A stretch of DNA of 64,000 nt from Plastoroseomonas hellenica. Lineage in GTDB: Bacteria > Pseudomonadota > Alphaproteobacteria > Acetobacterales > Acetobacteraceae. The stretch covers positions 124,001 through 188,000 of the forward strand of contig NZ_JAAGBB010000001.1 in assembly GCF_018129085.1 (NCBI RefSeq). Direction: 5' to 3'. Shown in pieces: positions 1 to 64,000 of the stretch. Numbering within the stretch: the first letter of the stretch is position 1; each line of letters begins with the position of its first letter. A model generated the notes under the pieces. It had not been told where the DNA came from. It did not search any database and saw only the letters and a program-made list of their open reading frames with translations. Position numbers and translations under genes: made by a program.

Positions 1-507
1 GCGCGGGGAGACCGCATCCCACTGCCCCATCCAGGTCAGCGCCGCCTGGGCATAGCGCCCGACCGGCACGTGCGCGGGATCGCCGGTCGCGATGCGATCC
101 TGCGGCCCGAGCAGCGCCGCCAGGTCGGTATCGCGCGCGAGCGCCACCGGCCGCGCCTGGTCGGCGGGCGCCACCAGCACCAGGGCATTGCCGATGGGAC
201 TGACGCGGGTGGCGTTCACGACGAGGTCGCGTTGCTGGACATAGTCCATCCAGGGCTCGTCGGCGCTCATGAACAGGTCGGCCGGCGCGCCCTGTTCGAT
301 CTGCCGGGCGAGGGCGGAGGAGGCGGCGAAGGACAGGCGCGGCGCCGGGTTGCCGCGGGCCTGCCAGGCTTGCGCGAAATCGCGCATGGCGTCCGTCAGG
401 CTGGCGGCGGCGAAGACGGTCAGGGTGTCCTGGGCACGGGCGGGGATGGCGGCCCCAAGCGCCAGGAGGGCGGCTCCGGCGATGGTTGTGAAGAAGCGGC
501 GGCGCAT
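1..507 (-). CDS. modA: Molybdate ABC transporter substrate-binding protein ModA (partial, C-terminus outside window)
   Basis: Periplasmic binding protein that captures molybdate (or tungstate) for the ModBC importer. The first 169 codons are present and read through the left edge. The start (MRRRFFTTIAG) is followed by a hydrophobic signal segment ending ARAQ. Next comes the ModA-typical TVFAAASLTDAM strand, a Ser-rich ligand loop (FAASSALARQIEQGAPADLF) and the SADEPWMDYV helix. A GGAG lies 8 nt before the ATG. The gene sits 81 bp downstream of an FCD regulator on the same strand; modB and modC would be expected beyond the left edge. Known from the family: ligand specificity. Seen: sequence and start. 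Confidence 0.9.
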   Translation of the reverse strand, partial: MRRRFFTTIAGAALLALGAAIPARAQDTLTVFAAASLTDAMRDFAQAWQARGNPAPRLSFAASSALARQIEQGAPADLFMSADEPWMDYVQQRDLVVNATRVSPIGNALVLVAPADQARPVALARDTDLAALLGPQDRIATGDPAHVPVGRYAQAALTWMGQWDAVSPR

Positions 508-588
508 CGTGCTGTCTCCCGGCCTCGTCATATGTCATGGGAGATAGCGGATCGAATGCCCGTGGTCCATCGCCTGGCCCCGGCTGCC

Positions 589-1287
589 TTACAGGAGGCC
601 GCTCAGGACCTCCGCATAGAGGGCGCGGCCGGCGGCGATATGGCGGCGCATGCGCGTCTCGGCGCCCTCGGCGTCGCCGGCCGCCAGCGCCTCCAGGATC
701 GCGGTGTGCTCATGGAGCACGCCTTCGGGCCGGGCCGGCGCCTGGCGGGCCAGGTAGCGATAGCGCTCGAAGGCGAGCAGCACCTGCTCGTGCAGTAGCC
801 GCGCCGGCCGGTTGTCGGCCAAGCTGCGCAGCTCCTCGTGGAAATCGATGCCGACGGCCAGCGCGAGGTCGGCGTCGCCGATCGCATGGACCGCCCGCAG
901 CCTTTCATGGATCGATCGCAATCGCGTGAGGTCGACCTCGCCGGCGGCGACGCGCCGCGCCGCGGAAGCCGCGAAGAGCGCTTCCAGCGCTTCCCGCGTG
1001 GCCGAGAGGTCCAGCATGTCGCGCATCGTGAGCTGCGCGACCCGGAGCCCGCGGGAGGGTTCGCGGATCAGCAGCCCCAGCGTCTCAAGGCGCCGGATCG
1101 CGTCGCGCAGCGGGGTGCGGCTGACGAAGATGCCGGCGGCCAGCCCTTCCTCGGTCACGGTGCTGCCCGGCGCGATGGCGCCATGGCTGATGGCGCGCCA
1201 GACATGCTGGAAGGCGAATTCCGCGGCGCTGGTCGTGGCGCGGCTGCGGCGATCGTCGACGGTGTGGGCGGCAGGGTCGAAGGTCAT
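589..1287 (-). CDS. GntR-family (FadR/FCD type) transcriptional regulator
   Basis: DNA-binding regulator of about 232 residues, the usual size for FCD regulators. An N-terminal winged helix (AFQHVWRAISHGAIAPGSTV, then VSRTPLRDAIRRLE) is followed by an all-helical FCD effector domain with the expected metal/ligand histidines in DFHEELR and LHEHTAIL, ending ARMRRHI-like. I chose the ATG at 1287 (MTFDPAAHTV) because upstream in-frame codons from 1389 give a Pro/Gly/Arg-rich tail with no family similarity. It is divergent from the aldo/keto reductase across a 189-bp gap, which makes that gene a plausible target. The ligand is unknown; FCD proteins usually sense small organic acids. Confidence 0.88.
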   Translation of the reverse strand: MTFDPAAHTVDDRRSRATTSAAEFAFQHVWRAISHGAIAPGSTVTEEGLAAGIFVSRTPLRDAIRRLETLGLLIREPSRGLRVAQLTMRDMLDLSATREALEALFAASAARRVAAGEVDLTRLRSIHERLRAVHAIGDADLALAVGIDFHEELRSLADNRPARLLHEQVLLAFERYRYLARQAPARPEGVLHEHTAILEALAAGDAEGAETRMRRHIAAGRALYAEVLSGLL

Positions 1288-1476
1288 GAAGAGAAGACAT
1301 ACGCAGGGATCGCGATGCCGCCAAGAGATAGCACGCGCCGGCTGCCCGGGACTCCCGTCAGGCCTTGCCGGACCGCGGGGAGAGCCCATCTGGCGCCGGA
1401 CGGGTAGTCAGGCAGGCCATCGGATGCGCGGCCGCAGGGTCCCGCCTGCGACAAGGACATGACAGGAGGATCCGGG

Positions 1477-2472
1477 ATGGCGGCAGGAACCGGTCTTGCG
1501 CGGCGTCGGCTGGGCGGCAGCACCCTCGCGGTCGTGCCGGTCGGCCTTGGCTGCATGTCGCTCTCCGGCGTCTACGGCGCGGCCGACGACGCGGCGTCGG
1601 AAGTGCTGATCCAGGACGCCATCGATCGCGGCGTGAACCACTTCGATTCCTCGGACATGTATGGCTGGGGCCACAACGAGACCGTCCTCGGCCGCGCGCT
1701 CCGCGCACGGCGGTCGGAGATCGTGCTGGCGACCAAGTTCGGCCAGACCCGCCGGGAAACCGGCCCGAACGGTGTCGACGGCCGGCCCGAATACGTGGCT
1801 GCGGCCTGCGAGGCGAGCCTGGCCCGGCTCGGCGTCGAGGTGATCGACCTCTATTACCAGCACCGGGTGGACCCTTCGGTATCGATCGAGGAGACGGTCG
1901 GCGCCATGGCGCGGCTGGTGGAGCAGGGCAAGATCCGCTTCCTCGGCCTGTCCGAAGCGCGCCCCGACACCATCCGGCGCGCCCATGCCGTGCACCCGAT
2001 CGCCGCCGTGCAGACCGAGTATTCCCTGCTGTACCGGCAGGAGGCGGAGGAGACCCGCCTGACCACCCGGGAACTCGGCATCAGCTTCGTCGCCTATGCG
2101 CCGCTCGGGCGGGGCTTCCTGACCGGGGCGATCCGCTCGCTGGAGGAGGTCGATGGAAGGCGGGCGGCGCATCCGCGCTTCCAGGCCGAGAACTTCGCCG
2201 CCAATCGCCGCCTGGTGGAGCCAGTCGAGGCCATGGCCAAGCGGAAGGGCTGCACGCCGGCGCAGATCACGCTGGCCTGGCTGCTGGCCCAGGGCGAGGA
2301 CGTCGTCACCATCCCCGGTACCCGCTACCTGCCGCGGCTGGAGGAGAATCTGGGCGCGCTGCGGGTGACCCTCAGTGCCGAGGAGATCGCCGCGCTTTCG
2401 GCCGCGATCCCGCCTGGTGCCGCCTCCGGCACCCGCTATCCGGCCGCGGGCATGGCTGCCGTCTACGTCTGA
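1477..2472 (+). CDS. Aldo/keto reductase (NADPH-dependent oxidoreductase, YakC/AKR13-like)
   Basis: Cytosolic (alpha/beta)8-barrel oxidoreductase of 331 residues. The catalytic tetrad is visible: Asp57 ([12 protein letters not shown]), Tyr62, Lys87 (LATKFGQ) and His129 (LYYQHRVD). The cofactor region includes the GLSEA and [11 protein letters not shown] stretches and the C-terminal [15 protein letters not shown] signature typical of NADPH binding. The ATG at 1477 is chosen over the in-frame ATG at 1459 because a strong AGGAGG lies at 1464-1469, 7 nt upstream. It is divergent from the FCD regulator and convergent with the ABC operon. The physiological carbonyl substrate cannot be read from sequence. 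Confidence 0.9.
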
Positions 2473-2488
2473 CGGCCCGGGCCGGTCT

Positions 2489-4078
2489 TCAGGCGACCAG
2501 TGCCTCCAGCCGTGGCGCGGCATCGAGCAGGGCGCGGGTATAGGCGTGGCGTGGCGCGTCGAACACCGCGTCGCGGGAGCCTTCCTCGACGATGCGGCCT
2601 TCCTGCATCACCACCACGCGGTCGGCGATCTCGCCGACCGCCGCGAGGTCGTGGGAGATGAAGAGGCAGGCGAAGCCCCGCGCCCGCTGCAGGTCGCGCA
2701 GCAAGGTCAGGATCTGCTTCTGGATCGTCATGTCGAGCGCGGAGACCGGCTCGTCGGCCATGACGAAGGCCGGCTCCCGCACCAGGGCGCGGGCGATCGC
2801 GACGCGCTGCCGCTGCCCGCCGGAGAGTTCATGCGGGTGCCGGCGCCCGAACTCCGCGAGGCCCACCGCATCCAGCATGGCATCGGTGCGGCGCGCCCGC
2901 TCCGCGGCGCCGAGCCCCGGCACCAGGCGCAGCGGCTCGTCGACGATCTCAGCGATGCGCATGCGCGGATCGAGCGAGGAATAGGGATCCTGGAACACGA
3001 TCTGGCAGGCCAGGCGGAAGGGCAGCAGCGCCGCGCCGCGTACTGCGGTGATGTCCTGGCCACGGAACAGGACGCGCCCGCCGCTGGCGGGCACCAGGCG
3101 CAGCATGGCCCGCCCCAGCGTGGTCTTGCCGGAGCCGGAGCCGCCGACCAGCGCCACCGATTCCCCCGCATGCACCGCAAGGTCGACACCGCGCACTGCC
3201 TGCACCGCACGGCCGCGTGCGAAGAAGCGGCGGCGCCCGGCGAAATCGACCGCCAGCGCCTCGGCGCGCAGCAGCGGCTCCGATGGCGGCCGCGGTATCG
3301 CCGGCGGCCCGCGCCGCGGCAGCGCATCGACCAGCGCACGAGTATAGGGCTCCCGCGGTGCGGCGAGCAGCGCGCGGGCGGCGCCTTCCTCGATCACCCG
3401 ACCGCGCCGCATCACCAGCGCGCGGTCGGCGTAGCGCGCGACCAGGCCGAGATTGTGGGTGATCAGCAGCACCGCGCTGCCCTGCTCCCGCGTCAGCCCG
3501 ACCATCAGGTCAAGGACCTCCGCCTGGGTCAGGGTGTCCAGCGCGGTGGTGGGCTCGTCGGCGATCAGCAGGCGCGGGCGCAGCAGCATGACCGAAGCCA
3601 GCATGATGCGCTGGCGCATGCCGCCCGAGAACTCGTGCGGGAAGGCACGCAGGCAGGCGGTGGGGTCGGCGATGCCGACGCGGTCCAGCATGGCGCGGCA
3701 GGCGGCGGCGATCTCGGCGCCGCGCAACCTGGTGTGCAGGGCAAGCCCTTCCGCCATCTGCACCCCGATCGGCAGTGCCGGATTCAGGGAGGTCATCGGC
3801 TCCTGGAACACCATGCCGATGCCGGGGCCGCGCAGCGGGCGCAGGGTGGCGGGCGTCAGCGGCGCGCCGGCGAAGGCGATGCGGCCGCCGGTGACGGCGA
3901 GGCCGGGCGGCAGCAGCCCGATCACCGCCCGCGCCGTCGCCGTCTTGCCGGAGCCGGATTCGCCGACCAGCGCCAGGATCTCGCCCGGCGCCATGCTGAA
4001 GGAGACGCCGTCCACCGCGCGGATGTCGGGCTTCGCCCCGACGCGGAGGTCGGAGACGGCCAGCAGTGGGGCGATCAT
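2489..4078 (-). CDS. Fused dipeptide/oligopeptide-type ABC transporter ATPase (DppD-DppF)
   Basis: A 529-residue protein with two complete nucleotide-binding domains in tandem. The first has Walker A GESGSGKTA near residue 40, the signature FSGGMRQR and Walker [13 protein letters not shown]. The second has [17 protein letters not shown] and [12 protein letters not shown]. Both carry the C-terminal oligopeptide-transporter extension (PYTRALVDALP and AYTRALLDAAP). The ATG at 4078 overlaps the stop of the preceding permease by ATGA; the longer upstream reading frame is that permease read out of frame. It powers the importer encoded by the four genes upstream. Two-in-one ATPases (GsiA-like) are common in alphaproteobacteria. 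Confidence 0.94.
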   Translation of the reverse strand: MIAPLLAVSDLRVGAKPDIRAVDGVSFSMAPGEILALVGESGSGKTATARAVIGLLPPGLAVTGGRIAFAGAPLTPATLRPLRGPGIGMVFQEPMTSLNPALPIGVQMAEGLALHTRLRGAEIAAACRAMLDRVGIADPTACLRAFPHEFSGGMRQRIMLASVMLLRPRLLIADEPTTALDTLTQAEVLDLMVGLTREQGSAVLLITHNLGLVARYADRALVMRRGRVIEEGAARALLAAPREPYTRALVDALPRRGPPAIPRPPSEPLLRAEALAVDFAGRRRFFARGRAVQAVRGVDLAVHAGESVALVGGSGSGKTTLGRAMLRLVPASGGRVLFRGQDITAVRGAALLPFRLACQIVFQDPYSSLDPRMRIAEIVDEPLRLVPGLGAAERARRTDAMLDAVGLAEFGRRHPHELSGGQRQRVAIARALVREPAFVMADEPVSALDMTIQKQILTLLRDLQRARGFACLFISHDLAAVGEIADRVVVMQEGRIVEEGSRDAVFDAPRHAYTRALLDAAPRLEALVA

Positions 4079-4878
4079 GTCCGCGGGTCCAGGATGTCGC
4101 GCAGCGCGTCGCCGAGCAGGTTGGTGCCGAGCAGGCTGAGCGCGATCATCACCCCCGGTGCGATGGAGAGCCAGGTCGCGGTCTCCAGATAGGGACGCGC
4201 GGCGGCGAGCATATTGCCCCAGGTCGGCGCCGGCGGCGGCACGCCGAGGCCGAGGAAGGAGAGTGCGCTCTCCGACAGGATCACCCAGCCGAACATCGAG
4301 GTGGCGAGGACCGTGAGTGGCGACACGCAGTTCGGCGCCACATGCCGCCAGAGCGTATAGGCCTCCGAATTGCCGAGTGCGCGGGAGGCTTCCACGAATT
4401 CGCGCTCGCGCAGCGACAGCACGCTGCCGCGCACCACGCGCGCCACCGCCGGCGCATAGGCGAGGCCGAGCGCCAGCACGATCCCCCATTTGGACGGCCC
4501 GATCACCGTCAGCAGGCCAAGCGCGAAGAGAATGCCCGGGAAGGCAAGCAGCGCGTCGTTCAGCGCCATCAGCGCGCGGTCCGTCCAGCCACGGAAGAAG
4601 CCAGCGAGCAGGCCGATCGTGATGCCGAGCGCCATGGCGACCAGCACGGTGACCAAGGCGACCGTCAGGCCGGTCGAGGCGCCGACCATCAGGCGCGATA
4701 GCACGTCGCGCCCGAATTCGTCGGTGCCGAGCCAATAGGGATCGGTCGGTGCCGCCAGGCGCCGCCGCAGATTGACCGCGACCGGGTTGAAGGGCGTCCA
4801 GACGCTGGCGGTTGCGGCCGTGCCGGCCACGGCAGCCAGCAGCAGGCCACCGAGCACGAGGTTGAGGCGGAGCGTCAT
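4075..4878 (-). CDS. Peptide-type ABC transporter permease (DppC-like)
   Basis: Inner-membrane subunit of 267 residues. It has an N-terminal transmembrane helix (LVLGGLLLAAVAGTAATA), the family motif LGTDEFGRDVLSR and five further hydrophobic segments. The EAA loop that couples to the ATPase reads EFVEASRALGNSEAYTLWRH. The start at 4878 overlaps the DppB stop by ATGA, and its own stop overlaps the ATPase start, so the genes are translationally coupled. Substrate class is inferred from the operon rather than from the permease. Confidence 0.94.
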   Translation of the reverse strand: MTLRLNLVLGGLLLAAVAGTAATASVWTPFNPVAVNLRRRLAAPTDPYWLGTDEFGRDVLSRLMVGASTGLTVALVTVLVAMALGITIGLLAGFFRGWTDRALMALNDALLAFPGILFALGLLTVIGPSKWGIVLALGLAYAPAVARVVRGSVLSLREREFVEASRALGNSEAYTLWRHVAPNCVSPLTVLATSMFGWVILSESALSFLGLGVPPPAPTWGNMLAAARPYLETATWLSIAPGVMIALSLLGTNLLGDALRDILDPRT

Positions 4879-5819
4879 TCGGCGGTCACCCGGGGATCGA
4901 AGACGGGATAGGCGAGATCGACGAACAGGTTCACGGCGACATAGATCGCGGCGACGAACAGCATCACGCCCTGCACCACCGGGTAGTCGCGCTGAAAGAT
5001 CGCCTCCACCAGCAACCGCCCGAGCCCGGGCAGGGTGAAGACCGTCTCGATCACCGCGATGCCGCCGAGCAGGTTGCCGAGCACCAGCCCGATCAAGGTC
5101 AGCGTCGGCGCGAAGGCATTGGGCAGCGCATGGCGCCGCAGCACGGTGAATTCCGACAGCCCCTTGGCGCGGGCATGGCTGATGTAGTCGAGCCGCAGCA
5201 CGTCGATGGTGGCAGCGCGCGCCATGCGGGTCAGCGCGCCAATCTCGATCAGCACCAGTGTCGTGATCGGCAGTACCACATAGGCGAGGGCGGCCCCGAT
5301 ATCCTCGGAGAAGGGCACGAAGCCCACCACCGGCAGCCAACGCAGCCAGACGCCGAAGACCAGCAGCAGGATCAGCCCGAGCCAGAAGGAGGGGATGGAG
5401 AGCATCAAGGTCGCGAAGCCGACCACCGCGAGATCGGCGGGGCGGTTCTGCTTCCAGGCGGCGAGCATGCCGAGCGGGACCGCGATGAGGACGGCGAGGC
5501 CGACGGCGACCAGCACGATCAGGGCGGTGACGCCGAAGCGCTCCAGGATCAGCGGCAGCACCGGCAGGCCATTGGTGATGGAGCGGCCGAGGTCGCCCGT
5601 CAACGCCGCGCCCGCCCAATGGGCGAACTGCAGCGGTAATGCCTCGCCCAATCCCATGGAGCGCCGCAGCGCCTCCACCTCCTCAGGCGTCGCGGCGTCG
5701 CCGAGCATGAGCTGCGCCGGATCGCCCGGGATCAACCGCATCAGCAGGAAGACGGAGGCCGCCACCAGCAGCAGAGTCGGGATCGCCGCGACGAGGCGGC
5801 GCGCGGCATAGCCGATCAT
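4875..5819 (-). CDS. Peptide-type ABC transporter permease (DppB-like)
   Basis: Inner-membrane subunit of 314 residues, starting MIGYAARRLVAAIPTLLLV. The DppB hallmarks are present: LIPGDPAQLMLG after the first helix, GDLGRSI, and the cytoplasmic coupling loop DYISHARAKGLSEFTVLRRH. The ATG at 5819 starts one base after the stop of the binding-protein gene. An upstream in-frame start at 5939 would overlap that gene and add a low-complexity tail, so it is rejected. It heterodimerises with the downstream DppC-like protein. Confidence 0.94.
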   Translation of the reverse strand: MIGYAARRLVAAIPTLLLVAASVFLLMRLIPGDPAQLMLGDAATPEEVEALRRSMGLGEALPLQFAHWAGAALTGDLGRSITNGLPVLPLILERFGVTALIVLVAVGLAVLIAVPLGMLAAWKQNRPADLAVVGFATLMLSIPSFWLGLILLLVFGVWLRWLPVVGFVPFSEDIGAALAYVVLPITTLVLIEIGALTRMARAATIDVLRLDYISHARAKGLSEFTVLRRHALPNAFAPTLTLIGLVLGNLLGGIAVIETVFTLPGLGRLLVEAIFQRDYPVVQGVMLFVAAIYVAVNLFVDLAYPVFDPRVTAE

Positions 5820-5820
5820 C

Positions 5821-7368
5821 TCAGTTGATCCGCACGCCCCAGTAGCGTGGCTGCCCGGTGGACCAGGCGCGGTAGCCCTGGACATTGGTGCGATAGGCGC
5901 CGACCGCGGCGTCGTTGTAGAGGACGACCATCGGCACATCGGCCAGCATGCGGCGATGCAACTGGTCGAAGATCGCCTGGCGCCGCCCGGTGTCGCGGGT
6001 GACCATACTCTCGCGCAGCAGCGCCTCCACCTCCGGATTGTCCCAGACCTTCCGCGGCTGGCTGGCCTTGGGGCCGGACACCATCTCGTAGGAGAGCGAC
6101 GGGTCGAGGCGCGCCGAATAGAGGAAAGGCATCATCGCGTAGTCGCCGCGCGTGTAGCGATCGAGCTGGGTCGCCCAGTCGATCACCTCGAATTCCAGGG
6201 TGATGCCGGCCTCCGCCGCCTGGGCCTGGATCAGCACGGCCATGTCCAGGATCGCGTTGTAGCGGCGGGTGGCGAGCATGCGGATCGTCTGGCCGCGATA
6301 GCCGGCCTGCCGCAGCAGACGCTGCGCCTCAGGGATGTCGCGCGTGTAGCCCTCGCGCTGCACCGCGCCGTGGAAGGGGCTGGCGCTCGGGATGACGGAG
6401 GGATTGTAGGTGACGAGCCCGTCTGACACCGCGCGCACCAGTTCCGGCGCATCGAGGGAGAGCGCGATCGCGCGGCGGATCCGCACGTCGCGGAGCAGCG
6501 GGTCGTTGGTCTGGAACAGCAACCCCGCCATGCCCATGCTCTGGACCGGCGCCAGCCGGATGTCGCTGCGGGCCCGCATCTCCTGGACATCCTGGGACGC
6601 GATATCGTGGTCGATGTCGATGGCGCCCGAGAGCAGCGCCGCCTTGGCAGCGGCGGAATCCGGGATGATGATCCAGCGCACCCGGTCGACCAGCGCGGTC
6701 TTGTTGCCGGTGTGGCCGTCGGGCTGCCCCGGCAGGGCGGCGTAGCCAGGGAAGCGGGTCAGCTCGATGAACTGGTTGCGGCGCCATTCGCCCATCCGGA
6801 AGGGGCCGGTGCCGATCGGGGCGCGCCAACTGCCGTCGGCATTCAGGGAATCCCGATGGTAGATGCCGGACCCGCCGCAATCCGGGCGCGCCATATTGGT
6901 CAGGAACAGCGCGGATGGGCGTTCGATGCGGAACACCACGGTACGCGGATCGGGCGTCTCGATCGCGGCGACCCGGGTCGCGCCGCGGCCGTCGAATTCC
7001 GGCAGGCAGCGCCAATTGGTCTCGCGCCGCAGGTAGCGGTCCCAGGCGAACTTCACATCGGCCGAGGTCAGCACGGCGCCATTGTGGAAACGCACGCCCT
7101 CGCGCAGCGTAAAGGTATAGGTCAGCCCGTCTTCCGAGGTGTCGACGCGCTCGGCGAGCAGCGGGCCGATCGAGGTGTCCTCGCGGAAGGCGACCAGCCC
7201 TTCCACCATGTGCAGCACCACCGTGTCGGTATTGGCGTCACGGTTGGTGCCGGGATCGGTCGACCGGATATCGGCGTTCATCCGGGCACGCAGGGTGGCT
7301 TCCTGCGCTGCCGCCGGCAGCGCGAGAAGCAGTCCGCAAAGCGCGAGTGCCGCGCGACGGAGGATCAT
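5821..7368 (-). CDS. ABC transporter substrate-binding protein, family 5 (peptide/nickel type)
   Basis: Periplasmic receptor of 515 residues. A signal peptide (MILRRAALALCGLLLALPAAAQ) is followed by the SBP family-5 fold. The entry motif is LTYTFTLREGVRFHNGAVLTSADV, followed by GTGPFRMGEWRRNQ. Family members bind di/oligopeptides, opines, nickel chelates or related compounds. The gene overlaps the upstream C45 hydrolase by ATGA and is followed immediately by the permeases, so hydrolase and receptor are made from one message. The pairing suggests an acylated amine or N-acyl peptide ligand, which is inference. Confidence 0.93.
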   Translation of the reverse strand: MILRRAALALCGLLLALPAAAQEATLRARMNADIRSTDPGTNRDANTDTVVLHMVEGLVAFREDTSIGPLLAERVDTSEDGLTYTFTLREGVRFHNGAVLTSADVKFAWDRYLRRETNWRCLPEFDGRGATRVAAIETPDPRTVVFRIERPSALFLTNMARPDCGGSGIYHRDSLNADGSWRAPIGTGPFRMGEWRRNQFIELTRFPGYAALPGQPDGHTGNKTALVDRVRWIIIPDSAAAKAALLSGAIDIDHDIASQDVQEMRARSDIRLAPVQSMGMAGLLFQTNDPLLRDVRIRRAIALSLDAPELVRAVSDGLVTYNPSVIPSASPFHGAVQREGYTRDIPEAQRLLRQAGYRGQTIRMLATRRYNAILDMAVLIQAQAAEAGITLEFEVIDWATQLDRYTRGDYAMMPFLYSARLDPSLSYEMVSGPKASQPRKVWDNPEVEALLRESMVTRDTGRRQAIFDQLHRRMLADVPMVVLYNDAAVGAYRTNVQGYRAWSTGQPRYWGVRIN

Positions 7369-8483
7369 GCCGCAGCCCTCCCGGAAACCTGGTCCATCGC
7401 CAGGGTGTAGGTGGTGAAGCTCCGGTCGAGCGCCGGCAGCATCGCCACCTCCATCACGCCGGTGGCGGGCACCATGATGATCTGTGCGACTGTGGCGGAG
7501 AGGTTGTTCGTCAATCCGCGCCGCGGCGGACGGCAGACCGACCAGGGCGTCTGGAAATCGTCGAACAGCGCTGCCTTCACCGCATCCACGGTGATGCGGC
7601 CGCGCTGCGGGGCCAGCAGGTCGCGCACCCGGATGTCGCGATAGAGGCTGTCCGGGGTCGCGAGGATGCCGGTGTCGCGCAGCTTGGACAGCGCCACCGG
7701 GCTCACCCAGTGATTGGCATGCACCAGCAGCCCCTGATCCGGATGCACCTGGAAGCTCTCATCCGGCGCGCATTCGAAATCGATCGCGACGCCGTCCGCC
7801 TGGCTGACGATCATGTTGTTCGAAGCGGATTTGGGCGTGGTGTAGACGGCGTGCATCGCGAGCGCGAGGATCGGCGTCTCCAGCACCTTGCGCCGGATCA
7901 GCGCCAGCGGCACGCCGGTCTGGCGATAGTCGCGGTCGCTTTCCAGGTAGTTCGCGGTGATCGCGATGCCGGCCGCGTTGAAGCCGGAGCGGGCCAGGCC
8001 GCCGGCTTCGGTGAAGGTCAGGATGTCCGGTCCGTCCTCGCGATGGATCTTCAGCACCACCGCGGTCTCGGCGCATTCCTGTTTCCAGTCCCAGTTCTGC
8101 GCATGGATCAGCCGGCCATCCGCAGTCGCGCCCGGCATCGCGACGAGGCCGGTGCAGCCATCGGGGTCGGTGTCCTTCCGCTGCTTGGCGAGCTTCAGGA
8201 TCTCGGTGCGTGCGTTCAGCAGCATGATCGCCGCGAAATCGACGCCGGCGCCTTCGGCGATGCCGCGCATCTCCTCAGGGAAGCCGGCATCGAAGCGGGC
8301 GATCTCCGGCTCGAAGCGCGCAGCGAGGCCGGCAATCCCCGCCCAGTTCAGCCCGTCGCGGCCAAGCTGCTCGGCATAGTGCTCGATGCCGCGCCGGATC
8401 CGCTCGGCGGCCTGCTCCCCGTATTGCCGGCCGCGTTCGCGCGACGGGCCGGAGACCTCGATGAGGGGCGCGGGTGTGGCCAA
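7365..8483 (-). CDS. C45-family autoprocessing amidohydrolase/acyltransferase
   Basis: Ntn-hydrolase of the C45 (acyl-CoA:6-aminopenicillanate acyltransferase/amidase) family, which self-cleaves at a Gly-Cys bond and uses the exposed Cys as nucleophile. The sequence shows DPDGCTGLVA with Cys110 at the predicted cleavage site, followed by IHAQNWDW and TFTEAGGLARSGFNAAGIAI, both family-typical. There is no usable ATG. I chose TTG at 8483 because GGAG lies 8 nt upstream and the protein (372 residues) then matches family length. It is first in the ABC operon and divergent from a GntR gene. No signal peptide is visible, so it probably acts in the cytosol on imported substrate. The actual amide is unknown. 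Confidence 0.85.
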   Translation of the reverse strand: MATPAPLIEVSGPSRERGRQYGEQAAERIRRGIEHYAEQLGRDGLNWAGIAGLAARFEPEIARFDAGFPEEMRGIAEGAGVDFAAIMLLNARTEILKLAKQRKDTDPDGCTGLVAMPGATADGRLIHAQNWDWKQECAETAVVLKIHREDGPDILTFTEAGGLARSGFNAAGIAITANYLESDRDYRQTGVPLALIRRKVLETPILALAMHAVYTTPKSASNNMIVSQADGVAIDFECAPDESFQVHPDQGLLVHANHWVSPVALSKLRDTGILATPDSLYRDIRVRDLLAPQRGRITVDAVKAALFDDFQTPWSVCRPPRRGLTNNLSATVAQIIMVPATGVMEVAMLPALDRSFTTYTLAMDQVSGRAAA

Positions 8484-8511
8484 AGGGAGGGCTCCGTTTG
8501 GATTTTGATTG

Positions 8512-8522
8512 CGTAAAATACG
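8512..8522. promoter_or_regulatory. Candidate GntR operator in the divergent promoter
   Basis: CGTA-AAA-TACG is a perfect 4+4 inverted repeat centred between the C45 hydrolase start (8483) and the GntR start (8567). AT pairs extend it 2 bp beyond a mismatched dinucleotide on each side. It sits in the only AT-rich patch of this gap. Placement suggests autoregulation and control of the ABC operon. This is a sequence observation plus inference. Confidence 0.45.
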
Positions 8523-8566
8523 GTATGGCGACAGGATGACGGCGCGCAAGTGAAATCGGACCGGCC

Positions 8567-9460
8567 TTGAAACCCGAACACGCCACTGCCCTGCACCACG
8601 ACCTCGCCCGTGCGGTGCTGGATCTGCTGGCGCAGGACGGCGCCGCCCCCGGCACCCCGCTCCGTCAGGACGCGCTGGCCGAGCGCCTCGGGGTTTCGCG
8701 GACGCCGATCCGCGGCGCGCTGGCCGTGCTGGCGGCGGCCGGCACGGTGGAGGCGCGTGGCCGCGCCCTGGTGCTGCGCGACCTGCAGGCACCGGTTCCA
8801 ACGGCACCCGGTGAGGATCCGGTCGCTGCGCTGATGGTGCGCATCGCCCGCGACCGCGTCGCCGGCAGGATCGCGGAATCCGTCTCCGAAGCCGATCTGC
8901 AGCGCCACACCGACGCCGCGCGCGGCGATCTCTCCCGGGCGCTGCGGCGGCTGGAGGAACTTGGCATCGTCACCCGCAATCGCGGCCATGGCTGGCGCTT
9001 CACGCCCGGCCTCGCCACGCCGGAAGAGCGCGCCAGCGCCTATCGCTTCCGCATCGTCGTCGAACCCGCGGCGCTGCTGGAGCCGGGCTATGCCCTGCCG
9101 GACGGCTTCGCGGCCGAGATGCGCGCCGGCCACCGCATCTTCCTGGAGGAGCCCTGGCACAATGCCCGTGCCATCGAGTTCTTCGAGCTGAACGCCGCCT
9201 TCCATCACGGCATCGTCGCCGCCTCCGGCAACCGCTTCTTCCTGCAGGCGACCGAGCAGCACAACCGGCTGCGGCGGCTGATGAACTATGACTGGCATCT
9301 CGGCGAGGCCCGCGTGCACCAGAACGCGCGCGAGCATCTCGCGATCCTCGATGCGCTGGAGGCGGGCGATGCGCTTGCCGCCTCGGACGCGCTGGCGCGG
9401 CATCTGCGCGACGCGGCGGCGCTCGGCGACGAGCTGGCGCGGCTCCGCGGTGCGGCATGA
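8567..9460 (+). CDS. GntR-family regulator with two N-terminal winged-helix modules and an FCD domain
   Basis: Regulator of 297 residues, longer than the usual 220-250 for FCD proteins. Residues about 12-70 form a classical GntR winged helix (TPLRQDALAERLGVSRTPIR). Residues about 85-150 form a second winged-helix-like unit (GDLSRALRRLEELGIVTRNR, then a WRFTPG wing). Residues about 165-290 are an FCD domain with FFELNAAFHHGI and HQNAREHLAIL metal-site histidines. The start is TTG at 8567: a stop at 8537 blocks extension and no ATG is available. It is divergent from the C45/ABC operon and 46 bp upstream of an aminotransferase on the same strand, so it probably controls both. Confidence 0.88.
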   Translation: MKPEHATALHHDLARAVLDLLAQDGAAPGTPLRQDALAERLGVSRTPIRGALAVLAAAGTVEARGRALVLRDLQAPVPTAPGEDPVAALMVRIARDRVAGRIAESVSEADLQRHTDAARGDLSRALRRLEELGIVTRNRGHGWRFTPGLATPEERASAYRFRIVVEPAALLEPGYALPDGFAAEMRAGHRIFLEEPWHNARAIEFFELNAAFHHGIVAASGNRFFLQATEQHNRLRRLMNYDWHLGEARVHQNAREHLAILDALEAGDALAASDALARHLRDAAALGDELARLRGAA

Positions 9461-9506
9461 CGCCGCCCGATGCACCCCTCACGATCACCTGCCCGAAGAG
9501 GCCCGC

Positions 9507-10832
9507 ATGACCATCGACCCGCGTCCCAATGCGCTGACCGAGGCATTCTGGATGCCCTTCACCGCCGCCCGCGGCTTCCGCGAACAACCGATGCTGTTCG
9601 TGGGCGCGGAGGGCATGCATTACATCGAGGCCGGCGGCCGGCGCGTGCTGGACGGCATGGCCGGCCTCTGGTGCGTCAATGCCGGCCATGCGCACCCGCG
9701 CATCGTGGAGGCGATCCGCACGGCGGCCGGACAACTCGACTTCGTTTCCTCCTTCCGGATGAGCCATCCGGCGGCCTTCACCTTCGCCGAACGCCTGGCC
9801 GCCGCGGCGCCGGACGGGCTCGACCACGTCTTCTTCTCGAATTCCGGGTCGGAGGCGGTGGACAGCGCGCTGAAGATCGCGCGCGCCTATCACCAGGCGC
9901 GCGGCGATGGCCGGCGCACCAAGCTGATCGGCCGCGCCAAATCCTATCACGGGGTTGGGTTCGGCGGCCTCTCGGTCGGCGGCATCGCGCGCCACAAGCG
10001 GGATTTCGGGCCGCTGCTGCCGGAGGTCTACCACCTGCCGCTGCCGCATGACCCCGGGCGCATGGGCTTCTCCCGCGGCCAGCCCGCGATCGGCGCCGAA
10101 TATGCCGATGCGCTGGAGGCGCTGCTCGCGGTGCAGGACCCGGCGACGGTCGCCGCCGTGATCGTCGAGCCGATCACCGGCTCGGGTGGCGTCTACGCAC
10201 CGCCGAAGGGCTATCTCGAGCGGCTGCGCGCCATCTGCGACAGGCACGGCATCCTGCTGATCTTCGATGAGGTGATCACCGGCTTCGGCCGCATGGGCAC
10301 CTGCTTCGCGGCGCAGGCCTTCGGCGTCACGCCGGACATCCTGACCTGCGCCAAGGGGCTGACCAACGGCAGCGTGCCGATGGGCGCCACCATCGCCTCC
10401 GGCAAGATCTACGAGGCTTTCATGGCGGGACCGCCGGACGTGGTGCAGCTCTTCCACGGCTATACCTATTCCGGCCATCCGCTCGCCTGCGCCGCCGGCC
10501 TCGCGGCGCTCGACGCTTATCAGAACGAGGGGATCTTCGCGCAGGCCGCCGCCGTCGCGCCGCATTGGGAAGCGGCGCTGCATGCGCTGCGCGATGCGCC
10601 TGATGTCGCCGATATCCGCACCATCGGCCTGCTCGCCGCGATCGAGCTCACGCCCCGCGCCGGTGCGCCAGGGGCGCGCGGCACCGCGGTCGCTGATCGT
10701 TGCTTCGCCGATGGCGTGCTGGTGCGCGGGGCGGGCGACACGATCGTGCTGTCGCCGCCATTGATCATCACGCCGGCGGAGATCGACCGCATCGCGGAGG
10801 CGATCCTCACCGCCCTGCGGGCGGAGGCGTAG
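9507..10832 (+). CDS. Class III PLP-dependent aminotransferase (omega-amino acid:pyruvate type)
   Basis: Cytosolic transaminase of 441 residues that moves an amino group from a terminal amine (beta-alanine, GABA, putrescine-like or similar) to pyruvate or another keto acid. Visible features are GLWCVNAGHAHP, SNSGSEAVDSALK for phosphate binding, the FDEVITGFGR motif with Asp254, and LTCAKGLTNG with the Schiff-base Lys283. The start MTIDPRPNALTEAFWMPFT is family-typical; a longer in-frame start at 9288 lies inside the GntR gene. It follows the GntR gene by 46 bp. With the divergent C45 hydrolase and importer it suggests an amide-to-amine-to-aldehyde route. Confidence 0.93.
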   Translation: MTIDPRPNALTEAFWMPFTAARGFREQPMLFVGAEGMHYIEAGGRRVLDGMAGLWCVNAGHAHPRIVEAIRTAAGQLDFVSSFRMSHPAAFTFAERLAAAAPDGLDHVFFSNSGSEAVDSALKIARAYHQARGDGRRTKLIGRAKSYHGVGFGGLSVGGIARHKRDFGPLLPEVYHLPLPHDPGRMGFSRGQPAIGAEYADALEALLAVQDPATVAAVIVEPITGSGGVYAPPKGYLERLRAICDRHGILLIFDEVITGFGRMGTCFAAQAFGVTPDILTCAKGLTNGSVPMGATIASGKIYEAFMAGPPDVVQLFHGYTYSGHPLACAAGLAALDAYQNEGIFAQAAAVAPHWEAALHALRDAPDVADIRTIGLLAAIELTPRAGAPGARGTAVADRCFADGVLVRGAGDTIVLSPPLIITPAEIDRIAEAILTALRAEA

Positions 10833-10848
10833 CGCTCCGGCTGGACTA

Positions 10849-11010
10849 GGGCGGATCGCCACCCAGCCTTCGGGGTCGCCTGGCGGGTCTTTTCCGCGCT
10901 GGCGGCGTTGCACGGCTTGCCGATACATCCGTATCGGCGGCGCCGCGCGCCTGGCCAGCACAAAAAATCCCTCGCCAGGCGCCTCCCGGCGCTGAATGGT
11001 GATTCCGCCC
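10849..11010. repeat. Fold-back (MITE-like) element, about 160 bp
   Basis: Two imperfectly complementary arms of about 78-80 nt (10849-10926 and 10931-11010) flank a 4-nt loop. The innermost 8 bp are perfect (GCCGATAC-ATCC-GTATCGGC, 10919-10938). The outer ends read GGGCGGAT and, on the opposite strand, GGGCGGAA, and CGCCTGGCG lies at matching depth in both arms. The element fills the gap between the convergent aminotransferase and TctC genes. It has no coding capacity. It could be a miniature mobile element or a bidirectional terminator. No clear target duplication was found. Confidence 0.7.
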
Positions 11011-11019
11011 AGGGCTGCT

Positions 11020-12006
11020 CTACTCGAGGCTGATCGAGGCCTCGCGGATGATCGGCTCCCAGGTTGCCAGCTCTGCGGCGATCCGTGCGCCCATCGCTTC
11101 CGGCGTGCCGCCGCGTGGCGTCGCCCCCAGCCCGGTCAGCAGCGTGCGCGCCTCCGCATTGGCCACAAAGGCGTTGGTCGCGGCATTCAGCCGCTCCGTC
11201 ACCCCGTCCGGCATGCCGGACGGGCCCAGCAGCGCGAACCAGGAGGTCGCGACATAGTCCGCGATGCCCTGCTCCACTGCCGTCGGCACATCCGGCAGGG
11301 CTGACAACCGCTCTGCCGAAGTGACGGCGAGCGCCCGCAAGGTGCCGCTGCGGATCTGGTCGACGTAGCTCGCGACGAAATCGAAGCCGAGGGCGAGCGT
11401 GCCGCCCAGCAGATCGGTGTTCAGCGGCGCGCTGCCGCGATAGGGCACATGGTTCATCCGGATGCGCGTGAGGAATTCCAGACGCGCTGCGGCCAGATGC
11501 CCCATCGCACCGGCACCCGGCGTGCCGTAGTCCACTACGCCGGGCCTTGCCCGCGCCAGCGCCACCAGGTCCGGCAGGGTTCGCGCCTCGAGCCGCGGAC
11601 CGGCGATGATGACCAGCGGCACCTCGGCGATCAGCGCGATCGGGGTGAAGTCGCGCAGCGGGTCGAAGGGGAGGTTGCGGAACAGCAACCGGTTGGTCGC
11701 GCCGGGGCCGCTGGTCGCCAGCATCAGGGTATGCCCATCCGGCCGGGCGCGGGCCACCGCCTGCGCGCCGATATTGCCGGTGGCGCCGGAGCGGTTGTCG
11801 ACGACCACCGGCTGGCCTAGCGCCTCTCCGAGGGAGCGCCCCAGCGCGCGGGCGACCACATCGCTCGATCCGCCGGGCGGGAAGGGGACGATCAGCGTGA
11901 TCGGCCGGCTTGGCCAAGCCTGCGCATGCGCGTCGCGGACCAGCGATGCGGCGGTGAGGCCGCCAAGGATCGCGCGCCCGGCGTGGCGCCGCGTGACGAT
12001 GGACAT
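11020..12006 (-). CDS. Bug/TctC-family tricarboxylate-transporter-type substrate-binding protein
   Basis: Periplasmic receptor of 328 residues. An N-terminal export signal (TRRHAGRAILGG, cleavage near AHAQ) precedes the Bug fold. Hallmarks are ITLIVPFPPGGSSDVVAR, VVDNRSGATGNIGA and the VDYGTPGAGAMGHLA loop. Such proteins bind carboxylates or aromatic acids. No TctA/TctB membrane subunits lie nearby, a common situation for Bug proteins. The ATG at 12006 starts the signal peptide; longer upstream frames lack family similarity. It is divergent from an IclR gene whose promoter palindrome lies between the two starts. Confidence 0.92.
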   Translation of the reverse strand: MSIVTRRHAGRAILGGLTAASLVRDAHAQAWPSRPITLIVPFPPGGSSDVVARALGRSLGEALGQPVVVDNRSGATGNIGAQAVARARPDGHTLMLATSGPGATNRLLFRNLPFDPLRDFTPIALIAEVPLVIIAGPRLEARTLPDLVALARARPGVVDYGTPGAGAMGHLAAARLEFLTRIRMNHVPYRGSAPLNTDLLGGTLALGFDFVASYVDQIRSGTLRALAVTSAERLSALPDVPTAVEQGIADYVATSWFALLGPSGMPDGVTERLNAATNAFVANAEARTLLTGLGATPRGGTPEAMGARIAAELATWEPIIREASISLE

Positions 12007-12090
12007 TCGGTTCCTCCCGGCGCCGCCGATCGCGGACCTGCGCGAGGCTACGCCGAGCCGGCGGGTCGGGGGCTGCGCGGCGTCTTGGTA

Positions 12091-12105
12091 TTTCGCTTTG
12101 TGAAA
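12091..12105. promoter_or_regulatory. Candidate IclR operator 1 (TTTCGC-TTT-GTGAAA)
   Basis: Inverted repeat with 6-nt arms and a 3-nt spacer (5 of 6 positions symmetrical) between the divergent tctC and iclR-type genes, 12 bp before the IclR ATG. The arm/spacer geometry matches the palindrome at 12933-12949, and IclR regulators typically bind such TTTCGC-like sites. Inference: autoregulation plus control of tctC. Confidence 0.5.
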
Positions 12106-12117
12106 CGCAGGTGCCAC

Positions 12118-12918
12118 ATGCAACATTCCCGCATGCCGTCCTACCCGCCCGTCCAATCCGTGCTGCGCGCCCTCGACGTGCTGGAGGAGCTGAACCGACA
12201 CGGCACCACCAGCATCGCCGAGCTGCACCGCGCCACCGGCCTGCCGAAGCCCACTTTGGTGCGGCTGTTGGAGACGCTGGTCTTCGCGGGATATGCCTGC
12301 AGCGGTGATCGGCTCGGCGGATATCAGGTGACCTCGGAGGTCGCGAAGCTCAGCGCCGGCTTCCACGGCAGCCCGCTGGTGGTGGAGGCGGCGCGCCCCT
12401 TCGCGCTGGATCTGACGCGGCGTCTGCGCTGGCCGGTTTCCGTCGCGGTGCTGGAGGGCTGCACGATGGTGGTGCGGTTCAGCACGGTGCCCGACAGCAA
12501 CGTCTCACCGTTCCACGCACCGGTCGGCATGCGGCTCAGTCTGGTGGCGCGCGGTCTCGGCCGCGCCTATCTCGCCTGGTGCCCGGCCGCGGAGCGGGAG
12601 ATCCTGCTGCGCATGCTGGCCAAGCTTCCCGAAGGCGAGGACAACCCGCCCAATCTCGCCGCCGTGGTGCGCGGCGTGCTGCGTACCGTGCATCGCCTGG
12701 GCTATGCGGAGCGCGATCCGGGCGTGGAGCCGCGCAACTCCAACACGCTGGCTCTGCCGATCCGGGCGGAAGGGCGCGTGCTGGCAACGATCGGGATCGG
12801 CTTCTACCGCTCCGCCGTGCCGCATGCGGTGCTGATGGATCGGCTGCTGCCGGCGCTGCGGGCGGCGGCGCAGGGTACCGAGCAATCCTTGCTGGCGCTG
12901 CGCCCGGCCGCCGAATAG
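12118..12918 (+). CDS. IclR-family transcriptional regulator
   Basis: Regulator of 266 residues. The N-terminal winged helix covers about residues 12-75 (VLRALDVLEELNRHGTTSIA, recognition helix GLPKPTLVRLLETL). The C-terminal IclR effector domain covers about 90-260 (VSVAVLEG, LSLVARGLGRAYLAW, RNSNTLALPI). The ATG at 12118 is chosen because the extension to 11926 reads through the promoter palindrome and has no similarity to IclR proteins. It is divergent from tctC and upstream of an aldolase/cupin/metallohydrolase cluster. IclR proteins commonly govern catabolism of organic or aromatic acids. Confidence 0.92.
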   Translation: MQHSRMPSYPPVQSVLRALDVLEELNRHGTTSIAELHRATGLPKPTLVRLLETLVFAGYACSGDRLGGYQVTSEVAKLSAGFHGSPLVVEAARPFALDLTRRLRWPVSVAVLEGCTMVVRFSTVPDSNVSPFHAPVGMRLSLVARGLGRAYLAWCPAAEREILLRMLAKLPEGEDNPPNLAAVVRGVLRTVHRLGYAERDPGVEPRNSNTLALPIRAEGRVLATIGIGFYRSAVPHAVLMDRLLPALRAAAQGTEQSLLALRPAAE

Positions 12919-12932
12919 CTCCCCCTCCGGGC

Positions 12933-12949
12933 GTTCCGCATCGCGAAAC
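12933..12949. promoter_or_regulatory. Candidate IclR operator 2 (GTTCCGC-ATC-GCGAAAC)
   Basis: Inverted repeat with 7-nt arms (6 of 7 symmetrical) and a 3-nt spacer in the 102-bp gap between the IclR gene and the aldolase gene. It resembles the site at 12091-12105, which suggests that one regulator controls both the importer component and the catabolic genes. It implies a separate promoter for the genes from 13021 onward. Confidence 0.5.
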
Positions 12950-13020
12950 ACAACGCCTTCGCGTTCGGGCGGCGCCATCGCCGCGCCTAGCCTGCCGCAA
13001 CAGCAGGAGGAAGGCGCCGC

Positions 13021-13803
13021 ATGCCGGCCGAGACGTCACGCCACGATCCAGCCCGCTTCCGCCAGCGCCTCGCGGCGCGGGAGCGGCTGGTCGGCAGCTT
13101 CATCAAGACGCCGACCACCCACGCGACCGAGATTCTCGGCGCGCTCGGCTTCGATTTCGTGGTGATCGATGCCGAGCACGCGCCCCTCGACCGCGCCGCC
13201 ATTGACATGATGCTGCTCGCCGCGCGCGCCAGCGGCACCGCCGGTCTGGTGCGGGTGGCGGAGCCGAGTGCTGCCGCCATCCTCTCTGTGCTGGATTGCG
13301 GGGCGACCGGCGTGCTGGTCCCGCATGTCGCTTCAGCCACCACCGCGCGCGACATCGGCGCGGCGGCGCGCTACCGCGGCGGCAGGCGCGGCTATTCCGG
13401 CAGTCACCGCGCCGCCTCCTACGGCGCCGGTGGCCTCTGGGCCTATATCGACAGGGCCGATGCCGAAACCACCGTGATCGCCATGATCGAGGACGCGGCG
13501 GCGCTGGACCAGATCGACGCGATCTGCGCCGTGGAGTCGATCGACGCGCTGTTCATCGGCCGCGGCGACCTCACCGTGGCACTCGGCGCCGCCTCCAACA
13601 CCGCGGCGCCGGTGCAACAGGCGGTCGAGCATATCTGCGCGGCCGCGCGGCGTGCCGGCAAGCCGGTCTGCGTGATGGTGAATGCGGCGACCGAGGCCGC
13701 ACCCTTCGCAGCGCTGGGCGCCAGCGCCTTCATCGTCGCGTCCGACCAGGGCTTCCTGCGCCGCGCCGCTGCAGATGCGCTACGCGATTTCACCACGGCC
13801 TGA
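13021..13803 (+). CDS. HpcH/HpaI-family class II aldolase (2-keto-3-deoxy-acid type)
   Basis: Cytosolic metal-dependent aldolase/lyase of 260 residues that typically splits 4-hydroxy-2-oxo acids to pyruvate (or oxaloacetate) and an aldehyde. Family signatures are GSFIKTPTTHATEILGALGF, VVIDAEHAPLD (Asp50, Glu52, His53) and the metal-site GRGDLTVALG near residue 180. An AGGAGG stands 9 nt before the ATG. It is the first of three closely spaced plus-strand genes (14 and 9 bp gaps) and follows IclR operator 2. The specific keto acid cannot be read from sequence. Confidence 0.9.
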   Translation: MPAETSRHDPARFRQRLAARERLVGSFIKTPTTHATEILGALGFDFVVIDAEHAPLDRAAIDMMLLAARASGTAGLVRVAEPSAAAILSVLDCGATGVLVPHVASATTARDIGAAARYRGGRRGYSGSHRAASYGAGGLWAYIDRADAETTVIAMIEDAAALDQIDAICAVESIDALFIGRGDLTVALGAASNTAAPVQQAVEHICAAARRAGKPVCVMVNAATEAAPFAALGASAFIVASDQGFLRRAAADALRDFTTA

Positions 13804-13816
13804 GGAGACATCCGGG

Positions 13817-14719
13817 ATGTACGACGCCTCCGACCCGCGCGCCGCGCTTGCCGCCAAGCCCGGTAAGCCCTCGGCCACCCACTTCGCCGGGGCAGAGTAT
13901 GCACGCTTCCATGAGGGCCCGCCGCAGATCGCAGACGCGGCCGGCCGCACCTGGCTGGCGCGCGGCCAGAACTTCGTCCTCGCCTATACCGAGGCCACAC
14001 CCGGCGCCGTGCTGGCGCGGGAGGCGGAATGGCACGAATCCGTGGTGCTGCTGCCGGATGCCGGGACATCAGCCACCATCGAGGCCGGTGCCGAGCGCGT
14101 GACGAGCACGGGCAGCGCCATCGTCTTCGTCCCGCCGGGACCGAGCCGGATCGTGCTGCCGCAGGGTGGGCGGATCGTGCGGCTGTTCACAGCGAGCGCC
14201 GAGGACCTGGCTACGCGCTGCATCAATGCCGCCTCCTACGCGGCACCGCATCCAAACATCCCAGCCTTCGTGCCCTGGCCGACGCCGGAGGGTGGCTGCC
14301 GGCTGCGCGCCCATAGCCTGGATGTCGCGGTGGAGCCCGGGCGCTTCGGCCGCATCTTCCGCGGCACGACCTTCATGGTGAACTACCTCGATCCGCGTCA
14401 TGGGCCGCGTGACGTGACCAAGCTTTCCCCGCATCACCATGATGACTTCGAGCAAGGGTCACTGGCGCTGGAGGGCGACTTCATCCACGACCTCCGCTGG
14501 CCCTGGACCACCAACATGAACGAATGGCGGGAGGATGAGCATGCGCGCTGCCCAGCACCCTCTCTCGCCGTCATCCCGCCACCGGCGATCCACACGACGC
14601 GAGCCATCGGGCCGGGTCTCAACCAGCTTGTCGACATCTTCTGTCCGCCACGGATGGATTTCGCGTCCAAGCCAGGTTGGGTGCTGAACGCCGCCGATTA
14701 TCCGATGCCGCAAGAGTGA
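13817..14719 (+). CDS. Cupin-fold protein of unknown specificity
   Basis: Protein of 300 residues without signal peptide. The C-terminal half carries a cupin-like metal motif (KLSPHHHDDFEQGSLALEG near residue 200) with three consecutive histidines and a downstream Glu. The N-terminal half (AEWHESVVLLPDAG, IVFVPPGPSRIVL) looks like a second, degenerate cupin barrel, so a bicupin is plausible. The start at 13817 has GGAG 10 nt upstream and overlaps nothing; an alternative at 13682 runs inside the aldolase gene. It lies 14 bp after the aldolase and 9 bp before the metallohydrolase. Likely a sugar-acid or keto-acid isomerase or dioxygenase-like enzyme, unproven. Confidence 0.75.
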   Translation: MYDASDPRAALAAKPGKPSATHFAGAEYARFHEGPPQIADAAGRTWLARGQNFVLAYTEATPGAVLAREAEWHESVVLLPDAGTSATIEAGAERVTSTGSAIVFVPPGPSRIVLPQGGRIVRLFTASAEDLATRCINAASYAAPHPNIPAFVPWPTPEGGCRLRAHSLDVAVEPGRFGRIFRGTTFMVNYLDPRHGPRDVTKLSPHHHDDFEQGSLALEGDFIHDLRWPWTTNMNEWREDEHARCPAPSLAVIPPPAIHTTRAIGPGLNQLVDIFCPPRMDFASKPGWVLNAADYPMPQE

Positions 14720-14727
14720 GATCCACC

Positions 14728-15639
14728 ATGACCGACGCCATCCCTGCGCCCCAGCGCGCCGAAGAGGTCGCCGAGCTTCTCGTCGGCGCTGTCGACCTGC
14801 ATTGCCATAGCGGCCCGGCCGCGATGCCGCGCATCCTCGATCATCACGAGGCGCTGCTGGACGCCGCGGCGGCGCGGTTCCGTGCGCTGCTCTACAAGGA
14901 CCATTTCTATCTGGGCACCGCGCACGCCGTGATATTGGAAAAGCTCTTTCCGGAGCTGGGCGTGAAGCTCTTCTCGGGCATCGCGCTGAACAACGCGAGC
15001 GGCGGCATCAACCCGCATGCGGTGGACCATGCGGCGAAGCTCGGCGCCAGGATCGTCTGGATGCCGACCCTCTCCGCCGCCAACCACATCGAGCAGGCCT
15101 CGGGCCAGGCGAAGACCTTCCCGAAGACCGCGCAGAAGATGCTGGACCCGATCCCGCTGCGCTGCACGGACGGTGATGGCAGGCTGACCGACGCGACGCT
15201 CCAGGTGCTGGACCTGGTGGCGGAGGCGGACATCATCCTGGCCGGCGGCCATCTGCATGTCAGCGAGATGCTGGTGCTCTTCGCCGAGGCGCGCCGCCGC
15301 GGCGTCCGCAAGCTGCTGGTCAACCACCCGACCTATATCGTCGGCTGTGACGACGGCGACATCCGCGCCCTGGTCGAGCTCGGCGCCTATATCGAGCATT
15401 CGATCTGTATGTTCGTGGATGGCCGCGCGAAGAAATACGAGCCGGACAAGCTCGCGCATCTCATTGAGGTGGCGGGGGTGGAGCACACCATCCTCTCCTC
15501 CGATCTCGGCCTGCAAGGCTCGCCGCGGCCGGTGGATGGGTTCCGAGGCGTCGTCGGCACCCTGCTCGACCTGCAGATGCCGAAGGCGGCCATCCGCCGC
15601 CTGGTCGGCGACAACGCCGCGGAGCTGCTGGGGGTCTGA
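14728..15639 (+). CDS. DUF6282-type metal-dependent hydrolase (amidohydrolase-like)
   Basis: Protein of 303 residues resembling the DUF6282/PHP-like TIM-barrel hydrolases. Putative metal ligands are in VDLHCHSGPAAMPR (near residue 25), LAGGHLHVSE (near 175), LLVNHPTYI and the C-terminal LSSDLGLQG. The start MTDAIPAPQRAEE follows the cupin gene by 8 bp; the frame extends to 14677 but would overlap that gene. Its place as third gene of the aldolase cluster suggests it opens a lactone or hydrolyses an ester or amide feeding the aldolase. No biochemical role is known to me for close relatives. Confidence 0.75.
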   Translation: MTDAIPAPQRAEEVAELLVGAVDLHCHSGPAAMPRILDHHEALLDAAAARFRALLYKDHFYLGTAHAVILEKLFPELGVKLFSGIALNNASGGINPHAVDHAAKLGARIVWMPTLSAANHIEQASGQAKTFPKTAQKMLDPIPLRCTDGDGRLTDATLQVLDLVAEADIILAGGHLHVSEMLVLFAEARRRGVRKLLVNHPTYIVGCDDGDIRALVELGAYIEHSICMFVDGRAKKYEPDKLAHLIEVAGVEHTILSSDLGLQGSPRPVDGFRGVVGTLLDLQMPKAAIRRLVGDNAAELLGV

Positions 15640-15658
15640 TCCCAGCGTGGAAGGATAC

Positions 15659-15673
15659 CAGGCGCTCCGCCTG
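15659..15673. terminator. Small hairpin after the aldolase cluster
   Basis: CAGGCG-CTC-CGCCTG is a perfect 6-bp stem 20 bp after the DUF6282 stop codon. No T tract follows, so intrinsic termination is only possible. Confidence 0.35.
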
Positions 15674-15726
15674 ACGCCATGTGCTAGAGCGGCCCTCGAA
15701 GGACAGGACTACCCGAGGGATATCGC

Positions 15727-16695
15727 ATGAGCGTCGTCGCCGCCTTTCTGTACGAGAACGGCCACCGGACCCGGGCCGTCGCCATCGACGAGCCGAGCCC
15801 CTGCGGCGCCGACAAGTCGAAATTCGTCTGGATTGGCTTGATGGAGCCGACCGAGGACGAGCTTCGTACCCTGCAGGAGCAGTATGATCTGCACCCGCTG
15901 GCGGTCGAGGATGCGCTGAAGGCGCATCAGCTCCCCAAGGTCGACGTCTATGGCGATCAGCTCTTCGTGGTCGCCCGCACGGCGCATCTTCACGATGGTC
16001 AGGTCGCCTATGGCGAGACGGCGATCTTTGTCGGCCCCAACCACGTCATCACCGTGCGCCATGAATCGGCACGCACGCACAGCGCGCTCCGCAAGCAGCT
16101 CGAGGCGGCGCCCAAGCTGCTTGCGCATGGGGTGGATTACGTCCTCCACGCGGTGCTCGATTTCATCGTCGACGGCTACCTGCCGATGATGGAGGCGATC
16201 GAGGAGGAGGTGCTGGCGATGGAGCAGCAGGCGCTCGACGCCTTCCTCGACCGGGACCAGGTGACACGGATCTTCCAGCTCCGCCGGCAGCTCACCCGGT
16301 TCCAGCGCATCGTCGGCCCGATGGGGGAGGTCTGCAGCAAGCTGGTCCGTCTCGACATGCCCTGCATCGATCCCGAGGCCCGCCCCTATTTCAGCGACGT
16401 CCTCGACCATGTCCGGCGGGTGCAGGCCCTGGTGGACGGGCTGCGCGAGGTCCTGACCTCGGTCTTCGAGGCCAGCCTGCTGCTGGAGCAGCGGCGCCAG
16501 GGCACCATCACCCGTCAGCTCGCCGCCTGGGCGGCGATCCTGGCGGTCCCGACGGCGATCGCCGGGATCTACGGCATGAATTTCGAGAACATGCCGGAGC
16601 TGAAGACCGAATATGGCTATTACGTCGTCATCGCGGTGATCGTCGGGCTCTGCGCCACGCTCTACCTGCGCTTCAAGCGGGCGCGCTGGCTGTAG
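15727..16695 (+). CDS. corA: CorA-family magnesium/cobalt transporter
   Basis: Inner-membrane divalent-cation channel of 322 residues. It has a large acidic/helical cytoplasmic N-terminal domain and two C-terminal transmembrane helices (AAWAAILAVPTAIAGIYG and YYVVIAVIVGLCATLYLRF). They are separated by the invariant GMN selectivity motif (YGMNFENMPEL). A GAGGG lies 9 nt before the ATG. It stands alone, 87 bp after the catabolic cluster, and there is no visible M-box or other leader. Confidence 0.95.
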   Translation: MSVVAAFLYENGHRTRAVAIDEPSPCGADKSKFVWIGLMEPTEDELRTLQEQYDLHPLAVEDALKAHQLPKVDVYGDQLFVVARTAHLHDGQVAYGETAIFVGPNHVITVRHESARTHSALRKQLEAAPKLLAHGVDYVLHAVLDFIVDGYLPMMEAIEEEVLAMEQQALDAFLDRDQVTRIFQLRRQLTRFQRIVGPMGEVCSKLVRLDMPCIDPEARPYFSDVLDHVRRVQALVDGLREVLTSVFEASLLLEQRRQGTITRQLAAWAAILAVPTAIAGIYGMNFENMPELKTEYGYYVVIAVIVGLCATLYLRFKRARWL

Positions 16696-16815
16696 CACGG
16701 GGACTCCGGTGATCCGGACACGGGCAGTTGCACTGGTGCGGGTTGCGCGATGCCCGCGCGCCACCGAAGATCCCGTGGCCTCTCCTGGCGCCACAGAGTC
16801 GACGGCTGAGCCTGC

Positions 16816-17229
16816 ATGCCTTCAATCCTGTTGCTTCCATTCCTTCTCCTGCTGACTGCCTGCGCGCCGCGCGGGGCGGAAGTCGCCGCCGAAGCAAGAC
16901 AGCGCCTCATCGGCATGGATGCCGATGATCTGCGATCCTGCGCCGGCATCCCGACGCGGACCCTTCGCTTGGGCGACGGATCCGAGCTGTTCTCCTATGA
17001 GCAGCAGAATGAGAATGTCGGCGGTCTGAACGTCAGCATACCGATGGCAGGCGGATTCCGTCTGGCGGGCAGTGGCTCCTATTGTCACGCGCTGTTCCGC
17101 GTCGCGCAGGGCCGCGTGGCCGGGCTCGCCTATACCGGCGACAGCGACGATGTGGATGGGCGGGACGGTGTCTGCGCCCCGATCGTCCGCGGGTGCCTGC
17201 GCCAGTTGGAAGCCGCTCCCCAGCGATAG
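16816..17229 (+). CDS. Small predicted lipoprotein of unknown function
   Basis: A 137-residue protein with a short lipoprotein signal (MPSILLLPFLLLLTAC, lipobox LTAC with Cys16). The mature part has five cysteines beyond the lipid-bearing one (in RSCAG, SYCHAL, DGVCAPI and RGCLR), a SmpA/OmlA-like layout but no assignable family. A TERxL-like turn (IGMDADDLRSCAGIPTRTLR) resembles the start of BamE/OmlA-type folds. It is convergent with the serine hydrolase. Envelope location is inferred from the lipobox. Confidence 0.72.
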   Translation: MPSILLLPFLLLLTACAPRGAEVAAEARQRLIGMDADDLRSCAGIPTRTLRLGDGSELFSYEQQNENVGGLNVSIPMAGGFRLAGSGSYCHALFRVAQGRVAGLAYTGDSDDVDGRDGVCAPIVRGCLRQLEAAPQR

Positions 17230-17247
17230 GTGCGTGCCGGACCGAAA

Positions 17248-18090
17248 CTACCCGATCTCTTCCCAGCAGGCCCGCGCGATGCCGCCGATGGTCGCGAAGG
17301 ATGTGACATAACCGGGCGTCCCATCCGGCAGCGTGTCCGGTACGGAATCGGTCGTCGCTGCCAGGATGAACAGCGGCCGCCCGTCGCGGAAGACGATGCC
17401 GGCATCCATCCGGCCGCGACGGCCACGGCCGGTCTTGTGCGCGACCTTGGTTCCGTAGGGCAGTTGCGACGGGATCAGGTTCCGCAGCAATTGCCAGCTC
17501 AGGATATCGAGCCCGAGAGCGCAGAGCGCGGTGCTGCAGCCGAGCGCCGCCGCCGCCGCGGCGTCCGTGGTGCCGCGCAGGATCAGGTCGAGCAGCAGCA
17601 CCTGGTCGGCCGGCGTGGTCGCGGTCGTGGCCTCGATCGGGTGATCCCAGGCAAGGCCGAGCGGCGGGATCAGGCCGCGATGCCGCGTCGCCACCATGCC
17701 GATGGACCGGCAATAGGCATCCATGGTGCCTTCGCCCAGGCGTTCCAGCACGATCTGGGTGCAGACATTGTCGCTGGTGATGATCATGTTCACCAGTGCG
17801 TCGCGGAACGGGATGACGCAGCCCGGCGTCATGTAGCGATAGGTGCCGGACGCGACATCCTTCTGATGCCGCGCCTCGATGGTGACCGGCGCCATCAGCT
17901 CGATCCGGCCTTCATGCACGGCCTTCAGCGCCGCCATCAGGATCGAGGTCTTGCGCGTGCTGGCCGACGGCACGGGAACCGCGCCGTCGCGATCCGCGTC
18001 CTGGCCGGTGGTCAGATCCTTCAGGAACCAGCTTGTCCGGAACGGCTGCGCATCGCAGATCGCGTTCATCCGCTTCACCAGGGTCTGCAT
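17248..18090 (-). CDS. Class-A-beta-lactamase-like serine hydrolase without signal peptide
   Basis: A 280-residue member of the serine beta-lactamase/transpeptidase fold. It has SxxK (Ser44-Thr-Arg-Lys47), SDN (Ser106-Asp107-Asn108) and KTG (Lys219-Thr220-Gly221) motifs in the correct order and spacing. The ExxLN omega-loop motif that supplies the deacylating Glu of true class A enzymes is not visible before the TTPAD helix. The start at 18090 is fixed by GGAGG 7 nt upstream; no export signal precedes the fold. It is divergent from fecI-like sigma factor across the gap containing the Fur box. A cytosolic esterase/peptidase role is as likely as drug hydrolysis. Confidence 0.8.
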   Translation of the reverse strand: MQTLVKRMNAICDAQPFRTSWFLKDLTTGQDADRDGAVPVPSASTRKTSILMAALKAVHEGRIELMAPVTIEARHQKDVASGTYRYMTPGCVIPFRDALVNMIITSDNVCTQIVLERLGEGTMDAYCRSIGMVATRHRGLIPPLGLAWDHPIEATTATTPADQVLLLDLILRGTTDAAAAAALGCSTALCALGLDILSWQLLRNLIPSQLPYGTKVAHKTGRGRRGRMDAGIVFRDGRPLFILAATTDSVPDTLPDGTPGYVTSFATIGGIARACWEEIG

Positions 18091-18188
18091 CGTCGTTCCT
18101 CCACGGGCCCAGCCGAGACGATCATGCTTCGGCGCGACCGCGGCGTCGACGGAGCCTCCCTCGCGCAGCCGAGGCTGCCTCAGCCAAT

Positions 18189-18203
18189 TGATAGTCATTC
18201 TCA
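18189..18203. promoter_or_regulatory. Fur box (7-1-7)
   Basis: TGATAGT-C-ATTCTCA matches 12 of the 14 defined positions of the Fur 7-1-7 consensus TGATAAT-n-ATTATCA. It lies 38 bp before the sigma-factor ATG and 99 bp from the divergent serine-hydrolase start. The FecI/FecR/TonB-receptor genes downstream make iron repression very plausible. Confidence 0.75.
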
Positions 18204-18240
18204 TCCACGCTATGGGCTGTCTCGCCCGCGCCGGGCCAGG

Positions 18241-18810
18241 ATGCGCCGGAGGAAGACGCCGGGACGCGCGCTGCCCCTCTGGAACCGCTCGCCCTTGCCG
18301 AATGACAGCAAACTGGAGCTCTACTTCGCCCACAGGCCGGCGCTGGTCGAGTACGCGGCCGCTCTGCTGGGCGACCGCGGGCACGCCGAGGATCTGGTTC
18401 AGGAGGCCTTCCTGCGTTTCGTCCCGGACGGCCGGTCAGGGGATGCGGCGATCCTCAACCCCGCAGCCTATCTCTACCGCGTCGTCCGCAACCTGGCCTG
18501 GGACCAGCTTCGCCGGCATGGCGGCGAGCGGCGCCGCGAACAGGAACCGGCCTTCTGGATGCGTCCCGCCGCGCCGCGCACGCCGGAGGAGGACGCGATC
18601 CACCGGCAGACCGTCGCAAGGGTTGCCGGTATCCTCGCCGGCCTGCCGGAGAAGGCCAGGATCGCGCTCGAGATGCAGCGCTTCGGTGGCCACACCCTGG
18701 CGGAAATAGCGGCGCGGCTTGGCGTCTCCGTGCCGACGGCCCACCGCCTCGCGCGCGATGCCCTGCTGCGCGTCGCCATCGCCCTCGATCAGGATGAGGG
18801 GCAGCCGTGA
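18241..18810 (+). CDS. ECF sigma factor, FecI type
   Basis: RNA polymerase sigma factor of up to 189 residues. Region 2 is seen in LVEYAAALLGDRGHAEDLVQEAFLRF and YLYRVVRNLAWDQLRRHGGE. Region 4 is seen in LAGLPEKARIALEMQRFGGH and LGVSVPTAHRLARDAL. The start is uncertain: ATG 18241 or TTG 18295, which gives 171 residues, closer to the FecI norm. It is followed by a FecR anti-sigma/regulator and a TonB receptor with a signalling domain, the standard cell-surface signalling triad. The Fur box upstream indicates induction under iron shortage. Confidence 0.92.
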   Translation: MRRRKTPGRALPLWNRSPLPNDSKLELYFAHRPALVEYAAALLGDRGHAEDLVQEAFLRFVPDGRSGDAAILNPAAYLYRVVRNLAWDQLRRHGGERRREQEPAFWMRPAAPRTPEEDAIHRQTVARVAGILAGLPEKARIALEMQRFGGHTLAEIAARLGVSVPTAHRLARDALLRVAIALDQDEGQP

Positions 18811-18907
18811 GCGACATGAAAAGGAAACCGGCCTGCCGCGTCATGGGGAGACGCGGACCGGATGGTGCCGGCATCGCGGCGATGCATGGGGTGGGAAGCG
18901 GGGCGGC

Positions 18908-19921
18908 ATGAGTATCGAGCATCCATCCGATCCTCTGCTGGAAGAGGCAATGGACTGGTTGGTGCGGCTTCAGGCGTCGCCGGGAGACGCCGCCCTGGCA
19001 GCGGCCTGCGAGAGCTGGGCCGGGCGTGACGCCGCACATGGCCGCGCCTGGGCCCGGGCCATGCGCGCCTGGGCGCTGGTCGGTGAGGTGCCGCCGGCGC
19101 ATGTCGCGCAGTGGTCGGCCGGCACCGCCGCTGGTGGGGGCCTGCCGGCGGCCCCGGCACCGCGACGGCAGGATGGCCGTGCAGCGCCGCGGCGCCGCTT
19201 GCTGGCGGGCCTGGCCTTCGGCACCGCGGCGGCTTGCCTGGCGGTTGCGGTGCTGCCGGATGCGGTGCTGCGGCTGCGCGCCGATGAGGCCACCGGCACC
19301 GGCGAGAGCCGCCGCGTGACGCTCGCGGATGGCACTGTCATCCACCTGGCCCCGCGCAGCGCCATCGCGACCCACTACACCGCCGCGGCCCGCCGCGTGG
19401 TCTTGCTGGCGGGCGAGGCCTTCTTCGAGGTGGCGCCTGCCCCCGATCGCCCCTTCACCGCGTCGGCCGAGGGGCTGGATGTGCGGGTGATCGGCACCGC
19501 CTTCGACCTGCGGCTGGCGGGCGACCAGTTGGAGGTCGCGGTGCAGCACGGCCGCGTACGATTGGTCTACGATCGCGCGACGCCGCCGCTGGAGGCCGAC
19601 CTCGCCGCCGGCGAGCGGATGCGCGTGGCGCTCGGCGGCGGGGCGGCCACACGGGGATGGCTGCCGCCGGCCGAAGTCGCGGGATGGCGGGATGGCGTGC
19701 TCTTCGTCCAGGACACGACGGTGGCCGAGGTGGTGGAGGTGCTGCGCCGCTACCATGCCGGCTGGGTGCTGCTGCGGGATGAAAGGCTGGCCGCCCGGCG
19801 CGTTACCGGCCTCTACGACCTGCGCGATATCGGCCGCGCGCTCCGCGCCCTGGTGCAGCCCCATGGCGGCCAGGTGCGGGAAGTGACCCCACTGCTGTAC
19901 ATTATGACCGGGAATTCATGA
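18908..19921 (+). CDS. FecR-family anti-sigma/signal-transducing membrane protein
   Basis: A 337-residue single-pass inner-membrane protein. A cytoplasmic DUF4880 domain (AMDWLVRLQASPGDAALAAA, WARAMRAWALV) occupies about residues 8-60. A transmembrane segment (LLAGLAFGTAAACLAVAVLP) lies near 98-117. The periplasmic FecR domain follows (RRVTLADGTVIHLAPRSAI, GEAFFEVAP) with a secretin/TonB-short-N-like tail that contacts the receptor. It relays ligand occupancy of the TonB receptor to the FecI-like sigma factor. The start at 18908 (MSIEHPSDPLLEEAM) lies 97 bp after the sigma gene. Confidence 0.9.
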   Translation: MSIEHPSDPLLEEAMDWLVRLQASPGDAALAAACESWAGRDAAHGRAWARAMRAWALVGEVPPAHVAQWSAGTAAGGGLPAAPAPRRQDGRAAPRRRLLAGLAFGTAAACLAVAVLPDAVLRLRADEATGTGESRRVTLADGTVIHLAPRSAIATHYTAAARRVVLLAGEAFFEVAPAPDRPFTASAEGLDVRVIGTAFDLRLAGDQLEVAVQHGRVRLVYDRATPPLEADLAAGERMRVALGGGAATRGWLPPAEVAGWRDGVLFVQDTTVAEVVEVLRRYHAGWVLLRDERLAARRVTGLYDLRDIGRALRALVQPHGGQVREVTPLLYIMTGNS

Positions 19922-19934
19922 TTTTTTGATCATG
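19917..19934. promoter_or_regulatory. Hairpin CATGAT-TTTTTG-ATCATG at the fecR stop codon
   Basis: Perfect 6-bp inverted repeat around a T-rich loop that includes the FecR stop codon. It could attenuate read-through to the receptor gene or be a fortuitous AT-rich palindrome in GC-rich DNA. Confidence 0.35.
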
Positions 19935-19988
19935 GCCTCGCTTCGGCGTGAAAAATGCCGGGGCGATCCGCGTCCTTGGGGACATACC

Positions 19989-20007
19989 GCGAATGACTCG
20001 CATTCGC
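19989..20007. promoter_or_regulatory. Palindrome GCGAATG-ACTCG-CATTCGC before the TonB receptor
   Basis: Perfect 7-bp inverted repeat with a 5-nt centre, 34 bp before the receptor ATG. Position suggests an operator or sigma-factor-linked control element for the receptor. The sequence is only distantly Fur-like. Confidence 0.45.
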
Positions 20008-20041
20008 TTCACCCAGGCATCCCGAGGACATCGCTTCCGAC

Positions 20042-22456
20042 ATGACGGGTATCTTCCACCGCCGGCCGGGCTGGCTGCTGGCCGGCACGGCCCTCACAGC
20101 CATCACCCTGTCCCTGCCTGCGGCCGCACAGCGGCCAGGGTCGGCGCCCGCCGCGACCCGCCCGACAGGGCGTGCCTTCGAGATCCCGGCTCAACCGCTG
20201 GCGAGCGCGCTGAACGCCTATGGCCGCCAGTCCGGGCTGCAGGTCACGGCCGAGGCCGGGGTGGTGGCGGGGCTGTCCTCCCAGCCCGTCTCCGGGACCT
20301 TCACCACGGAGGAGGCGCTGCACCGGCTGCTCGCCGGCACCGGGGTCACTTGGCATGTCACGGGCGACGGCACCGTGATGCTGACCCGTCCTCCCGCGCC
20401 GTCCGGCGCCCTGGCGGTGCCGGAGGTCAACGTCACCGCCGGACGGCTCCGGAGCTGGAGCCCGGTCAGGGGCTACGCCGCCATGATCGGCGCCGCCGGT
20501 ACCCGCACCGACACGCCGCTGCTGGAAACGCCGCAATCGGTCTCGATCGTCACCGCCGACCAGATCCGCGCGACCGACAGCAGCAGCGTGACGGAAGCAC
20601 TGGCCTATACTCCGGGCCTGGCGGCGCAGGCATCGACCTATAGCCGCATGGCGGATGATCTCATGATCCGCGGCTTCAACGTCGCCGACGGCTATAGCGG
20701 CATCCTGCGTGATGGCATGCGCCTCGGGCCCAATGTCTACGGCACGGTCCAGGAACCCTACGGCCTGGAACGGGTCGAGGTGGTGCGCGGCGCCGCCTCC
20801 GTGCTCTACGGCCAGCTCACCCCGGGCGGGCTGGTCAACACCGTCAGCAAGCGGCCGACCGACGAGCCGCTGCACGAGCTGAACATCGGCTATGGCAGCT
20901 ACAACCGCCGCTTCATTTCCGGCGATTTCGGCGACCGGCTGACCGAGGACGGCACGGTGACCTATCGCCTCACCGGCCTCTGGCGCGATGCGGATAGCTG
21001 GATCGATCACACTGAGGACAACCGCCGCTACATCGCGCCGGCCATCACCTGGCGGCCGACCCAGGACACCTCGCTCACCCTGCTCGCGAGCTATCAGCGC
21101 ACCGAGACGCAGTTCAGCGCGCCGATGCCCTTCGCCGCACTCAACAGCGGCACCGTGCCGCGTGACTTCTTCAGCGGCGAGCCGGGCTTCGACCGCTTCC
21201 AGGTCGACGCCTATACCGCCGGCTACCTGCTGGAACACGCCTTCAGCGATCGCGTCGCCTTCCGCAGCAGCGCGCGCTATTTCACCTCCACCGGTCGCTG
21301 GGACTACCTGACCTTCCTGTCGCTCGCACCCAACGGCACCCTCTCGCGCGGCCTCAGCCAGCGGGAGGAGAGCTCCACCGGCTTGGTCGCCGACAATTCG
21401 CTGGAGCTGCGCTTCGATACCGGCCCGGCATCCCACACCTTGCTGGCCGGCGTCGACTATTTCACCGCGCGTTACAACTCGCACCGCTACACCACCGGCA
21501 CCGCCTATCCGATCAACGTCAACAACCCGGTCTATGGCCGGCTGCCGATCGTCAACCGCGCGGCCGATCGCGGCAGCCGGGTGAATGGCGATCAGGTCGG
21601 GATCTATGCGCAGGACCAGATCCGGCTCTTCGATCGCCTGGTGCTGACCCTCGGCGGCCGCTACGACTGGTCGAGCCGCGAGACGGAGATCTTCCGCACC
21701 GGCCAGCGCAGCAGCCAGGACGACAGCGCCTTCACCAGCCGCGTCGGGCTCGTCTATCTCTTCGACAGCGGCTTCGCGCCCTATGTCAGCTTCAGCCAGT
21801 CCTTCGCGCCCAATATCGGCTCGGACCGGAACGGCGGCGCCTTCAGCCCGACGCGCGGCACGCAGTACGAGGTGGGGCTGCGCTACCAGCCGCCGGGAAC
21901 CAGCCTGCTGTTTTCCGCCGCCGCCTATCAGCTCACCCAGCAGGACGCCCTGGTTACCGATCTCGTCGATCCGAACTACCAGGTCCAGGCTGGCGAGGTG
22001 CGCTCACGCGGCTTCGAGCTGGAGGCGCGGGGCGATATCGGCCCCTTCGGCTTCGTCGCTTCCTACTCCTATACCGATGCGCGCACGACGGAGACCACCG
22101 TCGCGGCGCAGCGTGGCCAGCGCGTGCCCCTGGTGCCCTACAACACCGCGGCGCTCTGGGGCGATGTCCGGCTCGACGGCATCGGCCTTCCGGGGCTGAA
22201 GATCGGCGGCGGCGTGCGCTTCGTGGGCGCGGCCAACGTCCCCGGCTTTTCCCGCGACACGCCGAGCTATGTGCTGGCCGACGCCATGGTGCGCTACGAT
22301 CTCGATCATCTGGCACCGAGCCTGCGCGGCACCTCGATCACGATCAACGCCCATAACCTGTTCGGGGAGAAGTACTTCACCTGCGCGGGCGATTCCGGCG
22401 GCTGCCGCTACGGCGCGCCGCGCACCGTACTCGCCACGCTCAGCTATCGCTGGTAG
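20042..22456 (+). CDS. TonB-dependent siderophore receptor with N-terminal signalling (STN) domain
   Basis: Outer-membrane receptor of 804 residues. A signal peptide ends near LPAAAQ. An STN secretin/TonB domain occupies about residues 45-105 (FEIPAQPLASALNAYGRQSG). The plug starts with LLETPQSVSIVTADQIR, continues DLMIRGFNVADGYSGILRDG and contains VEVVRGAASVLYGQLTPGG. A 22-strand-type barrel follows, with the FhuA/FpvA-like NIGYGSYNRRFISGDF, and ends YGAPRTVLATLSYRW with an aromatic C-terminus. It imports a ferric siderophore using TonB energy and signals through FecR/FecI. The siderophore is not predictable. No siderophore biosynthesis genes are in the window. Confidence 0.95.
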   Translation: MTGIFHRRPGWLLAGTALTAITLSLPAAAQRPGSAPAATRPTGRAFEIPAQPLASALNAYGRQSGLQVTAEAGVVAGLSSQPVSGTFTTEEALHRLLAGTGVTWHVTGDGTVMLTRPPAPSGALAVPEVNVTAGRLRSWSPVRGYAAMIGAAGTRTDTPLLETPQSVSIVTADQIRATDSSSVTEALAYTPGLAAQASTYSRMADDLMIRGFNVADGYSGILRDGMRLGPNVYGTVQEPYGLERVEVVRGAASVLYGQLTPGGLVNTVSKRPTDEPLHELNIGYGSYNRRFISGDFGDRLTEDGTVTYRLTGLWRDADSWIDHTEDNRRYIAPAITWRPTQDTSLTLLASYQRTETQFSAPMPFAALNSGTVPRDFFSGEPGFDRFQVDAYTAGYLLEHAFSDRVAFRSSARYFTSTGRWDYLTFLSLAPNGTLSRGLSQREESSTGLVADNSLELRFDTGPASHTLLAGVDYFTARYNSHRYTTGTAYPINVNNPVYGRLPIVNRAADRGSRVNGDQVGIYAQDQIRLFDRLVLTLGGRYDWSSRETEIFRTGQRSSQDDSAFTSRVGLVYLFDSGFAPYVSFSQSFAPNIGSDRNGGAFSPTRGTQYEVGLRYQPPGTSLLFSAAAYQLTQQDALVTDLVDPNYQVQAGEVRSRGFELEARGDIGPFGFVASYSYTDARTTETTVAAQRGQRVPLVPYNTAALWGDVRLDGIGLPGLKIGGGVRFVGAANVPGFSRDTPSYVLADAMVRYDLDHLAPSLRGTSITINAHNLFGEKYFTCAGDSGGCRYGAPRTVLATLSYRW

Positions 22457-22474
22457 GCGCTGGCCCTTTCGGGC

Positions 22475-22491
22475 GGCGGGCGATCCCCGCC
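22475..22491 (+). terminator. Hairpin after the TonB receptor
   Basis: GGCGGG-CGATC-CCCGCC, a perfect 6-bp GC stem 19 bp after the receptor stop, with no clear T run. The remaining 185 bp to the next gene hold no other recognisable signal. Confidence 0.4.
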
Positions 22492-22676
22492 CCTCGATCG
22501 GAGCGCGCCGATTTGTTACGATGACTTCGGGCTACGCGACCTGTTGCGGCCCGGATGCGGATCTGCTGGATGGCACCCTTGTCGAATGGGCAAGGCTTGA
22601 ACGTTAGCTTGGATGGCTCCCGGTCGCGCCTTATGTCTGCGGCTGGGGTTCAGAAAGCCATTCATCGGGACCGACC

Positions 22677-23588
22677 ATGCTCCGGCACTTCCAAGCCAGA
22701 TCCGACCAGCCTGCGGCCAAAGCCGACCAGCCATCCCCCGGCCGTCGGGCGCGCTTTCCGGACGAGGTTCGCGGGGCGCTGCGGCTGCTCGAAGGGGCGC
22801 TGGCGCGCAAGGGGATGTCGCCGGCGATGCGTGTCGTGGGCAAGGCGGAAGGGCTCGTCGCCGCCTCCTACAACGTTCACAAATGCATCGGCGTCGATAA
22901 GCGTTTCGACCCCGGCCGCGTCGCCGCCGTCATTGCCGAGCTCGATGCCGATGTCCTGGCCTTGCAGGAAGCCGATCGCCGCTTCGGCCGCCGGACCGGG
23001 CTGCTGGATCTCGGCACCGTCGAACGGCGGGCCGGGCTGCACCTGGTCCCGGTATCGTCGACGCCCGGCGGGCATGGCTGGCGGGGCAATGCGCTGCTGG
23101 TGCGCGGTGCCCACGCGACCCATGTCCGGCGCCTGACCCTGCCCGGCGCGGAGCCGCGCGGCGCGTTGATCGTGGAACTCTCATTTCCGACCGGTCCGCT
23201 CAGGGTCGTGGCGGCGCATCTCGGGCTGCTCCGCCGCCACCGCATCCTGCAGGCGGCCGCCATCCTGACGGCGATCGCGGAGGGTGAGGCGATGCCGACC
23301 CTGCTGCTCGGCGATCTCAACGAGTGGCGCACCGGCGCCGGCTCCTCTCTCTCGGTGCTGGAGCCGCTGTTCGGGCCCTTCGGACAGCCGCTGCCGAGCT
23401 TTCCCTCGCGCCTGCCCTTCCTGGCGCTGGACCAGATCCTCGGCCACCCGCGCGGCCTTGTCTCGCAGCTCGAGGTACATGACAGCGCCCTGGCGCGCGT
23501 CGCTTCGGACCATCTGCCGCTGCGCGCACGGATCGATCTGGCGGCGGCGCATGAAGCGGTCCAGGCGGCCCTGGCAACGGCTGCATGA
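22677..23588 (+). CDS. Endonuclease/exonuclease/phosphatase (EEP) family protein, YbhP-like
   Basis: A 303-residue Mg-dependent phosphoesterase. All EEP motifs are present: ASYNVHKCIG, LALQEADRRFG (metal Glu), VVAAHLGLLRRHR (catalytic His), LLLGDLNEW (Asp/Asn) and VASDHLPL (Asp-His pair). There is no signal peptide. Its stop overlaps the start of the cardiolipin-synthase-like gene by ATGA, so the two are made together, as with E. coli ybhP and its cls neighbour. A phospholipid headgroup or phosphodiester substrate is inferred from that pairing. Confidence 0.88.
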   Translation: MLRHFQARSDQPAAKADQPSPGRRARFPDEVRGALRLLEGALARKGMSPAMRVVGKAEGLVAASYNVHKCIGVDKRFDPGRVAAVIAELDADVLALQEADRRFGRRTGLLDLGTVERRAGLHLVPVSSTPGGHGWRGNALLVRGAHATHVRRLTLPGAEPRGALIVELSFPTGPLRVVAAHLGLLRRHRILQAAAILTAIAEGEAMPTLLLGDLNEWRTGAGSSLSVLEPLFGPFGQPLPSFPSRLPFLALDQILGHPRGLVSQLEVHDSALARVASDHLPLRARIDLAAAHEAVQAALATAA

Positions 23589-24997
23589 GCAACGCCGGAA
23601 CCCTGCCGAAGCCGGGTTCCGCGCCGTTGCCGGTGGCGGCGGCCTCCAGCCGCGTCGCGCTGCTCTCCGACGGGCATGAGGCCTTCGCTGCCCGGGCCGC
23701 CGCGGCGCGAGCGGCACGCCGCAGCCTCGATCTGCAATACTACATGTGGGAGAGCGACCTGACCGGCCAGCTCCTGGCGCGGGAGGTGCTGCATGCGGCG
23801 GATCGCGGCGTCCGCGTGCGCCTCTTGCTCGATGACATGTACGCGCTGGGGCGGGAATCCGATCTTACCGCCCTCGGTGCGCATCCGCGAATGCAGCTCC
23901 GGCGCTTCAATGCGGCGCGCTGGCGGCGCTGGGGACGGCTCGGGCTGCTGGTGGAGATGCTGTTCGGCAATTGGCACCTGAATCGACGGATGCACAACAA
24001 GGCCTGGATCGCCGACGGCCAGCTCGTGATCTGCGGCGGGCGCAACATTGGCGACCGCTATTTCGATGCCTCCGGCGATTTCAATTTCCGCGACCTAGAC
24101 CTGATCGTCGAAGGCAGGTCGGCGGCCGAGGCGACCGGCGTTTTTGACAGCTACTGGCGCAGCCGCCTGGCGCTATCGATCAAGCGTCTCCGCATCCGGT
24201 CCAACGCGCGTGCGCTGAAGCGCCTTCGCGCCGCTCTCGATGCCGTGGCGGCATCGCCGGAGGCCCAGCCTTTCCTGGACCGGCTCCGCGATGTCCAGGC
24301 GGAGGACCGGCATGGGCTGGCGGTCGAGGACGAGGCGATCCGCATCCTCTCCGATGCACCCGAAAAGGCCCGTGGGCGCGCCGGCAGCGCCGTGATGTCG
24401 GAGTTGACCGACCTGCTCGCCAATGCGCGGCGGGAAGCGCTGCTGATCTCCCCCTATTTCGTCCCGGGCGAAGCCGGCACCGCCCGATTGGTCGACATGG
24501 CGCGGGCGGGGGTACGGATCGCGGTCATCACCAATTCCCTCGCGGCGACGGACGTGGTCGCTGTTCATGGCGGCTATGCGCGCTATCGCGAACGCCTGAT
24601 CGCAGCCGGTATCGAGATCTTCGAGCTGAAGCGCAGCGAAGAGAAGACCGCCGGCGTCTTCGGCTCGCGCGGCGCCAGCCTGCACACCAAGGCGATCGTG
24701 GTGGATGACGGGCCGGTCTTCGTCGGTTCCTTCAATCTCGATCCGCGCTCGGCGAACCTCAACACGGAAATGGGCGTGCTGGTACGGCACCCGGCATTGG
24801 CGCGCCTCATCCGCTGGCACCACCGGCGGCTGACCGGTGGCGCGCGGAGTTGGCGGGTCCGGCTGACCCCGGCAGGACGGCTGGCCTGGGATGATGGCGT
24901 GACGGTGCGGTATGGCCCCACCGAACCCGACGCCTCCGTCAAGCGCCAGGCGCTGGCACGGGTGCTGCGCTGGCTGCCGATCGAATCGCAGCTATAG
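23585..24997 (+). CDS. Phospholipase D-family cardiolipin synthase (ClsC/YmdC type)
   Basis: A 470-residue PLD-superfamily enzyme with two HKD motifs: His137-x-Lys139 in RRMHNKAWIADGQ and His367-x-Lys369 in GASLHTKAIVVDDG. GGRNIGD and GSFNLDPRSANLNTEMG complete the active sites. LDLQYYMWESDLTG and the length match the ClsC subgroup, which makes cardiolipin from phosphatidylglycerol plus a second phospholipid. There is no N-terminal membrane anchor, so it is probably peripheral at the inner membrane. It is translationally coupled to the EEP gene. Confidence 0.88.
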   Translation: MSNAGTLPKPGSAPLPVAAASSRVALLSDGHEAFAARAAAARAARRSLDLQYYMWESDLTGQLLAREVLHAADRGVRVRLLLDDMYALGRESDLTALGAHPRMQLRRFNAARWRRWGRLGLLVEMLFGNWHLNRRMHNKAWIADGQLVICGGRNIGDRYFDASGDFNFRDLDLIVEGRSAAEATGVFDSYWRSRLALSIKRLRIRSNARALKRLRAALDAVAASPEAQPFLDRLRDVQAEDRHGLAVEDEAIRILSDAPEKARGRAGSAVMSELTDLLANARREALLISPYFVPGEAGTARLVDMARAGVRIAVITNSLAATDVVAVHGGYARYRERLIAAGIEIFELKRSEEKTAGVFGSRGASLHTKAIVVDDGPVFVGSFNLDPRSANLNTEMGVLVRHPALARLIRWHHRRLTGGARSWRVRLTPAGRLAWDDGVTVRYGPTEPDASVKRQALARVLRWLPIESQL

Positions 24998-25006
24998 AGC
25001 GTGATG

Positions 25007-25034
25007 TGATGCGTGAGCGCTGGCGAGCGCATCA
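25007..25034. terminator. Shared hairpin between convergent genes
   Basis: TGATGCG and CGCATCA form a perfect 7-bp stem around a 14-nt loop. It sits in the 51-bp gap between the cardiolipin-synthase stop and the RepA-like stop, where it could end transcription from both sides. Confidence 0.45.
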
Positions 25035-25048
25035 TGCTCCAGCGACGG

Positions 25049-26368
25049 CTACGACCGCGCGCTCAGGGCAGGGACCTTTCTGACCCGCCTGCCGACCTCC
25101 TCGAAGGAGGTGATCAGGCCTTCCCAGAAACCGTCGATCAGGTCCCGGTTGACCATCACCCAGGCGGAAACCAGGTCGAAATCCTGCTTGTTCAGCCCGC
25201 CGCTGATCTGCATGACCATCGGCTCCACGGCGAGCACCGTCAGCCTGTCGGCATCGAAGCGCGTGCCGGGGGTAACGCCGACCAACGGGCTGTCCGGGCC
25301 GTGCCCGCGCCGCAGCCAGATCACCTGCGTAAGGCCGGTCATGTGGGATCGCAGGCTGATCGTATCCTGCGCCGTGCCGCCGTTCGGGGGCGGGCTGGTT
25401 GCAGCTTGCTGGGCGGGTTCCGGCGCCTTCGGCTCGGCGCTCGGGATCGCGGCGGTGGCGGCCGGCGGGGCTGCCTCGGCGGCCGGCTTGGGGGATGGCG
25501 GTGGTGGAGCCGGTACGGCTGGTGGCACGGGTTCCGCTGCCTTCGATGCCGGGGGCGCAGCATCCGGATCGCCGGCGGCAGGGGCTTCCTCGGTCCGCGC
25601 CGCAGCGTGCTCGACGCTGACGCCGTCATCGTCCACCGCGAGCGAGATCGAGAGATCCGCATCGAAGACCGCTCGCAGAGCCGCTTCGAAGCCCTGCCTG
25701 AATCCGGCCATGTCCTGCGAACTGGTGCCGAATCGCTTCAGCAGCTCATCCCAGGATGTCGTGATGATCGGCCCTGCGGCCTGGCGCCGGAGGGTCTGCC
25801 GGATCCACGCATAGGCATCGAGCGCCGCCGGCTGATCCCGCAGCAGCTCCACGATGCGACGCTCGAGCGGCACCACATGGTCGGCCAGGCTCGCGAAGAA
25901 GCCGCCATTGAGGCGGATGCTCGGCCGCCAGGCGGATCCGGCGGCGCGCGGCCTGCTCCGCGCGTCGAAGATCGTGAGTGCGGGACCGCCATCCAGCGTC
26001 ACCGTGATCTTCGCGGCCAGCATGCGCGCCACCTGCTCCGCAAGCTCGCGGGCGTCCACGCCGAGCTGCGCCGCGAGCACGGCGTCGCTCTCGCCGAGAT
26101 CGACGACGGCGCTGCCGGTGCGGAAGGCCCGGTCGCAGATATGCAGGATGGCGAGTCGCAGGAGCGGCCCGCTCGGCAATGCGTGGCCGGTGGCGCCGGG
26201 CTCGATCTGGATGGCGACGGTCGCGACCTCGCGCTGCCAGGCACCCCTCGGGGCGCGAATAGGCAGGGCGATCTCGCAGAACGCGGCATGCTGCCAGATG
26301 GTCGCTTCGGCGGAGGGCGTCGCCGCAGGGTCCACCGCCGATGCGCGGGGATCAATATTCAGGCTCAT
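25049..26368 (-). CDS. RepA-type plasmid replication-initiator domain fused to a Pro/Ala linker and an unrecognised C-terminal module
   Basis: A 439-residue protein. Residues about 30-255 match the plasmid RepA_C family as I know it: an early SLP-like segment (CEIALPIRAPRGAWQRE), LPSGPLLRLAILHICDRA (family LPYGPxxRL), RLNGGFFASLADHVVPLERR, AALDAYAWIRQTLRR, TSWDELLKRFG and FRQGFEAALRAV. Residues about 258-335 are a Pro/Ala-rich linker. Residues 336-439 form a separate globular module (VGVTPGTRFDADRLTVLAVE, WVMVNRDLIDGFWEG) that I do not recognise. Start ATG 26368. No parA/parB, iterons or second replication gene lie beside it. It may be a relic or repurposed initiator. Confidence 0.75.
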   Translation of the reverse strand: MSLNIDPRASAVDPAATPSAEATIWQHAAFCEIALPIRAPRGAWQREVATVAIQIEPGATGHALPSGPLLRLAILHICDRAFRTGSAVVDLGESDAVLAAQLGVDARELAEQVARMLAAKITVTLDGGPALTIFDARSRPRAAGSAWRPSIRLNGGFFASLADHVVPLERRIVELLRDQPAALDAYAWIRQTLRRQAAGPIITTSWDELLKRFGTSSQDMAGFRQGFEAALRAVFDADLSISLAVDDDGVSVEHAAARTEEAPAAGDPDAAPPASKAAEPVPPAVPAPPPPSPKPAAEAAPPAATAAIPSAEPKAPEPAQQAATSPPPNGGTAQDTISLRSHMTGLTQVIWLRRGHGPDSPLVGVTPGTRFDADRLTVLAVEPMVMQISGGLNKQDFDLVSAWVMVNRDLIDGFWEGLITSFEEVGRRVRKVPALSARS

Positions 26369-26451
26369 GGTCACGAGAGCTTTGGTTCGGGCGAAACGCT
26401 GACCTGCGATCCATACCGCAGAAGGCCGTAGAGGGCTCCGGGTCACGCTAC

Positions 26452-26463
26452 ATCTGCGCAGAT
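26452..26463. promoter_or_regulatory. Palindrome ATCTGCGCAGAT upstream of the RepA-like gene
   Basis: Perfect 12-bp palindrome 84 bp before the RepA-like ATG and the only strong symmetry in this 253-bp gap. I see no repeated iterons, AT-rich unwinding region or DnaA-box cluster here. Operator function is a guess. Confidence 0.3.
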
Positions 26464-26621
26464 AGACGGCATCCGTGGGGCAGGCAAGAGCGGCCGTCAC
26501 GGAAGCGGGTGTCCCCGGAGCAGTCCGGAAGGCCCGACGCCTACCGCTGCCTGGTCGCGTTGCGCAACAAGCCGGCCCGCGAAGGCGGGAAACACAGCGC
26601 CAATCGACGCTCAGCGACGGG

Positions 26622-28079
26622 TCACGCGGGGCACCAGGCGCGGTGCAGCACCGCACCTGGTCCTTCGCCGAACAGGTGCAGCATCTGGCGGTAGCTGCCG
26701 GCGCCAGTTTCCAACAGCCGTTCGGGCCGCGCCGCCGGCGGGCCCAGCATGTCCCGGCCGACCATGCTGGGCAACGGCGGCAGGCCCAGCAACCCGAGAA
26801 TCGTCGGTGCCAGGTCGATCAGGCTGACCGGACGGTCCTCCGTCTCCCCATCCGTCTCGTCGGGCAGACGGAATGCGATCAGGTTCACCATCTCCGCGCG
26901 GTTGAGGCCGCCATGCATGCCGCCGCCGAGCGGCAGGTCCTTGCCGGCGATCAGCGAGACGCCCGGCAGCCCGTAGGGATCGGTCGCCCCGCTGGAGCGA
27001 AGCTGCACCACCAGCGCCGGCGCCCGCGGATGCGCGGTGCCGAGGAGCGCGAGGTCGAATGCTCCCGGCGTCGTGCCCTCCACGCCATTGCCGCCCAGGG
27101 TGAAGAGCGGGCCGCACCAGGGCTGCTCCCGCACCGCTTCGGCCAGCCGGCGCAGCCGTGCGGGATCGGGCTCGCGTTGCCAGAAGCAGCAGGCAGTGCC
27201 GGGATAGATCGTGAGGTCGTCATGCAGCGCATCGAGCGCGGCGCCGAAGCCGAGCTCCGCGAGATGCTCGGCCAGCGGCAGCCGCTCGGTCACCGCGATA
27301 TGGCCATGATCGGAGGCAGCGATGACGGCGGTGCGGGCTCCGCCATCCGGCGCCGAGCGCACCGCGTCCAGCACGCGCGCGAAGGCGGCATCGGACGCGG
27401 CCAGCGCGGCGCGGGTGCCGGGCCCGTCGAGGCCGAGATAGTGGAAGCTGGTGTCCGGCTCGTTCAGCCAGAGCACCGCGACATCGGGCTGCGCTTCGGG
27501 GAAGGCGACCTCGGTCAGCACCCGCGCGCCGTACTCCATCATGCCAGCCTGCGGCAGGCTCTTCGCCGGCGGCGCGCCGAGCCGTGCCACGGCGCTGTCC
27601 CAGGCGGCAGGCGTCTCGGTCGCGGCGCGGCCATGCACCGAGAAGACCCAGGACCCATTGGCCCGGGCGCGCGGGTCGAGCAGGAAGGCACCGCCGGCGG
27701 AACCGGTGTGCACGATAGCGAGCCGCCTGCCGGCGGCCGCCAGCGCATCGGCGAAGCGCGGCGCTGCGACGAAGCCCGGGCCATGCGTCGCGACGGCGTC
27801 GCGCAGATCGTCCGGATTGGCGGTGTCGACCAGCCGGTCGCCGCGCACCGCGCGGTCGGGGAAGGCATTCTGCACGATGCCGTGCACCGCTGGCGGCGCG
27901 CCGGTGCCGATCGAGCTGGCGCAGACGCGGGTGATGGAGGGAAAGACCGAGGATGCGCGAGTGAAGCGCCGCGCCTCGCCGAGGAAGGCAGAGAGCGTCG
28001 GCATGCGGTCCGGCGTCACGACATCGGGCCTGAGCCCATCGAACACCACCATCACGATGCGGTCGGCAGTGCGGGTCAC
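26622..28079 (-). CDS. Alkaline-phosphatase-superfamily phosphodiesterase/pyrophosphatase
   Basis: A 485-residue metal-dependent hydrolase of the nucleotide-pyrophosphatase/phosphodiesterase branch. Metal Asp14 is in VVFDGLRPDV, and the nucleophile is probably Thr50 in SVFPSITRVCASSIGTG. Other metal ligands appear in LNEPDTSFHYLG, IAASDHGHIAV and GGGMHGGLNRAEMV. The C-terminus has SLIDLAPTILGLLGLP, typical of phosphodiesterase/sulfatase-like enzymes. No signal peptide is visible, so it probably acts in the cytosol. It lies 102 bp downstream of a binding-protein gene on the same strand, suggesting hydrolysis of an imported phosphoester. Confidence 0.88.
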   Translation of the reverse strand: MTRTADRIVMVVFDGLRPDVVTPDRMPTLSAFLGEARRFTRASSVFPSITRVCASSIGTGAPPAVHGIVQNAFPDRAVRGDRLVDTANPDDLRDAVATHGPGFVAAPRFADALAAAGRRLAIVHTGSAGGAFLLDPRARANGSWVFSVHGRAATETPAAWDSAVARLGAPPAKSLPQAGMMEYGARVLTEVAFPEAQPDVAVLWLNEPDTSFHYLGLDGPGTRAALAASDAAFARVLDAVRSAPDGGARTAVIAASDHGHIAVTERLPLAEHLAELGFGAALDALHDDLTIYPGTACCFWQREPDPARLRRLAEAVREQPWCGPLFTLGGNGVEGTTPGAFDLALLGTAHPRAPALVVQLRSSGATDPYGLPGVSLIAGKDLPLGGGMHGGLNRAEMVNLIAFRLPDETDGETEDRPVSLIDLAPTILGLLGLPPLPSMVGRDMLGPPAARPERLLETGAGSYRQMLHLFGEGPGAVLHRAWCPA

Positions 28080-28181
28080 ATCCGGTCTCCCCAGGGCGTG
28101 GCGCGGCCATCCATGACGGAGGATGGCGCCGGGCGCCAGCCACGGTCGCGCCGCGTTGCGACAGTCACGGCGGTCATCCGT

Positions 28182-29753
28182 TCAACCCTGCGCCAGGGCC
28201 GGGTTGAAGGGGCCGAAATCGAGGTCGAGCGTCTGCCCCGGCGCCCAGCGCAGCGATCGCCGCTTCCCGTAGAACTGGCCGGAGGTGTGCAGCACCACAC
28301 AGGACGGATCCTCCACCGTGATGATCTCCAGCATGCGGCGATGGATGCGTCGGCGTTCCGCCGCGTCGGTCGCGTCCTGCAGCCGGGCGCCGAGCGCGAA
28401 GTACTCAGTGTTGCTCCAGGTGCCGGTCATCTGCGGCGCGGTGCCGGCGGGCCCGAACTCGCGCCAGGCATGGCCGAGCGGGTCCGGCATGATGGCGGTG
28501 GAGGAGCTGTCGAAGATCGCGTGGATCGGCTTGCGGTAGATCTGGGAGAAATTCTCCTGCATCTCGATGCGGACATTGAGCCCGGCCGCGCGCCACATCT
28601 CGATCATCGCCTGCGCGCCCGAGACCTGGTTCGGATAGTAGTTGGCCAGCAGCTTGTAGGTGATCGGCTGCCCGGCATAGCCGGCAGCGCGCAGCAGCGC
28701 CCGCGCCTGCTCCGGATCATGATCGAGTGCCGGGAACTCCGCGACATGGGCGGCGCCGTAGCTCGGCAATTGGAAGCCGTTCGGCACCGGCAGCCGGTTC
28801 TGCCACAGCGCTTCGATCAGCAGCCGGCGGTCGAGGGCGAGGCTGAGGGCACGGCGGATGCGGGCATCGCGCAGCACCGGGTCGTTGGTGTCGAGCATCA
28901 GGTAGCGGATGTTCTGCACCGGGCCGCCGGTGACCTGCAGCTCCGGCCGCCGCTCGATATCGGCGAACTGGTCGGGCGCCAGGTCGGTGATGAGGTCCAC
29001 CTCGCCGGCAAGCAGCGCGTTCACGCGGGAAGCAAGCTCGGGGATGATGCGGAACTCGATCGCGTCATGCGGCGGGCGGCCGCCCCAATAGGCCCCATGC
29101 GCGACCAGCGACACATTGCGGTCCAGCCGCTGCTCGACCAGGCGATAGGGGCCGGTGCCGACCGGCGCCGCCATCCAGCGCTCCCAGGAGCCCGCCGCCT
29201 CGAAAGCGCGGCGGCTGACGATCTCGGAGGCCCAGGCGGCCAACCGCTGCTCCAGCAGCGCATCGTCGCCCTTGGCGTGGATGATGACCTCGTGCGGGCC
29301 GACCACCTCCGCCCGTTCGATCCGCTCCAGCGTCTGCATGGAGACGACGCGGCCTTCGCGGCCCGGCCCGAGCAGATGGTCCGGGCTGAAGGTGAAAGCG
29401 ACATCCTCGGCAGTGAAAGGGCTGCCGTCGTGGAACACGACGCCTTCACGTAGCGCGAGGCGCAGGCGGCGCGCATCCAGCCGCTCCCAGCGGGTGGCGA
29501 GCGACGGGCGCAGTGCCATGCCGCGCGTATGATCGAAGGCGATCAGCGTGTCGAAGATCTGCGGCACCACGCGGCGGGTCGCGGTCTGATTGGACAGCAC
29601 CGGCTCCAGCGATTGCGGAAAGCCCGACATGCCGATCGTGAGGCGGCGGGATGCCGCCGCCTGGGCCGCGGCGCGACCGGGGAACTGCGCCGCGGCGACG
29701 GACAGGGCGGCACCGCCGATCAGGTGGCGGCGCGTGGGGGTAGGGAGCGCCAT
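28182..29753 (-). CDS. ABC transporter substrate-binding protein, family 5, Tat-exported
   Basis: A 523-residue periplasmic receptor. A twin-arginine signal (TRRHLIGGAALSVAAA, cleavage near RAAAQA) precedes the SBP family-5 fold: RLALREGVVFHDGSPFTAED, VGTGPYRLVEQRLDRN and RRALSLALDRRLLIEALW. No permease or ATPase genes lie beside it, so it must share a membrane complex encoded elsewhere. It is divergent from a DeoR regulator and upstream of the phosphodiesterase, which hints at a phosphorylated or glycerophospho-type ligand. The ATG at 29753 starts the signal; the longer frame from 29903 crosses the promoter. Confidence 0.9.
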   Translation of the reverse strand: MALPTPTRRHLIGGAALSVAAAQFPGRAAAQAAASRRLTIGMSGFPQSLEPVLSNQTATRRVVPQIFDTLIAFDHTRGMALRPSLATRWERLDARRLRLALREGVVFHDGSPFTAEDVAFTFSPDHLLGPGREGRVVSMQTLERIERAEVVGPHEVIIHAKGDDALLEQRLAAWASEIVSRRAFEAAGSWERWMAAPVGTGPYRLVEQRLDRNVSLVAHGAYWGGRPPHDAIEFRIIPELASRVNALLAGEVDLITDLAPDQFADIERRPELQVTGGPVQNIRYLMLDTNDPVLRDARIRRALSLALDRRLLIEALWQNRLPVPNGFQLPSYGAAHVAEFPALDHDPEQARALLRAAGYAGQPITYKLLANYYPNQVSGAQAMIEMWRAAGLNVRIEMQENFSQIYRKPIHAIFDSSSTAIMPDPLGHAWREFGPAGTAPQMTGTWSNTEYFALGARLQDATDAAERRRIHRRMLEIITVEDPSCVVLHTSGQFYGKRRSLRWAPGQTLDLDFGPFNPALAQG

Positions 29754-29842
29754 GGCAAGTCTCCTCGATAAGGTCGGCACCGGACCATAGGGGCGGGCCA
29801 TGACGTCCCAGTGACCGTTGCCCGATGCCGGTGTGACTGATT

Positions 29843-29901
29843 GCGTTCGAATCTGACCGATAGAGGCCAGATTTCCCGGAACTGTCCTTTGATTCGGGCG
29901 C
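29843..29901. promoter_or_regulatory. Candidate DeoR operator pair
   Basis: GCGTTCGAATC at 29843-29853 and GATTCGGGCGC at 29891-29901 are inverted copies of one 11-mer with 9 of 11 positions matching. They lie in the gap between the divergent binding-protein and DeoR genes. TTCGAA-type half sites are usual for DeoR/GlpR proteins. Binding is inferred. Confidence 0.45.
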
Positions 29902-29923
29902 ATCCGAACAGCAGGCTGCGCCC

Positions 29924-30694
29924 ATGTTCGATGGCCGCCGCCGGCAACGCATCCTCGAGCGCCTGGCCGCTGCCGGCGAGGTCGAGGTCTCCTCTCTCGC
30001 GGCCGAGTTCGGCTGCTCGGCCAAGACCATCCGTCGTGATCTCGCGGCGCTGGCGCGCGCGGGGCATCTCCAGCGGCAGCACGGCGGGGCGATCGCCACG
30101 ACGCCGCCGGACCTGCCGCCGGTGCTGCGCCGCGCCGACCGCGACCGGCAGGCGAAGGACCGCGCGGCGGCGCTGGTGCCCGGGCTGGTGCCGCCCGGCG
30201 GGCTGGTCTTCCTCGGCGGCGGCTCGACCATGCTGGCGGTCGCCGCGCGGCTGCGCGAGCTGCCGGCTTCGGTCGGCTTCGTGACCACCATGCCGGACAT
30301 CGCGCAGCTTCTGGCCACGGGTGATCGGCATGAGGTGCATCTCGCCGGTGGCCGCCTCGATCCGGCGACGCGCACGGTCGAAGGGCCAGAGGCGCTGCGC
30401 TTCCTGGAGGCGCGGCGCTTCGACCTGGCCCTCATCGGCGCCAGCGCCATCGATGCCGAGGATGGGGTGATGGGGCCGAGCGCCGGCCATCTCGATCTGG
30501 CGGAGGTCGTGCGCCGCCGCGCGCGACGCCTGGCAGTGGTGGCGGATGCGTCGAAATTCGGCCGCGGCGATCGCTACGCGCTCTACGGCTTCGACCGGAT
30601 CGCGGCGATCGTCACCGACCGGCTGCCACCGGATCCCTTCCCGGAGTGCGCCCGCGCGGCCGGCGCCGCGCTGATCCTCCCAGGCCTATGCTAG
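29924..30694 (+). CDS. DeoR/GlpR-family transcriptional regulator
   Basis: A 256-residue repressor type. The HTH (RRRQRILERLAAAGEVEVSS, recognition helix FGCSAKTIRRDLAALARAGH) is followed by QRQHGGA. The sugar-phosphate-sensing domain shows LVFLGGGSTMLAVAARL and ALIGASAIDAEDGVMGPS, then ADASKFGR. DeoR proteins respond to phosphorylated sugars or polyols. It is divergent from the Tat-exported binding protein and the phosphodiesterase, consistent with control of phosphoester utilisation. Start ATG 29924. Confidence 0.92.
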   Translation: MFDGRRRQRILERLAAAGEVEVSSLAAEFGCSAKTIRRDLAALARAGHLQRQHGGAIATTPPDLPPVLRRADRDRQAKDRAAALVPGLVPPGGLVFLGGGSTMLAVAARLRELPASVGFVTTMPDIAQLLATGDRHEVHLAGGRLDPATRTVEGPEALRFLEARRFDLALIGASAIDAEDGVMGPSAGHLDLAEVVRRRARRLAVVADASKFGRGDRYALYGFDRIAAIVTDRLPPDPFPECARAAGAALILPGLC

Positions 30695-30695
30695 T

Positions 30696-30722
30696 GGCCT
30701 TGATCAATAGCCGATCAAGGCC
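30696..30722 (+). terminator. Terminator-like hairpin after the DeoR gene
   Basis: Perfect 10-bp stem GGCCTTGATC/GATCAAGGCC with a 7-nt loop directly after the stop codon; C tract rather than T tract follows. It merges into the intergenic repeat that starts at 30724. Confidence 0.55.
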
Positions 30723-30723
30723 C

Positions 30724-30820
30724 CCTCAAACGCCGGGCGCCGGCATCCGCCGGCTTGGCTTCGCGCGACTACGCGCGGGCCGCATTCGCGGCCTCGGATC
30801 GGTCAATCGACCGATCCGCT
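30724..30820 (+). repeat. Dispersed palindromic intergenic repeat, copy A
   Basis: Compound of short perfect hairpins (30762-30777, 30778-30793, 30796-30817). The segment 30736-30761 is identical over 26 nt to the complement of 63308-63333. The segment 30775-30798 is identical over 24 nt to the complement of 53719-53742. It starts with CCTCAAACGCC just after the DeoR terminator and ends 28 bp before the bcsC stop. Non-coding. Confidence 0.8.
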
Positions 30821-30848
30821 GACATTATCTCGGGCCTTCTCAGTCTGC

Positions 30849-33800
30849 TCAATCCAGGGTGTAGCGCGCGTAGAGCAGGCCGCGCGCCTCGTTGTAGTCG
30901 GCCGAGCGGTCGAAGCTCAGCAAGCCGCCGAGCCGGAGCTGCTGGGTGATCCGGTATTCCAGGTCGCCGCGCAGGCCGACCACGACGCCGCTCTGGCTTT
31001 GCCCGTCATAGCGGGTGCGCAGCGTCGGATCGCCGGCCGCTCGGCCTTCCAGCGTCGCCTGCAGCCCGGCATCGTTCGGGAAATAGGGCGCGGAATCCTC
31101 GCGGAAGGACGCGAAGCCGATGCTGGCGCCGAGCCGCCAGGACAGATCGCCCTGGCGCACCCGCCAGTCGATCGGCACCGTCAGGGCGGTGTAGCTCTGC
31201 GGGCTGAAATAGCCGCCATGACCGAGCGTGAAGTAGCGCAGGTTCCGCTGATAGCCGAAATGCGTGACGTTGAAGCCGGTGGTCAGCTCCTCCTCCGGCC
31301 GGTTGATGATGCGATAGGCCATGCCGGCGCCGACCTCATAACGCGTGTTGTCGCGCACATTGTCGCCATCGAAGATCGAATAGCCGCCGCCGGCATAGAA
31401 GGTCGCATCGCCGGCGCTGAGCTCGAGCTGCGCATGGCCGCCGCTGCGCGTGACATTGCCCCAGCGGGTGCCGGTCCGTCGATCTTCCATGCCCGCCCAG
31501 GACAGCACGCTGTCGGTCACCGATCGCCGCTCGCCGGTCACCCGCAGGCGGAGATTCGGCCCGAGCGCCGGCGCCACTTCGACGCCGCCGAGGATGGTCG
31601 TGTTGCGGAAGCCGACCGGCGAGGACGCCACGTCGGCCGAGAAATTGTCCCGGCGATACACAAGCTGGAAACCGACGCCGCTCGCCGAAGGGTCGCGCGG
31701 CGCCGGTCCGCCGGTGGTCCCGGCGAGCGCATTGGTGCCATAGCGCCGGTTGGTGTTCACGTCGCGGTCGATGGCGCCGGCATCGATGGTCACCGGCGTG
31801 GCGCGCACCGTCACCGCACCGCCTGCTGCCGGCAGGCGCGCTTCCGCGCTCGCCCCGATCTCGGTCAGACGGTCGAGGCCGCTGCTGCCGCTCCGCGTCC
31901 GCACACCCGGTGCGAAGGCGATCTGCGAGGCCGTCTCGTCGCGCAGCCGCTGCGCCTCGCGCGCGATCTCGGCCGCGAGCGGATCGGAGGGCGCCACGGT
32001 CGACGCCGCGAAGGTCGAGCCGGAACGGAACGGGTTATCGGACACGGCGGCCGTCCTGACCGGTGTGCCGAGCCCGCCGCCGGTCGCGGAGCGGCGCTGC
32101 TCGGAGGCGAGCTCGAGGCTGCGCATCGCGCGGCGCGGATCGCCCGCGGCGCGCGCGACGCGCGCATCCATGATCGAGACGCGCGCATCGGAAGGCGCCA
32201 GGGCGCGGGCTTCCGCGATCAGCGCCTCGGCCCGGCGAAGATCGCGGGACGCGATCGCGGCATCGACCGCGGTGCCCCGCGCATCGAGGTTGCGCGGATC
32301 GCGCGCCAGCAGCGTCTCCGCCACCTCCGCCGCTTCGCGCGGGCGCTGAGCCCCCTGGTAGAGGCGCGCCAGTGCGGCATTGGCTGCTGGGTCCATCGGG
32401 TCGCGCGTCAGCACCGGGCGCAGCGCTTCGAAGGCCGCCGCCTGGTTGCCCTGCTCGTTCAAGCGATCGGCGGTGCGGATCGCGGCGCTGGTCTGCAAGG
32501 CCGCCACCTGCCGGCGCTCATCGGCGGAGAGCCGCGGATCGCCGGCCAGCTCGCGCGCCATGGCGATGGCCTGCTGTTCCAGGCCGGCACCCACCATCGC
32601 GCTTGCGATGACCAGGCGCGCGGAGGGCGTCTGCGCGCGGCCGGGGAGGGAGGCGATGCGCGCGGCTTCCTCGGCGCCGCGGACGTCGTTCAGGCGGCCG
32701 AAGCCACGGATGACCGCCGCCACCAGCGCGCCGGTCGGGTCCGGCCGGGTGGCGATGGCGAGCAGGCGCTGGCGGCCTTCGAACATGCGGCCCGCGGCGG
32801 TGGCCGACACTGCGGCCTCCACCTCCGCCGCGGCGCGGGCGCGGGCCGCGAGGGCCGCCATTTCCGGGCTGCGGCCGCGCAACGGCACGCGGTCGAGCCA
32901 GGCGGCCGCGTCGGCCAGCCGGTCCTCGCTTTCGGCGAAGAGCGCCGCGGCAAAGGCGGCATCGGCGCCGCCGCCGCGCAGCGCCAGATCCTCGACGATG
33001 GCGCGGCCTTCGAGACCCTCGCCCTGGCGCGCGAGCAGGCGCGCCAGATCGAGCCGCGCCCAGGGATCGCTGGGGTTTGCCGCGACCGCGCTGCGCAGCA
33101 GGGCGGTGGCGGTCGCCGGATCGGATGCCGCCGCGGCCCGTCGCCGGATGCTAGCGCTGGCGCTGCCCGGTTCCTCGCCACCGCGTGGCAGCCGGCGCTC
33201 GATATCACTGGCCTCCGCAACGCGGTCCTGGCGCCGCAGCGCGCGCGCCAGGCCGGCCAGGGCCTCGCGCGCATCGGGGCGCCGGGACAGCACGGCGCGA
33301 TAGGCCTCCTCCGCGCCGCGGCCATCACCGCGGCGGAGCAGCATGTCGCCGAGCGCGATCTGCGCATCGGCGGGGTCCGACACCTGGCGCGCGGCGGCGC
33401 GGCGGAACACGGCCTCGGCGCCGGCGGTGTCACCGCGCTGGGCGAGCCTTCGGCCCTCGGCGAGGTCGAGCCCATAGCCGGCGCCGTCCAGCGCCTGCTG
33501 CCATTGCCCGGCGCGCTCCGGCGCGGCGGCGATCGCGCGGCGCAGCAGGTCCTGGGCTTCGGCCGCCCGCCCTTCCCGCAGGCGCACGATGCCGAGCCCG
33601 CCGAGCGCGTCCGGATCCGATGGGTTGCGGGCCAGCGCATCCTCGAACTGGCGGGCCGCGTCCCGGGTCTGGTTCGCCTCCAGCAGCGCGAAGCCGCGCT
33701 GCCGCTGCTCGCCGGCCTGCATGGCGAGGCGGCGCGTCGGATCCTGCGCCTCGGCCAGTCGGCTGCGCACCGCGGCATCATCCGGGTATTGCGCCAGATA

Positions 33801-34535
33801 GGCCTGGAGCTGCGGCACCGCGTCCTCGGTCGGGCCGGACCAGAGCACCGCCTGCCGCCAGGCCTGCTGTGCCGCCGCGGCGCCCTGCGGCAGCCGGGCG
33901 AGCGCCTGCAGCCGCTCGATCCCCTGGGCGCGCGTCGCGGATTGCCAGGTCAGCGCCTGGGCGTAGGCGAGCTGGGCGCGGGCATCGGAGGGCGTGCGAC
34001 GCGCGACGCCCGCGAGGCCCGCGACCCCGGCGCGGTAGCCATCCTCGGTGCCGGCGAGGGTGCTATAAAATTCGACGGCGAGTTCGTCCGGCGGCGTGCC
34101 GCCGCCGAACAGCGTTCGGTACTGGCTGATCGCTTCGCGGCCCCGCCCGGTTTGCGCGAGGCGTCGGGCTTCGGCCAGCGCTTCCGGCCGGATACCCGTC
34201 GCGCGGGCTGCGCTTTCCAGGCCGGTGAGCCGGGGATCATCCCGCGTCGTCACCTGCCGCAAACGGGAGGTAAGGGTCTCGGCCGCCGCGGTGTCGCCGA
34301 GCGCGAGCTGCACCTGCGCGGCGCCCGCCAGCGCCGCGGCATTGTTGGGATCCACGCTCAGCACGCGCTGATACCGCGGCAGGGCCAGCTCGGGGCGGTT
34401 CTGCTGCCGCCAGTAATCGCCCTGTGCGAGCAGCGCCGCGATCGCCCCATCGGCGGCTGGGCCCGCCCCTTGGGCAGCGGCTTCGCCGCAGACAAGCAGC
34501 GCGACGCCGCAGAGCAGGCGAAGGCTCGGCTTCAT
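30849..34535 (-). CDS. bcsC: Cellulose synthase operon protein C (periplasmic TPR scaffold and outer-membrane porin)
   Basis: A 1228-residue export protein. The signal peptide ends near GEAAAQ. About 800 residues of tetratricopeptide repeats follow, with recurring A-L-P-Y-x-R-V-L and DPxNxxAxxGLA patterns (for example YQRVLSVDPNNAAALAGAAQ). The last 350 residues are a BcsC-type beta barrel (LDRLTEIGASAEARLPAAGG, YEVGAGMAYRI, ending LLYARYTLD). It guides nascent cellulose through the periplasm and outer membrane. Its start overlaps the stop of fused bcsAB by 4 bp. Length matches AcsC of Komagataeibacter. Confidence 0.95.
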   Translation of the reverse strand: MKPSLRLLCGVALLVCGEAAAQGAGPAADGAIAALLAQGDYWRQQNRPELALPRYQRVLSVDPNNAAALAGAAQVQLALGDTAAAETLTSRLRQVTTRDDPRLTGLESAARATGIRPEALAEARRLAQTGRGREAISQYRTLFGGGTPPDELAVEFYSTLAGTEDGYRAGVAGLAGVARRTPSDARAQLAYAQALTWQSATRAQGIERLQALARLPQGAAAAQQAWRQAVLWSGPTEDAVPQLQAYLAQYPDDAAVRSRLAEAQDPTRRLAMQAGEQRQRGFALLEANQTRDAARQFEDALARNPSDPDALGGLGIVRLREGRAAEAQDLLRRAIAAAPERAGQWQQALDGAGYGLDLAEGRRLAQRGDTAGAEAVFRRAAARQVSDPADAQIALGDMLLRRGDGRGAEEAYRAVLSRRPDAREALAGLARALRRQDRVAEASDIERRLPRGGEEPGSASASIRRRAAAASDPATATALLRSAVAANPSDPWARLDLARLLARQGEGLEGRAIVEDLALRGGGADAAFAAALFAESEDRLADAAAWLDRVPLRGRSPEMAALAARARAAAEVEAAVSATAAGRMFEGRQRLLAIATRPDPTGALVAAVIRGFGRLNDVRGAEEAARIASLPGRAQTPSARLVIASAMVGAGLEQQAIAMARELAGDPRLSADERRQVAALQTSAAIRTADRLNEQGNQAAAFEALRPVLTRDPMDPAANAALARLYQGAQRPREAAEVAETLLARDPRNLDARGTAVDAAIASRDLRRAEALIAEARALAPSDARVSIMDARVARAAGDPRRAMRSLELASEQRRSATGGGLGTPVRTAAVSDNPFRSGSTFAASTVAPSDPLAAEIAREAQRLRDETASQIAFAPGVRTRSGSSGLDRLTEIGASAEARLPAAGGAVTVRATPVTIDAGAIDRDVNTNRRYGTNALAGTTGGPAPRDPSASGVGFQLVYRRDNFSADVASSPVGFRNTTILGGVEVAPALGPNLRLRVTGERRSVTDSVLSWAGMEDRRTGTRWGNVTRSGGHAQLELSAGDATFYAGGGYSIFDGDNVRDNTRYEVGAGMAYRIINRPEEELTTGFNVTHFGYQRNLRYFTLGHGGYFSPQSYTALTVPIDWRVRQGDLSWRLGASIGFASFREDSAPYFPNDAGLQATLEGRAAGDPTLRTRYDGQSQSGVVVGLRGDLEYRITQQLRLGGLLSFDRSADYNEARGLLYARYTLD

Positions 34536-37500
34536 GACGCTCTCCCGCGCAGTCGGCGCGCAGTTCGCCGCCGCAGTGCCCAGTGGATCGGCGGCGCCAG
34601 CACCAAAGCCGCACCAAGCGCCGTGAGCAGCAGCAACTCCCAGCGGCCGGCCAGCAAGTATTGCGGCCAGAGCCAGAAGGGCAGGCTGCCGACGGTATAG
34701 GTGTCGCCGGCCTGGAAGCTCTCGACCAGGTTGTCGTTCAGCACCGCGAGGTCGCCCTGGATGCGCGCGCCGAGCGCCGGGTTCCGCATCGCCGCCGCCA
34801 TCGCCTCCACGCCGCCGGGTGTGGCGCCGGAGATGATGACGACCGAGCGCCCGGGCGCAGCCGGATGCTCGAGCCCGATTATCGTCCCCACCTGCTCCGG
34901 CGATGCGGCGAGCAAGGTCGAGGCGCGGCTGCGCTGGCCACGGCGCGTGGCCGGCAGGAAGAGCTGGCGGAACTGGCCCAGCATGTCCGGCATCGCGACC
35001 GTGAGCCGGTTGGCCTCCATCCGGATCGGCCCATCGCTCATCAGCGCGGCGATGGCCGGCTGCCGGCTGAGGGCACCGAAGACCAGCAGGTCCTTGTCGT
35101 GCGTGGTCTGCACCTGGCCGGGGCGGATCACGGTGAGGCCGGTTGCCGGTAGGCCGACCTGTGCGGCCATGCGCCCGGTCACCGACAGGAAGGCCGCGAC
35201 CTCCGCCGATGTTGGGCGGTCCGGCAGCACCGCCGCAGTCCCGGAGAGATCGGCCATGCGGGTGAAGGGGAAGCCTGAGGTCACGAAGAAGCCGAGGTTC
35301 GGCAGTTGCGTGAAGCGGTGCGCGCCGGAGATGTCGATGGTGCTCTCCGGATCGATCGCGGCCCGGATATCGCCCGGCACCGCCGTGCAGTCGCCGCGCG
35401 CCAAGGGGCGCATGTCGAAGCGGAGCTGCAGCTCGTTGTCGCCGGACAGCAGGTAGGGCGGGATGCCGACGCTCGCATGCGAAGCGCGCGGCTGGATCCC
35501 GGCCCAGCGCGCGACGATATCGAAGGGCCAGGTGAAGTCCTGGTCCCTGAGCGTCACCGAACGCACGTAGCTGTCCGAGACCCCGACATCGAGGCGCGCC
35601 GCCGCGAGATCCAGCAGCGATGCCGGCGGCGAGCGGTAGCTGAGCGAGACCGGCAATTGGCCGCTGCGCCCGGTATAGAGATCGGGCGCGGTGCGCAGCG
35701 GCACCGCAATGGTGCCAGGCGCATAGCCATAGGCCTGGAGATCGCTCGGGTCGACCAGTTCGCCGAAGCGCATCGCCCGATCGGCGCGCAGCCAGCGCGG
35801 TGCGTCGTAGGGCGCCCGCGTCGCCGGTTCCGCGGCTTCGACCTCGACGATGGTGCCGGTCAGGGCCGCCTGGCCGACCGCCAGCGCGGTCGCCGCGCGC
35901 CCCGCTTCGGCCGGAGTGCGGCCGCCGATCACCAGCAACTGCCCCTCCGGGGCATTGGGATTGGGGATCAGTGCGATGGTCGGACCGCTGAAGCGAGGCA
36001 GGTCCAGGCCCGGTACGCCGGTCTGGCTGGTGGCGATCACCACCCCGTGGCCGGTCGGCGGCGCGCCGGCGGCAACCGGGAAGGAGGCGCCGCGGTAGCC
36101 GGCGCGCACGGCGAACCAGGATGCGGCGATGGCTGCGGCGCGCAGCAACTCGGGCGGCGAGGATTCCTGCACGACGAAGGGCAGCGTCAGAGGCAGGCGG
36201 AGCTGCCGAGGATCGAAGAACGGCTCCGGCAGTCGCGCCAGGTCAGGCGGGATCGGCAGCCGCGCGAGGGTGAGATGGATCGTGGACAGGTCGCTGACCG
36301 TCGCCCAGAGCAGTCCCGACAGGCTGTCGTTGCACTCCGGCGCATAGCGGCCGGTGAACCGAAAATTCAGCCGGTTGACGTCGGAGAAGGCCAATGGATT
36401 GAGCGGGAACTCGGTCGGCCCGAAAGCGGGGCGGTTGCGCTGCGGCTGCACCACGCCAACGAACTGGTCGTTGAGCGTCACCACGACCTGGCTGAGCTCG
36501 GGAATGAGGGCGGGGGAGGTGGCACCGCTCACGACCAGCCGGGCATTGGTGACGACCTCGTCCGCGCGGGTGCCGAAGACGACGCCCTGCAGGTCTGAGG
36601 TGCCGCGAAGCTGCATCGGCCCGCGCAGCCCGCCACCCTGTCGCAGCGTGAAGGTGAGTTCCCGGGTGCTGCCGGTGGGTGGCGGCGGCGCTTCGGCGGC
36701 TGGGGCCACCGCCGGTGCGGTGGGCAATTGGGGGAGCGGCACATCCGGTTCCGGCATCTGCGCCGGCGGCAACTGAAGGCGGAGCTGCTGCGGGGGCTGC
36801 TGGCGTGGCTGAGGCTGCGCCTCGGCGGCGCCGACGAGCAGCAGGGCGGCGAGGATGCCGAGGGTCGTGGCACGCGGACGGATGACCTCGGTACGGCTGG
36901 GCAGCCGGCCAGGTTGCGCGACCGTCTGCCGGCGCTGTCCGGTCGGGCGCCCGCGCAATGCCCGCAGACTGACCCCGGTGAAAACGGCGCCGACGCCGCG
37001 GACCACCTCACCGAGGGAGCGTAGCGGCTTGTCGTGCCGATGCTCGTCCCAATCCACCCAGGCATCGGCGCGGCCCATGACCGCGCGCACGATCTCGGCC
37101 TCGTCCGCGAGGTCCGCCGGCTCGAAGCGCAGATGCCCCTCGAGGCCGTCATTGTCGAGCAGCATGGCTGGGATCGACACCCACTCCGACCCCGCATCCA
37201 GCTCGACCCTGACCGGCGTCATGGGATTGAGGCCGGCTGCCTCGTCCAGCATGATCGCGAGGCCGCCGAGCGAGAGGTCGCGCGTCACGCCCGGCAGCCT
37301 CTCCCCGTTCGGCAGGATGATCGTGGCGGGGATCGCGGTGTTGAGGCGGGCGCGGCTGCGTCGCTGCCGCCGCTCTCGTCCCACCGCGATGCCGGCCAGC
37401 ACCGGCACCAGACAGAGCAGCGCCCAGGCGCCATTCAGCGCATAGGCCTGGAACTCCAGGCTGCCGGCCGGATTGACCAGGAGCCCGCGCACCCCGCTCG

Positions 37501-39040
37501 CGACGCCGAGGAGCAGGAAAGAGGCGAGCACCACGCTCGGCCAGACGGCCTGCCAGTCGTAATAGCCTTCCTGCAGCACGCCGCCCTTGTCAGTCACGTT
37601 GAACTTGCCCTTCCTCGGGTTCCAAAGGGTGGCGATGGTGATGGGCACCAGCCAGAGCGCGAGCACGACCTCGTAGATCTCGCTCCAGAAGGAATGCCGA
37701 ACGCTGCCGGAGATCCGGCTCGCGGTCGCGACTGCGTGGATCATATGCGGCATCGCGTAGGCGATGATCGCGAGCGGCGAGGCCGCGATGACCGAATGCC
37801 CGAGCAGCAGGAAAGCGAGCGGTGAGGTCAGGAACACCACGCGCGGGATCGCGAAGCCGTAGTAGAACATCGCCGAGAAGTAGCAGAGCCGCTGCGGCAG
37901 ACTGAGGCCGGAGACGAAGAGCGGATTCTCGGTGCGGGCGATCTGCAGCATGCCGCGGGCCCAGCGCATGCGCTGCCCGATATGCATGATCAGCCGCTCT
38001 GTCGCGAGGCCGGCGGCGAGCGGCATCCTGAGATAGGCCGTGCTCCATCCCTGCCGCTGCATGCGCAGCGACAGGTGGCAGTCCTCCGTCACCGTCTCGG
38101 TCGGTACGCCGCCGGCGCCGATGAGTGCCGTGCGCCGGATGATCGCGCAGGAGCCGCAGAAGAAGGTCGCATTCCAGAGATCGTTGCCGGGCTGCACGGC
38201 GCCGTAGAACATCAGCCCTTCGTTCGGCACATCGAGGCCGGCCGAGAGATTCCGCTCGAAGGGATCGGGCGAGTAGAAATGATGCGGCGTCTGCACCATC
38301 GCGAGCTTCGGGTCGCGTACCAGCCAGCCCATGCCGAACTGCAGGAAGGCGCGCGTCGGCACATGGTCGCAGTCGAAGATCGCGATGAATTCGCCATCGG
38401 TGAGGCGGGTGGCGTGATTGATGTTGCCGGCCTTGGCGCCCTTGTTGTCCGGCCGGATGATGTAGCCTGCGCCGCAGGCCTGGGCGAAGGCGCGGAATTC
38501 GGCGCGGCGGCCGTCATCCAGGATGTAGACCGAGAGCTTTTCTGGCGGCCAGTCGAGCGAGAGCGCAGCGAGCACCGTCGGCTTCACCACATCGAGGCTC
38601 TCATTGTAGGTCGGGATGTAGATGTCGACCTTGGGCCAGTCGGCCGGGTCCTTCGGCAGTGGCACGGACCGGCGCGGCAATGGCCAGAGCGTCTGGAAAT
38701 AGCCGAGCAGCAACGCGATGCCCGCGTAGATCTCGGCAAGCACCAGGCCGGTCATGAAGAAGCCCTGCCAGAAGCCTTCGTATTCAATGGTGTCGAACAG
38801 CCGCCAGGTGAGATAGCGGGCCGTGACTGCGACTGATAGAACCGCCAGAAGCACTGAGATCCGGCGGCCCTTGATCCTGTTCAGCAGCACGAAGGCCAGA
38901 ACGGTGCCGGCCCCGATCCAGGCCTGCTCGGTGGCCGTCACGGATGTGGTCACGAAGGCATATAGCAGGGTCGCGCCGGCCAGTATGGCCAGCAGGATGA
39001 GCAGGCGAGCGTGCAGCGGCACCCGCAGGGCAGTCACCAT
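34532..39040 (-). CDS. bcsAB: Fused cellulose synthase catalytic subunit and periplasmic subunit (BcsA-BcsB, AcsAB type)
   Basis: A 1502-residue protein. The BcsA half (about 1-730) has GT2 motifs YILDDG (175-177), DCD (223-225), TED (318-320) and QRMRW (356-360). It also has the gating loop FNVTDKGG (480-487) and a C-terminal PilZ domain with the RxxxR-type Arg cluster near 557-566 and DLSLGG (588-593), which bind c-di-GMP. A second signal-like helix near 735-755 (ATTLGILAALLLVGAAEAQ) and a Pro/Gln linker lead into the BcsB half with carbohydrate-binding domains and a C-terminal membrane anchor (LLLLTALGAALVLAPPIHWAL). The fusion matches Acetobacteraceae AcsAB. The start overlaps bcsQ by 7 bp. 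Confidence 0.96.
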   Translation of the reverse strand: MVTALRVPLHARLLILLAILAGATLLYAFVTTSVTATEQAWIGAGTVLAFVLLNRIKGRRISVLLAVLSVAVTARYLTWRLFDTIEYEGFWQGFFMTGLVLAEIYAGIALLLGYFQTLWPLPRRSVPLPKDPADWPKVDIYIPTYNESLDVVKPTVLAALSLDWPPEKLSVYILDDGRRAEFRAFAQACGAGYIIRPDNKGAKAGNINHATRLTDGEFIAIFDCDHVPTRAFLQFGMGWLVRDPKLAMVQTPHHFYSPDPFERNLSAGLDVPNEGLMFYGAVQPGNDLWNATFFCGSCAIIRRTALIGAGGVPTETVTEDCHLSLRMQRQGWSTAYLRMPLAAGLATERLIMHIGQRMRWARGMLQIARTENPLFVSGLSLPQRLCYFSAMFYYGFAIPRVVFLTSPLAFLLLGHSVIAASPLAIIAYAMPHMIHAVATASRISGSVRHSFWSEIYEVVLALWLVPITIATLWNPRKGKFNVTDKGGVLQEGYYDWQAVWPSVVLASFLLLGVASGVRGLLVNPAGSLEFQAYALNGAWALLCLVPVLAGIAVGRERRQRRSRARLNTAIPATIILPNGERLPGVTRDLSLGGLAIMLDEAAGLNPMTPVRVELDAGSEWVSIPAMLLDNDGLEGHLRFEPADLADEAEIVRAVMGRADAWVDWDEHRHDKPLRSLGEVVRGVGAVFTGVSLRALRGRPTGQRRQTVAQPGRLPSRTEVIRPRATTLGILAALLLVGAAEAQPQPRQQPPQQLRLQLPPAQMPEPDVPLPQLPTAPAVAPAAEAPPPPTGSTRELTFTLRQGGGLRGPMQLRGTSDLQGVVFGTRADEVVTNARLVVSGATSPALIPELSQVVVTLNDQFVGVVQPQRNRPAFGPTEFPLNPLAFSDVNRLNFRFTGRYAPECNDSLSGLLWATVSDLSTIHLTLARLPIPPDLARLPEPFFDPRQLRLPLTLPFVVQESSPPELLRAAAIAASWFAVRAGYRGASFPVAAGAPPTGHGVVIATSQTGVPGLDLPRFSGPTIALIPNPNAPEGQLLVIGGRTPAEAGRAATALAVGQAALTGTIVEVEAAEPATRAPYDAPRWLRADRAMRFGELVDPSDLQAYGYAPGTIAVPLRTAPDLYTGRSGQLPVSLSYRSPPASLLDLAAARLDVGVSDSYVRSVTLRDQDFTWPFDIVARWAGIQPRASHASVGIPPYLLSGDNELQLRFDMRPLARGDCTAVPGDIRAAIDPESTIDISGAHRFTQLPNLGFFVTSGFPFTRMADLSGTAAVLPDRPTSAEVAAFLSVTGRMAAQVGLPATGLTVIRPGQVQTTHDKDLLVFGALSRQPAIAALMSDGPIRMEANRLTVAMPDMLGQFRQLFLPATRRGQRSRASTLLAASPEQVGTIIGLEHPAAPGRSVVIISGATPGGVEAMAAAMRNPALGARIQGDLAVLNDNLVESFQAGDTYTVGSLPFWLWPQYLLAGRWELLLLTALGAALVLAPPIHWALRRRTARRLRGRAS

Positions 39041-39873
39041 GATCGCTGTCCCCAGCGCGACGGATCCAGCAGGGGCGGCGGTCCGGCCGCTGGCTGAGAG
39101 GCGGCGACGGGTGTCGGCAGCAGCGCGACCAAAGCCTGGGCAATGGCGCCGAGATCCGTGGCTGCCCGGCTGGCGGGCGCGAAGTCGAGCAGCAGTCGCT
39201 GGTAGGCCAGCGCCTCGCTCATTGCTTCGTCGCGCGCGACGGCACCGAGCAGCTTCGGCCCGAGATGCCGTGCGACCGCCTCCGCCGCGGTGAAGCTGAG
39301 GCGGGAAGCCTGGTCCACCTGATTGATGATGATCCTGAGACGCGAGGCGAAGAGCGAGGCAAGCGTGCCCTGGCCGAGGAAGGCACCGGTCTCGACCTGG
39401 GGAAGCAAGGCGGTGCTGGCGGCATCGGCGAGCAGGACGGCGACGAAGGTGTCGACCAGCGGGATCACCGCCGCAAGCGCATGCGACGGGCCGGGTGGTG
39501 TATCGATGATGATGACGAGCCCAGGATCGGCCATCAGCCGCCGCAGCGGCGCGGTGATCTGCTCGGGATTCCGCTCTATGGCGACAGCGAGAGCCAGGCT
39601 GCTCGCCATATCGAGCGCGCCATGCGGCAGCAGCGCAACCCCGGACGCGGTCTCGCGCAGCGCGCCTCCCGGATCGACGCCGGCCGTCAGTCTGGCCATG
39701 AAGCCGCCGGTATCCTCAAGGGGGACGCCAAAATGCAGCCGCAAGGCGTTCTGCGGATCGAGATCGATGGCCAGCACGCGTCGGCCGGCGCGCTGCAGGG
39801 CATGCGCGAGATTTGCGGACATCGTCGTCTTCCCGACGCCACCCTTCGGCGAGGCGAGGCAGATTACTGGCAC
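39034..39873 (-). CDS. bcsQ: Cellulose biosynthesis ParA/MinD-like ATPase BcsQ
   Basis: A 279-residue SIMIBI ATPase. Deviant Walker A KGGVGKTTMSANLAHAL (residues 10-17), switch/Walker B VIIIDTPPGPSHAL and RRVLAIDLDPQNALRLHFG are typical of BcsQ (YhjQ). It localises or stabilises the synthase complex at the inner membrane. It starts 4 bp after the small Pro-rich gene and overlaps bcsAB by 7 bp. A free-standing partition role is unlikely given this operon position. Confidence 0.92.
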   Translation of the reverse strand: MPVICLASPKGGVGKTTMSANLAHALQRAGRRVLAIDLDPQNALRLHFGVPLEDTGGFMARLTAGVDPGGALRETASGVALLPHGALDMASSLALAVAIERNPEQITAPLRRLMADPGLVIIIDTPPGPSHALAAVIPLVDTFVAVLLADAASTALLPQVETGAFLGQGTLASLFASRLRIIINQVDQASRLSFTAAEAVARHLGPKLLGAVARDEAMSEALAYQRLLLDFAPASRAATDLGAIAQALVALLPTPVAASQPAAGPPPLLDPSRWGQRSW

Positions 39874-39877
39874 AGCG

Positions 39878-40279
39878 TCACTGTCCGACCGGTTGCGATG
39901 CGCCCGTCAGGCGGTCGCGTAGTGCTGCGAAGGCGGGCCCGCCCGCAGGCGGCATCGCCGGCCGTGCCGCCAGTGCGGCGTCGATCAGCGGAAAGCCGCC
40001 GGGCGGCGGCGCGCTCGGGGTCGACGGCGGTTGCGGCGGCGCGTTCGAGGTCGGGGCCGTCAGCAGGGCTTGCAAACTTGCCATGCCGGCAGCCACCGGC
40101 GCGGCGGCGGTCGGCTCTCCATCGGCCGGCGGGGATGGCGTCGGTGCTTCCGGCAGCTCTGCCGCGGGCGCCATCGGGGTCCATGCCGGGCGGTTCCGGA
40201 AGGAGCGGTAGGCTGGCAGCGCGGCACCCATCCGCACCGCGAGGCGACGGACATCCAGGTCGGAATTCTTCTGTATCAC
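39878..40279 (-). CDS. Small Pro/Ala-rich protein of the cellulose operon (BcsR/BcsP/BcsO-like position)
   Basis: A 133-residue protein. The N-terminus (residues 1-30, VRRLAVRMGAALPAYRSF) looks like a short folded or helical unit, as in BcsR/BcsP-type proteins. The remainder is Pro/Ala-rich and probably disordered, except a C-terminal AFAALRDRLTGA helix. It is the first gene of the bcsQ-bcsAB-bcsC transcript. Small partner proteins at this site regulate or localise the synthase in other bacteria. Assignment to a named family is tentative because the sequence is short and low in complexity. Confidence 0.65.
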   Translation of the reverse strand: MIQKNSDLDVRRLAVRMGAALPAYRSFRNRPAWTPMAPAAELPEAPTPSPPADGEPTAAAPVAAGMASLQALLTAPTSNAPPQPPSTPSAPPPGGFPLIDAALAARPAMPPAGGPAFAALRDRLTGASQPVGQ

Positions 40280-40424
40280 CGGCTTGTCGCTGTCCCCTGT
40301 CGTTCGCGGGCGAATCGGAACCGAAAGCTAGCAGGAATACTTAATCAACATCCCTGGATCGGACTCTCTCGTGAACGAGGTAGTACGGTATCGGACACCC
40401 TGGGCGCAAAAAGCGCTGCAGGGA

Positions 40425-41540
40425 TCACATATTGAGATCGGCTGCGGCCGCGTGGCTGAGCAAAATCAGGGAGGATGCGTAATAATCATCCTCCCTGCTC
40501 GGGGCCGGCAGGACGAGCCCGGACCGCGCCGCACCGGTCGCGGCCGTCAGTAGGCGCATGATCGCGATGACGCCGTTCGACGCGGCGAAATCCGCCACGG
40601 CATTGGTCTGCAGATCGGCCCAGGCGGGGACGCGCGCATGGGTGCCGTCGAGCCAGAAGCGCAGGCTTGCACTCACGGAAGGCGCGGTGACTTGGCCGGC
40701 CCAGGCAAGCAGCAGGGGCGTGCGCACCGCGTCGAAAGAGAAGCGTGGTGGCCAGCCGGCAGCAATCCGGGCCTCGCCGGCGGATTTCGGCAGCTCCAGC
40801 CAATCCGGCGTCAGCCCCCAGCGGCCGAAGCGTGCCTCGCGCAGCAGTGCCAGGCCGTCCGCCTCCAGCCTCTGCCACAAGGGGTCGGGCGCGATGGCGG
40901 CCAATTGCCGAAGCGCCGGGAAGACGTAGTAGGACGGGTTGATCACGATTCGATCCGCGTGATCGAAGCCATCCGCGCCCGGCAGCAGGAGCGTCCGCCC
41001 GCGGAGATCCCGCACGCAGTTGCGCAGGATCTCACGCGCGATGCTTGCCGCCTGCTGCCGCCAGACCACCACGCTCCAGCGTTCCGCCGCGATGGCCAGT
41101 GCCCAGGCGATATAGAGATCGCCGTCGGTGGCGTTGTTCAAGTCGTCGACGGGCGGCTGCGCCATAGGACGATAGCGCCAGGCATGCAGCGTGTCGCGCG
41201 GACGCCGAAGGCTACGACGGGTCCAGTTCCAGATGCGCTCGAAAGCCTCCCGATCGCCGCTCCGTGCGGCAAAGATCATGCCGAAGCCCTGGCCCTCCGA
41301 ATGCGAGACGTTCTGATTGCCGGTGTCGATCACCCGGCCATCCGGGGTGAGGAAGCGTGCGCGGTAGGCCCGCCAGGACGGCGCCAGGGATGCGCCGGCT
41401 GCGTCGCTCTGCGCCTGCGCCGGCCGAGGGCGGGCGCCAAGGGTAAACGCGGCCGCTCCGGCACAGGCCGCCAGCAGGGATCGACGGTCCGCCGGCAGCT
41501 GTCCGGTGGGGTCGCAGCGGGCTGAAGGGTTGTCTGGCAT
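40425..41540 (-). CDS. bcsZ: Endoglucanase BcsZ, glycoside hydrolase family 8
   Basis: A 371-residue secreted endo-1,4-beta-glucanase that trims or relaxes nascent cellulose. A Tat/Sec-type signal (DRRSLLAACAGAAAFTLGAR, cleavage near AQAQ) precedes the GH8 barrel. Motifs include VSHSEGQGFGMIFAARSGDR (general acid Glu) and NNATDGDLYIAWALAIAAER (catalytic Asp region), then INPSYYVFPAL and FSFDAVRTPLLLAWAG. The ATG at 41540 fits the signal peptide; 41609 would add 23 unrelated residues. It lies 145 bp upstream of the small Pro-rich gene, on the same strand. CMCax holds the equivalent place in Komagataeibacter. Confidence 0.92.
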   Translation of the reverse strand: MPDNPSARCDPTGQLPADRRSLLAACAGAAAFTLGARPRPAQAQSDAAGASLAPSWRAYRARFLTPDGRVIDTGNQNVSHSEGQGFGMIFAARSGDREAFERIWNWTRRSLRRPRDTLHAWRYRPMAQPPVDDLNNATDGDLYIAWALAIAAERWSVVVWRQQAASIAREILRNCVRDLRGRTLLLPGADGFDHADRIVINPSYYVFPALRQLAAIAPDPLWQRLEADGLALLREARFGRWGLTPDWLELPKSAGEARIAAGWPPRFSFDAVRTPLLLAWAGQVTAPSVSASLRFWLDGTHARVPAWADLQTNAVADFAASNGVIAIMRLLTAATGAARSGLVLPAPSREDDYYASSLILLSHAAAADLNM

Positions 41541-41926
41541 GGCGAGGGTTCCGGAACCGTCCTTTGGATGTCGAAAGCCCGCGCCGCGTCCCGGCCCGCC
41601 CGCGATCACCGTGTCCGGAGCGGGCGCGACAGACCGGTGGTCCCGGTCTGATTTCCAAGGCGAAGTCGTGCCGGTTGTATTCTAGGTTCCGAAATGATCC
41701 GTAAAGCGGCCGTCCGCGCCATCACGGAGGACTGATGGAGCGGGCCCTCGTCATCGATCAAAACCCGGGTCCCGGGCGGCCAACCGGAGGAACCGGCCGA
41801 ATCTCGCCAGCGCTTTGCGGCACCAGGCAGCAAAGACGGAAATCGCCGGGCAGACAGCGCCGGAAGCGGATGCGTGAGGGCAAGTCTCTGGAGCGCGGCC
41901 AGCAGGAGGGCAGCGGCGCGTACGGC
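41541..41926. other. 386-bp non-coding stretch upstream of bcsZ
   Basis: No convincing gene. Open frames here lack ribosome sites and look like GC-driven artefacts. A perfect 12-bp palindrome GGTTCCGGAACC occupies 41547-41558 directly before the bcsZ start, and a half copy GGTTCCGAA occurs near 41685. AGACCG/CGGTCT flank a short loop near 41633. This stretch probably holds the bcsZ promoter. Confidence 0.5.
41547..41558. promoter_or_regulatory. Palindrome GGTTCCGGAACC before bcsZ
   Basis: Perfect 12-bp symmetry 7 bp before the bcsZ ATG, with a related half site near 41685 and the complement GGAACC near 40318 before the bcsQ operon. Possible operator shared by the two cellulose transcripts. 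Unproven. Confidence 0.35.
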
Positions 41927-42028
41927 CTAGTTCTTGGCCCCGCTCGCAAGGAGCGCGACCACGCTGATCGCCATCAGGATCCAAGGGCCAGCTTCAAACA
42001 CCTGGGAGAGGGCGACCGCGCTGGACAT
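41927..42028 (-). CDS. 33-residue single-span membrane protein
   Basis: Short gene with GGAG 8 nt before its ATG. The peptide begins MSSAVALSQVFEAGPW and contains one hydrophobic span (WILMAISVVALLASG) followed by Lys-Asn and a stop. The positive end suggests that the C-terminus stays in the cytoplasm. It lies 387 bp upstream of bcsZ and 134 bp from an SDR gene, on the same strand as both. No family is recognised. Small regulators of membrane enzymes look like this, so a link to cellulose synthase is possible but only by proximity. Confidence 0.55.
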   Translation of the reverse strand: MSSAVALSQVFEAGPWILMAISVVALLASGAKN

Positions 42029-42044
42029 CTTTTGCTCCGGGGTT

Positions 42045-42066
42045 GACGAGGATCTTTTGCCTCGTC
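42045..42066. promoter_or_regulatory. Hairpin GACGAGG/CCTCGTC upstream of the small membrane protein
   Basis: Perfect 7-bp stem with an 8-nt T-rich loop, 17 bp before the small gene's ATG. It could be a leader structure or an operator. Confidence 0.35.
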
Positions 42067-42105
42067 CATGCATATCCCTGTCGCGTTACTGAGCCGTTAA
42101 GCCAG

Positions 42106-42143
42106 CGTCCGGCGGCGCCGATGGCGGAAGGCACTGCCGGACG
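42106..42143 (-). terminator. Inverted repeat after the SDR gene
   Basis: CGTCCGGC and GCCGGACG (8 bp, perfect) flank a 22-nt loop 20 bp downstream of the SDR stop codon. There is no T tract. Confidence 0.4.
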
Positions 42144-42162
42144 GCGCGCTCGGGTCCCTTGG

Positions 42163-43062
42163 TCAGCCGTTGATGCGTGGCATCAGGATGTCCTCGAGAC
42201 CGATGCGGCGGAGCAGCTCCGCGCGCACCCGATCCGCGACGCCGTTCACGATCTCGGCGCCGTCCTGCGACGGATCGACATGGACGCGGAAAGGGCGCTT
42301 GCCGAAGGGCATGTCCACGACCTGCACGATCGCCCGGGCCACCTCGGCGGCATCGGCGTCTCTGGGCTCCAGCGCCGCGAGGCCCTTGAGGGCCCGCTCC
42401 GCGAGCCCGGCATAAGGACCCGCGTCATACTCGGCCGCCCGCGCCTGATCGGCCGGCGTGCCGGAATGGGCGAAGTGGTTGGTGCCCTTGGTGAAGGCGC
42501 CCGGCACGATGATCGAGGTCTCGATGCCCCAGCGCGTCAGCTCGCCGGCATAGGAGACCGCGAGGCTGTCCATCGCCGCCTTCGCCGCGAAATAGGGCGA
42601 CAGGTAAGGCGGCGTGCCGCCACGCGCGCTGCTCGACGATACCCAGACCAGCAGGCCGCGGCCCTGCCTGCGGAGCTGCGGCAGCGCCGCCCGGTTCACG
42701 CGCTGGGTGCTCAGCACGTTGATGTCGTAGAGCGCCGCGAACTGCTCCGGCGTGAAGGCCTCTGCCGGGCCGAAGGACATGTGCCCGGCATTGTGCATGA
42801 CGACGTCGAGCCGCCCGGCCTCGGCGATGATCGCAGCGATGCCGGCCTCGACCGAGGCATCGCTCGCGACATCGAGCTCGACTGTCCGCAGGTCGGCCTT
42901 GTGCTCGGCCGCGTATGCGGCGGCCTTGGCGACCTGCGGGGCGTTGCGGCCGGCGGTCTCGCGCATGCCGGCGTAGACGATATGGCCGGCATCCGCGAGG
43001 GCGCGGGCAGTCAGCGCCCCGAAGCCGCTGGAGGCGCCGGTGACGACGATGACCTGTTGCAT
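42163..43062 (-). CDS. Short-chain dehydrogenase/reductase (classical SDR)
   Basis: A 299-residue NAD(P)-dependent oxidoreductase. Cofactor motif TGASSGFG (residues 8-15), NAG structural motif in MHNAGHMSFG, a serine cluster WVSSSSARGGTPP and the catalytic YFAAK. The extended C-terminus (about 50 residues more than a minimal SDR) follows the VPGAFTKGTNHF substrate loop. It is followed upstream by a second SDR 44 bp away; both lie divergent from a LysR gene and probably form its target operon. The substrate is unknown. Confidence 0.92.
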   Translation of the reverse strand: MQQVIVVTGASSGFGALTARALADAGHIVYAGMRETAGRNAPQVAKAAAYAAEHKADLRTVELDVASDASVEAGIAAIIAEAGRLDVVMHNAGHMSFGPAEAFTPEQFAALYDINVLSTQRVNRAALPQLRRQGRGLLVWVSSSSARGGTPPYLSPYFAAKAAMDSLAVSYAGELTRWGIETSIIVPGAFTKGTNHFAHSGTPADQARAAEYDAGPYAGLAERALKGLAALEPRDADAAEVARAIVQVVDMPFGKRPFRVHVDPSQDGAEIVNGVADRVRAELLRRIGLEDILMPRING

Positions 43063-43106
43063 GACACGATCTCCGAAAGGCGTGTTTCTGGACGGGGGTT
43101 CGAGGC

Positions 43107-43847
43107 TCAGACCATGCCGCCATTGGCGCGCAGCACCTGGCCGTTGACCCAGCCGCCATCCGGGCCGACGAGGAAGGCGACCACGGCCGCGATGTCCGCG
43201 GGCGTGCCGAGCCGCTCCAGCGGGTTCATCTTCGCCATCCGCTCGATCACCTCCGGCGACTTGCCGGTCAGGAACAGGTCGGTCCCGACCGGTCCCGGGG
43301 CCACGGCGTTCACCGTAATGGCGCGGCCGCGCAGTTCCTTCGCCAGGATCCCGGTCATGACCTCGACCGCCGCCTTGGTCGCGGCATAGACGCCATAGGT
43401 CTCGAGCCTGGTGCCGACGACGCTGGTCGAGAAGTTGACGATGCGGCCGCCGTTGCGCAGCCGCCGCGATGCCTGGCGAAGCGTGTTGAAGCTGCCTTTC
43501 AGGTTGGTCGCGATCTGGCTGTCGAAGAGCGCATCGTCGCTGTCGGCGAGCGTTGCCAGCTTCATGATGCCGGCATTGTTCACGAGAACGTCGACGCCAC
43601 CGAAAGCGGCCTCGGCCGCGTCGAACATGCGGGCGACGGCCTCGGCATCGGCGACATCGGCCTGGGCGGCGAGGGCATGGCCGCCGGCGGCTTCGATCTT
43701 GCGCACCAGCGCCTCGGTGGGGGCCTGGCTGCCGGCATAGTTGACGACAACCGTGAAGCCGTCGCAGGCCAGGCGCTCGGCGATCGCGGCGCCGATGCCG
43801 CGGGAGGCGCCGGTGACGATGGCCACCTTGCTGGTTTCGCTGGTCAT
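43107..43847 (-). CDS. SDR family oxidoreductase (FabG-like)
   Basis: A 246-residue classical SDR. TGASRGIG binds the nucleotide, NNAGIMKLA the adenine ring, Ser in NFSTSVVG and YAATK are catalytic, and the C-terminus GGWVNGQVLRANGGMV is FabG-like. NYAG after the second strand suggests NADPH preference. Start ATG 43847 has AGGAG 8 nt upstream; an in-frame start at 43877 lies before that site. First gene of the pair regulated by the divergent LysR (inferred). Confidence 0.92.
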   Translation of the reverse strand: MTSETSKVAIVTGASRGIGAAIAERLACDGFTVVVNYAGSQAPTEALVRKIEAAGGHALAAQADVADAEAVARMFDAAEAAFGGVDVLVNNAGIMKLATLADSDDALFDSQIATNLKGSFNTLRQASRRLRNGGRIVNFSTSVVGTRLETYGVYAATKAAVEVMTGILAKELRGRAITVNAVAPGPVGTDLFLTGKSPEVIERMAKMNPLERLGTPADIAAVVAFLVGPDGGWVNGQVLRANGGMV

Positions 43848-43914
43848 GGGTCGATCTCCTTCGTTCGTGCCGATCACCTCGGCTGGTGGGTGGAGAATGA
43901 CCCTTTCTGTTCAG

Positions 43915-43948
43915 CGGATAATCATCTAAGATTCGGGAGATCTATCCG
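43915..43948. promoter_or_regulatory. Candidate LysR operator (CGGATA-N22-TATCCG)
   Basis: Perfect 6-bp inverted repeat spanning 34 bp in the divergent promoter between the SDR pair and the LysR gene. The enclosed AT-rich DNA has several ATCT/AGAT half sites. Assigned by position. Confidence 0.4.
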
Positions 43949-43966
43949 GTAATTTAGAACAATAAG

Positions 43967-44875
43967 ATGGATCGCCTCGACGCAATGCGGGTGTTCACGC
44001 GTGTGGTGGAACGGCGGAGCTTCACCCTCGCCGCCCAGGACGCCGGCCTGCCCCGGTCCACCGTGACCGACGCCGTGCAGCAGCTCGAAGCGCGGCTCGG
44101 CGTCCGGCTGCTGCAGCGGACGACCCGGCATGTCAGCCCCACCCTGGATGGCGAGGCCTATTACCGCCGTTGCCTGGTGCTGCTCGCCGATCTGGAGGAG
44201 GCCGAGGGCGCCTTCGCCGGCACCAAGCCCAAGGGGCCGCTGCGCGTCGAGGTGCAGGGCACGCTGGCGCGGCATTTCCTGCTGCCCGGCCTGCCTGGCT
44301 TCTTCGCCGCTTATCCGGAGATCGAGCTCATCATGAGCGAGGGCGACCGCTGGATCGATGTGGTGCGCGAAGGCGTCGACTGCGTGCTGCGCTATGGCAG
44401 CCTGCCGGACAGCGACATGGTGGCGCGTCGCGTGGCGCTGCTGGAGCGGCTCACTTGCGCGGCGCCGGCCTATCTCGACCGTTTCGGCATGCCAACCGAT
44501 CCCGCGGCGTTGGATGGGCATCGCATGATCGGCCTGCGCTCATCGACGACCGGCATCCTGCGGCCGCTCGAATTCATCGAAGGCGGCGTGTCCCGCATGG
44601 TCACGCTGCCGGCCACCCTGTCGGTGACGGGGCCGGAGAGCTACCTGCCATCCGCGCGCCTCGGGCTCGGCATCGCGCAGGTGCCACGCTTCCATGCGGA
44701 AGCGGATCTCGCGCGCGGCACACTCGTCCATCTGCTGCCGGATTGCCCGCCGGCGCCGGCACCGGTCTCGCTGCTCTACCCGCGCAACCGGCAGCTCACG
44801 CCGCGGGTCCGGGTATTTCTCGACTGGGCCGTGCGCGAATTCGCCGCCAACAACCGCGTGACGGCATCGGCCTGA
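43967..44875 (+). CDS. LysR-family transcriptional regulator
   Basis: A 302-residue regulator. The winged HTH (MRVFTRVVERRSFTLAAQDA, recognition helix LPRSTVTDAVQQLEARLGVRLLQRTTR) is of the CrgA/AaeR-like subgroup, in which Pro-Arg-Ser-Thr-Val precedes the helix. The effector domain has LRVEVQGTLARHFLLPGLPGF-type strands and a hinge near residue 90. It is divergent from two SDR genes, the usual LysR-target arrangement. Confidence 0.93.
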   Translation: MDRLDAMRVFTRVVERRSFTLAAQDAGLPRSTVTDAVQQLEARLGVRLLQRTTRHVSPTLDGEAYYRRCLVLLADLEEAEGAFAGTKPKGPLRVEVQGTLARHFLLPGLPGFFAAYPEIELIMSEGDRWIDVVREGVDCVLRYGSLPDSDMVARRVALLERLTCAAPAYLDRFGMPTDPAALDGHRMIGLRSSTTGILRPLEFIEGGVSRMVTLPATLSVTGPESYLPSARLGLGIAQVPRFHAEADLARGTLVHLLPDCPPAPAPVSLLYPRNRQLTPRVRVFLDWAVREFAANNRVTASA

Positions 44876-44896
44876 CAGTGGCGAGGCGGTGCCGCT

Positions 44897-46540
44897 TCAG
44901 GCGGCGACCGTGCCGCTGAGATCAGGCGGGGTCCAGCCCCGGCCCGGGATGCTCTCCAGCAGTTGCTTGGTATAGGCGTGCTGCGGTGTGCCGAAGACCT
45001 GTGCGGTGCTCCCGAGTTCCACGATGGCGCCGCGCTGCATCACCGCGATGCGGTCGCAGATCTGCGCCGCGACACGCAGGTCATGAGTGATGAAGAGCAT
45101 GGTCAGGCCCAGCCGCTTGCGGATATCGGCCAGCAGATCGAGCACCTGCGCCTGCACCGAGACATCGAGCGCACTGACCGGCTCATCGGCGATCAGCAAT
45201 TCCGGCCGCATGGCGAGCGCGCGCGCGATGCCGATGCGCTGGCGCTGGCCGCCGCTGAACTCATGCGGGTAGCGCCCCATCGCCCCGGGATCGAGCTGCA
45301 CCAGGCGCAGCAGGTCCCGCGCGCGATCCAGTGCCTCGCTGCGGGACACGCCGTGCGTCATCGGGCCTTCGGTGATGATGTCGCCCACCGTGCGGCGCGG
45401 ATTGAGCGAGGCGAAGGGATCCTGGAAAACCATCTGGATGCGCCGGCGGAAGGGCTTCCAGGCGATGCGGGTGAGCGGCCGCAGATCGGTGCCGTGGAAG
45501 GCGATCTCGCCCTTCTCCGGCTCGACGAGCCGCACGATGCAGCGCGCGAGGGTGGACTTGCCGCTGCCGCTCTCGCCGACCAGCCCCAGGGTTTCCCCGC
45601 GCGTCAGGGTGAAGTCCGCGTCATGGACGGCGCGCAGCGTGACGGGCTTGCCGAACCAGCCGCCACCGCGGCGATAGGTCTTCTCGACGCCGCGCGTCAC
45701 CAGCACCGCATCCTTCGCCATCGGACCCCGGGCGTCGGATGCGGCAGTGGCCTGCTCGCCGCTCGGGAAGCCGGGAACGGCCGCGATCAGCGCCCTTGTA
45801 TAGGGGTGCTGCGGATGGTTCAGCACCTCCTTCGCCGGTCCGGTCTCCACGATGCGGCCGTGCTGCATCACCGCGACACGGTCGGCGATCTCCGCCACCA
45901 CGCCGAAGTCGTGGGTGACGAACATCACGCCTGTCCCGCGGCGCGACTGGATCTCCTTGATCAGCCGCAGGATCTGCATCTGCGTCGTGACGTCGAGCGC
46001 GGTGGTCGGTTCGTCGGCGATCAGCAGGGCGGGCTCGAGCGCCAGCGCCATGGCGATCATCACGCGCTGGCGCTGCCCGCCGGACAGCCGGAAGGGATAG
46101 CTCCGCGCCAGGGCCTCCGGATCCGGAAGGTTCACCGCGGCCAGCAATTCCGGCACGCGCCGCGCAGCATCCCGGCCTGCACCATGGACCCTGAGCGCTT
46201 CGGCGATCTGATCGCCCACCCGCATGACCGGATTCAGCGCCGTCATCGGTTCCTGGAAGATCATCGCGATGCGCGCCCCGCGCAGGCGGCGCATCGCTTC
46301 CGGCTCCAGGGCGAGAAGATCCGTGCCTTCGAACCGGATGCGGCCGGAGGTCACCGGCAGGGACTTCGGCAGCAACCCCATCATGGCATTGGCGGTGATC
46401 GACTTGCCCGACCCGCTTTCCCCGACGACGCAGAGGATCTCGCCCGGATCGACCGACAGGCTGATATCCGCGATGGCGTGGGGACGGTCACCGCCGGGGG
46501 GCAGGGCAACGGTCAGGCCCTCGATCGACAGCAGGCTCAT
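44897..46540 (-). CDS. Fused peptide-type ABC transporter ATPase (DppD-DppF, GsiA-like)
   Basis: A 547-residue double ATPase. NBD1 has [26 protein letters not shown] and [15 protein letters not shown]2 has [32 protein letters not shown] and [12 protein letters not shown]. Each ends with an oligopeptide-transporter tail ([13 protein letters not shown] and [13 protein letters not shown]). Last gene of the second peptide-type ABC operon, 16 bp after the DppC-like permease. It resembles the first fused ATPase (2489-4078) in layout but differs enough to be an independent system. Confidence 0.95.
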
Positions 46541-46556
46541 GCCGCGCCTCCCGCCA

Positions 46557-47393
46557 TCAGGCGCGCCGCCGCGCGAGGCGGGGGTTCAGCGCGTCGGACA
46601 GGCCTTCGCCCACCAGGTTCAGCGCCAGCACGGTCAGGAAGATCGCGAGGCCGGGAAAGACGCTCATCCACCAGGCGATGCGGATCACGGAGCGTCCGGC
46701 GCCAATCAGGAAACCCCAGGTCATCAGGTTGGGATCGCCGAGGCCGAGGAAGGAGAGGGCGCTCTCGGTCAGGATCGCGGTCGCGACCATCAGGGAGGAC
46801 AGCACGATGATCGGTGACAGCGCATTGGGCAGGACATCGGTCAGTAGGATGGCGAGCGGCGCCTTGCCCAGGACCTCAGCGGCCTGCACGAATTCGCGTG
46901 ACCGGAGCGAGAGGACCTCCGCCCGCACCACGCGCGCCACCGGCGGCCAGGACACCACCGCGATGGCGAAGACGATGGAGCCGATCGAGGGCGAGAAGAT
47001 CGCGACCAGCAGGATCGCGAAGACGAAAGAGGGAATGGTCTGGAAGAACTCCGTGAAGCGCATCAGGGCGTCGTCCACGATGCCGCCCGCATAGCCCGCG
47101 ATGGCGCCCAGGGTGACGCCAATCAAGAGCGCTGCAGCGGTGGAGACGGCGCCGACCAGCAGCGAGATTCGCGCCCCATGCGCGATCCCCGCCGCGACAT
47201 CGCGCCCAAGGCTGTCTGAGCCGAGCAGCATCCCCATCTCCCCGGGTGGCATGAAGGGGGCGGCCGCCATGTCCCAGGGGCTGTCCGGAAACAGCAGCGA
47301 TGCCGTGGCGGAGAGCAGCAGTACCAGCACGAGGATGCAGAGCCCCACCACCGCGCCGCGGTTGCGGCGGAAGCGCCGCCAGAAATCCATCAT
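46557..47393 (-). CDS. Peptide-type ABC transporter permease (DppC-like)
   Basis: A 278-residue inner-membrane subunit starting with two Met codons (MMDFWRRFRRNRGAVVGLC). LGSDSLGRDVAAGIAHGARI and the coupling loop EFVQAAEVLGKAPLAILLTDVLPN are diagnostic. The first ATG (47393) overlaps the DppB stop by ATGA. Six hydrophobic segments. Frame extension to 47876 runs through dppB and is rejected. Confidence 0.94.
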   Translation of the reverse strand: MMDFWRRFRRNRGAVVGLCILVLVLLLSATASLLFPDSPWDMAAAPFMPPGEMGMLLGSDSLGRDVAAGIAHGARISLLVGAVSTAAALLIGVTLGAIAGYAGGIVDDALMRFTEFFQTIPSFVFAILLVAIFSPSIGSIVFAIAVVSWPPVARVVRAEVLSLRSREFVQAAEVLGKAPLAILLTDVLPNALSPIIVLSSLMVATAILTESALSFLGLGDPNLMTWGFLIGAGRSVIRIAWWMSVFPGLAIFLTVLALNLVGEGLSDALNPRLARRRA

Positions 47394-48376
47394 CCCACCG
47401 CCTCCACGCGCGGATCGACCACGGCATAGAGCAGATCCGTCACCAGGTTGAATGCCACCACCATCACGCTTGTGCAGAAGAAGACGCCAAGCAGCACCGC
47501 ATAGTCCCGTGCCAGCAGGGCATCGAAGGCGAGCCGCCCGATGCCAGGCCAGGCGAAGACGGTCTCCACCAGGATCGCGCCGCCGACGAGCTGGCCGGCC
47601 TGGATCCCGGCGAAGGTGATGACCGGCAACATGGCGTTGCGCAGCACATGCGCCCGCAGCACCCGCCCTTCCGGTACGCCCTTGGCGCGCGCCGTCTTCA
47701 CGAAATCCTGGTCGGCGACCTCCAGCATCGTCGCCCGGGTCAGCCGCGCATAGACGGCGAGGTAGAAGAGGCCGAGCGTCAGCGCCGGCAGCAGCAGGTG
47801 CTGCGCGACGTCGAGAACAACCGCCATGCCGTGCAGCTCGACACCGACGGAGGACATGCCGAAGGAAGGCAGCCATTCCAGCCAGACGCTGAAGACCAGC
47901 ACCAGCATCAGCCCGATCCAGAACAGCGGCGTCGCGTAGAAGGTGAGCGCGATCACAGTGATCAGGCTGTCGGCCCAGCGCCCGACGCGGCGCGCGGCCA
48001 GCGCGCCGAGCGTGACGCCGGTCACGATGGCGAAGACGAAGGCCGTGCCGGTCAGCAGCAATGTCGCCGGCAGCCGCGCCTGGATCAGCGTCCAGACCGG
48101 AAGCTGCTGGCGGTGGCTGAAGCCGAGGTCGAGGGTCAGCACGCCCTTGAGATAGATCCAGAGCTGCACATGCAGCGGCCTGTCGAGGCCAAACTGCTCC
48201 CGGAGCTGGGCCAGGAAGCGTTCGTCCGCCGCGCCGGACTGGCCGGCGATGACGCTTGCGGGATCGCCGGGTGCCGCGTGGATCAACAAGAAATTGCAGA
48301 CCACAATGGCGAGGATGACCACCGCCGCCTTCGCCAGGCGGGCGGCCAGGAAGCCGGGCAACCGCGTCAGATCCAT
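47390..48376 (-). CDS. Peptide-type ABC transporter permease (DppB-like)
   Basis: A 328-residue inner-membrane subunit. IHAAPGDPASVIAGQSG follows the first helix, LDLGFSHRQQLPV is the family turn and DFVKTARAKGVPEGRVLRAHVLRNAMLP the ATPase-contact loop. It starts directly after a decayed copy of the binding-protein 3' end (48380-48479) and overlaps dppC by 4 bp. Confidence 0.94.
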   Translation of the reverse strand: MDLTRLPGFLAARLAKAAVVILAIVVCNFLLIHAAPGDPASVIAGQSGAADERFLAQLREQFGLDRPLHVQLWIYLKGVLTLDLGFSHRQQLPVWTLIQARLPATLLLTGTAFVFAIVTGVTLGALAARRVGRWADSLITVIALTFYATPLFWIGLMLVLVFSVWLEWLPSFGMSSVGVELHGMAVVLDVAQHLLLPALTLGLFYLAVYARLTRATMLEVADQDFVKTARAKGVPEGRVLRAHVLRNAMLPVITFAGIQAGQLVGGAILVETVFAWPGIGRLAFDALLARDYAVLLGVFFCTSVMVVAFNLVTDLLYAVVDPRVEAVG

Positions 48377-48379
48377 CGG

Positions 48380-48479
48380 TCAGGCGATGAACACGTCATC
48401 GAAGCTCTTGTGCACCCCGGTGCCCGTCGTGATCACGTTCTGTACCTTCCGATCATGGATCGCTGGGAAGCCGATCGTC
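48380..48479 (-). pseudogene. Remnant of a second binding-protein gene (last ~32 codons)
   Basis: Read leftward from 48479, this gap encodes GFPAIHDRKVQNVITTG and then TGVHKSFDDVFIA plus a stop. It aligns with the C-terminus of the adjacent intact binding protein (AFPTIHDKKLNNVITTG, then VGVHTSFDDVFLAG), 22 of 32 residues identical. It is out of frame with the intact gene and begins exactly at that gene's stop codon. No start or upstream part survives. This is a truncated tandem paralogue, not an expressed gene. Confidence 0.85.
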
Positions 48480-50064
48480 ACCCGGCCAGGAAGACATCGT
48501 CGAAGCTTGTATGCACGCCGACGCCGGTGGTGATGACGTTGTTCAGCTTCTTGTCGTGGATGGTCGGGAAGGCGAGCTCCGTCAGCCAGATCTGCGGCAC
48601 CTCCTCGACCAGGATCTTCTGGGCGTCGGTGAAGGCGCGTTGCCGCTCCGTCGCATCCGCGGCACTGCGCGCCGCGAGGAACAGCTCATCCACCCGCGGA
48701 TTGGCATAGCCGCCGGTATTGGTGAAGGTCACCCGCTGGATGTTGGAGGAGACATAGGTCCGCTCCACGCCGAGCGTGGGATCGCCATACTGATAGACGA
48801 AATTGACCGAGGTCTCGTATTCCCAGTTGCCGATGCGCCGCGCCCAGGATCCGGCGTCGACGCTCTCCATCTCGAGCTGGATGCCGATCTGCCGCATCGA
48901 CTGGCGGAGATATTCGGAAAGCCGCGTCCAGATCTCGCCATAGGGCAGCGGAATGTGCTTGAGCGTCGCCCGGATCCCCTGCGCATTCGGCCGCAGCCCC
49001 GCGGCGTCCAGCAACTGGTTCGCGGTCCGCACGTCATGCCCGGCGATCTTCACCGCCGTGTCGTGGAAGCGCGTGGTGCTGGCGATGGGATTGGTCGCCG
49101 GCTTGCCCACCCCGAACCACAGCCGATTGGTGATGAAGTTGCGATCGATCGCCATCGACATGGCGCGGCGCACGCGCGGGTCGCCGAGCGGGGCGACGCG
49201 GTGGTTGATCTCCATCCAGGAGAGCGGGGAGAAATACTCCCACCCCTTGGTCTCGACCGTGAGATTGGGCCGCTGCCGCAGGCCCGGCACGTCGAAAGGC
49301 TCGATGTCATTGGCCTGGGTCATCTGCACCTGGCCGGTCTCGATCGCCAGCCGACGGCTCTGGCTGTCCGGCACGATGCGGTAGATGATCCCGTCCAGAT
49401 AGGGCTGACCCGGCTTCCAGTACTCCTCGAACCGCTCGAGGCGCACGAAATTGCCGCGCTGCCATTCGACGAAGCGGAAGGGGCCGGTGCCGACCGGGCG
49501 CTGCACCGTTGGCGCGGTACGGAAATCCTGCCCGTCGAACAGTCGCTTGGAGACGATGCAGCAGGCGGTGACCTCGAACATCAGCAGGAAGGGCTGGAAG
49601 GGCTGCTTCAGCGTCAGTCGCACCGTCAGCGGATCGGGCGCCGTCGCGCTGTCGATCATCTGGAAGATGGCCCGCGCACGCGGCGCCAGCTCCATGTGGA
49701 AACGCATGATGGAGAAGATGACGTCATCGGCCGTCATGGGCGTGCCGTCGTGGAACTTCACATTGTCCTGGAGGCGGAAGACATATTCGCGCCCATCGCC
49801 GCTGACCTCCCAGGATTTCGCCAGGACCGGGATGGGCTCTAGCGTCGGCGAGAAGGTCAGCAGGCTCTGGAACATCTTCGACGCGGCGACCAGCGTCGGC
49901 CCCTGGTTGTTCACCCCGAGCTGCAGGATCGGTGGTTCGGGTGTCAGGATGGTCTGCAGGATGCCGCCGCGTCGCGGTTGGATGCCCTGTGCCAAGGCGT
50001 CTGCCACGCGCATGAGCACAGGCGCACCGGCAGCGGCCATCAGGCCGCGACGCGAAAAAGCCAT
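48478..50064 (-). CDS. ABC transporter substrate-binding protein, family 5, Tat-exported
   Basis: A 528-residue periplasmic receptor. Twin-arginine signal FSRRGLMAAAGAPVLM with cleavage near DALAQ. Family motifs include YVFRLQDNVKFHDGTPMTAD, PVGTGPFRFVEWQRGNFVRL and RRAMSMAIDRNFITNRLW. First gene of the second peptide-type operon (SBP, remnant, dppB, dppC, dppDF). Divergent from an MFS gene across 176 bp. The ligand is unknown; family members bind peptides, opines or glutathione. Confidence 0.94.
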   Translation of the reverse strand: MAFSRRGLMAAAGAPVLMRVADALAQGIQPRRGGILQTILTPEPPILQLGVNNQGPTLVAASKMFQSLLTFSPTLEPIPVLAKSWEVSGDGREYVFRLQDNVKFHDGTPMTADDVIFSIMRFHMELAPRARAIFQMIDSATAPDPLTVRLTLKQPFQPFLLMFEVTACCIVSKRLFDGQDFRTAPTVQRPVGTGPFRFVEWQRGNFVRLERFEEYWKPGQPYLDGIIYRIVPDSQSRRLAIETGQVQMTQANDIEPFDVPGLRQRPNLTVETKGWEYFSPLSWMEINHRVAPLGDPRVRRAMSMAIDRNFITNRLWFGVGKPATNPIASTTRFHDTAVKIAGHDVRTANQLLDAAGLRPNAQGIRATLKHIPLPYGEIWTRLSEYLRQSMRQIGIQLEMESVDAGSWARRIGNWEYETSVNFVYQYGDPTLGVERTYVSSNIQRVTFTNTGGYANPRVDELFLAARSAADATERQRAFTDAQKILVEEVPQIWLTELAFPTIHDKKLNNVITTGVGVHTSFDDVFLAG

Positions 50065-50240
50065 TTCTGTCTCCCAGAAAGCCTCGCGGGAATGGAAGCG
50101 TATCGCCCGCCCGCGGCAGGGACAAGCAAGATGCGGGCCTCACCTTCCTCGACCGGCTGGGGGCGGATCAGCCGCCAGGAACGCCGCGTCGTCTCCGCCG
50201 GGCAGTTGCCGGGTGGCGCTGTCAGCCGAATGGCGCCACC

Positions 50241-51473
50241 ATGTGCGGAATCGAGGAAACGCCCAAAGTGACCGCCGCTGCGGCGCCTTCGCCGCGTCTG
50301 CTCCGTGAACCGGATTTCCTTCGCCTCTGGGGCGTCGGACTGATCGTCTTCCTGGTGCGCTGGCTGGAGATGCTGGCGGTCAGCCTGTTCATCTATGAGC
50401 GTACGGGCTCGGCCTTCCTCGTCACCATGATGGGCATGCTGCGCATCCTGCCGATGGGGCTGTTCGGCGCCTTCCTCGGCGCCCTGGCCGAGAGGGTGGA
50501 ACAGCGCACCGCGCTGCTGACCATCGTGCTGATCAGCCTGATCACCTCGGCCATCCTCGCCCTGCTTGCCAAGGCGGGCATGCTGGAGATCTGGCACCTG
50601 GCCACCGCCAGCGCCATCAACGGCATCGCCTGGGCGGCCGACAACCCGGTACGGCGGATGATGATCGGCCAGGTGGTCGGTGCGGCGCGTATCGGCCAGG
50701 CGATGTCCGCCGATGTCGGCAGCAACAACGCGAGCCGCATGCTAGGCCCGACGCTCTCCGGCGTCATCTTCGCGGCGGTCGGCGTCAGCGGCGCCTTCTT
50801 CGTCTCGGTCGCACTCTACGGCGTGGCGCTCTACGCCGTGCTGACCCTCCGCTACCGCAGCGGCGTCGAGCCGGCGACCGGGCAGGGCGTGCTGGAGCGC
50901 ATCGGCCAGGGCCTGGCGGTGGTGCGGGCCGATGCGCGGCTCAAGGGTACCCTGGTCGTCACCGTCATCTTCAACATCTTCGGCTGGCCCTTCACCAGCC
51001 TAGTGCCGGTGGTCGGGCTGGAGCATTGGCGCCTGTCCCCGGAAGCGATCGGCGTCCTCTCCTCAATGGACGGCGTCGGCGCCTTCGTGGGTGCGCTCGC
51101 GATGGCGGCCTGGGCGCGGCCGCCGATCTATCGACGCTGCTATGTCGGCGGCGTCGCGCTCTATCTCGCGATGCTGACACTGTTCGCGCTGTCGCCATCG
51201 CCGGCGTTGGCCGGCGTTGCGCTATTCATGACCGGCTTCGGCCAGGCGGGCTTCTCGGTCATGCAGGCGACCCTGATCTATCTCCTGGCGCCGGCGGAGA
51301 TGCGCAGCCGGGTGCTCGGCCTGCTCTCGGTCTGCATCGGGCTCGGGCCGATTGGCTTCGTCCATGTCGGGCTGCTGGCCGATGCCATCGGCGCGCATTG
51401 GGCCTGCGTTGTCACCGGGGTGGAGGGGCTGCTGGCCCTGCTGCTGACGCGCCGGCTCTGGCGGCACATCTGA
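50241..51473 (+). CDS. Major facilitator superfamily transporter (EntS-like exporter group)
   Basis: A 410-residue multi-span inner-membrane carrier with about 12 hydrophobic segments. The early FLRLWGVGLIVFLVRWLEM and GLFGAFLGALAERVEQRTALL (loop 2-3 motif) and SVMQATLIYLLAPAEMRSRVLGLLSV are typical of the DUF894/EntS-like branch, often exporters. The start is ATG 50241 or GTG 50268, the latter 11 nt after GAGG. It stands alone, divergent from the ABC operon and convergent with the TctC gene. Substrate not predictable. Confidence 0.9.
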   Translation: MCGIEETPKVTAAAAPSPRLLREPDFLRLWGVGLIVFLVRWLEMLAVSLFIYERTGSAFLVTMMGMLRILPMGLFGAFLGALAERVEQRTALLTIVLISLITSAILALLAKAGMLEIWHLATASAINGIAWAADNPVRRMMIGQVVGAARIGQAMSADVGSNNASRMLGPTLSGVIFAAVGVSGAFFVSVALYGVALYAVLTLRYRSGVEPATGQGVLERIGQGLAVVRADARLKGTLVVTVIFNIFGWPFTSLVPVVGLEHWRLSPEAIGVLSSMDGVGAFVGALAMAAWARPPIYRRCYVGGVALYLAMLTLFALSPSPALAGVALFMTGFGQAGFSVMQATLIYLLAPAEMRSRVLGLLSVCIGLGPIGFVHVGLLADAIGAHWACVVTGVEGLLALLLTRRLWRHI

Positions 51474-51497
51474 GAGCCCCGGCTCGGGCGCGCCCAC

Positions 51498-52475
51498 TCA
51501 ACGAGCGAGCAGACCGAGCCGCCCCAGTACCTGCCGGTTCTGCGCCATGGTCTGGGCGACGCTCGCCGCGTACTCCTCCGGCCCGAGATACTCCACCTGC
51601 ATGTCGGCAGCCGCCAGCACCGAGAGATGTCCGGGATCCTGCAGCGAGTCCCGGAAGGCCTCATGCAGCGCCGTCAGCGCATTGGCCGGCAGGCCCTTCG
51701 GTGCCGCGAAGCCGTAGGCACCGGTCTGTACGATGTCCACACCCAGCTCCCTGAGCGTCGGGACTTCGGGCAGCGACGGCAGCCGCTGCCGGCCCCAGTG
51801 GCAGAGCGCCCGCATCTGCCCCTGTCGCACGAACTCGTTCCAGCCGCTGCCGACCATGACGGTGACCGTGTTGCTCAGCACCGCGGTCAGGGTCTCGTTG
51901 CCACCCCTGAAGGGGACATTGGTGAGCTCGACGCCGAAGCGTTCCGCGATGCGCTCCATGGTGATGTGCGGCACACCGCCGACGCTGGTGGTGCCGTAGC
52001 TGACCCGGCCGGGATTGGCCTTGGCATGCTCCATGAGGTCGCCGAGCGTCCGGAACGGGCTGTCGGCCTTCACCGCGATGCCGAAGACATAGCCCGTCAT
52101 CTGCATGACCCAGGTGAAGTCGGTCAGCGGGTCGTAGGGCGCGTTGCGCACGGTCAGCGGATAGCTGAACACGTTGGACGGCATCTGGCTCAGTAGATGC
52201 CCATCCGGGGTGCGGTCGTTCACCAAAGCCAGCGCGCCCAGGATGGCGCCGGAGCCGGAGCGGTTCTCGATCACCACCGGCTGGCCGAGACGGCGCGAGG
52301 CGGCCTCGCAGAGCGCCCGCATCTGCAGATCGGTGCCGCCGCCCGGGGCGAAGGGCACGATCATCCGCACCGGGCGGTTGGGAAAGCGCGGCTGCGCCTG
52401 GATCGCGGGCGCGAACAGCAGTCCGGCGCCGGCGGCGAGCGCTGCCCGGCGGTTCAGTCTTGCATTCTTCTTCAT
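51498..52475 (-). CDS. Bug/TctC-family substrate-binding protein
   Basis: A 325-residue periplasmic receptor. Signal peptide MKKNARLNRRAALAAGAGLL, cleavage near AIQAQ, then RPVRMIVPFAPGGGTDLQMR, VVIENRSGSGAILGA and RVSYGTTSVGGVPHITMERI. It follows the acyl-CoA dehydrogenase by 22 bp as the last gene of the acyl-CoA catabolic operon. That suggests it captures the acid which the operon activates and oxidises. No TctAB partner is nearby. Confidence 0.92.
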   Translation of the reverse strand: MKKNARLNRRAALAAGAGLLFAPAIQAQPRFPNRPVRMIVPFAPGGGTDLQMRALCEAASRRLGQPVVIENRSGSGAILGALALVNDRTPDGHLLSQMPSNVFSYPLTVRNAPYDPLTDFTWVMQMTGYVFGIAVKADSPFRTLGDLMEHAKANPGRVSYGTTSVGGVPHITMERIAERFGVELTNVPFRGGNETLTAVLSNTVTVMVGSGWNEFVRQGQMRALCHWGRQRLPSLPEVPTLRELGVDIVQTGAYGFAAPKGLPANALTALHEAFRDSLQDPGHLSVLAAADMQVEYLGPEEYAASVAQTMAQNRQVLGRLGLLAR

Positions 52476-52497
52476 GGACGTTCCCCCGGATTCCCGC

Positions 52498-53664
52498 TCA
52501 GCCGTATTGCTTTAAGGTTCGCTTGGCGATCGCCATGCGGTGCACCTCCGTCGGTCCTTCGTAGACGCGCATGACGCGCACCTGCTGGGCCAGGAGCTGC
52601 AGCGGCAGTTCCTTGGTCATGCCCATGGCGCCGAAGGTCTGCATCGCGTGGTCCACCACTTCGGTCGCCATCTCGGTGCCGAAGACCTTGATCATGGAGG
52701 CCTCGTTGCGGACATCGCCGCCGGCATCGAGCGTCGCCGCACCCGCCTGCACCATCAGGCGGCAGGCATGGATCTTGGTCGCCGCATCGGCGATCCACCA
52801 TTGGATGGCCTGGCGGTCGGCCAAGGGAACACCGAAGGTGCTGCGCTGCTTCGCCTGCACGCACATCATCTCGAGCGCACGGGATGCGATGCCGATGCAG
52901 CGCGCGCCCATCTCCAGTCGGCGCACGTTCAGGCGGAGCTGCATCGGCTCATAGCCCTGGCCGACCTTGCCGAGCACGTTGCGCACGGGAACGCGACAAT
53001 CCTCGAACACCAGCTCATAGGTGCGGCGGCCGCCGATCATCTGGATCTGGCGCTCGATCGTGAAGCCCGGTGTACCCTTGTCGACGATGAAGGCGGTGAC
53101 GCCCTCGGCCCGCTTGCCCGGGCTGGTGCGCGCCATCAGGATGATGAAGTCCGATTTGGGGACGCGGCTCACCCAGATCTTGCGGCCGTTGATCACCCAG
53201 TCATCGCCTTCCTGCACCGCGCGGGTCAGCATGCCCGCGGGATCGCCGCCGGCGCCGGGCTCTGAGATCGCAACGCAGGAATTCATTCGACCATCGGCAT
53301 AGGGCGCCAGGTAGCGCTCGCGCTGGTAGTCGTCGGCGACCGCCAGCATCATGTGCAGGTTCGGGCTGTCCGGCGGGAAGGTGAAGGGCGTGACCGTGCG
53401 GCCGAGCTCCTCCTGCACCGCGACCAGCGCGACGGTTGGCATATTGGCGCCGCCCAGGCTCTCCGGCACATCGAGGCCCCAGAGGCCGAGCTCCCGGCAT
53501 TTCGCGAAGAGCGGCGCTTCCTGCTCTTCGGTCAGGCTGTAGGATTCGCCGCCGGCCTCCCGCGCCAGCACCGCGGGCTCCAGCGGCATCAGCTCGCGGT
53601 CGACGAATTTCCGCACCAGCTCCTGGAGCATGCGGTGCTCTTCGAGCATCTCGGCCTGTGCCAT
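52498..53664 (-). CDS. Acyl-CoA dehydrogenase
   Basis: A 388-residue FAD flavoenzyme introducing a 2,3-double bond into an acyl-CoA. Flavin/substrate motifs are CVAISEPGAGGDPAG, VINGRKIWVSRVPKSDF and RQAIQWWIADAATKI. The catalytic Glu is in VYEGPTEVHRMAIAKRTL near the C-terminus. The body resembles the branched/medium-chain or CaiA-like group. The gene lies 167 bp after the acyl-CoA synthetase with repeat copy B between them, and 22 bp before tctC. Downstream step relative to the synthetase in the proposed pathway. Confidence 0.94.
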   Translation of the reverse strand: MAQAEMLEEHRMLQELVRKFVDRELMPLEPAVLAREAGGESYSLTEEQEAPLFAKCRELGLWGLDVPESLGGANMPTVALVAVQEELGRTVTPFTFPPDSPNLHMMLAVADDYQRERYLAPYADGRMNSCVAISEPGAGGDPAGMLTRAVQEGDDWVINGRKIWVSRVPKSDFIILMARTSPGKRAEGVTAFIVDKGTPGFTIERQIQMIGGRRTYELVFEDCRVPVRNVLGKVGQGYEPMQLRLNVRRLEMGARCIGIASRALEMMCVQAKQRSTFGVPLADRQAIQWWIADAATKIHACRLMVQAGAATLDAGGDVRNEASMIKVFGTEMATEVVDHAMQTFGAMGMTKELPLQLLAQQVRVMRVYEGPTEVHRMAIAKRTLKQYG

Positions 53665-53696
53665 ACCAAAGCCTCCTCATCCAGCGATCTCGTACC

Positions 53697-53797
53697 AGCG
53701 GACCGGTCTCTTGACCGGTCCGAGGCCGCGAATGCGGCCCGCCGGTAGTCCGGCGAAGCCAAGGGCGGCGGATGCGGCCCGCCGGCGTTTGAGGGCC
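53697..53797 (-). repeat. Dispersed palindromic intergenic repeat, copy B
   Basis: Complement of this segment aligns throughout with copy A (30724-30820): CCCTCAAACGCCGG, CATCCGCCG, TTGGCTTCG, GACTAC, the 24-nt identity at 53719-53742 and the terminal 10-bp hairpin CGGACCGGTC/GACCGGTCCG (53699-53722). It sits inside the catabolic operon between the synthetase stop and the dehydrogenase start. Confidence 0.8.
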
Positions 53798-53820
53798 TCG
53801 ATCGCGGACGCGATCGAGGC
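53795..53820 (-). terminator. Strong hairpin after the acyl-CoA synthetase
   Basis: GCCTCGATCGCG and CGCGATCGAGGC form a 12-bp perfect stem with only two bases between, 11 bp beyond the synthetase stop codon. Followed by repeat copy B. No T tract. It may reduce read-through into the dehydrogenase gene. Confidence 0.55.
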
Positions 53821-53831
53821 AACAGAAATAG

Positions 53832-55916
53832 TCAGCGCAGCGTCAGCAGGCCGTCGACGGCGACGGCGCCCTTGCCTTCGGCGCGGATGATCAGCGGGTT
53901 GATCTCGGCATCCTGCACCGGCCGATCCTTCAGGGTGGCGAGCAGGGAGATCGCGCGGACGGCGCGCGCCAGGGCATCGACATCGCCCTTCGGCAGGCCG
54001 CGGAAGCCCTGGATCAGCCTCAGCTCCGGCAACTCCGCGATCATGCTCCGTGCTTCCTCCAGATCGACCGGCGCCAGGCGCACGCTATAGCTGCGCTTCA
54101 GCTCCGCCATGACGCCGCCGATGCCGAGCATGACGATCGGCCCGACCTCGGGATCCCAGCGATAGCCCAGGATCACCTCCTGCAGGCCGCGATGCATCGG
54201 CGCGACCAGCACGCCGTCGACGCGCGCCTTCGGGAAGTGGTCGCGCGCCACCACCAGCAGCTCCGTCACCGTGGCGCGGATCGCGGCCCCGCCTTCGACA
54301 TTCAGCCGCACCATGCCGGCATCGGTCTTGTGCAGGATGTCCGGCGACAGCAGCTTGACCGCGACCGGGCCGGCAATGTCGCCCACCTGCTCCGGCGCGG
54401 TGACGATCGCACTCCCCGGCGGTTCGATGCCGAGGGCCGCGAAGACCGCGCAAGCTTGCACTTCGTTCAGCGAGGTCGCGCCGGCTTCAGCCAGCAGCCG
54501 CCCCGCGGCATCGGCCTCGCCCGGGGCCGCAATGCCGTCATGCGACCGAGGCGCGCGCCAGTTCAGGAAGGCGTGCACGGAATCCGCGCAGGCCTCCGGC
54601 GTGCGGAAGGCGGCGATGCCGTGCTCGCCCATCAGGCGCAGTGTCTCGTCGGCCTGCGGCGCCGCGAAGACCGCGATCGGCTTCGGTGCCGGCATCGCCG
54701 GCGTGATATGGGCCAGCGCGGCTTCCGGCTCGAGCCGCGCCGTGGAACCGAGGACCGCGACGACCGCATCGCAGTGATCGGAAGCGACCAGCGCCTTCAG
54801 CACCGTGCTGTAGCGGACCGGACCGGACATCCCCATCGGCAGATCGACCAGCGGCGCGTCCGACACCTCGATGCCCTGGCCAGTCAGCGCTGCGCGGACC
54901 TCCGTCGGCGGCCCGACCACCGCGTCGCCCAGCGTGCCGAGCCGGTCCACCACCATCCCGGCGCCGCCGCCGGTCGCGGTCAGCGCGGCGGCGATGCGGC
55001 CGCGCGGCGGCCGGTGGCCGAGCACCAGGCGCGGCAGCTCCACCAGCGCTTCCAGCGTATCGACGCGCAGGATGCCATGGTCGCGGAAGAAGGCATTGGC
55101 CAGCTCGTCACCGCCCACCATGGCGCCGGTATGCGACAGCGCTAGCTGCCGGCCGAGCTCGGATCGCCCGAGCTTGTAGGCGATGACGGGCTTGCCGAGG
55201 TCATGCGCCCGTCGCGCCGCGGCGGCGAGCCGGTCGGCATCACGGAAGGTCTCCAGGAACAGCAGCAGGGCCTTGGTCGCGGGATCCTCGACCATGAATT
55301 CGGCAAGCTCACCGACGCCGAGGTCGCATTCATTGCCGACCGAGACAATGCGCGAGAAGCCGAGGCCGCGGGCGGCGGCACGCGAGAAGATCGCGCCCAT
55401 CATGCTGCCGCTCTGCGAGATCAAGCCGAGCCAACCGGGCTGCAGTGTCTCGGCCTCGATCGCTGCGTTCAGGGTCAACGGCAGCCGGTCGGGCACGCTC
55501 AGCAAGCCGAGGCAGTTCGGGCCGATCAGGCGCAACCCGCCGGCGCGCGCGGTCGCGACCAGCTTCTGCTGTAGCGCCGAGCCTTCCTCGCCCAGTTCGG
55601 CGAAACCGGCGCTGAAGATGGTCGCGACCTTCACGCCGATCTGGCAGCAGCCCTCGATCGCCGCGAGCACTGCGGCGGAGGGGACCATGATGAAAGCGTG
55701 GTCGACCGGGCCGTCGACCTCGCGGATATCGGCGAAGGCGGGGACGCCCATCACCTCGCGGCGGCCCGGGTTCACCGGGATGATGCGGCCGGCGAAGCCC
55801 TCCCGCTGCAGCAGGCGCTGGGCCCGGGAATTGTTCTTCGTCGGATCGGCGGAGGCACCGATCAGCGCGACGGCGCGCGGCGCGAAGAGCGCTTGCGAGA
55901 GATCCATATCCGTCAT
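53832..55916 (-). CDS. NDP-forming acyl-CoA synthetase (acetate--CoA ligase/succinyl-CoA synthetase type, fused alpha-beta)
   Basis: A 694-residue protein joining the CoA-binding alpha part and the ATP-grasp beta part of ADP-forming ligases. Seen are FAPRAVALIGASADPTKNNS (CoA-binding Rossmann), LIGPNCLGLLSV, the phospho-His loop ALSHTGAMVGGDEL and the C-terminal ATP-grasp segment VAVKLLSPDILHKTDAGMV with DAEINPLII. It activates a carboxylate to its CoA thioester. It starts one base after the enoyl-CoA hydratase stop, so it belongs to that operon. Start 55916 or 55907. The specific acid is unknown. Confidence 0.92.
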   Translation of the reverse strand: MTDMDLSQALFAPRAVALIGASADPTKNNSRAQRLLQREGFAGRIIPVNPGRREVMGVPAFADIREVDGPVDHAFIMVPSAAVLAAIEGCCQIGVKVATIFSAGFAELGEEGSALQQKLVATARAGGLRLIGPNCLGLLSVPDRLPLTLNAAIEAETLQPGWLGLISQSGSMMGAIFSRAAARGLGFSRIVSVGNECDLGVGELAEFMVEDPATKALLLFLETFRDADRLAAAARRAHDLGKPVIAYKLGRSELGRQLALSHTGAMVGGDELANAFFRDHGILRVDTLEALVELPRLVLGHRPPRGRIAAALTATGGGAGMVVDRLGTLGDAVVGPPTEVRAALTGQGIEVSDAPLVDLPMGMSGPVRYSTVLKALVASDHCDAVVAVLGSTARLEPEAALAHITPAMPAPKPIAVFAAPQADETLRLMGEHGIAAFRTPEACADSVHAFLNWRAPRSHDGIAAPGEADAAGRLLAEAGATSLNEVQACAVFAALGIEPPGSAIVTAPEQVGDIAGPVAVKLLSPDILHKTDAGMVRLNVEGGAAIRATVTELLVVARDHFPKARVDGVLVAPMHRGLQEVILGYRWDPEVGPIVMLGIGGVMAELKRSYSVRLAPVDLEEARSMIAELPELRLIQGFRGLPKGDVDALARAVRAISLLATLKDRPVQDAEINPLIIRAEGKGAVAVDGLLTLR

Positions 55917-55917
55917 G

Positions 55918-56703
55918 TCAGCGCCCCATGAACTGTGGCGGACGGCGCTCCGCCATCGCCTTCACGCCTTCCCGGAAATCCTCGGTCTCGCGCAACCGAG
56001 CCTGCTCGGCCAGCTCATGCGCGGTCGCGCGCTCGTAGAGCTCGGGGAGGCCGCGGCGCATGGTCGCGCGGGTGGCGGCGATCGCGAGCGGCGCGCTCTC
56101 CGCGATCTCGCGCGCCAGCGCCGTTGCGGCCGCGCGGACCTCCGCCTGCGGCACCAGCAGATCGGCGAGGCCCATCGCCGCGGCTTCGTCACCCGCGATG
56201 CGGCGGCCCGTGTAGAACAGCAGCGACGCCTTCTGCGCGCCGATCAGCCGCGGCAGGGTCTCGGTCAGGCCGAAGCCGGGATGGTAGCCCAAGCGAGTGA
56301 AGTTCGCGCTGAACCGCGCTTCCGCGCAGGTCACCCGGAAATCCGCGACGACCGCAAGGCCGAGCCCCGCACCGACCGCCGCGCCATGGACCGCGGCGAT
56401 GATCGGCTTCCTGGTGCGCAACAGGCGCACACCTTCGGTGTAGATGGTGCGGCCGGTGCCGGCCTCGGCATCGCCGGCGCGGCGGTCGCGGCGGGAGAAG
56501 TCGGCGCCGGCACAGAAATGCTTGCCTTCGGCCGCGAGCACCACGGCGCGGCAGGCCGGGTCTTCGTCCAGCCGCTCCAGCGCATCCGCGATCCCGGCGG
56601 TCAGCACCAGGTCGATGAAGTTGTTGGGCGGGCGGCAGAGCTCCACCGTCGCGACGTGATTTTCGACGTGCACGCGAAGGTCAGGCGGGCTTTCCGCTTC
56701 CAT
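55918..56703 (-). CDS. Enoyl-CoA hydratase/isomerase family protein
   Basis: A 261-residue crotonase-fold enzyme. Oxyanion-hole motifs: GKHFCAGADFSRRD and IAAVHGAAVGAGLGLAVVAD. The catalytic Glu region is FTRLGYHPGFGLTETLPRL with one Glu of the usual pair replaced, so hydratase versus isomerase/hydrolase is open. First gene of an operon (hydratase, synthetase, dehydrogenase, TctC). Its promoter gap contains the two-site LysR operator at 56775-56810. Confidence 0.92.
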   Translation of the reverse strand: MEAESPPDLRVHVENHVATVELCRPPNNFIDLVLTAGIADALERLDEDPACRAVVLAAEGKHFCAGADFSRRDRRAGDAEAGTGRTIYTEGVRLLRTRKPIIAAVHGAAVGAGLGLAVVADFRVTCAEARFSANFTRLGYHPGFGLTETLPRLIGAQKASLLFYTGRRIAGDEAAAMGLADLLVPQAEVRAAATALAREIAESAPLAIAATRATMRRGLPELYERATAHELAEQARLRETEDFREGVKAMAERRPPQFMGR

Positions 56704-56774
56704 CCCATTCTCCTTGGCCTGCGCCCTGATGGCCGGACTTAGGCTTCATCGGCGGCCTGGGCGGATCGGGCAAG

Positions 56775-56810
56775 TTCCTGATTGGTATGGGGGCATTCCT
56801 GATTGGAATG
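56775..56810. promoter_or_regulatory. Two-site LysR operator (T-N11-A repeats, 21-bp period)
   Basis: TTCCTGATTGGTATG at 56775-56789 and TTCCTGATTGGAATG at 56796-56810 are direct repeats with one mismatch, spaced by exactly two helical turns. The second is also a perfect inverted repeat CATTCC-TGATT-GGAATG. Each contains T-N11-A. This recognition/activation layout is typical of LysR targets and lies between the LysR stop and the hydratase start. Confidence 0.7.
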
Positions 56811-56832
56811 TCGGCGACGGCCCTCTTGAGCG

Positions 56833-57720
56833 TCAGCCCTGGGCTGCTTCCTGCTCCAGCCAGGCCAGGAAGGCTCGCAGCCGATGGTCGGCGCCGCGCC
56901 GCGCCGGCCAGACGGCGTAGTGTGCCAAGGGTCGGGTCACTGGCCGGTCGAACAGCGGCACCAGGGCGCCGGAAGCGATCTCCTGCCGCAGCAGCGGCAG
57001 TTGTCCCATCGCGACGCCGAGCCCTTCCATTGCCGCCTGGTAGGCCAATACCGAGCCGGGCAGCACCATCCCGGTCTCCGAGATGTCGGGTCCATCAACC
57101 GCCTCCAGCCAGTCATGCCAGTCGTTGCGGCGATACTTGGTGTGCAGCAGCGTGCAGCGCTTCAGGTCCTCGATCACCTTCGGTGCATTGCGGCGACGGA
57201 GCAGCTTGGGGCTGCAGACCGGCTGGATGATGTCGCCGAGGAGCCTGCGCTGCTCGAGCCCCGACCAGTCGCCGGCACCGAACTGGATGGCGACGTCGAG
57301 CTCCTCGCGCCCGAAATCCACCAGCGCGATGCCGGTGCTGAGCCTGACTTCGATCCCGGGATGGCTGGCATGAAAGCGCGGCAGCCGCGGCAGCAGCCAT
57401 TTGGCCGCGAAGGTGCTGTAGGAGCGGAGCCGGAGCGGGTTCGCATCCGCCGCATCCAGCAGCCGCCGGGTCGCGGCATCGATGCGCGCGAAGGCCGGCG
57501 CGATCTCCCGCCGATAGTCGTCGCCGTCGCTGGTCAGCGTGATGCCATGCGGGTCGCGGTGGAACAGGCGCCGCTTCAGATAGCCTTCGAGCACGGCGAT
57601 CTGCCGGCTGACCGCCGACTGGGTGACCTGCAGCTCCTCCGCCGCGCGGGTGAAGCTGCCGAGCCGCGCCGCGACTTCGAAGACGTGCAGCGGGTTGAGC
57701 GGGGGAATGCGCCGGGACAT
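56833..57720 (-). CDS. LysR-family regulator (GcvA-like)
   Basis: A 295-residue regulator. MSRRIPPLNPLHVFEVAARL and the helix VTQSAVSRQIAVLEGYLKRRLFHR place it in the GcvA-like group. The effector domain shows LRSYSTFAAKWLLPRLPRF and LLHTKYRRNDWHDWLEAV. It is encoded just upstream of the acyl-CoA operon, same strand, with a two-site T-N11-A operator in the intervening gap. Activation of that operon by an acyl or carboxylate ligand is inferred. Confidence 0.92.
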   Translation of the reverse strand: MSRRIPPLNPLHVFEVAARLGSFTRAAEELQVTQSAVSRQIAVLEGYLKRRLFHRDPHGITLTSDGDDYRREIAPAFARIDAATRRLLDAADANPLRLRSYSTFAAKWLLPRLPRFHASHPGIEVRLSTGIALVDFGREELDVAIQFGAGDWSGLEQRRLLGDIIQPVCSPKLLRRRNAPKVIEDLKRCTLLHTKYRRNDWHDWLEAVDGPDISETGMVLPGSVLAYQAAMEGLGVAMGQLPLLRQEIASGALVPLFDRPVTRPLAHYAVWPARRGADHRLRAFLAWLEQEAAQG

Positions 57721-57857
57721 CTAGGCGGGCCGCACTACCCAGGCTCGCGGTTCCGCCATCACGCCCGGAAGGACATGGCGCAGGAAGATCGTCTCCTCGA
57801 ACGGCAGCGGGGTCAGGGGCATGGCCGCGAAAGCGAACGACGCGACCGCCCCTTGCG

Positions 57858-58337
57858 TCAAGCTGCCGCGGCGATCGTTCCCGTTCGATCCGAAGCCTTG
57901 GCCGCAGCGGTGGCTATCGCGGATAGCGTGGCGCTGGGGCTTCCGCCGTTCGATCCGTCGCCCGGCCGCGGTCCGACAAGGTCCCACACCAACTGATCCA
58001 GCGCCCATGGGCTGGCAGGTTTGGGAAGCACCTCGCGGCCGGCGAAGCGGGCGGGCAATTCATCTCTCGGGGTGGCCGTCACAAAGGCAAACGGGATGCC
58101 GCATTCCGAGAGGGCATCGGCGATGAGGTAGCTGGTTTCCACCCCCAGCGTGACGTCGAGCAGCGCGGCGTCCGGAGCCTCGCTGTACAGAAGCGCAATG
58201 GCGTGAACCACGCTCGCTGCCGGACCGACCACGCGGCAACCCAGCTTCCTGACGCCGTTCGCAATCAGCGTCGCGGCGGCCCACTCATCCTCGACGATGA
58301 GAACGGAGCGGGCAGGGAGGCGGCTGGAGCCTGTCAT
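57858..58337 (-). CDS. Stand-alone response-regulator receiver protein
   Basis: A 159-residue protein made of a CheY-like receiver (residues about 10-118) and a Ser/Ala-rich, probably unstructured tail. Acidic pocket Glu16/Asp17 (LIVEDEW), phosphoacceptor Asp61 (LLDVTLG), Thr87 (FVTATP) and Lys106 (LPKPAS) are all present, so it should be phosphorylatable. No output domain and no kinase gene nearby. Start ATG 58337 is preferred; GTG 58355 is in frame. CpdR/FixJ-N-like single-domain receivers act by protein contacts. Confidence 0.87.
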   Translation of the reverse strand: MTGSSRLPARSVLIVEDEWAAATLIANGVRKLGCRVVGPAASVVHAIALLYSEAPDAALLDVTLGVETSYLIADALSECGIPFAFVTATPRDELPARFAGREVLPKPASPWALDQLVWDLVGPRPGDGSNGGSPSATLSAIATAAAKASDRTGTIAAAA

Positions 58338-58456
58338 CGCGGCGGATCCCTTCACCTGGGTGGCACGCCATGCCTGTCTCGCACGAAGGGCTCAATGCCC
58401 GGTAAAAATCGCCTTAAGCAATCGTCTTCGAGCATGGCCCCGGCGTCCGCTTGCCA

Positions 58457-58472
58457 GCTTCGGCGCCGAAGC
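58457..58472. other. 16-bp perfect palindrome GCTTCGGCGCCGAAGC
   Basis: Lies in the 204-bp gap between the LysR stop (58542) and the response-regulator start. Could be the LysR gene's terminator stem or an operator; no T tract. The rest of this gap shows nothing recognisable. Confidence 0.3.
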
Positions 58473-58541
58473 CGCTGCGACCATGGTCACAGTGCCGGCG
58501 ATGGGATTGGCCATGCCGGTTCGCGGAAGGTCCGTCCGGCG

Positions 58542-59501
58542 TCACGGCCTGGGTCCGGCTGCCGGGATATCCAGAAGGGGCGGTGCTTCCAGGGTCTTCC
58601 GATCGGCCGCCGCCGCGAGCAGGAAATCGCGGAGCTGCGCCACATGCGGGTCGCGCGCCAGCCCGGGCCGGGTGCGCAGGGTGAAGACCCAGGAGCCGGG
58701 CAGCGCGATGGGCGCAAAGAGCCGCACCAGCCGCCCGGCCGCCAGCTCCGCATCCACCATCGGCGAACGGCCGAGGGCGACGCCGGCGCCGGCGATCGCC
58801 GCGCCGATCGCCTGGTTGAAGCCGCTGAACCGCACGATGCGGCCGCGGGCGGGCGGCAGGCCGAGCAGGGCCAGCCAGTGCCGCCAGGCCTTCTCCGGGC
58901 TGCTGCTTTCCTCCTCCAGCAGGTTCAGGCGCAGCAGCGCCTCCGCGCCGGTGGCAACGAGCGCCGGGCTGCAGACCGGGAAGACCGTCTCCTCGAACAG
59001 CAGCCGGTCGGGCGGCAGCACCGCGCCTGGCCGTGCCCGCAGGATGGCGAGGTCGATCCCTTCCGCCACCAGGTCCGGCGCCTCGGCCTCGACGGCCCGC
59101 ATGTGCCAGGCGACAGAAGGATGCAGGCTCGCGAAGGCGGCCAGCCGCGGCGCCAGCCAGAGCGAGGCGAGCGAGCCATTGCCGCAGACGATCAGCAGCG
59201 GCCGCGGGCGCTTCGCCCGGTCTCTGACCGTGTCGCAGGCATCGGCCAGGCGGGCCAGCGCTTCCTCCACCGCCGCCAGCAGCCCGGCGCCGGCTTCGGT
59301 GGGCCCGGTGCGGCTGTGGCCGGCGCCATTGCGGGCGCGGGTCAACAGCGGCGTGCCGAGCTGGTCTTCCAGGGTGCGGATCTGATGGCTGACCGCGCTG
59401 GTGCTGACATTCAGCGTCGCGGCGGCCCGGGCGAAACTGCCTTCGCGGGCGACGGCGGCGAAGGCGCGAAGCGCCGGGAGGGGGGGCAGGGCGGCGGGCA
59501 T
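58542..59501 (-). CDS. LysR-family regulator (GcvA-like)
   Basis: A 319-residue regulator. HTH LPALRAFAAVAREGSFARAA with recognition helix VSTSAVSHQIRTLEDQLGTPLL, followed by an effector domain with GNGSLASLWLAPRLAAFASL and the C-terminal LPGSWVFTLRTRPGLARDP. Somewhat longer than average because of a C-terminal extension. Divergent from the CydDC-like exporter gene with a clear TAGCT-CAAC-AGCTA palindrome between, so control of the exporter is likely. Confidence 0.92.
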   Translation of the reverse strand: MPAALPPLPALRAFAAVAREGSFARAAATLNVSTSAVSHQIRTLEDQLGTPLLTRARNGAGHSRTGPTEAGAGLLAAVEEALARLADACDTVRDRAKRPRPLLIVCGNGSLASLWLAPRLAAFASLHPSVAWHMRAVEAEAPDLVAEGIDLAILRARPGAVLPPDRLLFEETVFPVCSPALVATGAEALLRLNLLEEESSSPEKAWRHWLALLGLPPARGRIVRFSGFNQAIGAAIAGAGVALGRSPMVDAELAAGRLVRLFAPIALPGSWVFTLRTRPGLARDPHVAQLRDFLLAAAADRKTLEAPPLLDIPAAGPRP

Positions 59502-59513
59502 CGCCGTTCAATA

Positions 59514-59527
59514 TAGCTCAACAGCTA
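59514..59527. promoter_or_regulatory. LysR operator candidate (TAGCT-CAAC-AGCTA)
   Basis: Perfect 5-bp inverted repeat followed by AT (giving CTAAT, a GcvA-like half site) in the 117-bp divergent promoter, 13 bp from the LysR start. Flanking TTCA and TGAA add outer symmetry with unequal spacing. Confidence 0.5.
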
Positions 59528-59618
59528 ATGAAAAGCATGCGTTTGCCGCGGGGCGTCCCGGCGCCCAGCATCCTGGCAGGGGCGCCCGAGTCACGCGGGC
59601 CGCGATGGGATTTCACGC

Positions 59619-62600
59619 ATGTATTTCGATCTTCGCCTGTGGCGCCTGACCGAAGGCCTCAGGCTCGCGATGCTGGGTGGTGCCCTGCTCGGGCTGCTGG
59701 CGCTGGCCGCCGGCATCGCGCGCTTCGCCTTCCTGGGTGTCGTCCTGGCCCGGGTCTTCGGTGGCGCCGGGCTGGCCGAGGTCCTTTGGCCGCTGGCCGG
59801 CGCGGTCGCGGCGGTGCTGCTGCGTGGGCTGCTGGACCATGCCCGCACCGCGGCGGCCCATCGCACCGCGGCCGCCGTGCAGACCCGGCTCAGGACCGCG
59901 CTGTTCGACCGCATCGCGGCGCTCGGCCCCGCCTGGTTCGCGGGTGAGCGCACCGGCGGCGTCATGCTGTCCATGGTCGATGGGGTGGAGCAGCTCCAGA
60001 CCTTCTTCGGCCAATACCTGCCGCAGCTTGCCATCGCCGCCTGCGCGCCGATCGCGATCTTCGCCTTCATCGCCTTCTGGGATGTGCCGGTGGCGCTGGT
60101 GCTTCTCTCCGCCGCGCTGCTGACGTTGGTGCTGCCGGCGCTCGTACACCGCGCGGACCGCCGCGCCGCGATGGTCCGGCAAAAGGCCTTCAAGGCCTTC
60201 GGTGCGGAGTTCCTGGACGCGGTCCAGGGCCTGCCGACCTTGCAGGCCTTCGGCCAGAGCCGGAGCTACGGCGAAAAGCTCGCGACCAAGGCGCGGGCCC
60301 TCTACCAGAGTACCTTCTGGGTGCTGGCGCTCGGCGTGGTGACGCGCGGCATCACCGATACCGGCATGGCGCTCGGCGCCGCGGTGGCGCTGATCCTCGG
60401 CGCGCATCGCGTCGGTGCCGGCGAGATGAGCCTGGAGGCGTTGCTGGTGGTGTTGATGGCCGGCACCGAGATCTTCCGTCCGCTGCGCGACCTGCGCTCC
60501 GTGCTGCACCAGGGGATGGTCGGGCAATCCGCGGCCATCGGCATCCATGCGCTGCTGGACGCGACGCCGGCAGTGACGCCGGGCGGTGCGGCGCTGCGTC
60601 TCGACGGCGGCGCCTCCATCGCCTTCGACGGCGTGCGCTTCGCCTACCCCGGCGGGCGCCAGGCGGCGCATGACGGCTTGTCCTTCACGATAGCGGCCGG
60701 CGAATGCGTCGGCATCGTCGGGCCGAGCGGTGCCGGCAAATCCTCGATCCTGCGGCTGCTGCTGCGCCAGCATGATCCGCAGGCGGGGGTGATCCGCATC
60801 GCTGACCAGGATCTCAGCGGCATCGATCCGGCCAGCATCAGCGCCCAGGTCGCGATCGTCGCCCAGGACAGCACCCTGTTCCACGGCACGGTGGCGGAGA
60901 ACCTCCGTCTCGGCCGGCCGCAGGCGACCGATGCGAAACTGGAGGCCGCCTGCCGCGCCGCCAATGCGCATGACTTCATCCTGGCCCTGCCCGGTGGCTA
61001 CGACGCGGTGATCGGGGAACGCGGCGCGCGCCTGTCGGGTGGCCAGCGGCAGCGCCTCGCGATCGCGCGCGCCCTGCTGCGCGACGCGCCGATCCTGATC
61101 CTGGACGAGGCGCTTTCGGCCGTGGATGCCGAGAACGAGGCGGTGATCCAGCAGGCGCTGGACCGGCTGATGCAAGGCCGCACCACGCTGATCCTGGCGC
61201 ATCGCCTGTCCAGCGTGATCGGCGCCGACCGGATCCTGGTGCTCGACCAGGGCCGCGTCGTCGAAAGCGGCACCCATGCCGCGCTGATGCGCCAGGGCGG
61301 CACCTATCACCGGCTGATGGGTGGCCAGGCGTCGGAACGGGCGCCGTCCGACAGCCTTGTCCTCGACCGCATCACCACCGCGCCCGCCACTGCGGCGAAC
61401 GAGGCCGCAGGACCAGAGCCGCGCGACATCGCCGCCGACGCCGCGGCGATCGGCTGGCGGGAGACCTTGGCGAGCCTGATCCGCTACATCATCCCCTGGC
61501 GCGGCAAGCTCGCATTGACCGTGCTGTTCGGCATCGGCCGCGTCATTGCCTTTATCGGCGTGGGCGTGCTGGGCGCGCTGCTGATCGCCGCCTTGCGCGA
61601 CAATGCGCCGATCCTGGCACTCTCGGTCGCGTTGCTGGTGGCGGCGCCGCTGGCGGGTGGGCTGCACTGGCTGGAGTCCTGGCTGGCGCATGACATGGCC
61701 TATCGGCTGCTCGCCGAGATGCGCATCGCGCTTTTCGCGCGGCTGGATGCGCTCGGCCCCGCCTATCTGCTGCGTCGCCGCGCCGGCGACCTGGTGTCGC
61801 TGGCGACGACCGATGTCGAGACCGTGGAGTATTTCTACGCCCATACCATCGCGCCCGCGGTGGTCGCGGCTCTGGTGCCGGCAACGGTGCTGGCGGTGCT
61901 GGCCATCGCCGCCTGGCCGCTGGCCCTCGCGCTGCTGCCTTTCCTGCTCTACGCCGCGCTGTCCCCGCTGCTCGGCCGCGCCCGGATCGACCGCATGGGC
62001 GGGGAGGCGCGGTCGGCGCTCGGCGGCATCGGCGCGCATGTGACCGAGACCATCCAGGGCCTGGCCGACCTGCTCGCCTTCCAGGCGGTGCCGGCGCGCC
62101 GGCAAGCCTTCCTCGATCATGTCGCGGCGTATCAGCGGCGGCGGCTCGCGCTGCTGCATGATCAGTCGCGCGCCTCGGCTGGTCTGGAAGTCGCGACCGG
62201 CCTTGGCGGGCTCGCGGTCGCGGCGACCGGTGCGGCGCTGGTCGCGGCCGGGCGGCTCGACGCCGCGCTGCTGCCGCTGCTGATCCTGCTGGCGATCGCC
62301 GCCTTCCTGCCGGTCTCCGAGATCGCGCAGGTCGGACGGCAGCTCGCCGACACCATCGCGTCCACCCGTCGTCTGCGGGTGGTGGAGCGGGAAGAGCCGC
62401 TGGTGACCGATGGCGAGCGGGAGCCGATGGCGCCCAGGGGTGGTTCGGCGGTCGGTTTCGAAAGCCTCCGCTTCACCTATCCGGGCCGGGCGCGGCCGGC
62501 GCTGGCCGGCCTCGATCTCGTGGTGCCCGCGGGGCGGACGGTGGCGCTGGTCGGACCTTCCGGTGCCGGCAAGTCCACCGTCGCCAATCTGCTGCTGCGC

Positions 62601-63188
62601 TTCTGGGATCCGCAGGAGGGGCGAGTGACGCTCGATGGCGTCGACCTCCGCCGGCTGACCTTGGATGGGCTGCGGCGCCACGTCGCGCTGGTTGCGCAGG
62701 ACACCTACCTGTTCAACGACACGCTGGAAGCGAATATCCGCCTGGCCCGGCCGGAGGCGAGCGCCGAGGACCTGGTCCGCGCCATCGGGAATGCCGCGCT
62801 GACACCCTTCGTCGCCGGCCTGCCGCAGGGTCTCGCCACACCGGTCGGGGAACGCGGCGTGCAGCTCTCGGGCGGCCAGCGCCAGCGCATCGCCATCGCG
62901 CGCGCCTTCCTGAAGGATGCGCCGGTGCTGGTGCTGGACGAGGCGACCTCCCACCTCGACGCCATCAGCGAGGCGCAGGTGCGGGCGGCGCTGGAGGCGC
63001 TGATGCAGGACCGCACCGTGCTGGTCATCGCGCATCGCCTCTCCACCATTCGCAATGCCGACGCCATCCTCGTCATGCAGGATGGAAGGGTGGTGGAAAG
63101 CGGCAGCCACGCCGAGCTGCTGGCGCGCGGCGGCGCCTATGCCCGGCTGGTTGCCTGGCAGATGGCTGGAACAATAGCCGCGGAGTGA
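59619..63188 (+). CDS. Fused heterodimeric ABC exporter, CydD-CydC-like
   Basis: A 1189-residue protein with two complete membrane-plus-ATPase halves. Half 1 resembles CydD (ALGPAWFAGERTGGVMLSMV, FRPLRDLRSVLHQGM) with [17 protein letters not shown] and LILDEALSAVD. Half 2 resembles CydC (LGPAYLLRRRAGDLVSLATT) with [17 protein letters not shown] and LVLDEATSHLD. CydDC exports glutathione and cysteine to the periplasm for cytochrome bd assembly. No cydAB genes are near, so a different thiol, peptide or lipid cargo is possible. Divergent from a LysR gene. Start ATG 59619. Confidence 0.88.
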   Translation: MYFDLRLWRLTEGLRLAMLGGALLGLLALAAGIARFAFLGVVLARVFGGAGLAEVLWPLAGAVAAVLLRGLLDHARTAAAHRTAAAVQTRLRTALFDRIAALGPAWFAGERTGGVMLSMVDGVEQLQTFFGQYLPQLAIAACAPIAIFAFIAFWDVPVALVLLSAALLTLVLPALVHRADRRAAMVRQKAFKAFGAEFLDAVQGLPTLQAFGQSRSYGEKLATKARALYQSTFWVLALGVVTRGITDTGMALGAAVALILGAHRVGAGEMSLEALLVVLMAGTEIFRPLRDLRSVLHQGMVGQSAAIGIHALLDATPAVTPGGAALRLDGGASIAFDGVRFAYPGGRQAAHDGLSFTIAAGECVGIVGPSGAGKSSILRLLLRQHDPQAGVIRIADQDLSGIDPASISAQVAIVAQDSTLFHGTVAENLRLGRPQATDAKLEAACRAANAHDFILALPGGYDAVIGERGARLSGGQRQRLAIARALLRDAPILILDEALSAVDAENEAVIQQALDRLMQGRTTLILAHRLSSVIGADRILVLDQGRVVESGTHAALMRQGGTYHRLMGGQASERAPSDSLVLDRITTAPATAANEAAGPEPRDIAADAAAIGWRETLASLIRYIIPWRGKLALTVLFGIGRVIAFIGVGVLGALLIAALRDNAPILALSVALLVAAPLAGGLHWLESWLAHDMAYRLLAEMRIALFARLDALGPAYLLRRRAGDLVSLATTDVETVEYFYAHTIAPAVVAALVPATVLAVLAIAAWPLALALLPFLLYAALSPLLGRARIDRMGGEARSALGGIGAHVTETIQGLADLLAFQAVPARRQAFLDHVAAYQRRRLALLHDQSRASAGLEVATGLGGLAVAATGAALVAAGRLDAALLPLLILLAIAAFLPVSEIAQVGRQLADTIASTRRLRVVEREEPLVTDGEREPMAPRGGSAVGFESLRFTYPGRARPALAGLDLVVPAGRTVALVGPSGAGKSTVANLLLRFWDPQEGRVTLDGVDLRRLTLDGLRRHVALVAQDTYLFNDTLEANIRLARPEASAEDLVRAIGNAALTPFVAGLPQGLATPVGERGVQLSGGQRQRIAIARAFLKDAPVLVLDEATSHLDAISEAQVRAALEALMQDRTVLVIAHRLSTIRNADAILVMQDGRVVESGSHAELLARGGAYARLVAWQMAGTIAAE

Positions 63189-63192
63189 CGCA

Positions 63193-63209
63193 GGCGGCCG
63201 GAGGCCGCC
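63193..63209 (+). terminator. Hairpin after the CydDC-like gene
   Basis: GGCGGCC-GGA-GGCCGCC, perfect 7-bp stem 4 bp beyond the stop codon; a second inverted repeat CGGAGC/GCTCCG follows at 63220-63243. No T tract. Confidence 0.5.
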
Positions 63210-63238
63210 ATCAGCCTCTGCGGAGCGAGCGTAGCGAT

Positions 63239-63345
63239 GCTCCGGGGCCGCGAAGGCGGCCCCGCGCGCGACCGACCGTTGTCGCCAGCGCACACCCGAC
63301 AGCGCGCAAGCCAAGCCGGCGGATGCCGGCGCCGGCGATTGAGGT
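63239..63345 (-). repeat. Dispersed palindromic intergenic repeat, copy C
   Basis: Read on the minus strand it begins CCTCAATCGCCGG right at the patatin stop codon. It contains the 26-nt identity with copy A (63308-63333) and ends in the hairpin GGGGCCGC/GCGGCCCC (63244-63263), which matches the GGCCGC/GCGGCC hairpin of copies A and B. The centre carries an insertion absent from A and B. Confidence 0.75.
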
Positions 63346-64000
63346 CAGAAAAACTTCGCCGCCAGGTCGGTCGTCGAGCGCGCTCCGAGATCGTCGAAAT
63401 GCTCGGCGAGGAAGGCGTCGGCCCGCGCCACGCCAAGCGTGTACAGCGCCTTCAGGAAGGCGGCGTCGGCATTGAGCTTGGAGGAAGCGCCGCTGCGCGC
63501 CAGCTCCTCCTCGGCGCTGATGGTATGGATGTTCACCCGCGTGTGGCGGCTGCCGTCGAGCTCGCCACGGTCGATCAGGTCGGTCATGAACTTGATCATC
63601 CGCATCTCGCGCATCAGGCTCGAATTGAAGGACAGCGTGTTCACCCGGTCGAGAATGGCGCGCGCGTCGCGTGGCACCTCCGGGATGTTGATCGGGTTGA
63701 GCTGCACGATCAGGATATCCGGGGCACCCCCCATGTAGATCAGCGGGAAGATCGGCGGGTTGCCGCAGTAGCCGCCATCCCAGTAATGCTCGCCATCGAT
63801 CTCGACGGCCTGGAACAGCATGGGCAGGCAGGCCGAGGCCATCACCGCCTCCGGTGTCATCTCCGCATGCTCGAAGACCTTGAGGCGGCCATTCAGCACA
63901 TTGGTGGCACAGACGAAGAGACGCGGCGTGACGGCGGCGCGGAGCCGCGGGAAATCCACCACGCTGGCGATCAGGTCGCGCAGCGGGTTCTGGTTCCGCG
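63345..64000 (-). CDS. Patatin-like phospholipase (partial, N-terminus outside window)
   Basis: The last 218 or so codons of a patatin-family serine lipase; the frame runs through the right edge (RNQNPLRDLIAS before VVDFPRLRAAV). The Ser-Asp dyad Asp is in HYWDGGYCGNPP (the DGG/DGA motif). The family's GTSAG nucleophile region would lie beyond the edge. AVMASACLPMLFQAVEIDG is the usual strand before the dyad. Stop codon sits at the start of repeat copy C. Substrate probably phospholipid or storage polyester, unproven. Confidence 0.9.
   Translation of the reverse strand, partial: RNQNPLRDLIASVVDFPRLRAAVTPRLFVCATNVLNGRLKVFEHAEMTPEAVMASACLPMLFQAVEIDGEHYWDGGYCGNPPIFPLIYMGGAPDILIVQLNPINIPEVPRDARAILDRVNTLSFNSSLMREMRMIKFMTDLIDRGELDGSRHTRVNIHTISAEEELARSGASSKLNADAAFLKALYTLGVARADAFLAEHFDDLGARSTTDLAAKFF

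Follow-up and report, generated by a model that had tools for sequence, protein, structure and literature searches.

The gene studied here occupies positions 25049-26368 on the minus strand of the window, the 64,000-nucleotide stretch of DNA that was analysed, which corresponds to bases 124001-188000 of a 380,634-base contig (C1) in the 161-contig, 7.28 Mb draft genome of Plastoroseomonas hellenica. Its 439-codon frame begins with an ATG at 26368, closes with a stop codon ending at 25049 and has no internal stop; upstream, the frame remains open as far as a GTG at 26656. The encoded 439-aa protein consists of a predicted tandem winged-helix initiator domain (residues 21-256, minus strand 25601-26308), a Pro/Ala-rich linker (residues 257-335, minus strand 25364-25600) and a C-terminal module (residues 336-439, minus strand 25052-25363), and we refer to it as the fused protein. 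RepA_C is its sole Pfam match up to an E value of 10 (35.3 bits against a cut-off of 26, residues 106-207), and an NCBIfam scan returned weak matches to the linker region alone (best E 0.061). Nineteen homologues share this architecture. Because the three parts follow one another in an open frame in all 20 proteins, a sequencing frameshift between two genes at the module boundary and a chance join of genes are both excluded. The linker varies in length and composition across the 20 proteins, from 50 to 178 residues and from 32% to 71% Pro+Ala.

Four neighbours in the window were scanned and encode an endonuclease/exonuclease/phosphatase, a PLD-like protein, a type I phosphodiesterase and BcsC. 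At 30849-39873, two frames of 1502 and 279 aa come after the BcsC gene (Pfam BCSC_C), with a weak ParA-like match nearby; this is probably an operon for cellulose synthase that includes BcsQ. Around the fused gene, the region from 800 bp upstream to 500 bp downstream contains no set of direct repeats with three or more members. When 380,000 bases of the window's contig were searched with the partition proteins of the Roseomonas plasmid p546-1, the ParB query had no match and the ParA query had one match of 58 residues (36%). The first-pass annotation had noted that neither iterons nor partition genes accompany the gene, and this agrees with the repeat scan and, as far as these ParA and ParB queries reach, with the partition search. 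The contig carries one tRNA-Ser gene and none of the marker motifs sought. The genome as a whole contains two RepA_C matches, the fused gene and a full-scoring protein on contig C8, and no second clear copy of the module.

The structure of residues 20-256 was predicted using AlphaFold2 with a pLDDT of 92.0. The input consisted of the window sequence, two fused homologues and 18 RepA relatives from viral contigs (18 of 22 viral RepA loci, leaving out L213, L216, L220 and L222). The model was matched to RepE54 of mini-F (9nb0_C, Z 14.4, rmsd 4.0, 195 aligned residues; the top row of the same crystal series reached 14.6), and to domains 2-3 of RctB, the initiator of Vibrio chromosome 2 (5tbf, Z 12.1, rmsd 4.0, 213 aligned residues). 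Foldseek matched RepE54 over its whole length (E 7.9e-7), and the winged-helix regulator CssR was matched at Z 8.0. The high confidence of the model and the matches to RepE54 and RctB indicate that the N-terminal domain, as predicted, retains a RepE/RctB-like tandem winged-helix initiator fold. The RepA-type domain proposed in the first-pass annotation is upheld in both respects, with a RepA_C match above the cut-off and a predicted initiator fold, and its Pro/Ala linker and tethered module of about 100 residues recur in the same order in the 20 proteins.

The module of the window protein, scanned alone, has no Pfam match up to an E value of 10. AlphaFold2 modelled residues 324-439 with a pLDDT of 81.9; the model had no match in Foldseek (best E 0.55), and sequence searches of the module against the PDB and PHROGs gave best E values of 0.24 and 0.25. 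The best VIA-align match, to the integron-cassette protein 3fy6 (Z 5.7, rmsd 3.7, 86 aligned residues), falls short of what a claim of kinship would need. Profile searches linked the module to short frames in five other Acetobacteraceae genomes (G062, G086, G111, G118 and G121), those of G111 and G121 at 3.8e-11. A Roseomonas plasmid contributes a further relative, a hypothetical protein 132 residues long, and 16 viral-contig loci in IMG/VR encode relatives of the separate module family. The relatives have in common a TGL...W pattern near the start and a W..N....(W) pattern near the end. The module had been described as unrecognised, which holds for the Pfam scan and for the comparison of its model with the PDB, where no clear match was found, and does not hold for the module family, whose members exist as separate proteins. 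On some viral contigs two separate-module copies lie within about 2 kb (L166-L168, frames at 4865 and 5437; L169, frames at 2907 and 4718). A separate module gene in another alphaproteobacterial family (L141/L142, G183:C1:175192-175485) has flanks that by eye are 5-aminolevulinate synthase-like and serine hydroxymethyltransferase-like.

Some of these separate proteins are DUF4160-like. All four separate module proteins scanned matched DUF4160 (best E 7.7e-4), as did 9 of the 14 sequences in a mixed alignment (A7) of 11 separate proteins and three fused modules (E <=0.1, best 6.3e-6); the alignment used 11 of the 16 viral module loci, leaving out L167, L168, L171, L180 and L181. Only one of 11 fused modules matched, weakly (E 0.06). 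The module belongs to a family of small proteins, part of which is DUF4160-like. Published reports treat DUF4160/DUF2442 gene pairs as resembling toxin-antitoxin systems: the DUF4160 protein DhiT of the dhiTA pair in Dickeya dadantii is a proposed toxin that inhibits growth (PMC8198452), a DUF4160/DUF2442 ORF pair of plasmids is said to raise plasmid persistence in Thermus (PMC12724237), and DUF4160/DUF2442 is tabulated as a TA pair (PMC12654330). We do not attribute toxicity to the module, since its similarity to DUF4160 is remote and it is fused to a conserved protein. A Rosetta-stone test of 27 separate-module loci (some of them overlapping or near copies) found no RepA-like frame at E 1e-3; six control loci were detected, some of which were in the model by construction.

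Out of 120 genomes searched from the family to which the window belongs, Acetobacteraceae, 18 were positive for the module profile. The fused form is present in 16 of these at 17 loci (eight of the 16 genomes supplied the search profile), and the remaining two, G111 and G121, have the short frame only. A scan of genome contigs recovered the fused architecture in Roseococcus sp. SYP-B2431 and a MAG of the Acetobacteraceae, and tblastn searches of plasmids recovered it whole on the 265-kb plasmid 1 of R. gilardii and on the 441-kb p546-1 of R. haemaphysalidis, where both proteins are annotated as 'replication protein RepA'. A wider search covered 240 genomes of the class at E 1e-4 and had two positives: the genome of the window itself, and a genome from another family whose copy is separate. 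Viral contigs were searched too and yielded no member of the fused family. Of the 20 fused proteins analysed, 18 genomes supplied 19 and p546-1 the other; in G003 there is only an N-terminal piece, at a contig end. RepA_C scores are borderline in the family: four of five aligned homologues matched at E 0.01, two fused homologues scanned separately scored 27.7 and 27.4 bits, and the R. gilardii copy reached only 15.5 bits. The first-pass annotation took the protein for an orphan; it belongs instead to a conserved family of 20 fused proteins, encoded by what is mostly a single-copy, inherited bacterial gene.

Trees of the fused protein and RpoB were compared for 17 genomes, leaving out G003 (N-terminal piece) and G021 (rpoB fragment only). 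Both trees contain one deep split of eight and nine genomes (support 100/99 and 100/100, respectively), and their distances are correlated (Mantel r 0.47, p 2e-4), which is partly due to this split. Many of the forks beneath this split lack resolution, and the trees conflict at two points. The congeners G000 and G004 are sisters in the RpoB tree (100/100), whereas the fused-protein tree pairs G004 with G001 (90/76); the partner of G129 is G007 in the RpoB tree (95/94) and G020 in the fused-protein tree (100/99). These conflicts show that some transfer or replacement took place and that descent was not strictly vertical.

Terminal branches have a median length of 0.66 in the fused protein compared to 0.091 in RpoB. 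In five pairs for which dN/dS was estimated, some with dS values close to saturation, the ratio was 0.12-0.31 for the module, 0.33-0.75 for the N-terminal domain and 0.23-0.88 for the linker, and it was lower in the module than in the N-terminal domain in all five. These ratios indicate that both domains are under purifying selection, the module more strongly. A decaying relic of an integrated plasmid, which the first-pass annotation had offered as one possibility, would account for such fast evolution and for a window gene with neither par genes found nor origin-like repeats alongside. We nevertheless regard decay as very improbable, as the frame is open in 20 proteins, dN/dS is below 1 in both domains of every pair and the deepest split of the family is shared with RpoB.

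We compared the N-terminal domains of the fused proteins with a set of 25 ordinary RepA_C proteins. Of 46 columns conserved in the ordinary set, 23 are retained by 85% or more of the fused proteins, and of 12 columns invariant in it, six (P36, P65, G67, R71, D184 and W206) are retained by every fused protein. By contrast, the Arg of WLAYRL is present in 25/25 ordinary proteins and 0/20 fused ones, and the same is true of both the Tyr and the Ala of YP.A. The net charge of the domain ranges from +3 to +12 in ordinary proteins (median +6) and from -10 to +5 in fused proteins (median -3.5); only four of the latter are net positive (+1, +2, +4 and +5), two of them inside the ordinary range. The change extends to both helix-turn-helix regions, where the median charge goes from +4 to -1.5 in WH1 (p 2e-8) and from +3 to -1.5 in WH2 (p 2e-7), with p values that treat related sequences as independent. 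In the putative recognition helix of the fused proteins, F223 and R224 each show conservation of 90% or more. If the altered positions are, as we infer, those that contact DNA, the fused family has apparently lost the surface with which it gripped DNA, and DNA binding by the fused protein is now doubtful.

Iteron-like repeats, scored as 12-mers present in three or more direct copies inside 400 bp with no more than one mismatch, were found at 2 of 20 fused loci compared to 9 of 14 ordinary RepA loci (Fisher p 0.002). The sensitivity of the scan is limited, as it was blank at 5 of the 14 ordinary loci, and flanks were short at two fused loci, G022 (149 bp downstream) and G021a. Five ordinary loci were left out of the count, four because the frame taken lay on the wrong strand (L026, L027, L028 and L031) and one because its match was short (L033), and the counts were unchanged when gene starts were set less exactly. 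A spacing of 21-24 bp is present in eight of the nine repeat-positive ordinary loci; at one of the nine, L042, the spacing is irregular and the repeats may be due to chance. The two fused loci with repeats are G007, where they are spaced 15 and 24 bp apart about 650-690 bp upstream, and G130, with spacings of 62 and 67 bp. Both beat 10/10 shuffles and we therefore do not call them chance.

No gene recurs as a neighbour within 25 kb at 11 fused loci, where matches were scattered, mostly limited to few loci and at varying distances; this gives no hint of a partner. It also bears on whether the protein is a repurposed DNA-binding regulator, in which the winged helices would bind other sites or bind more weakly, as in a transcription factor, for instance, while the module would serve as the effector. 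The retained initiator fold, the conserved half of the columns, the well-kept F223 and R224, the match to CssR and the four members with positive N-terminal domains all speak for such a regulator, which we consider unlikely but deserving of serious weight. Both helix-turn-helix regions are net negative in the median member, most loci lack repeats, and there is no recurring neighbour to regulate. The first-pass annotation had listed a repurposed DNA-binding protein among its proposals; of this, the repurposing stands and the DNA binding has become doubtful.

The genomic setting of the fused gene is probably often chromosomal. It shares an 827-kb contig with rpoB, 191 kb away, in G094; in G022 dnaA is 26 kb away and valS (ValRS) is on the same contig; in G036 cysS (CysRS) starts 1.2 kb downstream and TrpRS is on the same contig; and in G007 atpD is on the same contig, 30 kb away. 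The identities of the G022, G036 and G007 genes were confirmed. These four are draft assemblies in which misassembly is possible. In two named records the gene is plasmid-borne. R. gilardii plasmid 1 has a second RepA_C protein, of the ordinary kind, and therefore need not rely on the fused one; a short RepC is also annotated on it. The same plasmid (NZ_CP015585.1) encodes, by annotation only, a Piwi domain-containing protein at L074 15978-17165.

On p546-1 (NZ_CP061178.1, L046-L054), we observed ParA and ParB, no regular repeat array and no recognised initiator besides the fused RepA, which is the sole RepA_C protein and the sole annotated Rep in a gene table that is incomplete, so that an unrecognised initiator is possible. 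Ten of the plasmid's hypothetical proteins were scanned and none of the ten matched Rep families at E 0.01. A repeat-array scan gave three hits, all irregular and none at repA. The cumulative GC skew, which is weak, has its minimum at 18 kb and its maximum at 265 kb, parAB lies at 1-2.3 kb at the start of the record, and repA is at 67 kb. This plasmid supports a further explanation, that the fused protein is a working initiator of secondary replicons and the module an accessory comparable to the DnaA_N tail, scoring at the Pfam cut-off, on the RepA protein of contig C8 in the window's own genome. The RepE/RctB fold would suit such an initiator. We judge it improbable overall: core chromosomal genes share the contig in four genomes, repeats occur at few of the fused loci, the Arg is missing from every fused protein, and even on p546-1 the skew extremes and parAB lie away from repA. 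The origin protein of a chromid suggested in the first-pass annotation is disfavoured by the core genes on the same contig in four genomes, by the missing iterons and by the loss of positive charge from both HTH regions, with p546-1 as a possible case.

On balance, and by comparison of sequences, we think it somewhat probable that the fused gene is a former plasmid-type initiator that has been kept largely by descent in one branch of Acetobacteraceae, is often chromosomal, no longer initiates replication and now encodes a protein-binding regulator. In such a regulator the N-terminal domain could be a scaffold on which the protein self-associates or meets partners carried over from initiators, such as RepA monomers, DnaA or helicase; the tethered module may reach a separate conserved partner; and the protein would act by binding proteins, not at an origin. 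The strongest result against a protein-binding regulator is p546-1, as no other initiator was recognised there.

A bolder version, which we hold to be a long shot, is that the gene encodes a host-encoded incompatibility factor: an ex-initiator unable to bind origins would pair with, and poison, incoming RepA-type initiators or helicase-loading partners, with the module as the effector. The module's small-protein family is also encoded by viral contigs and a plasmid. If true, it would be a form of plasmid or phage control built from a plasmid's own initiator.

The family offers a defined, testable gene for asking what the initiator fold does after initiation ends, and it connects a conserved gene of the cell with a module that is uncharacterised and partly DUF4160-like. 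Its members annotated as 'replication protein RepA' may be miscounted as replicon markers. The fold, the domain and the module relatives are already known; their combination was not met in the literature searched on Roseomonas plasmids and RepA, where no paper united RepA_C, plasmid and Roseomonas, or Roseomonas, megaplasmid, RepA and replication.

Among known systems, the closest by sequence are the RepA_C plasmid initiators (PF04796), which have the same domain and, as described above, half of their conserved columns retained in the fused family. The ordinary proteins compared are net positive, have the invariant Arg and often have repeats beside the gene, whereas the fused family adds a linker and a module and can be chromosomal. 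The RepA_C protein on contig C8 of the same genome is built alike in having a RepA_C domain followed by a C-terminal accessory domain, but scores 180.9 bits, has three direct repeats upstream and has DnaA_N as its tail. The DnaA_N-like domain of this ordinary initiator (L004, G000:C8) scores 24.6 bits at a cut-off of 24.6; a similar tail at L029 (G030:C510) scores 21.8 bits, below the cut-off, and one at L030 (G005:C28) was recognised by eye only. The module is like DUF4160 (PF13711) through its separate relatives, some of which match, and unlike it in the window's own copy, which does not. RctB is a known example of a plasmid-type initiator that drives a second chromosome. The window's N-terminal domain is predicted to share the tandem winged-helix fold of RepE54 and RctB, but its sequence is only 13-16% identical to the RepE54 rows and 10% identical to RctB, and the protein has no Pfam Rep_3 match and an extra linker and module. 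An initiator fold apparently kept after the loss of its DNA-facing chemistry and its origin would have met a fate unlike that of RctB.
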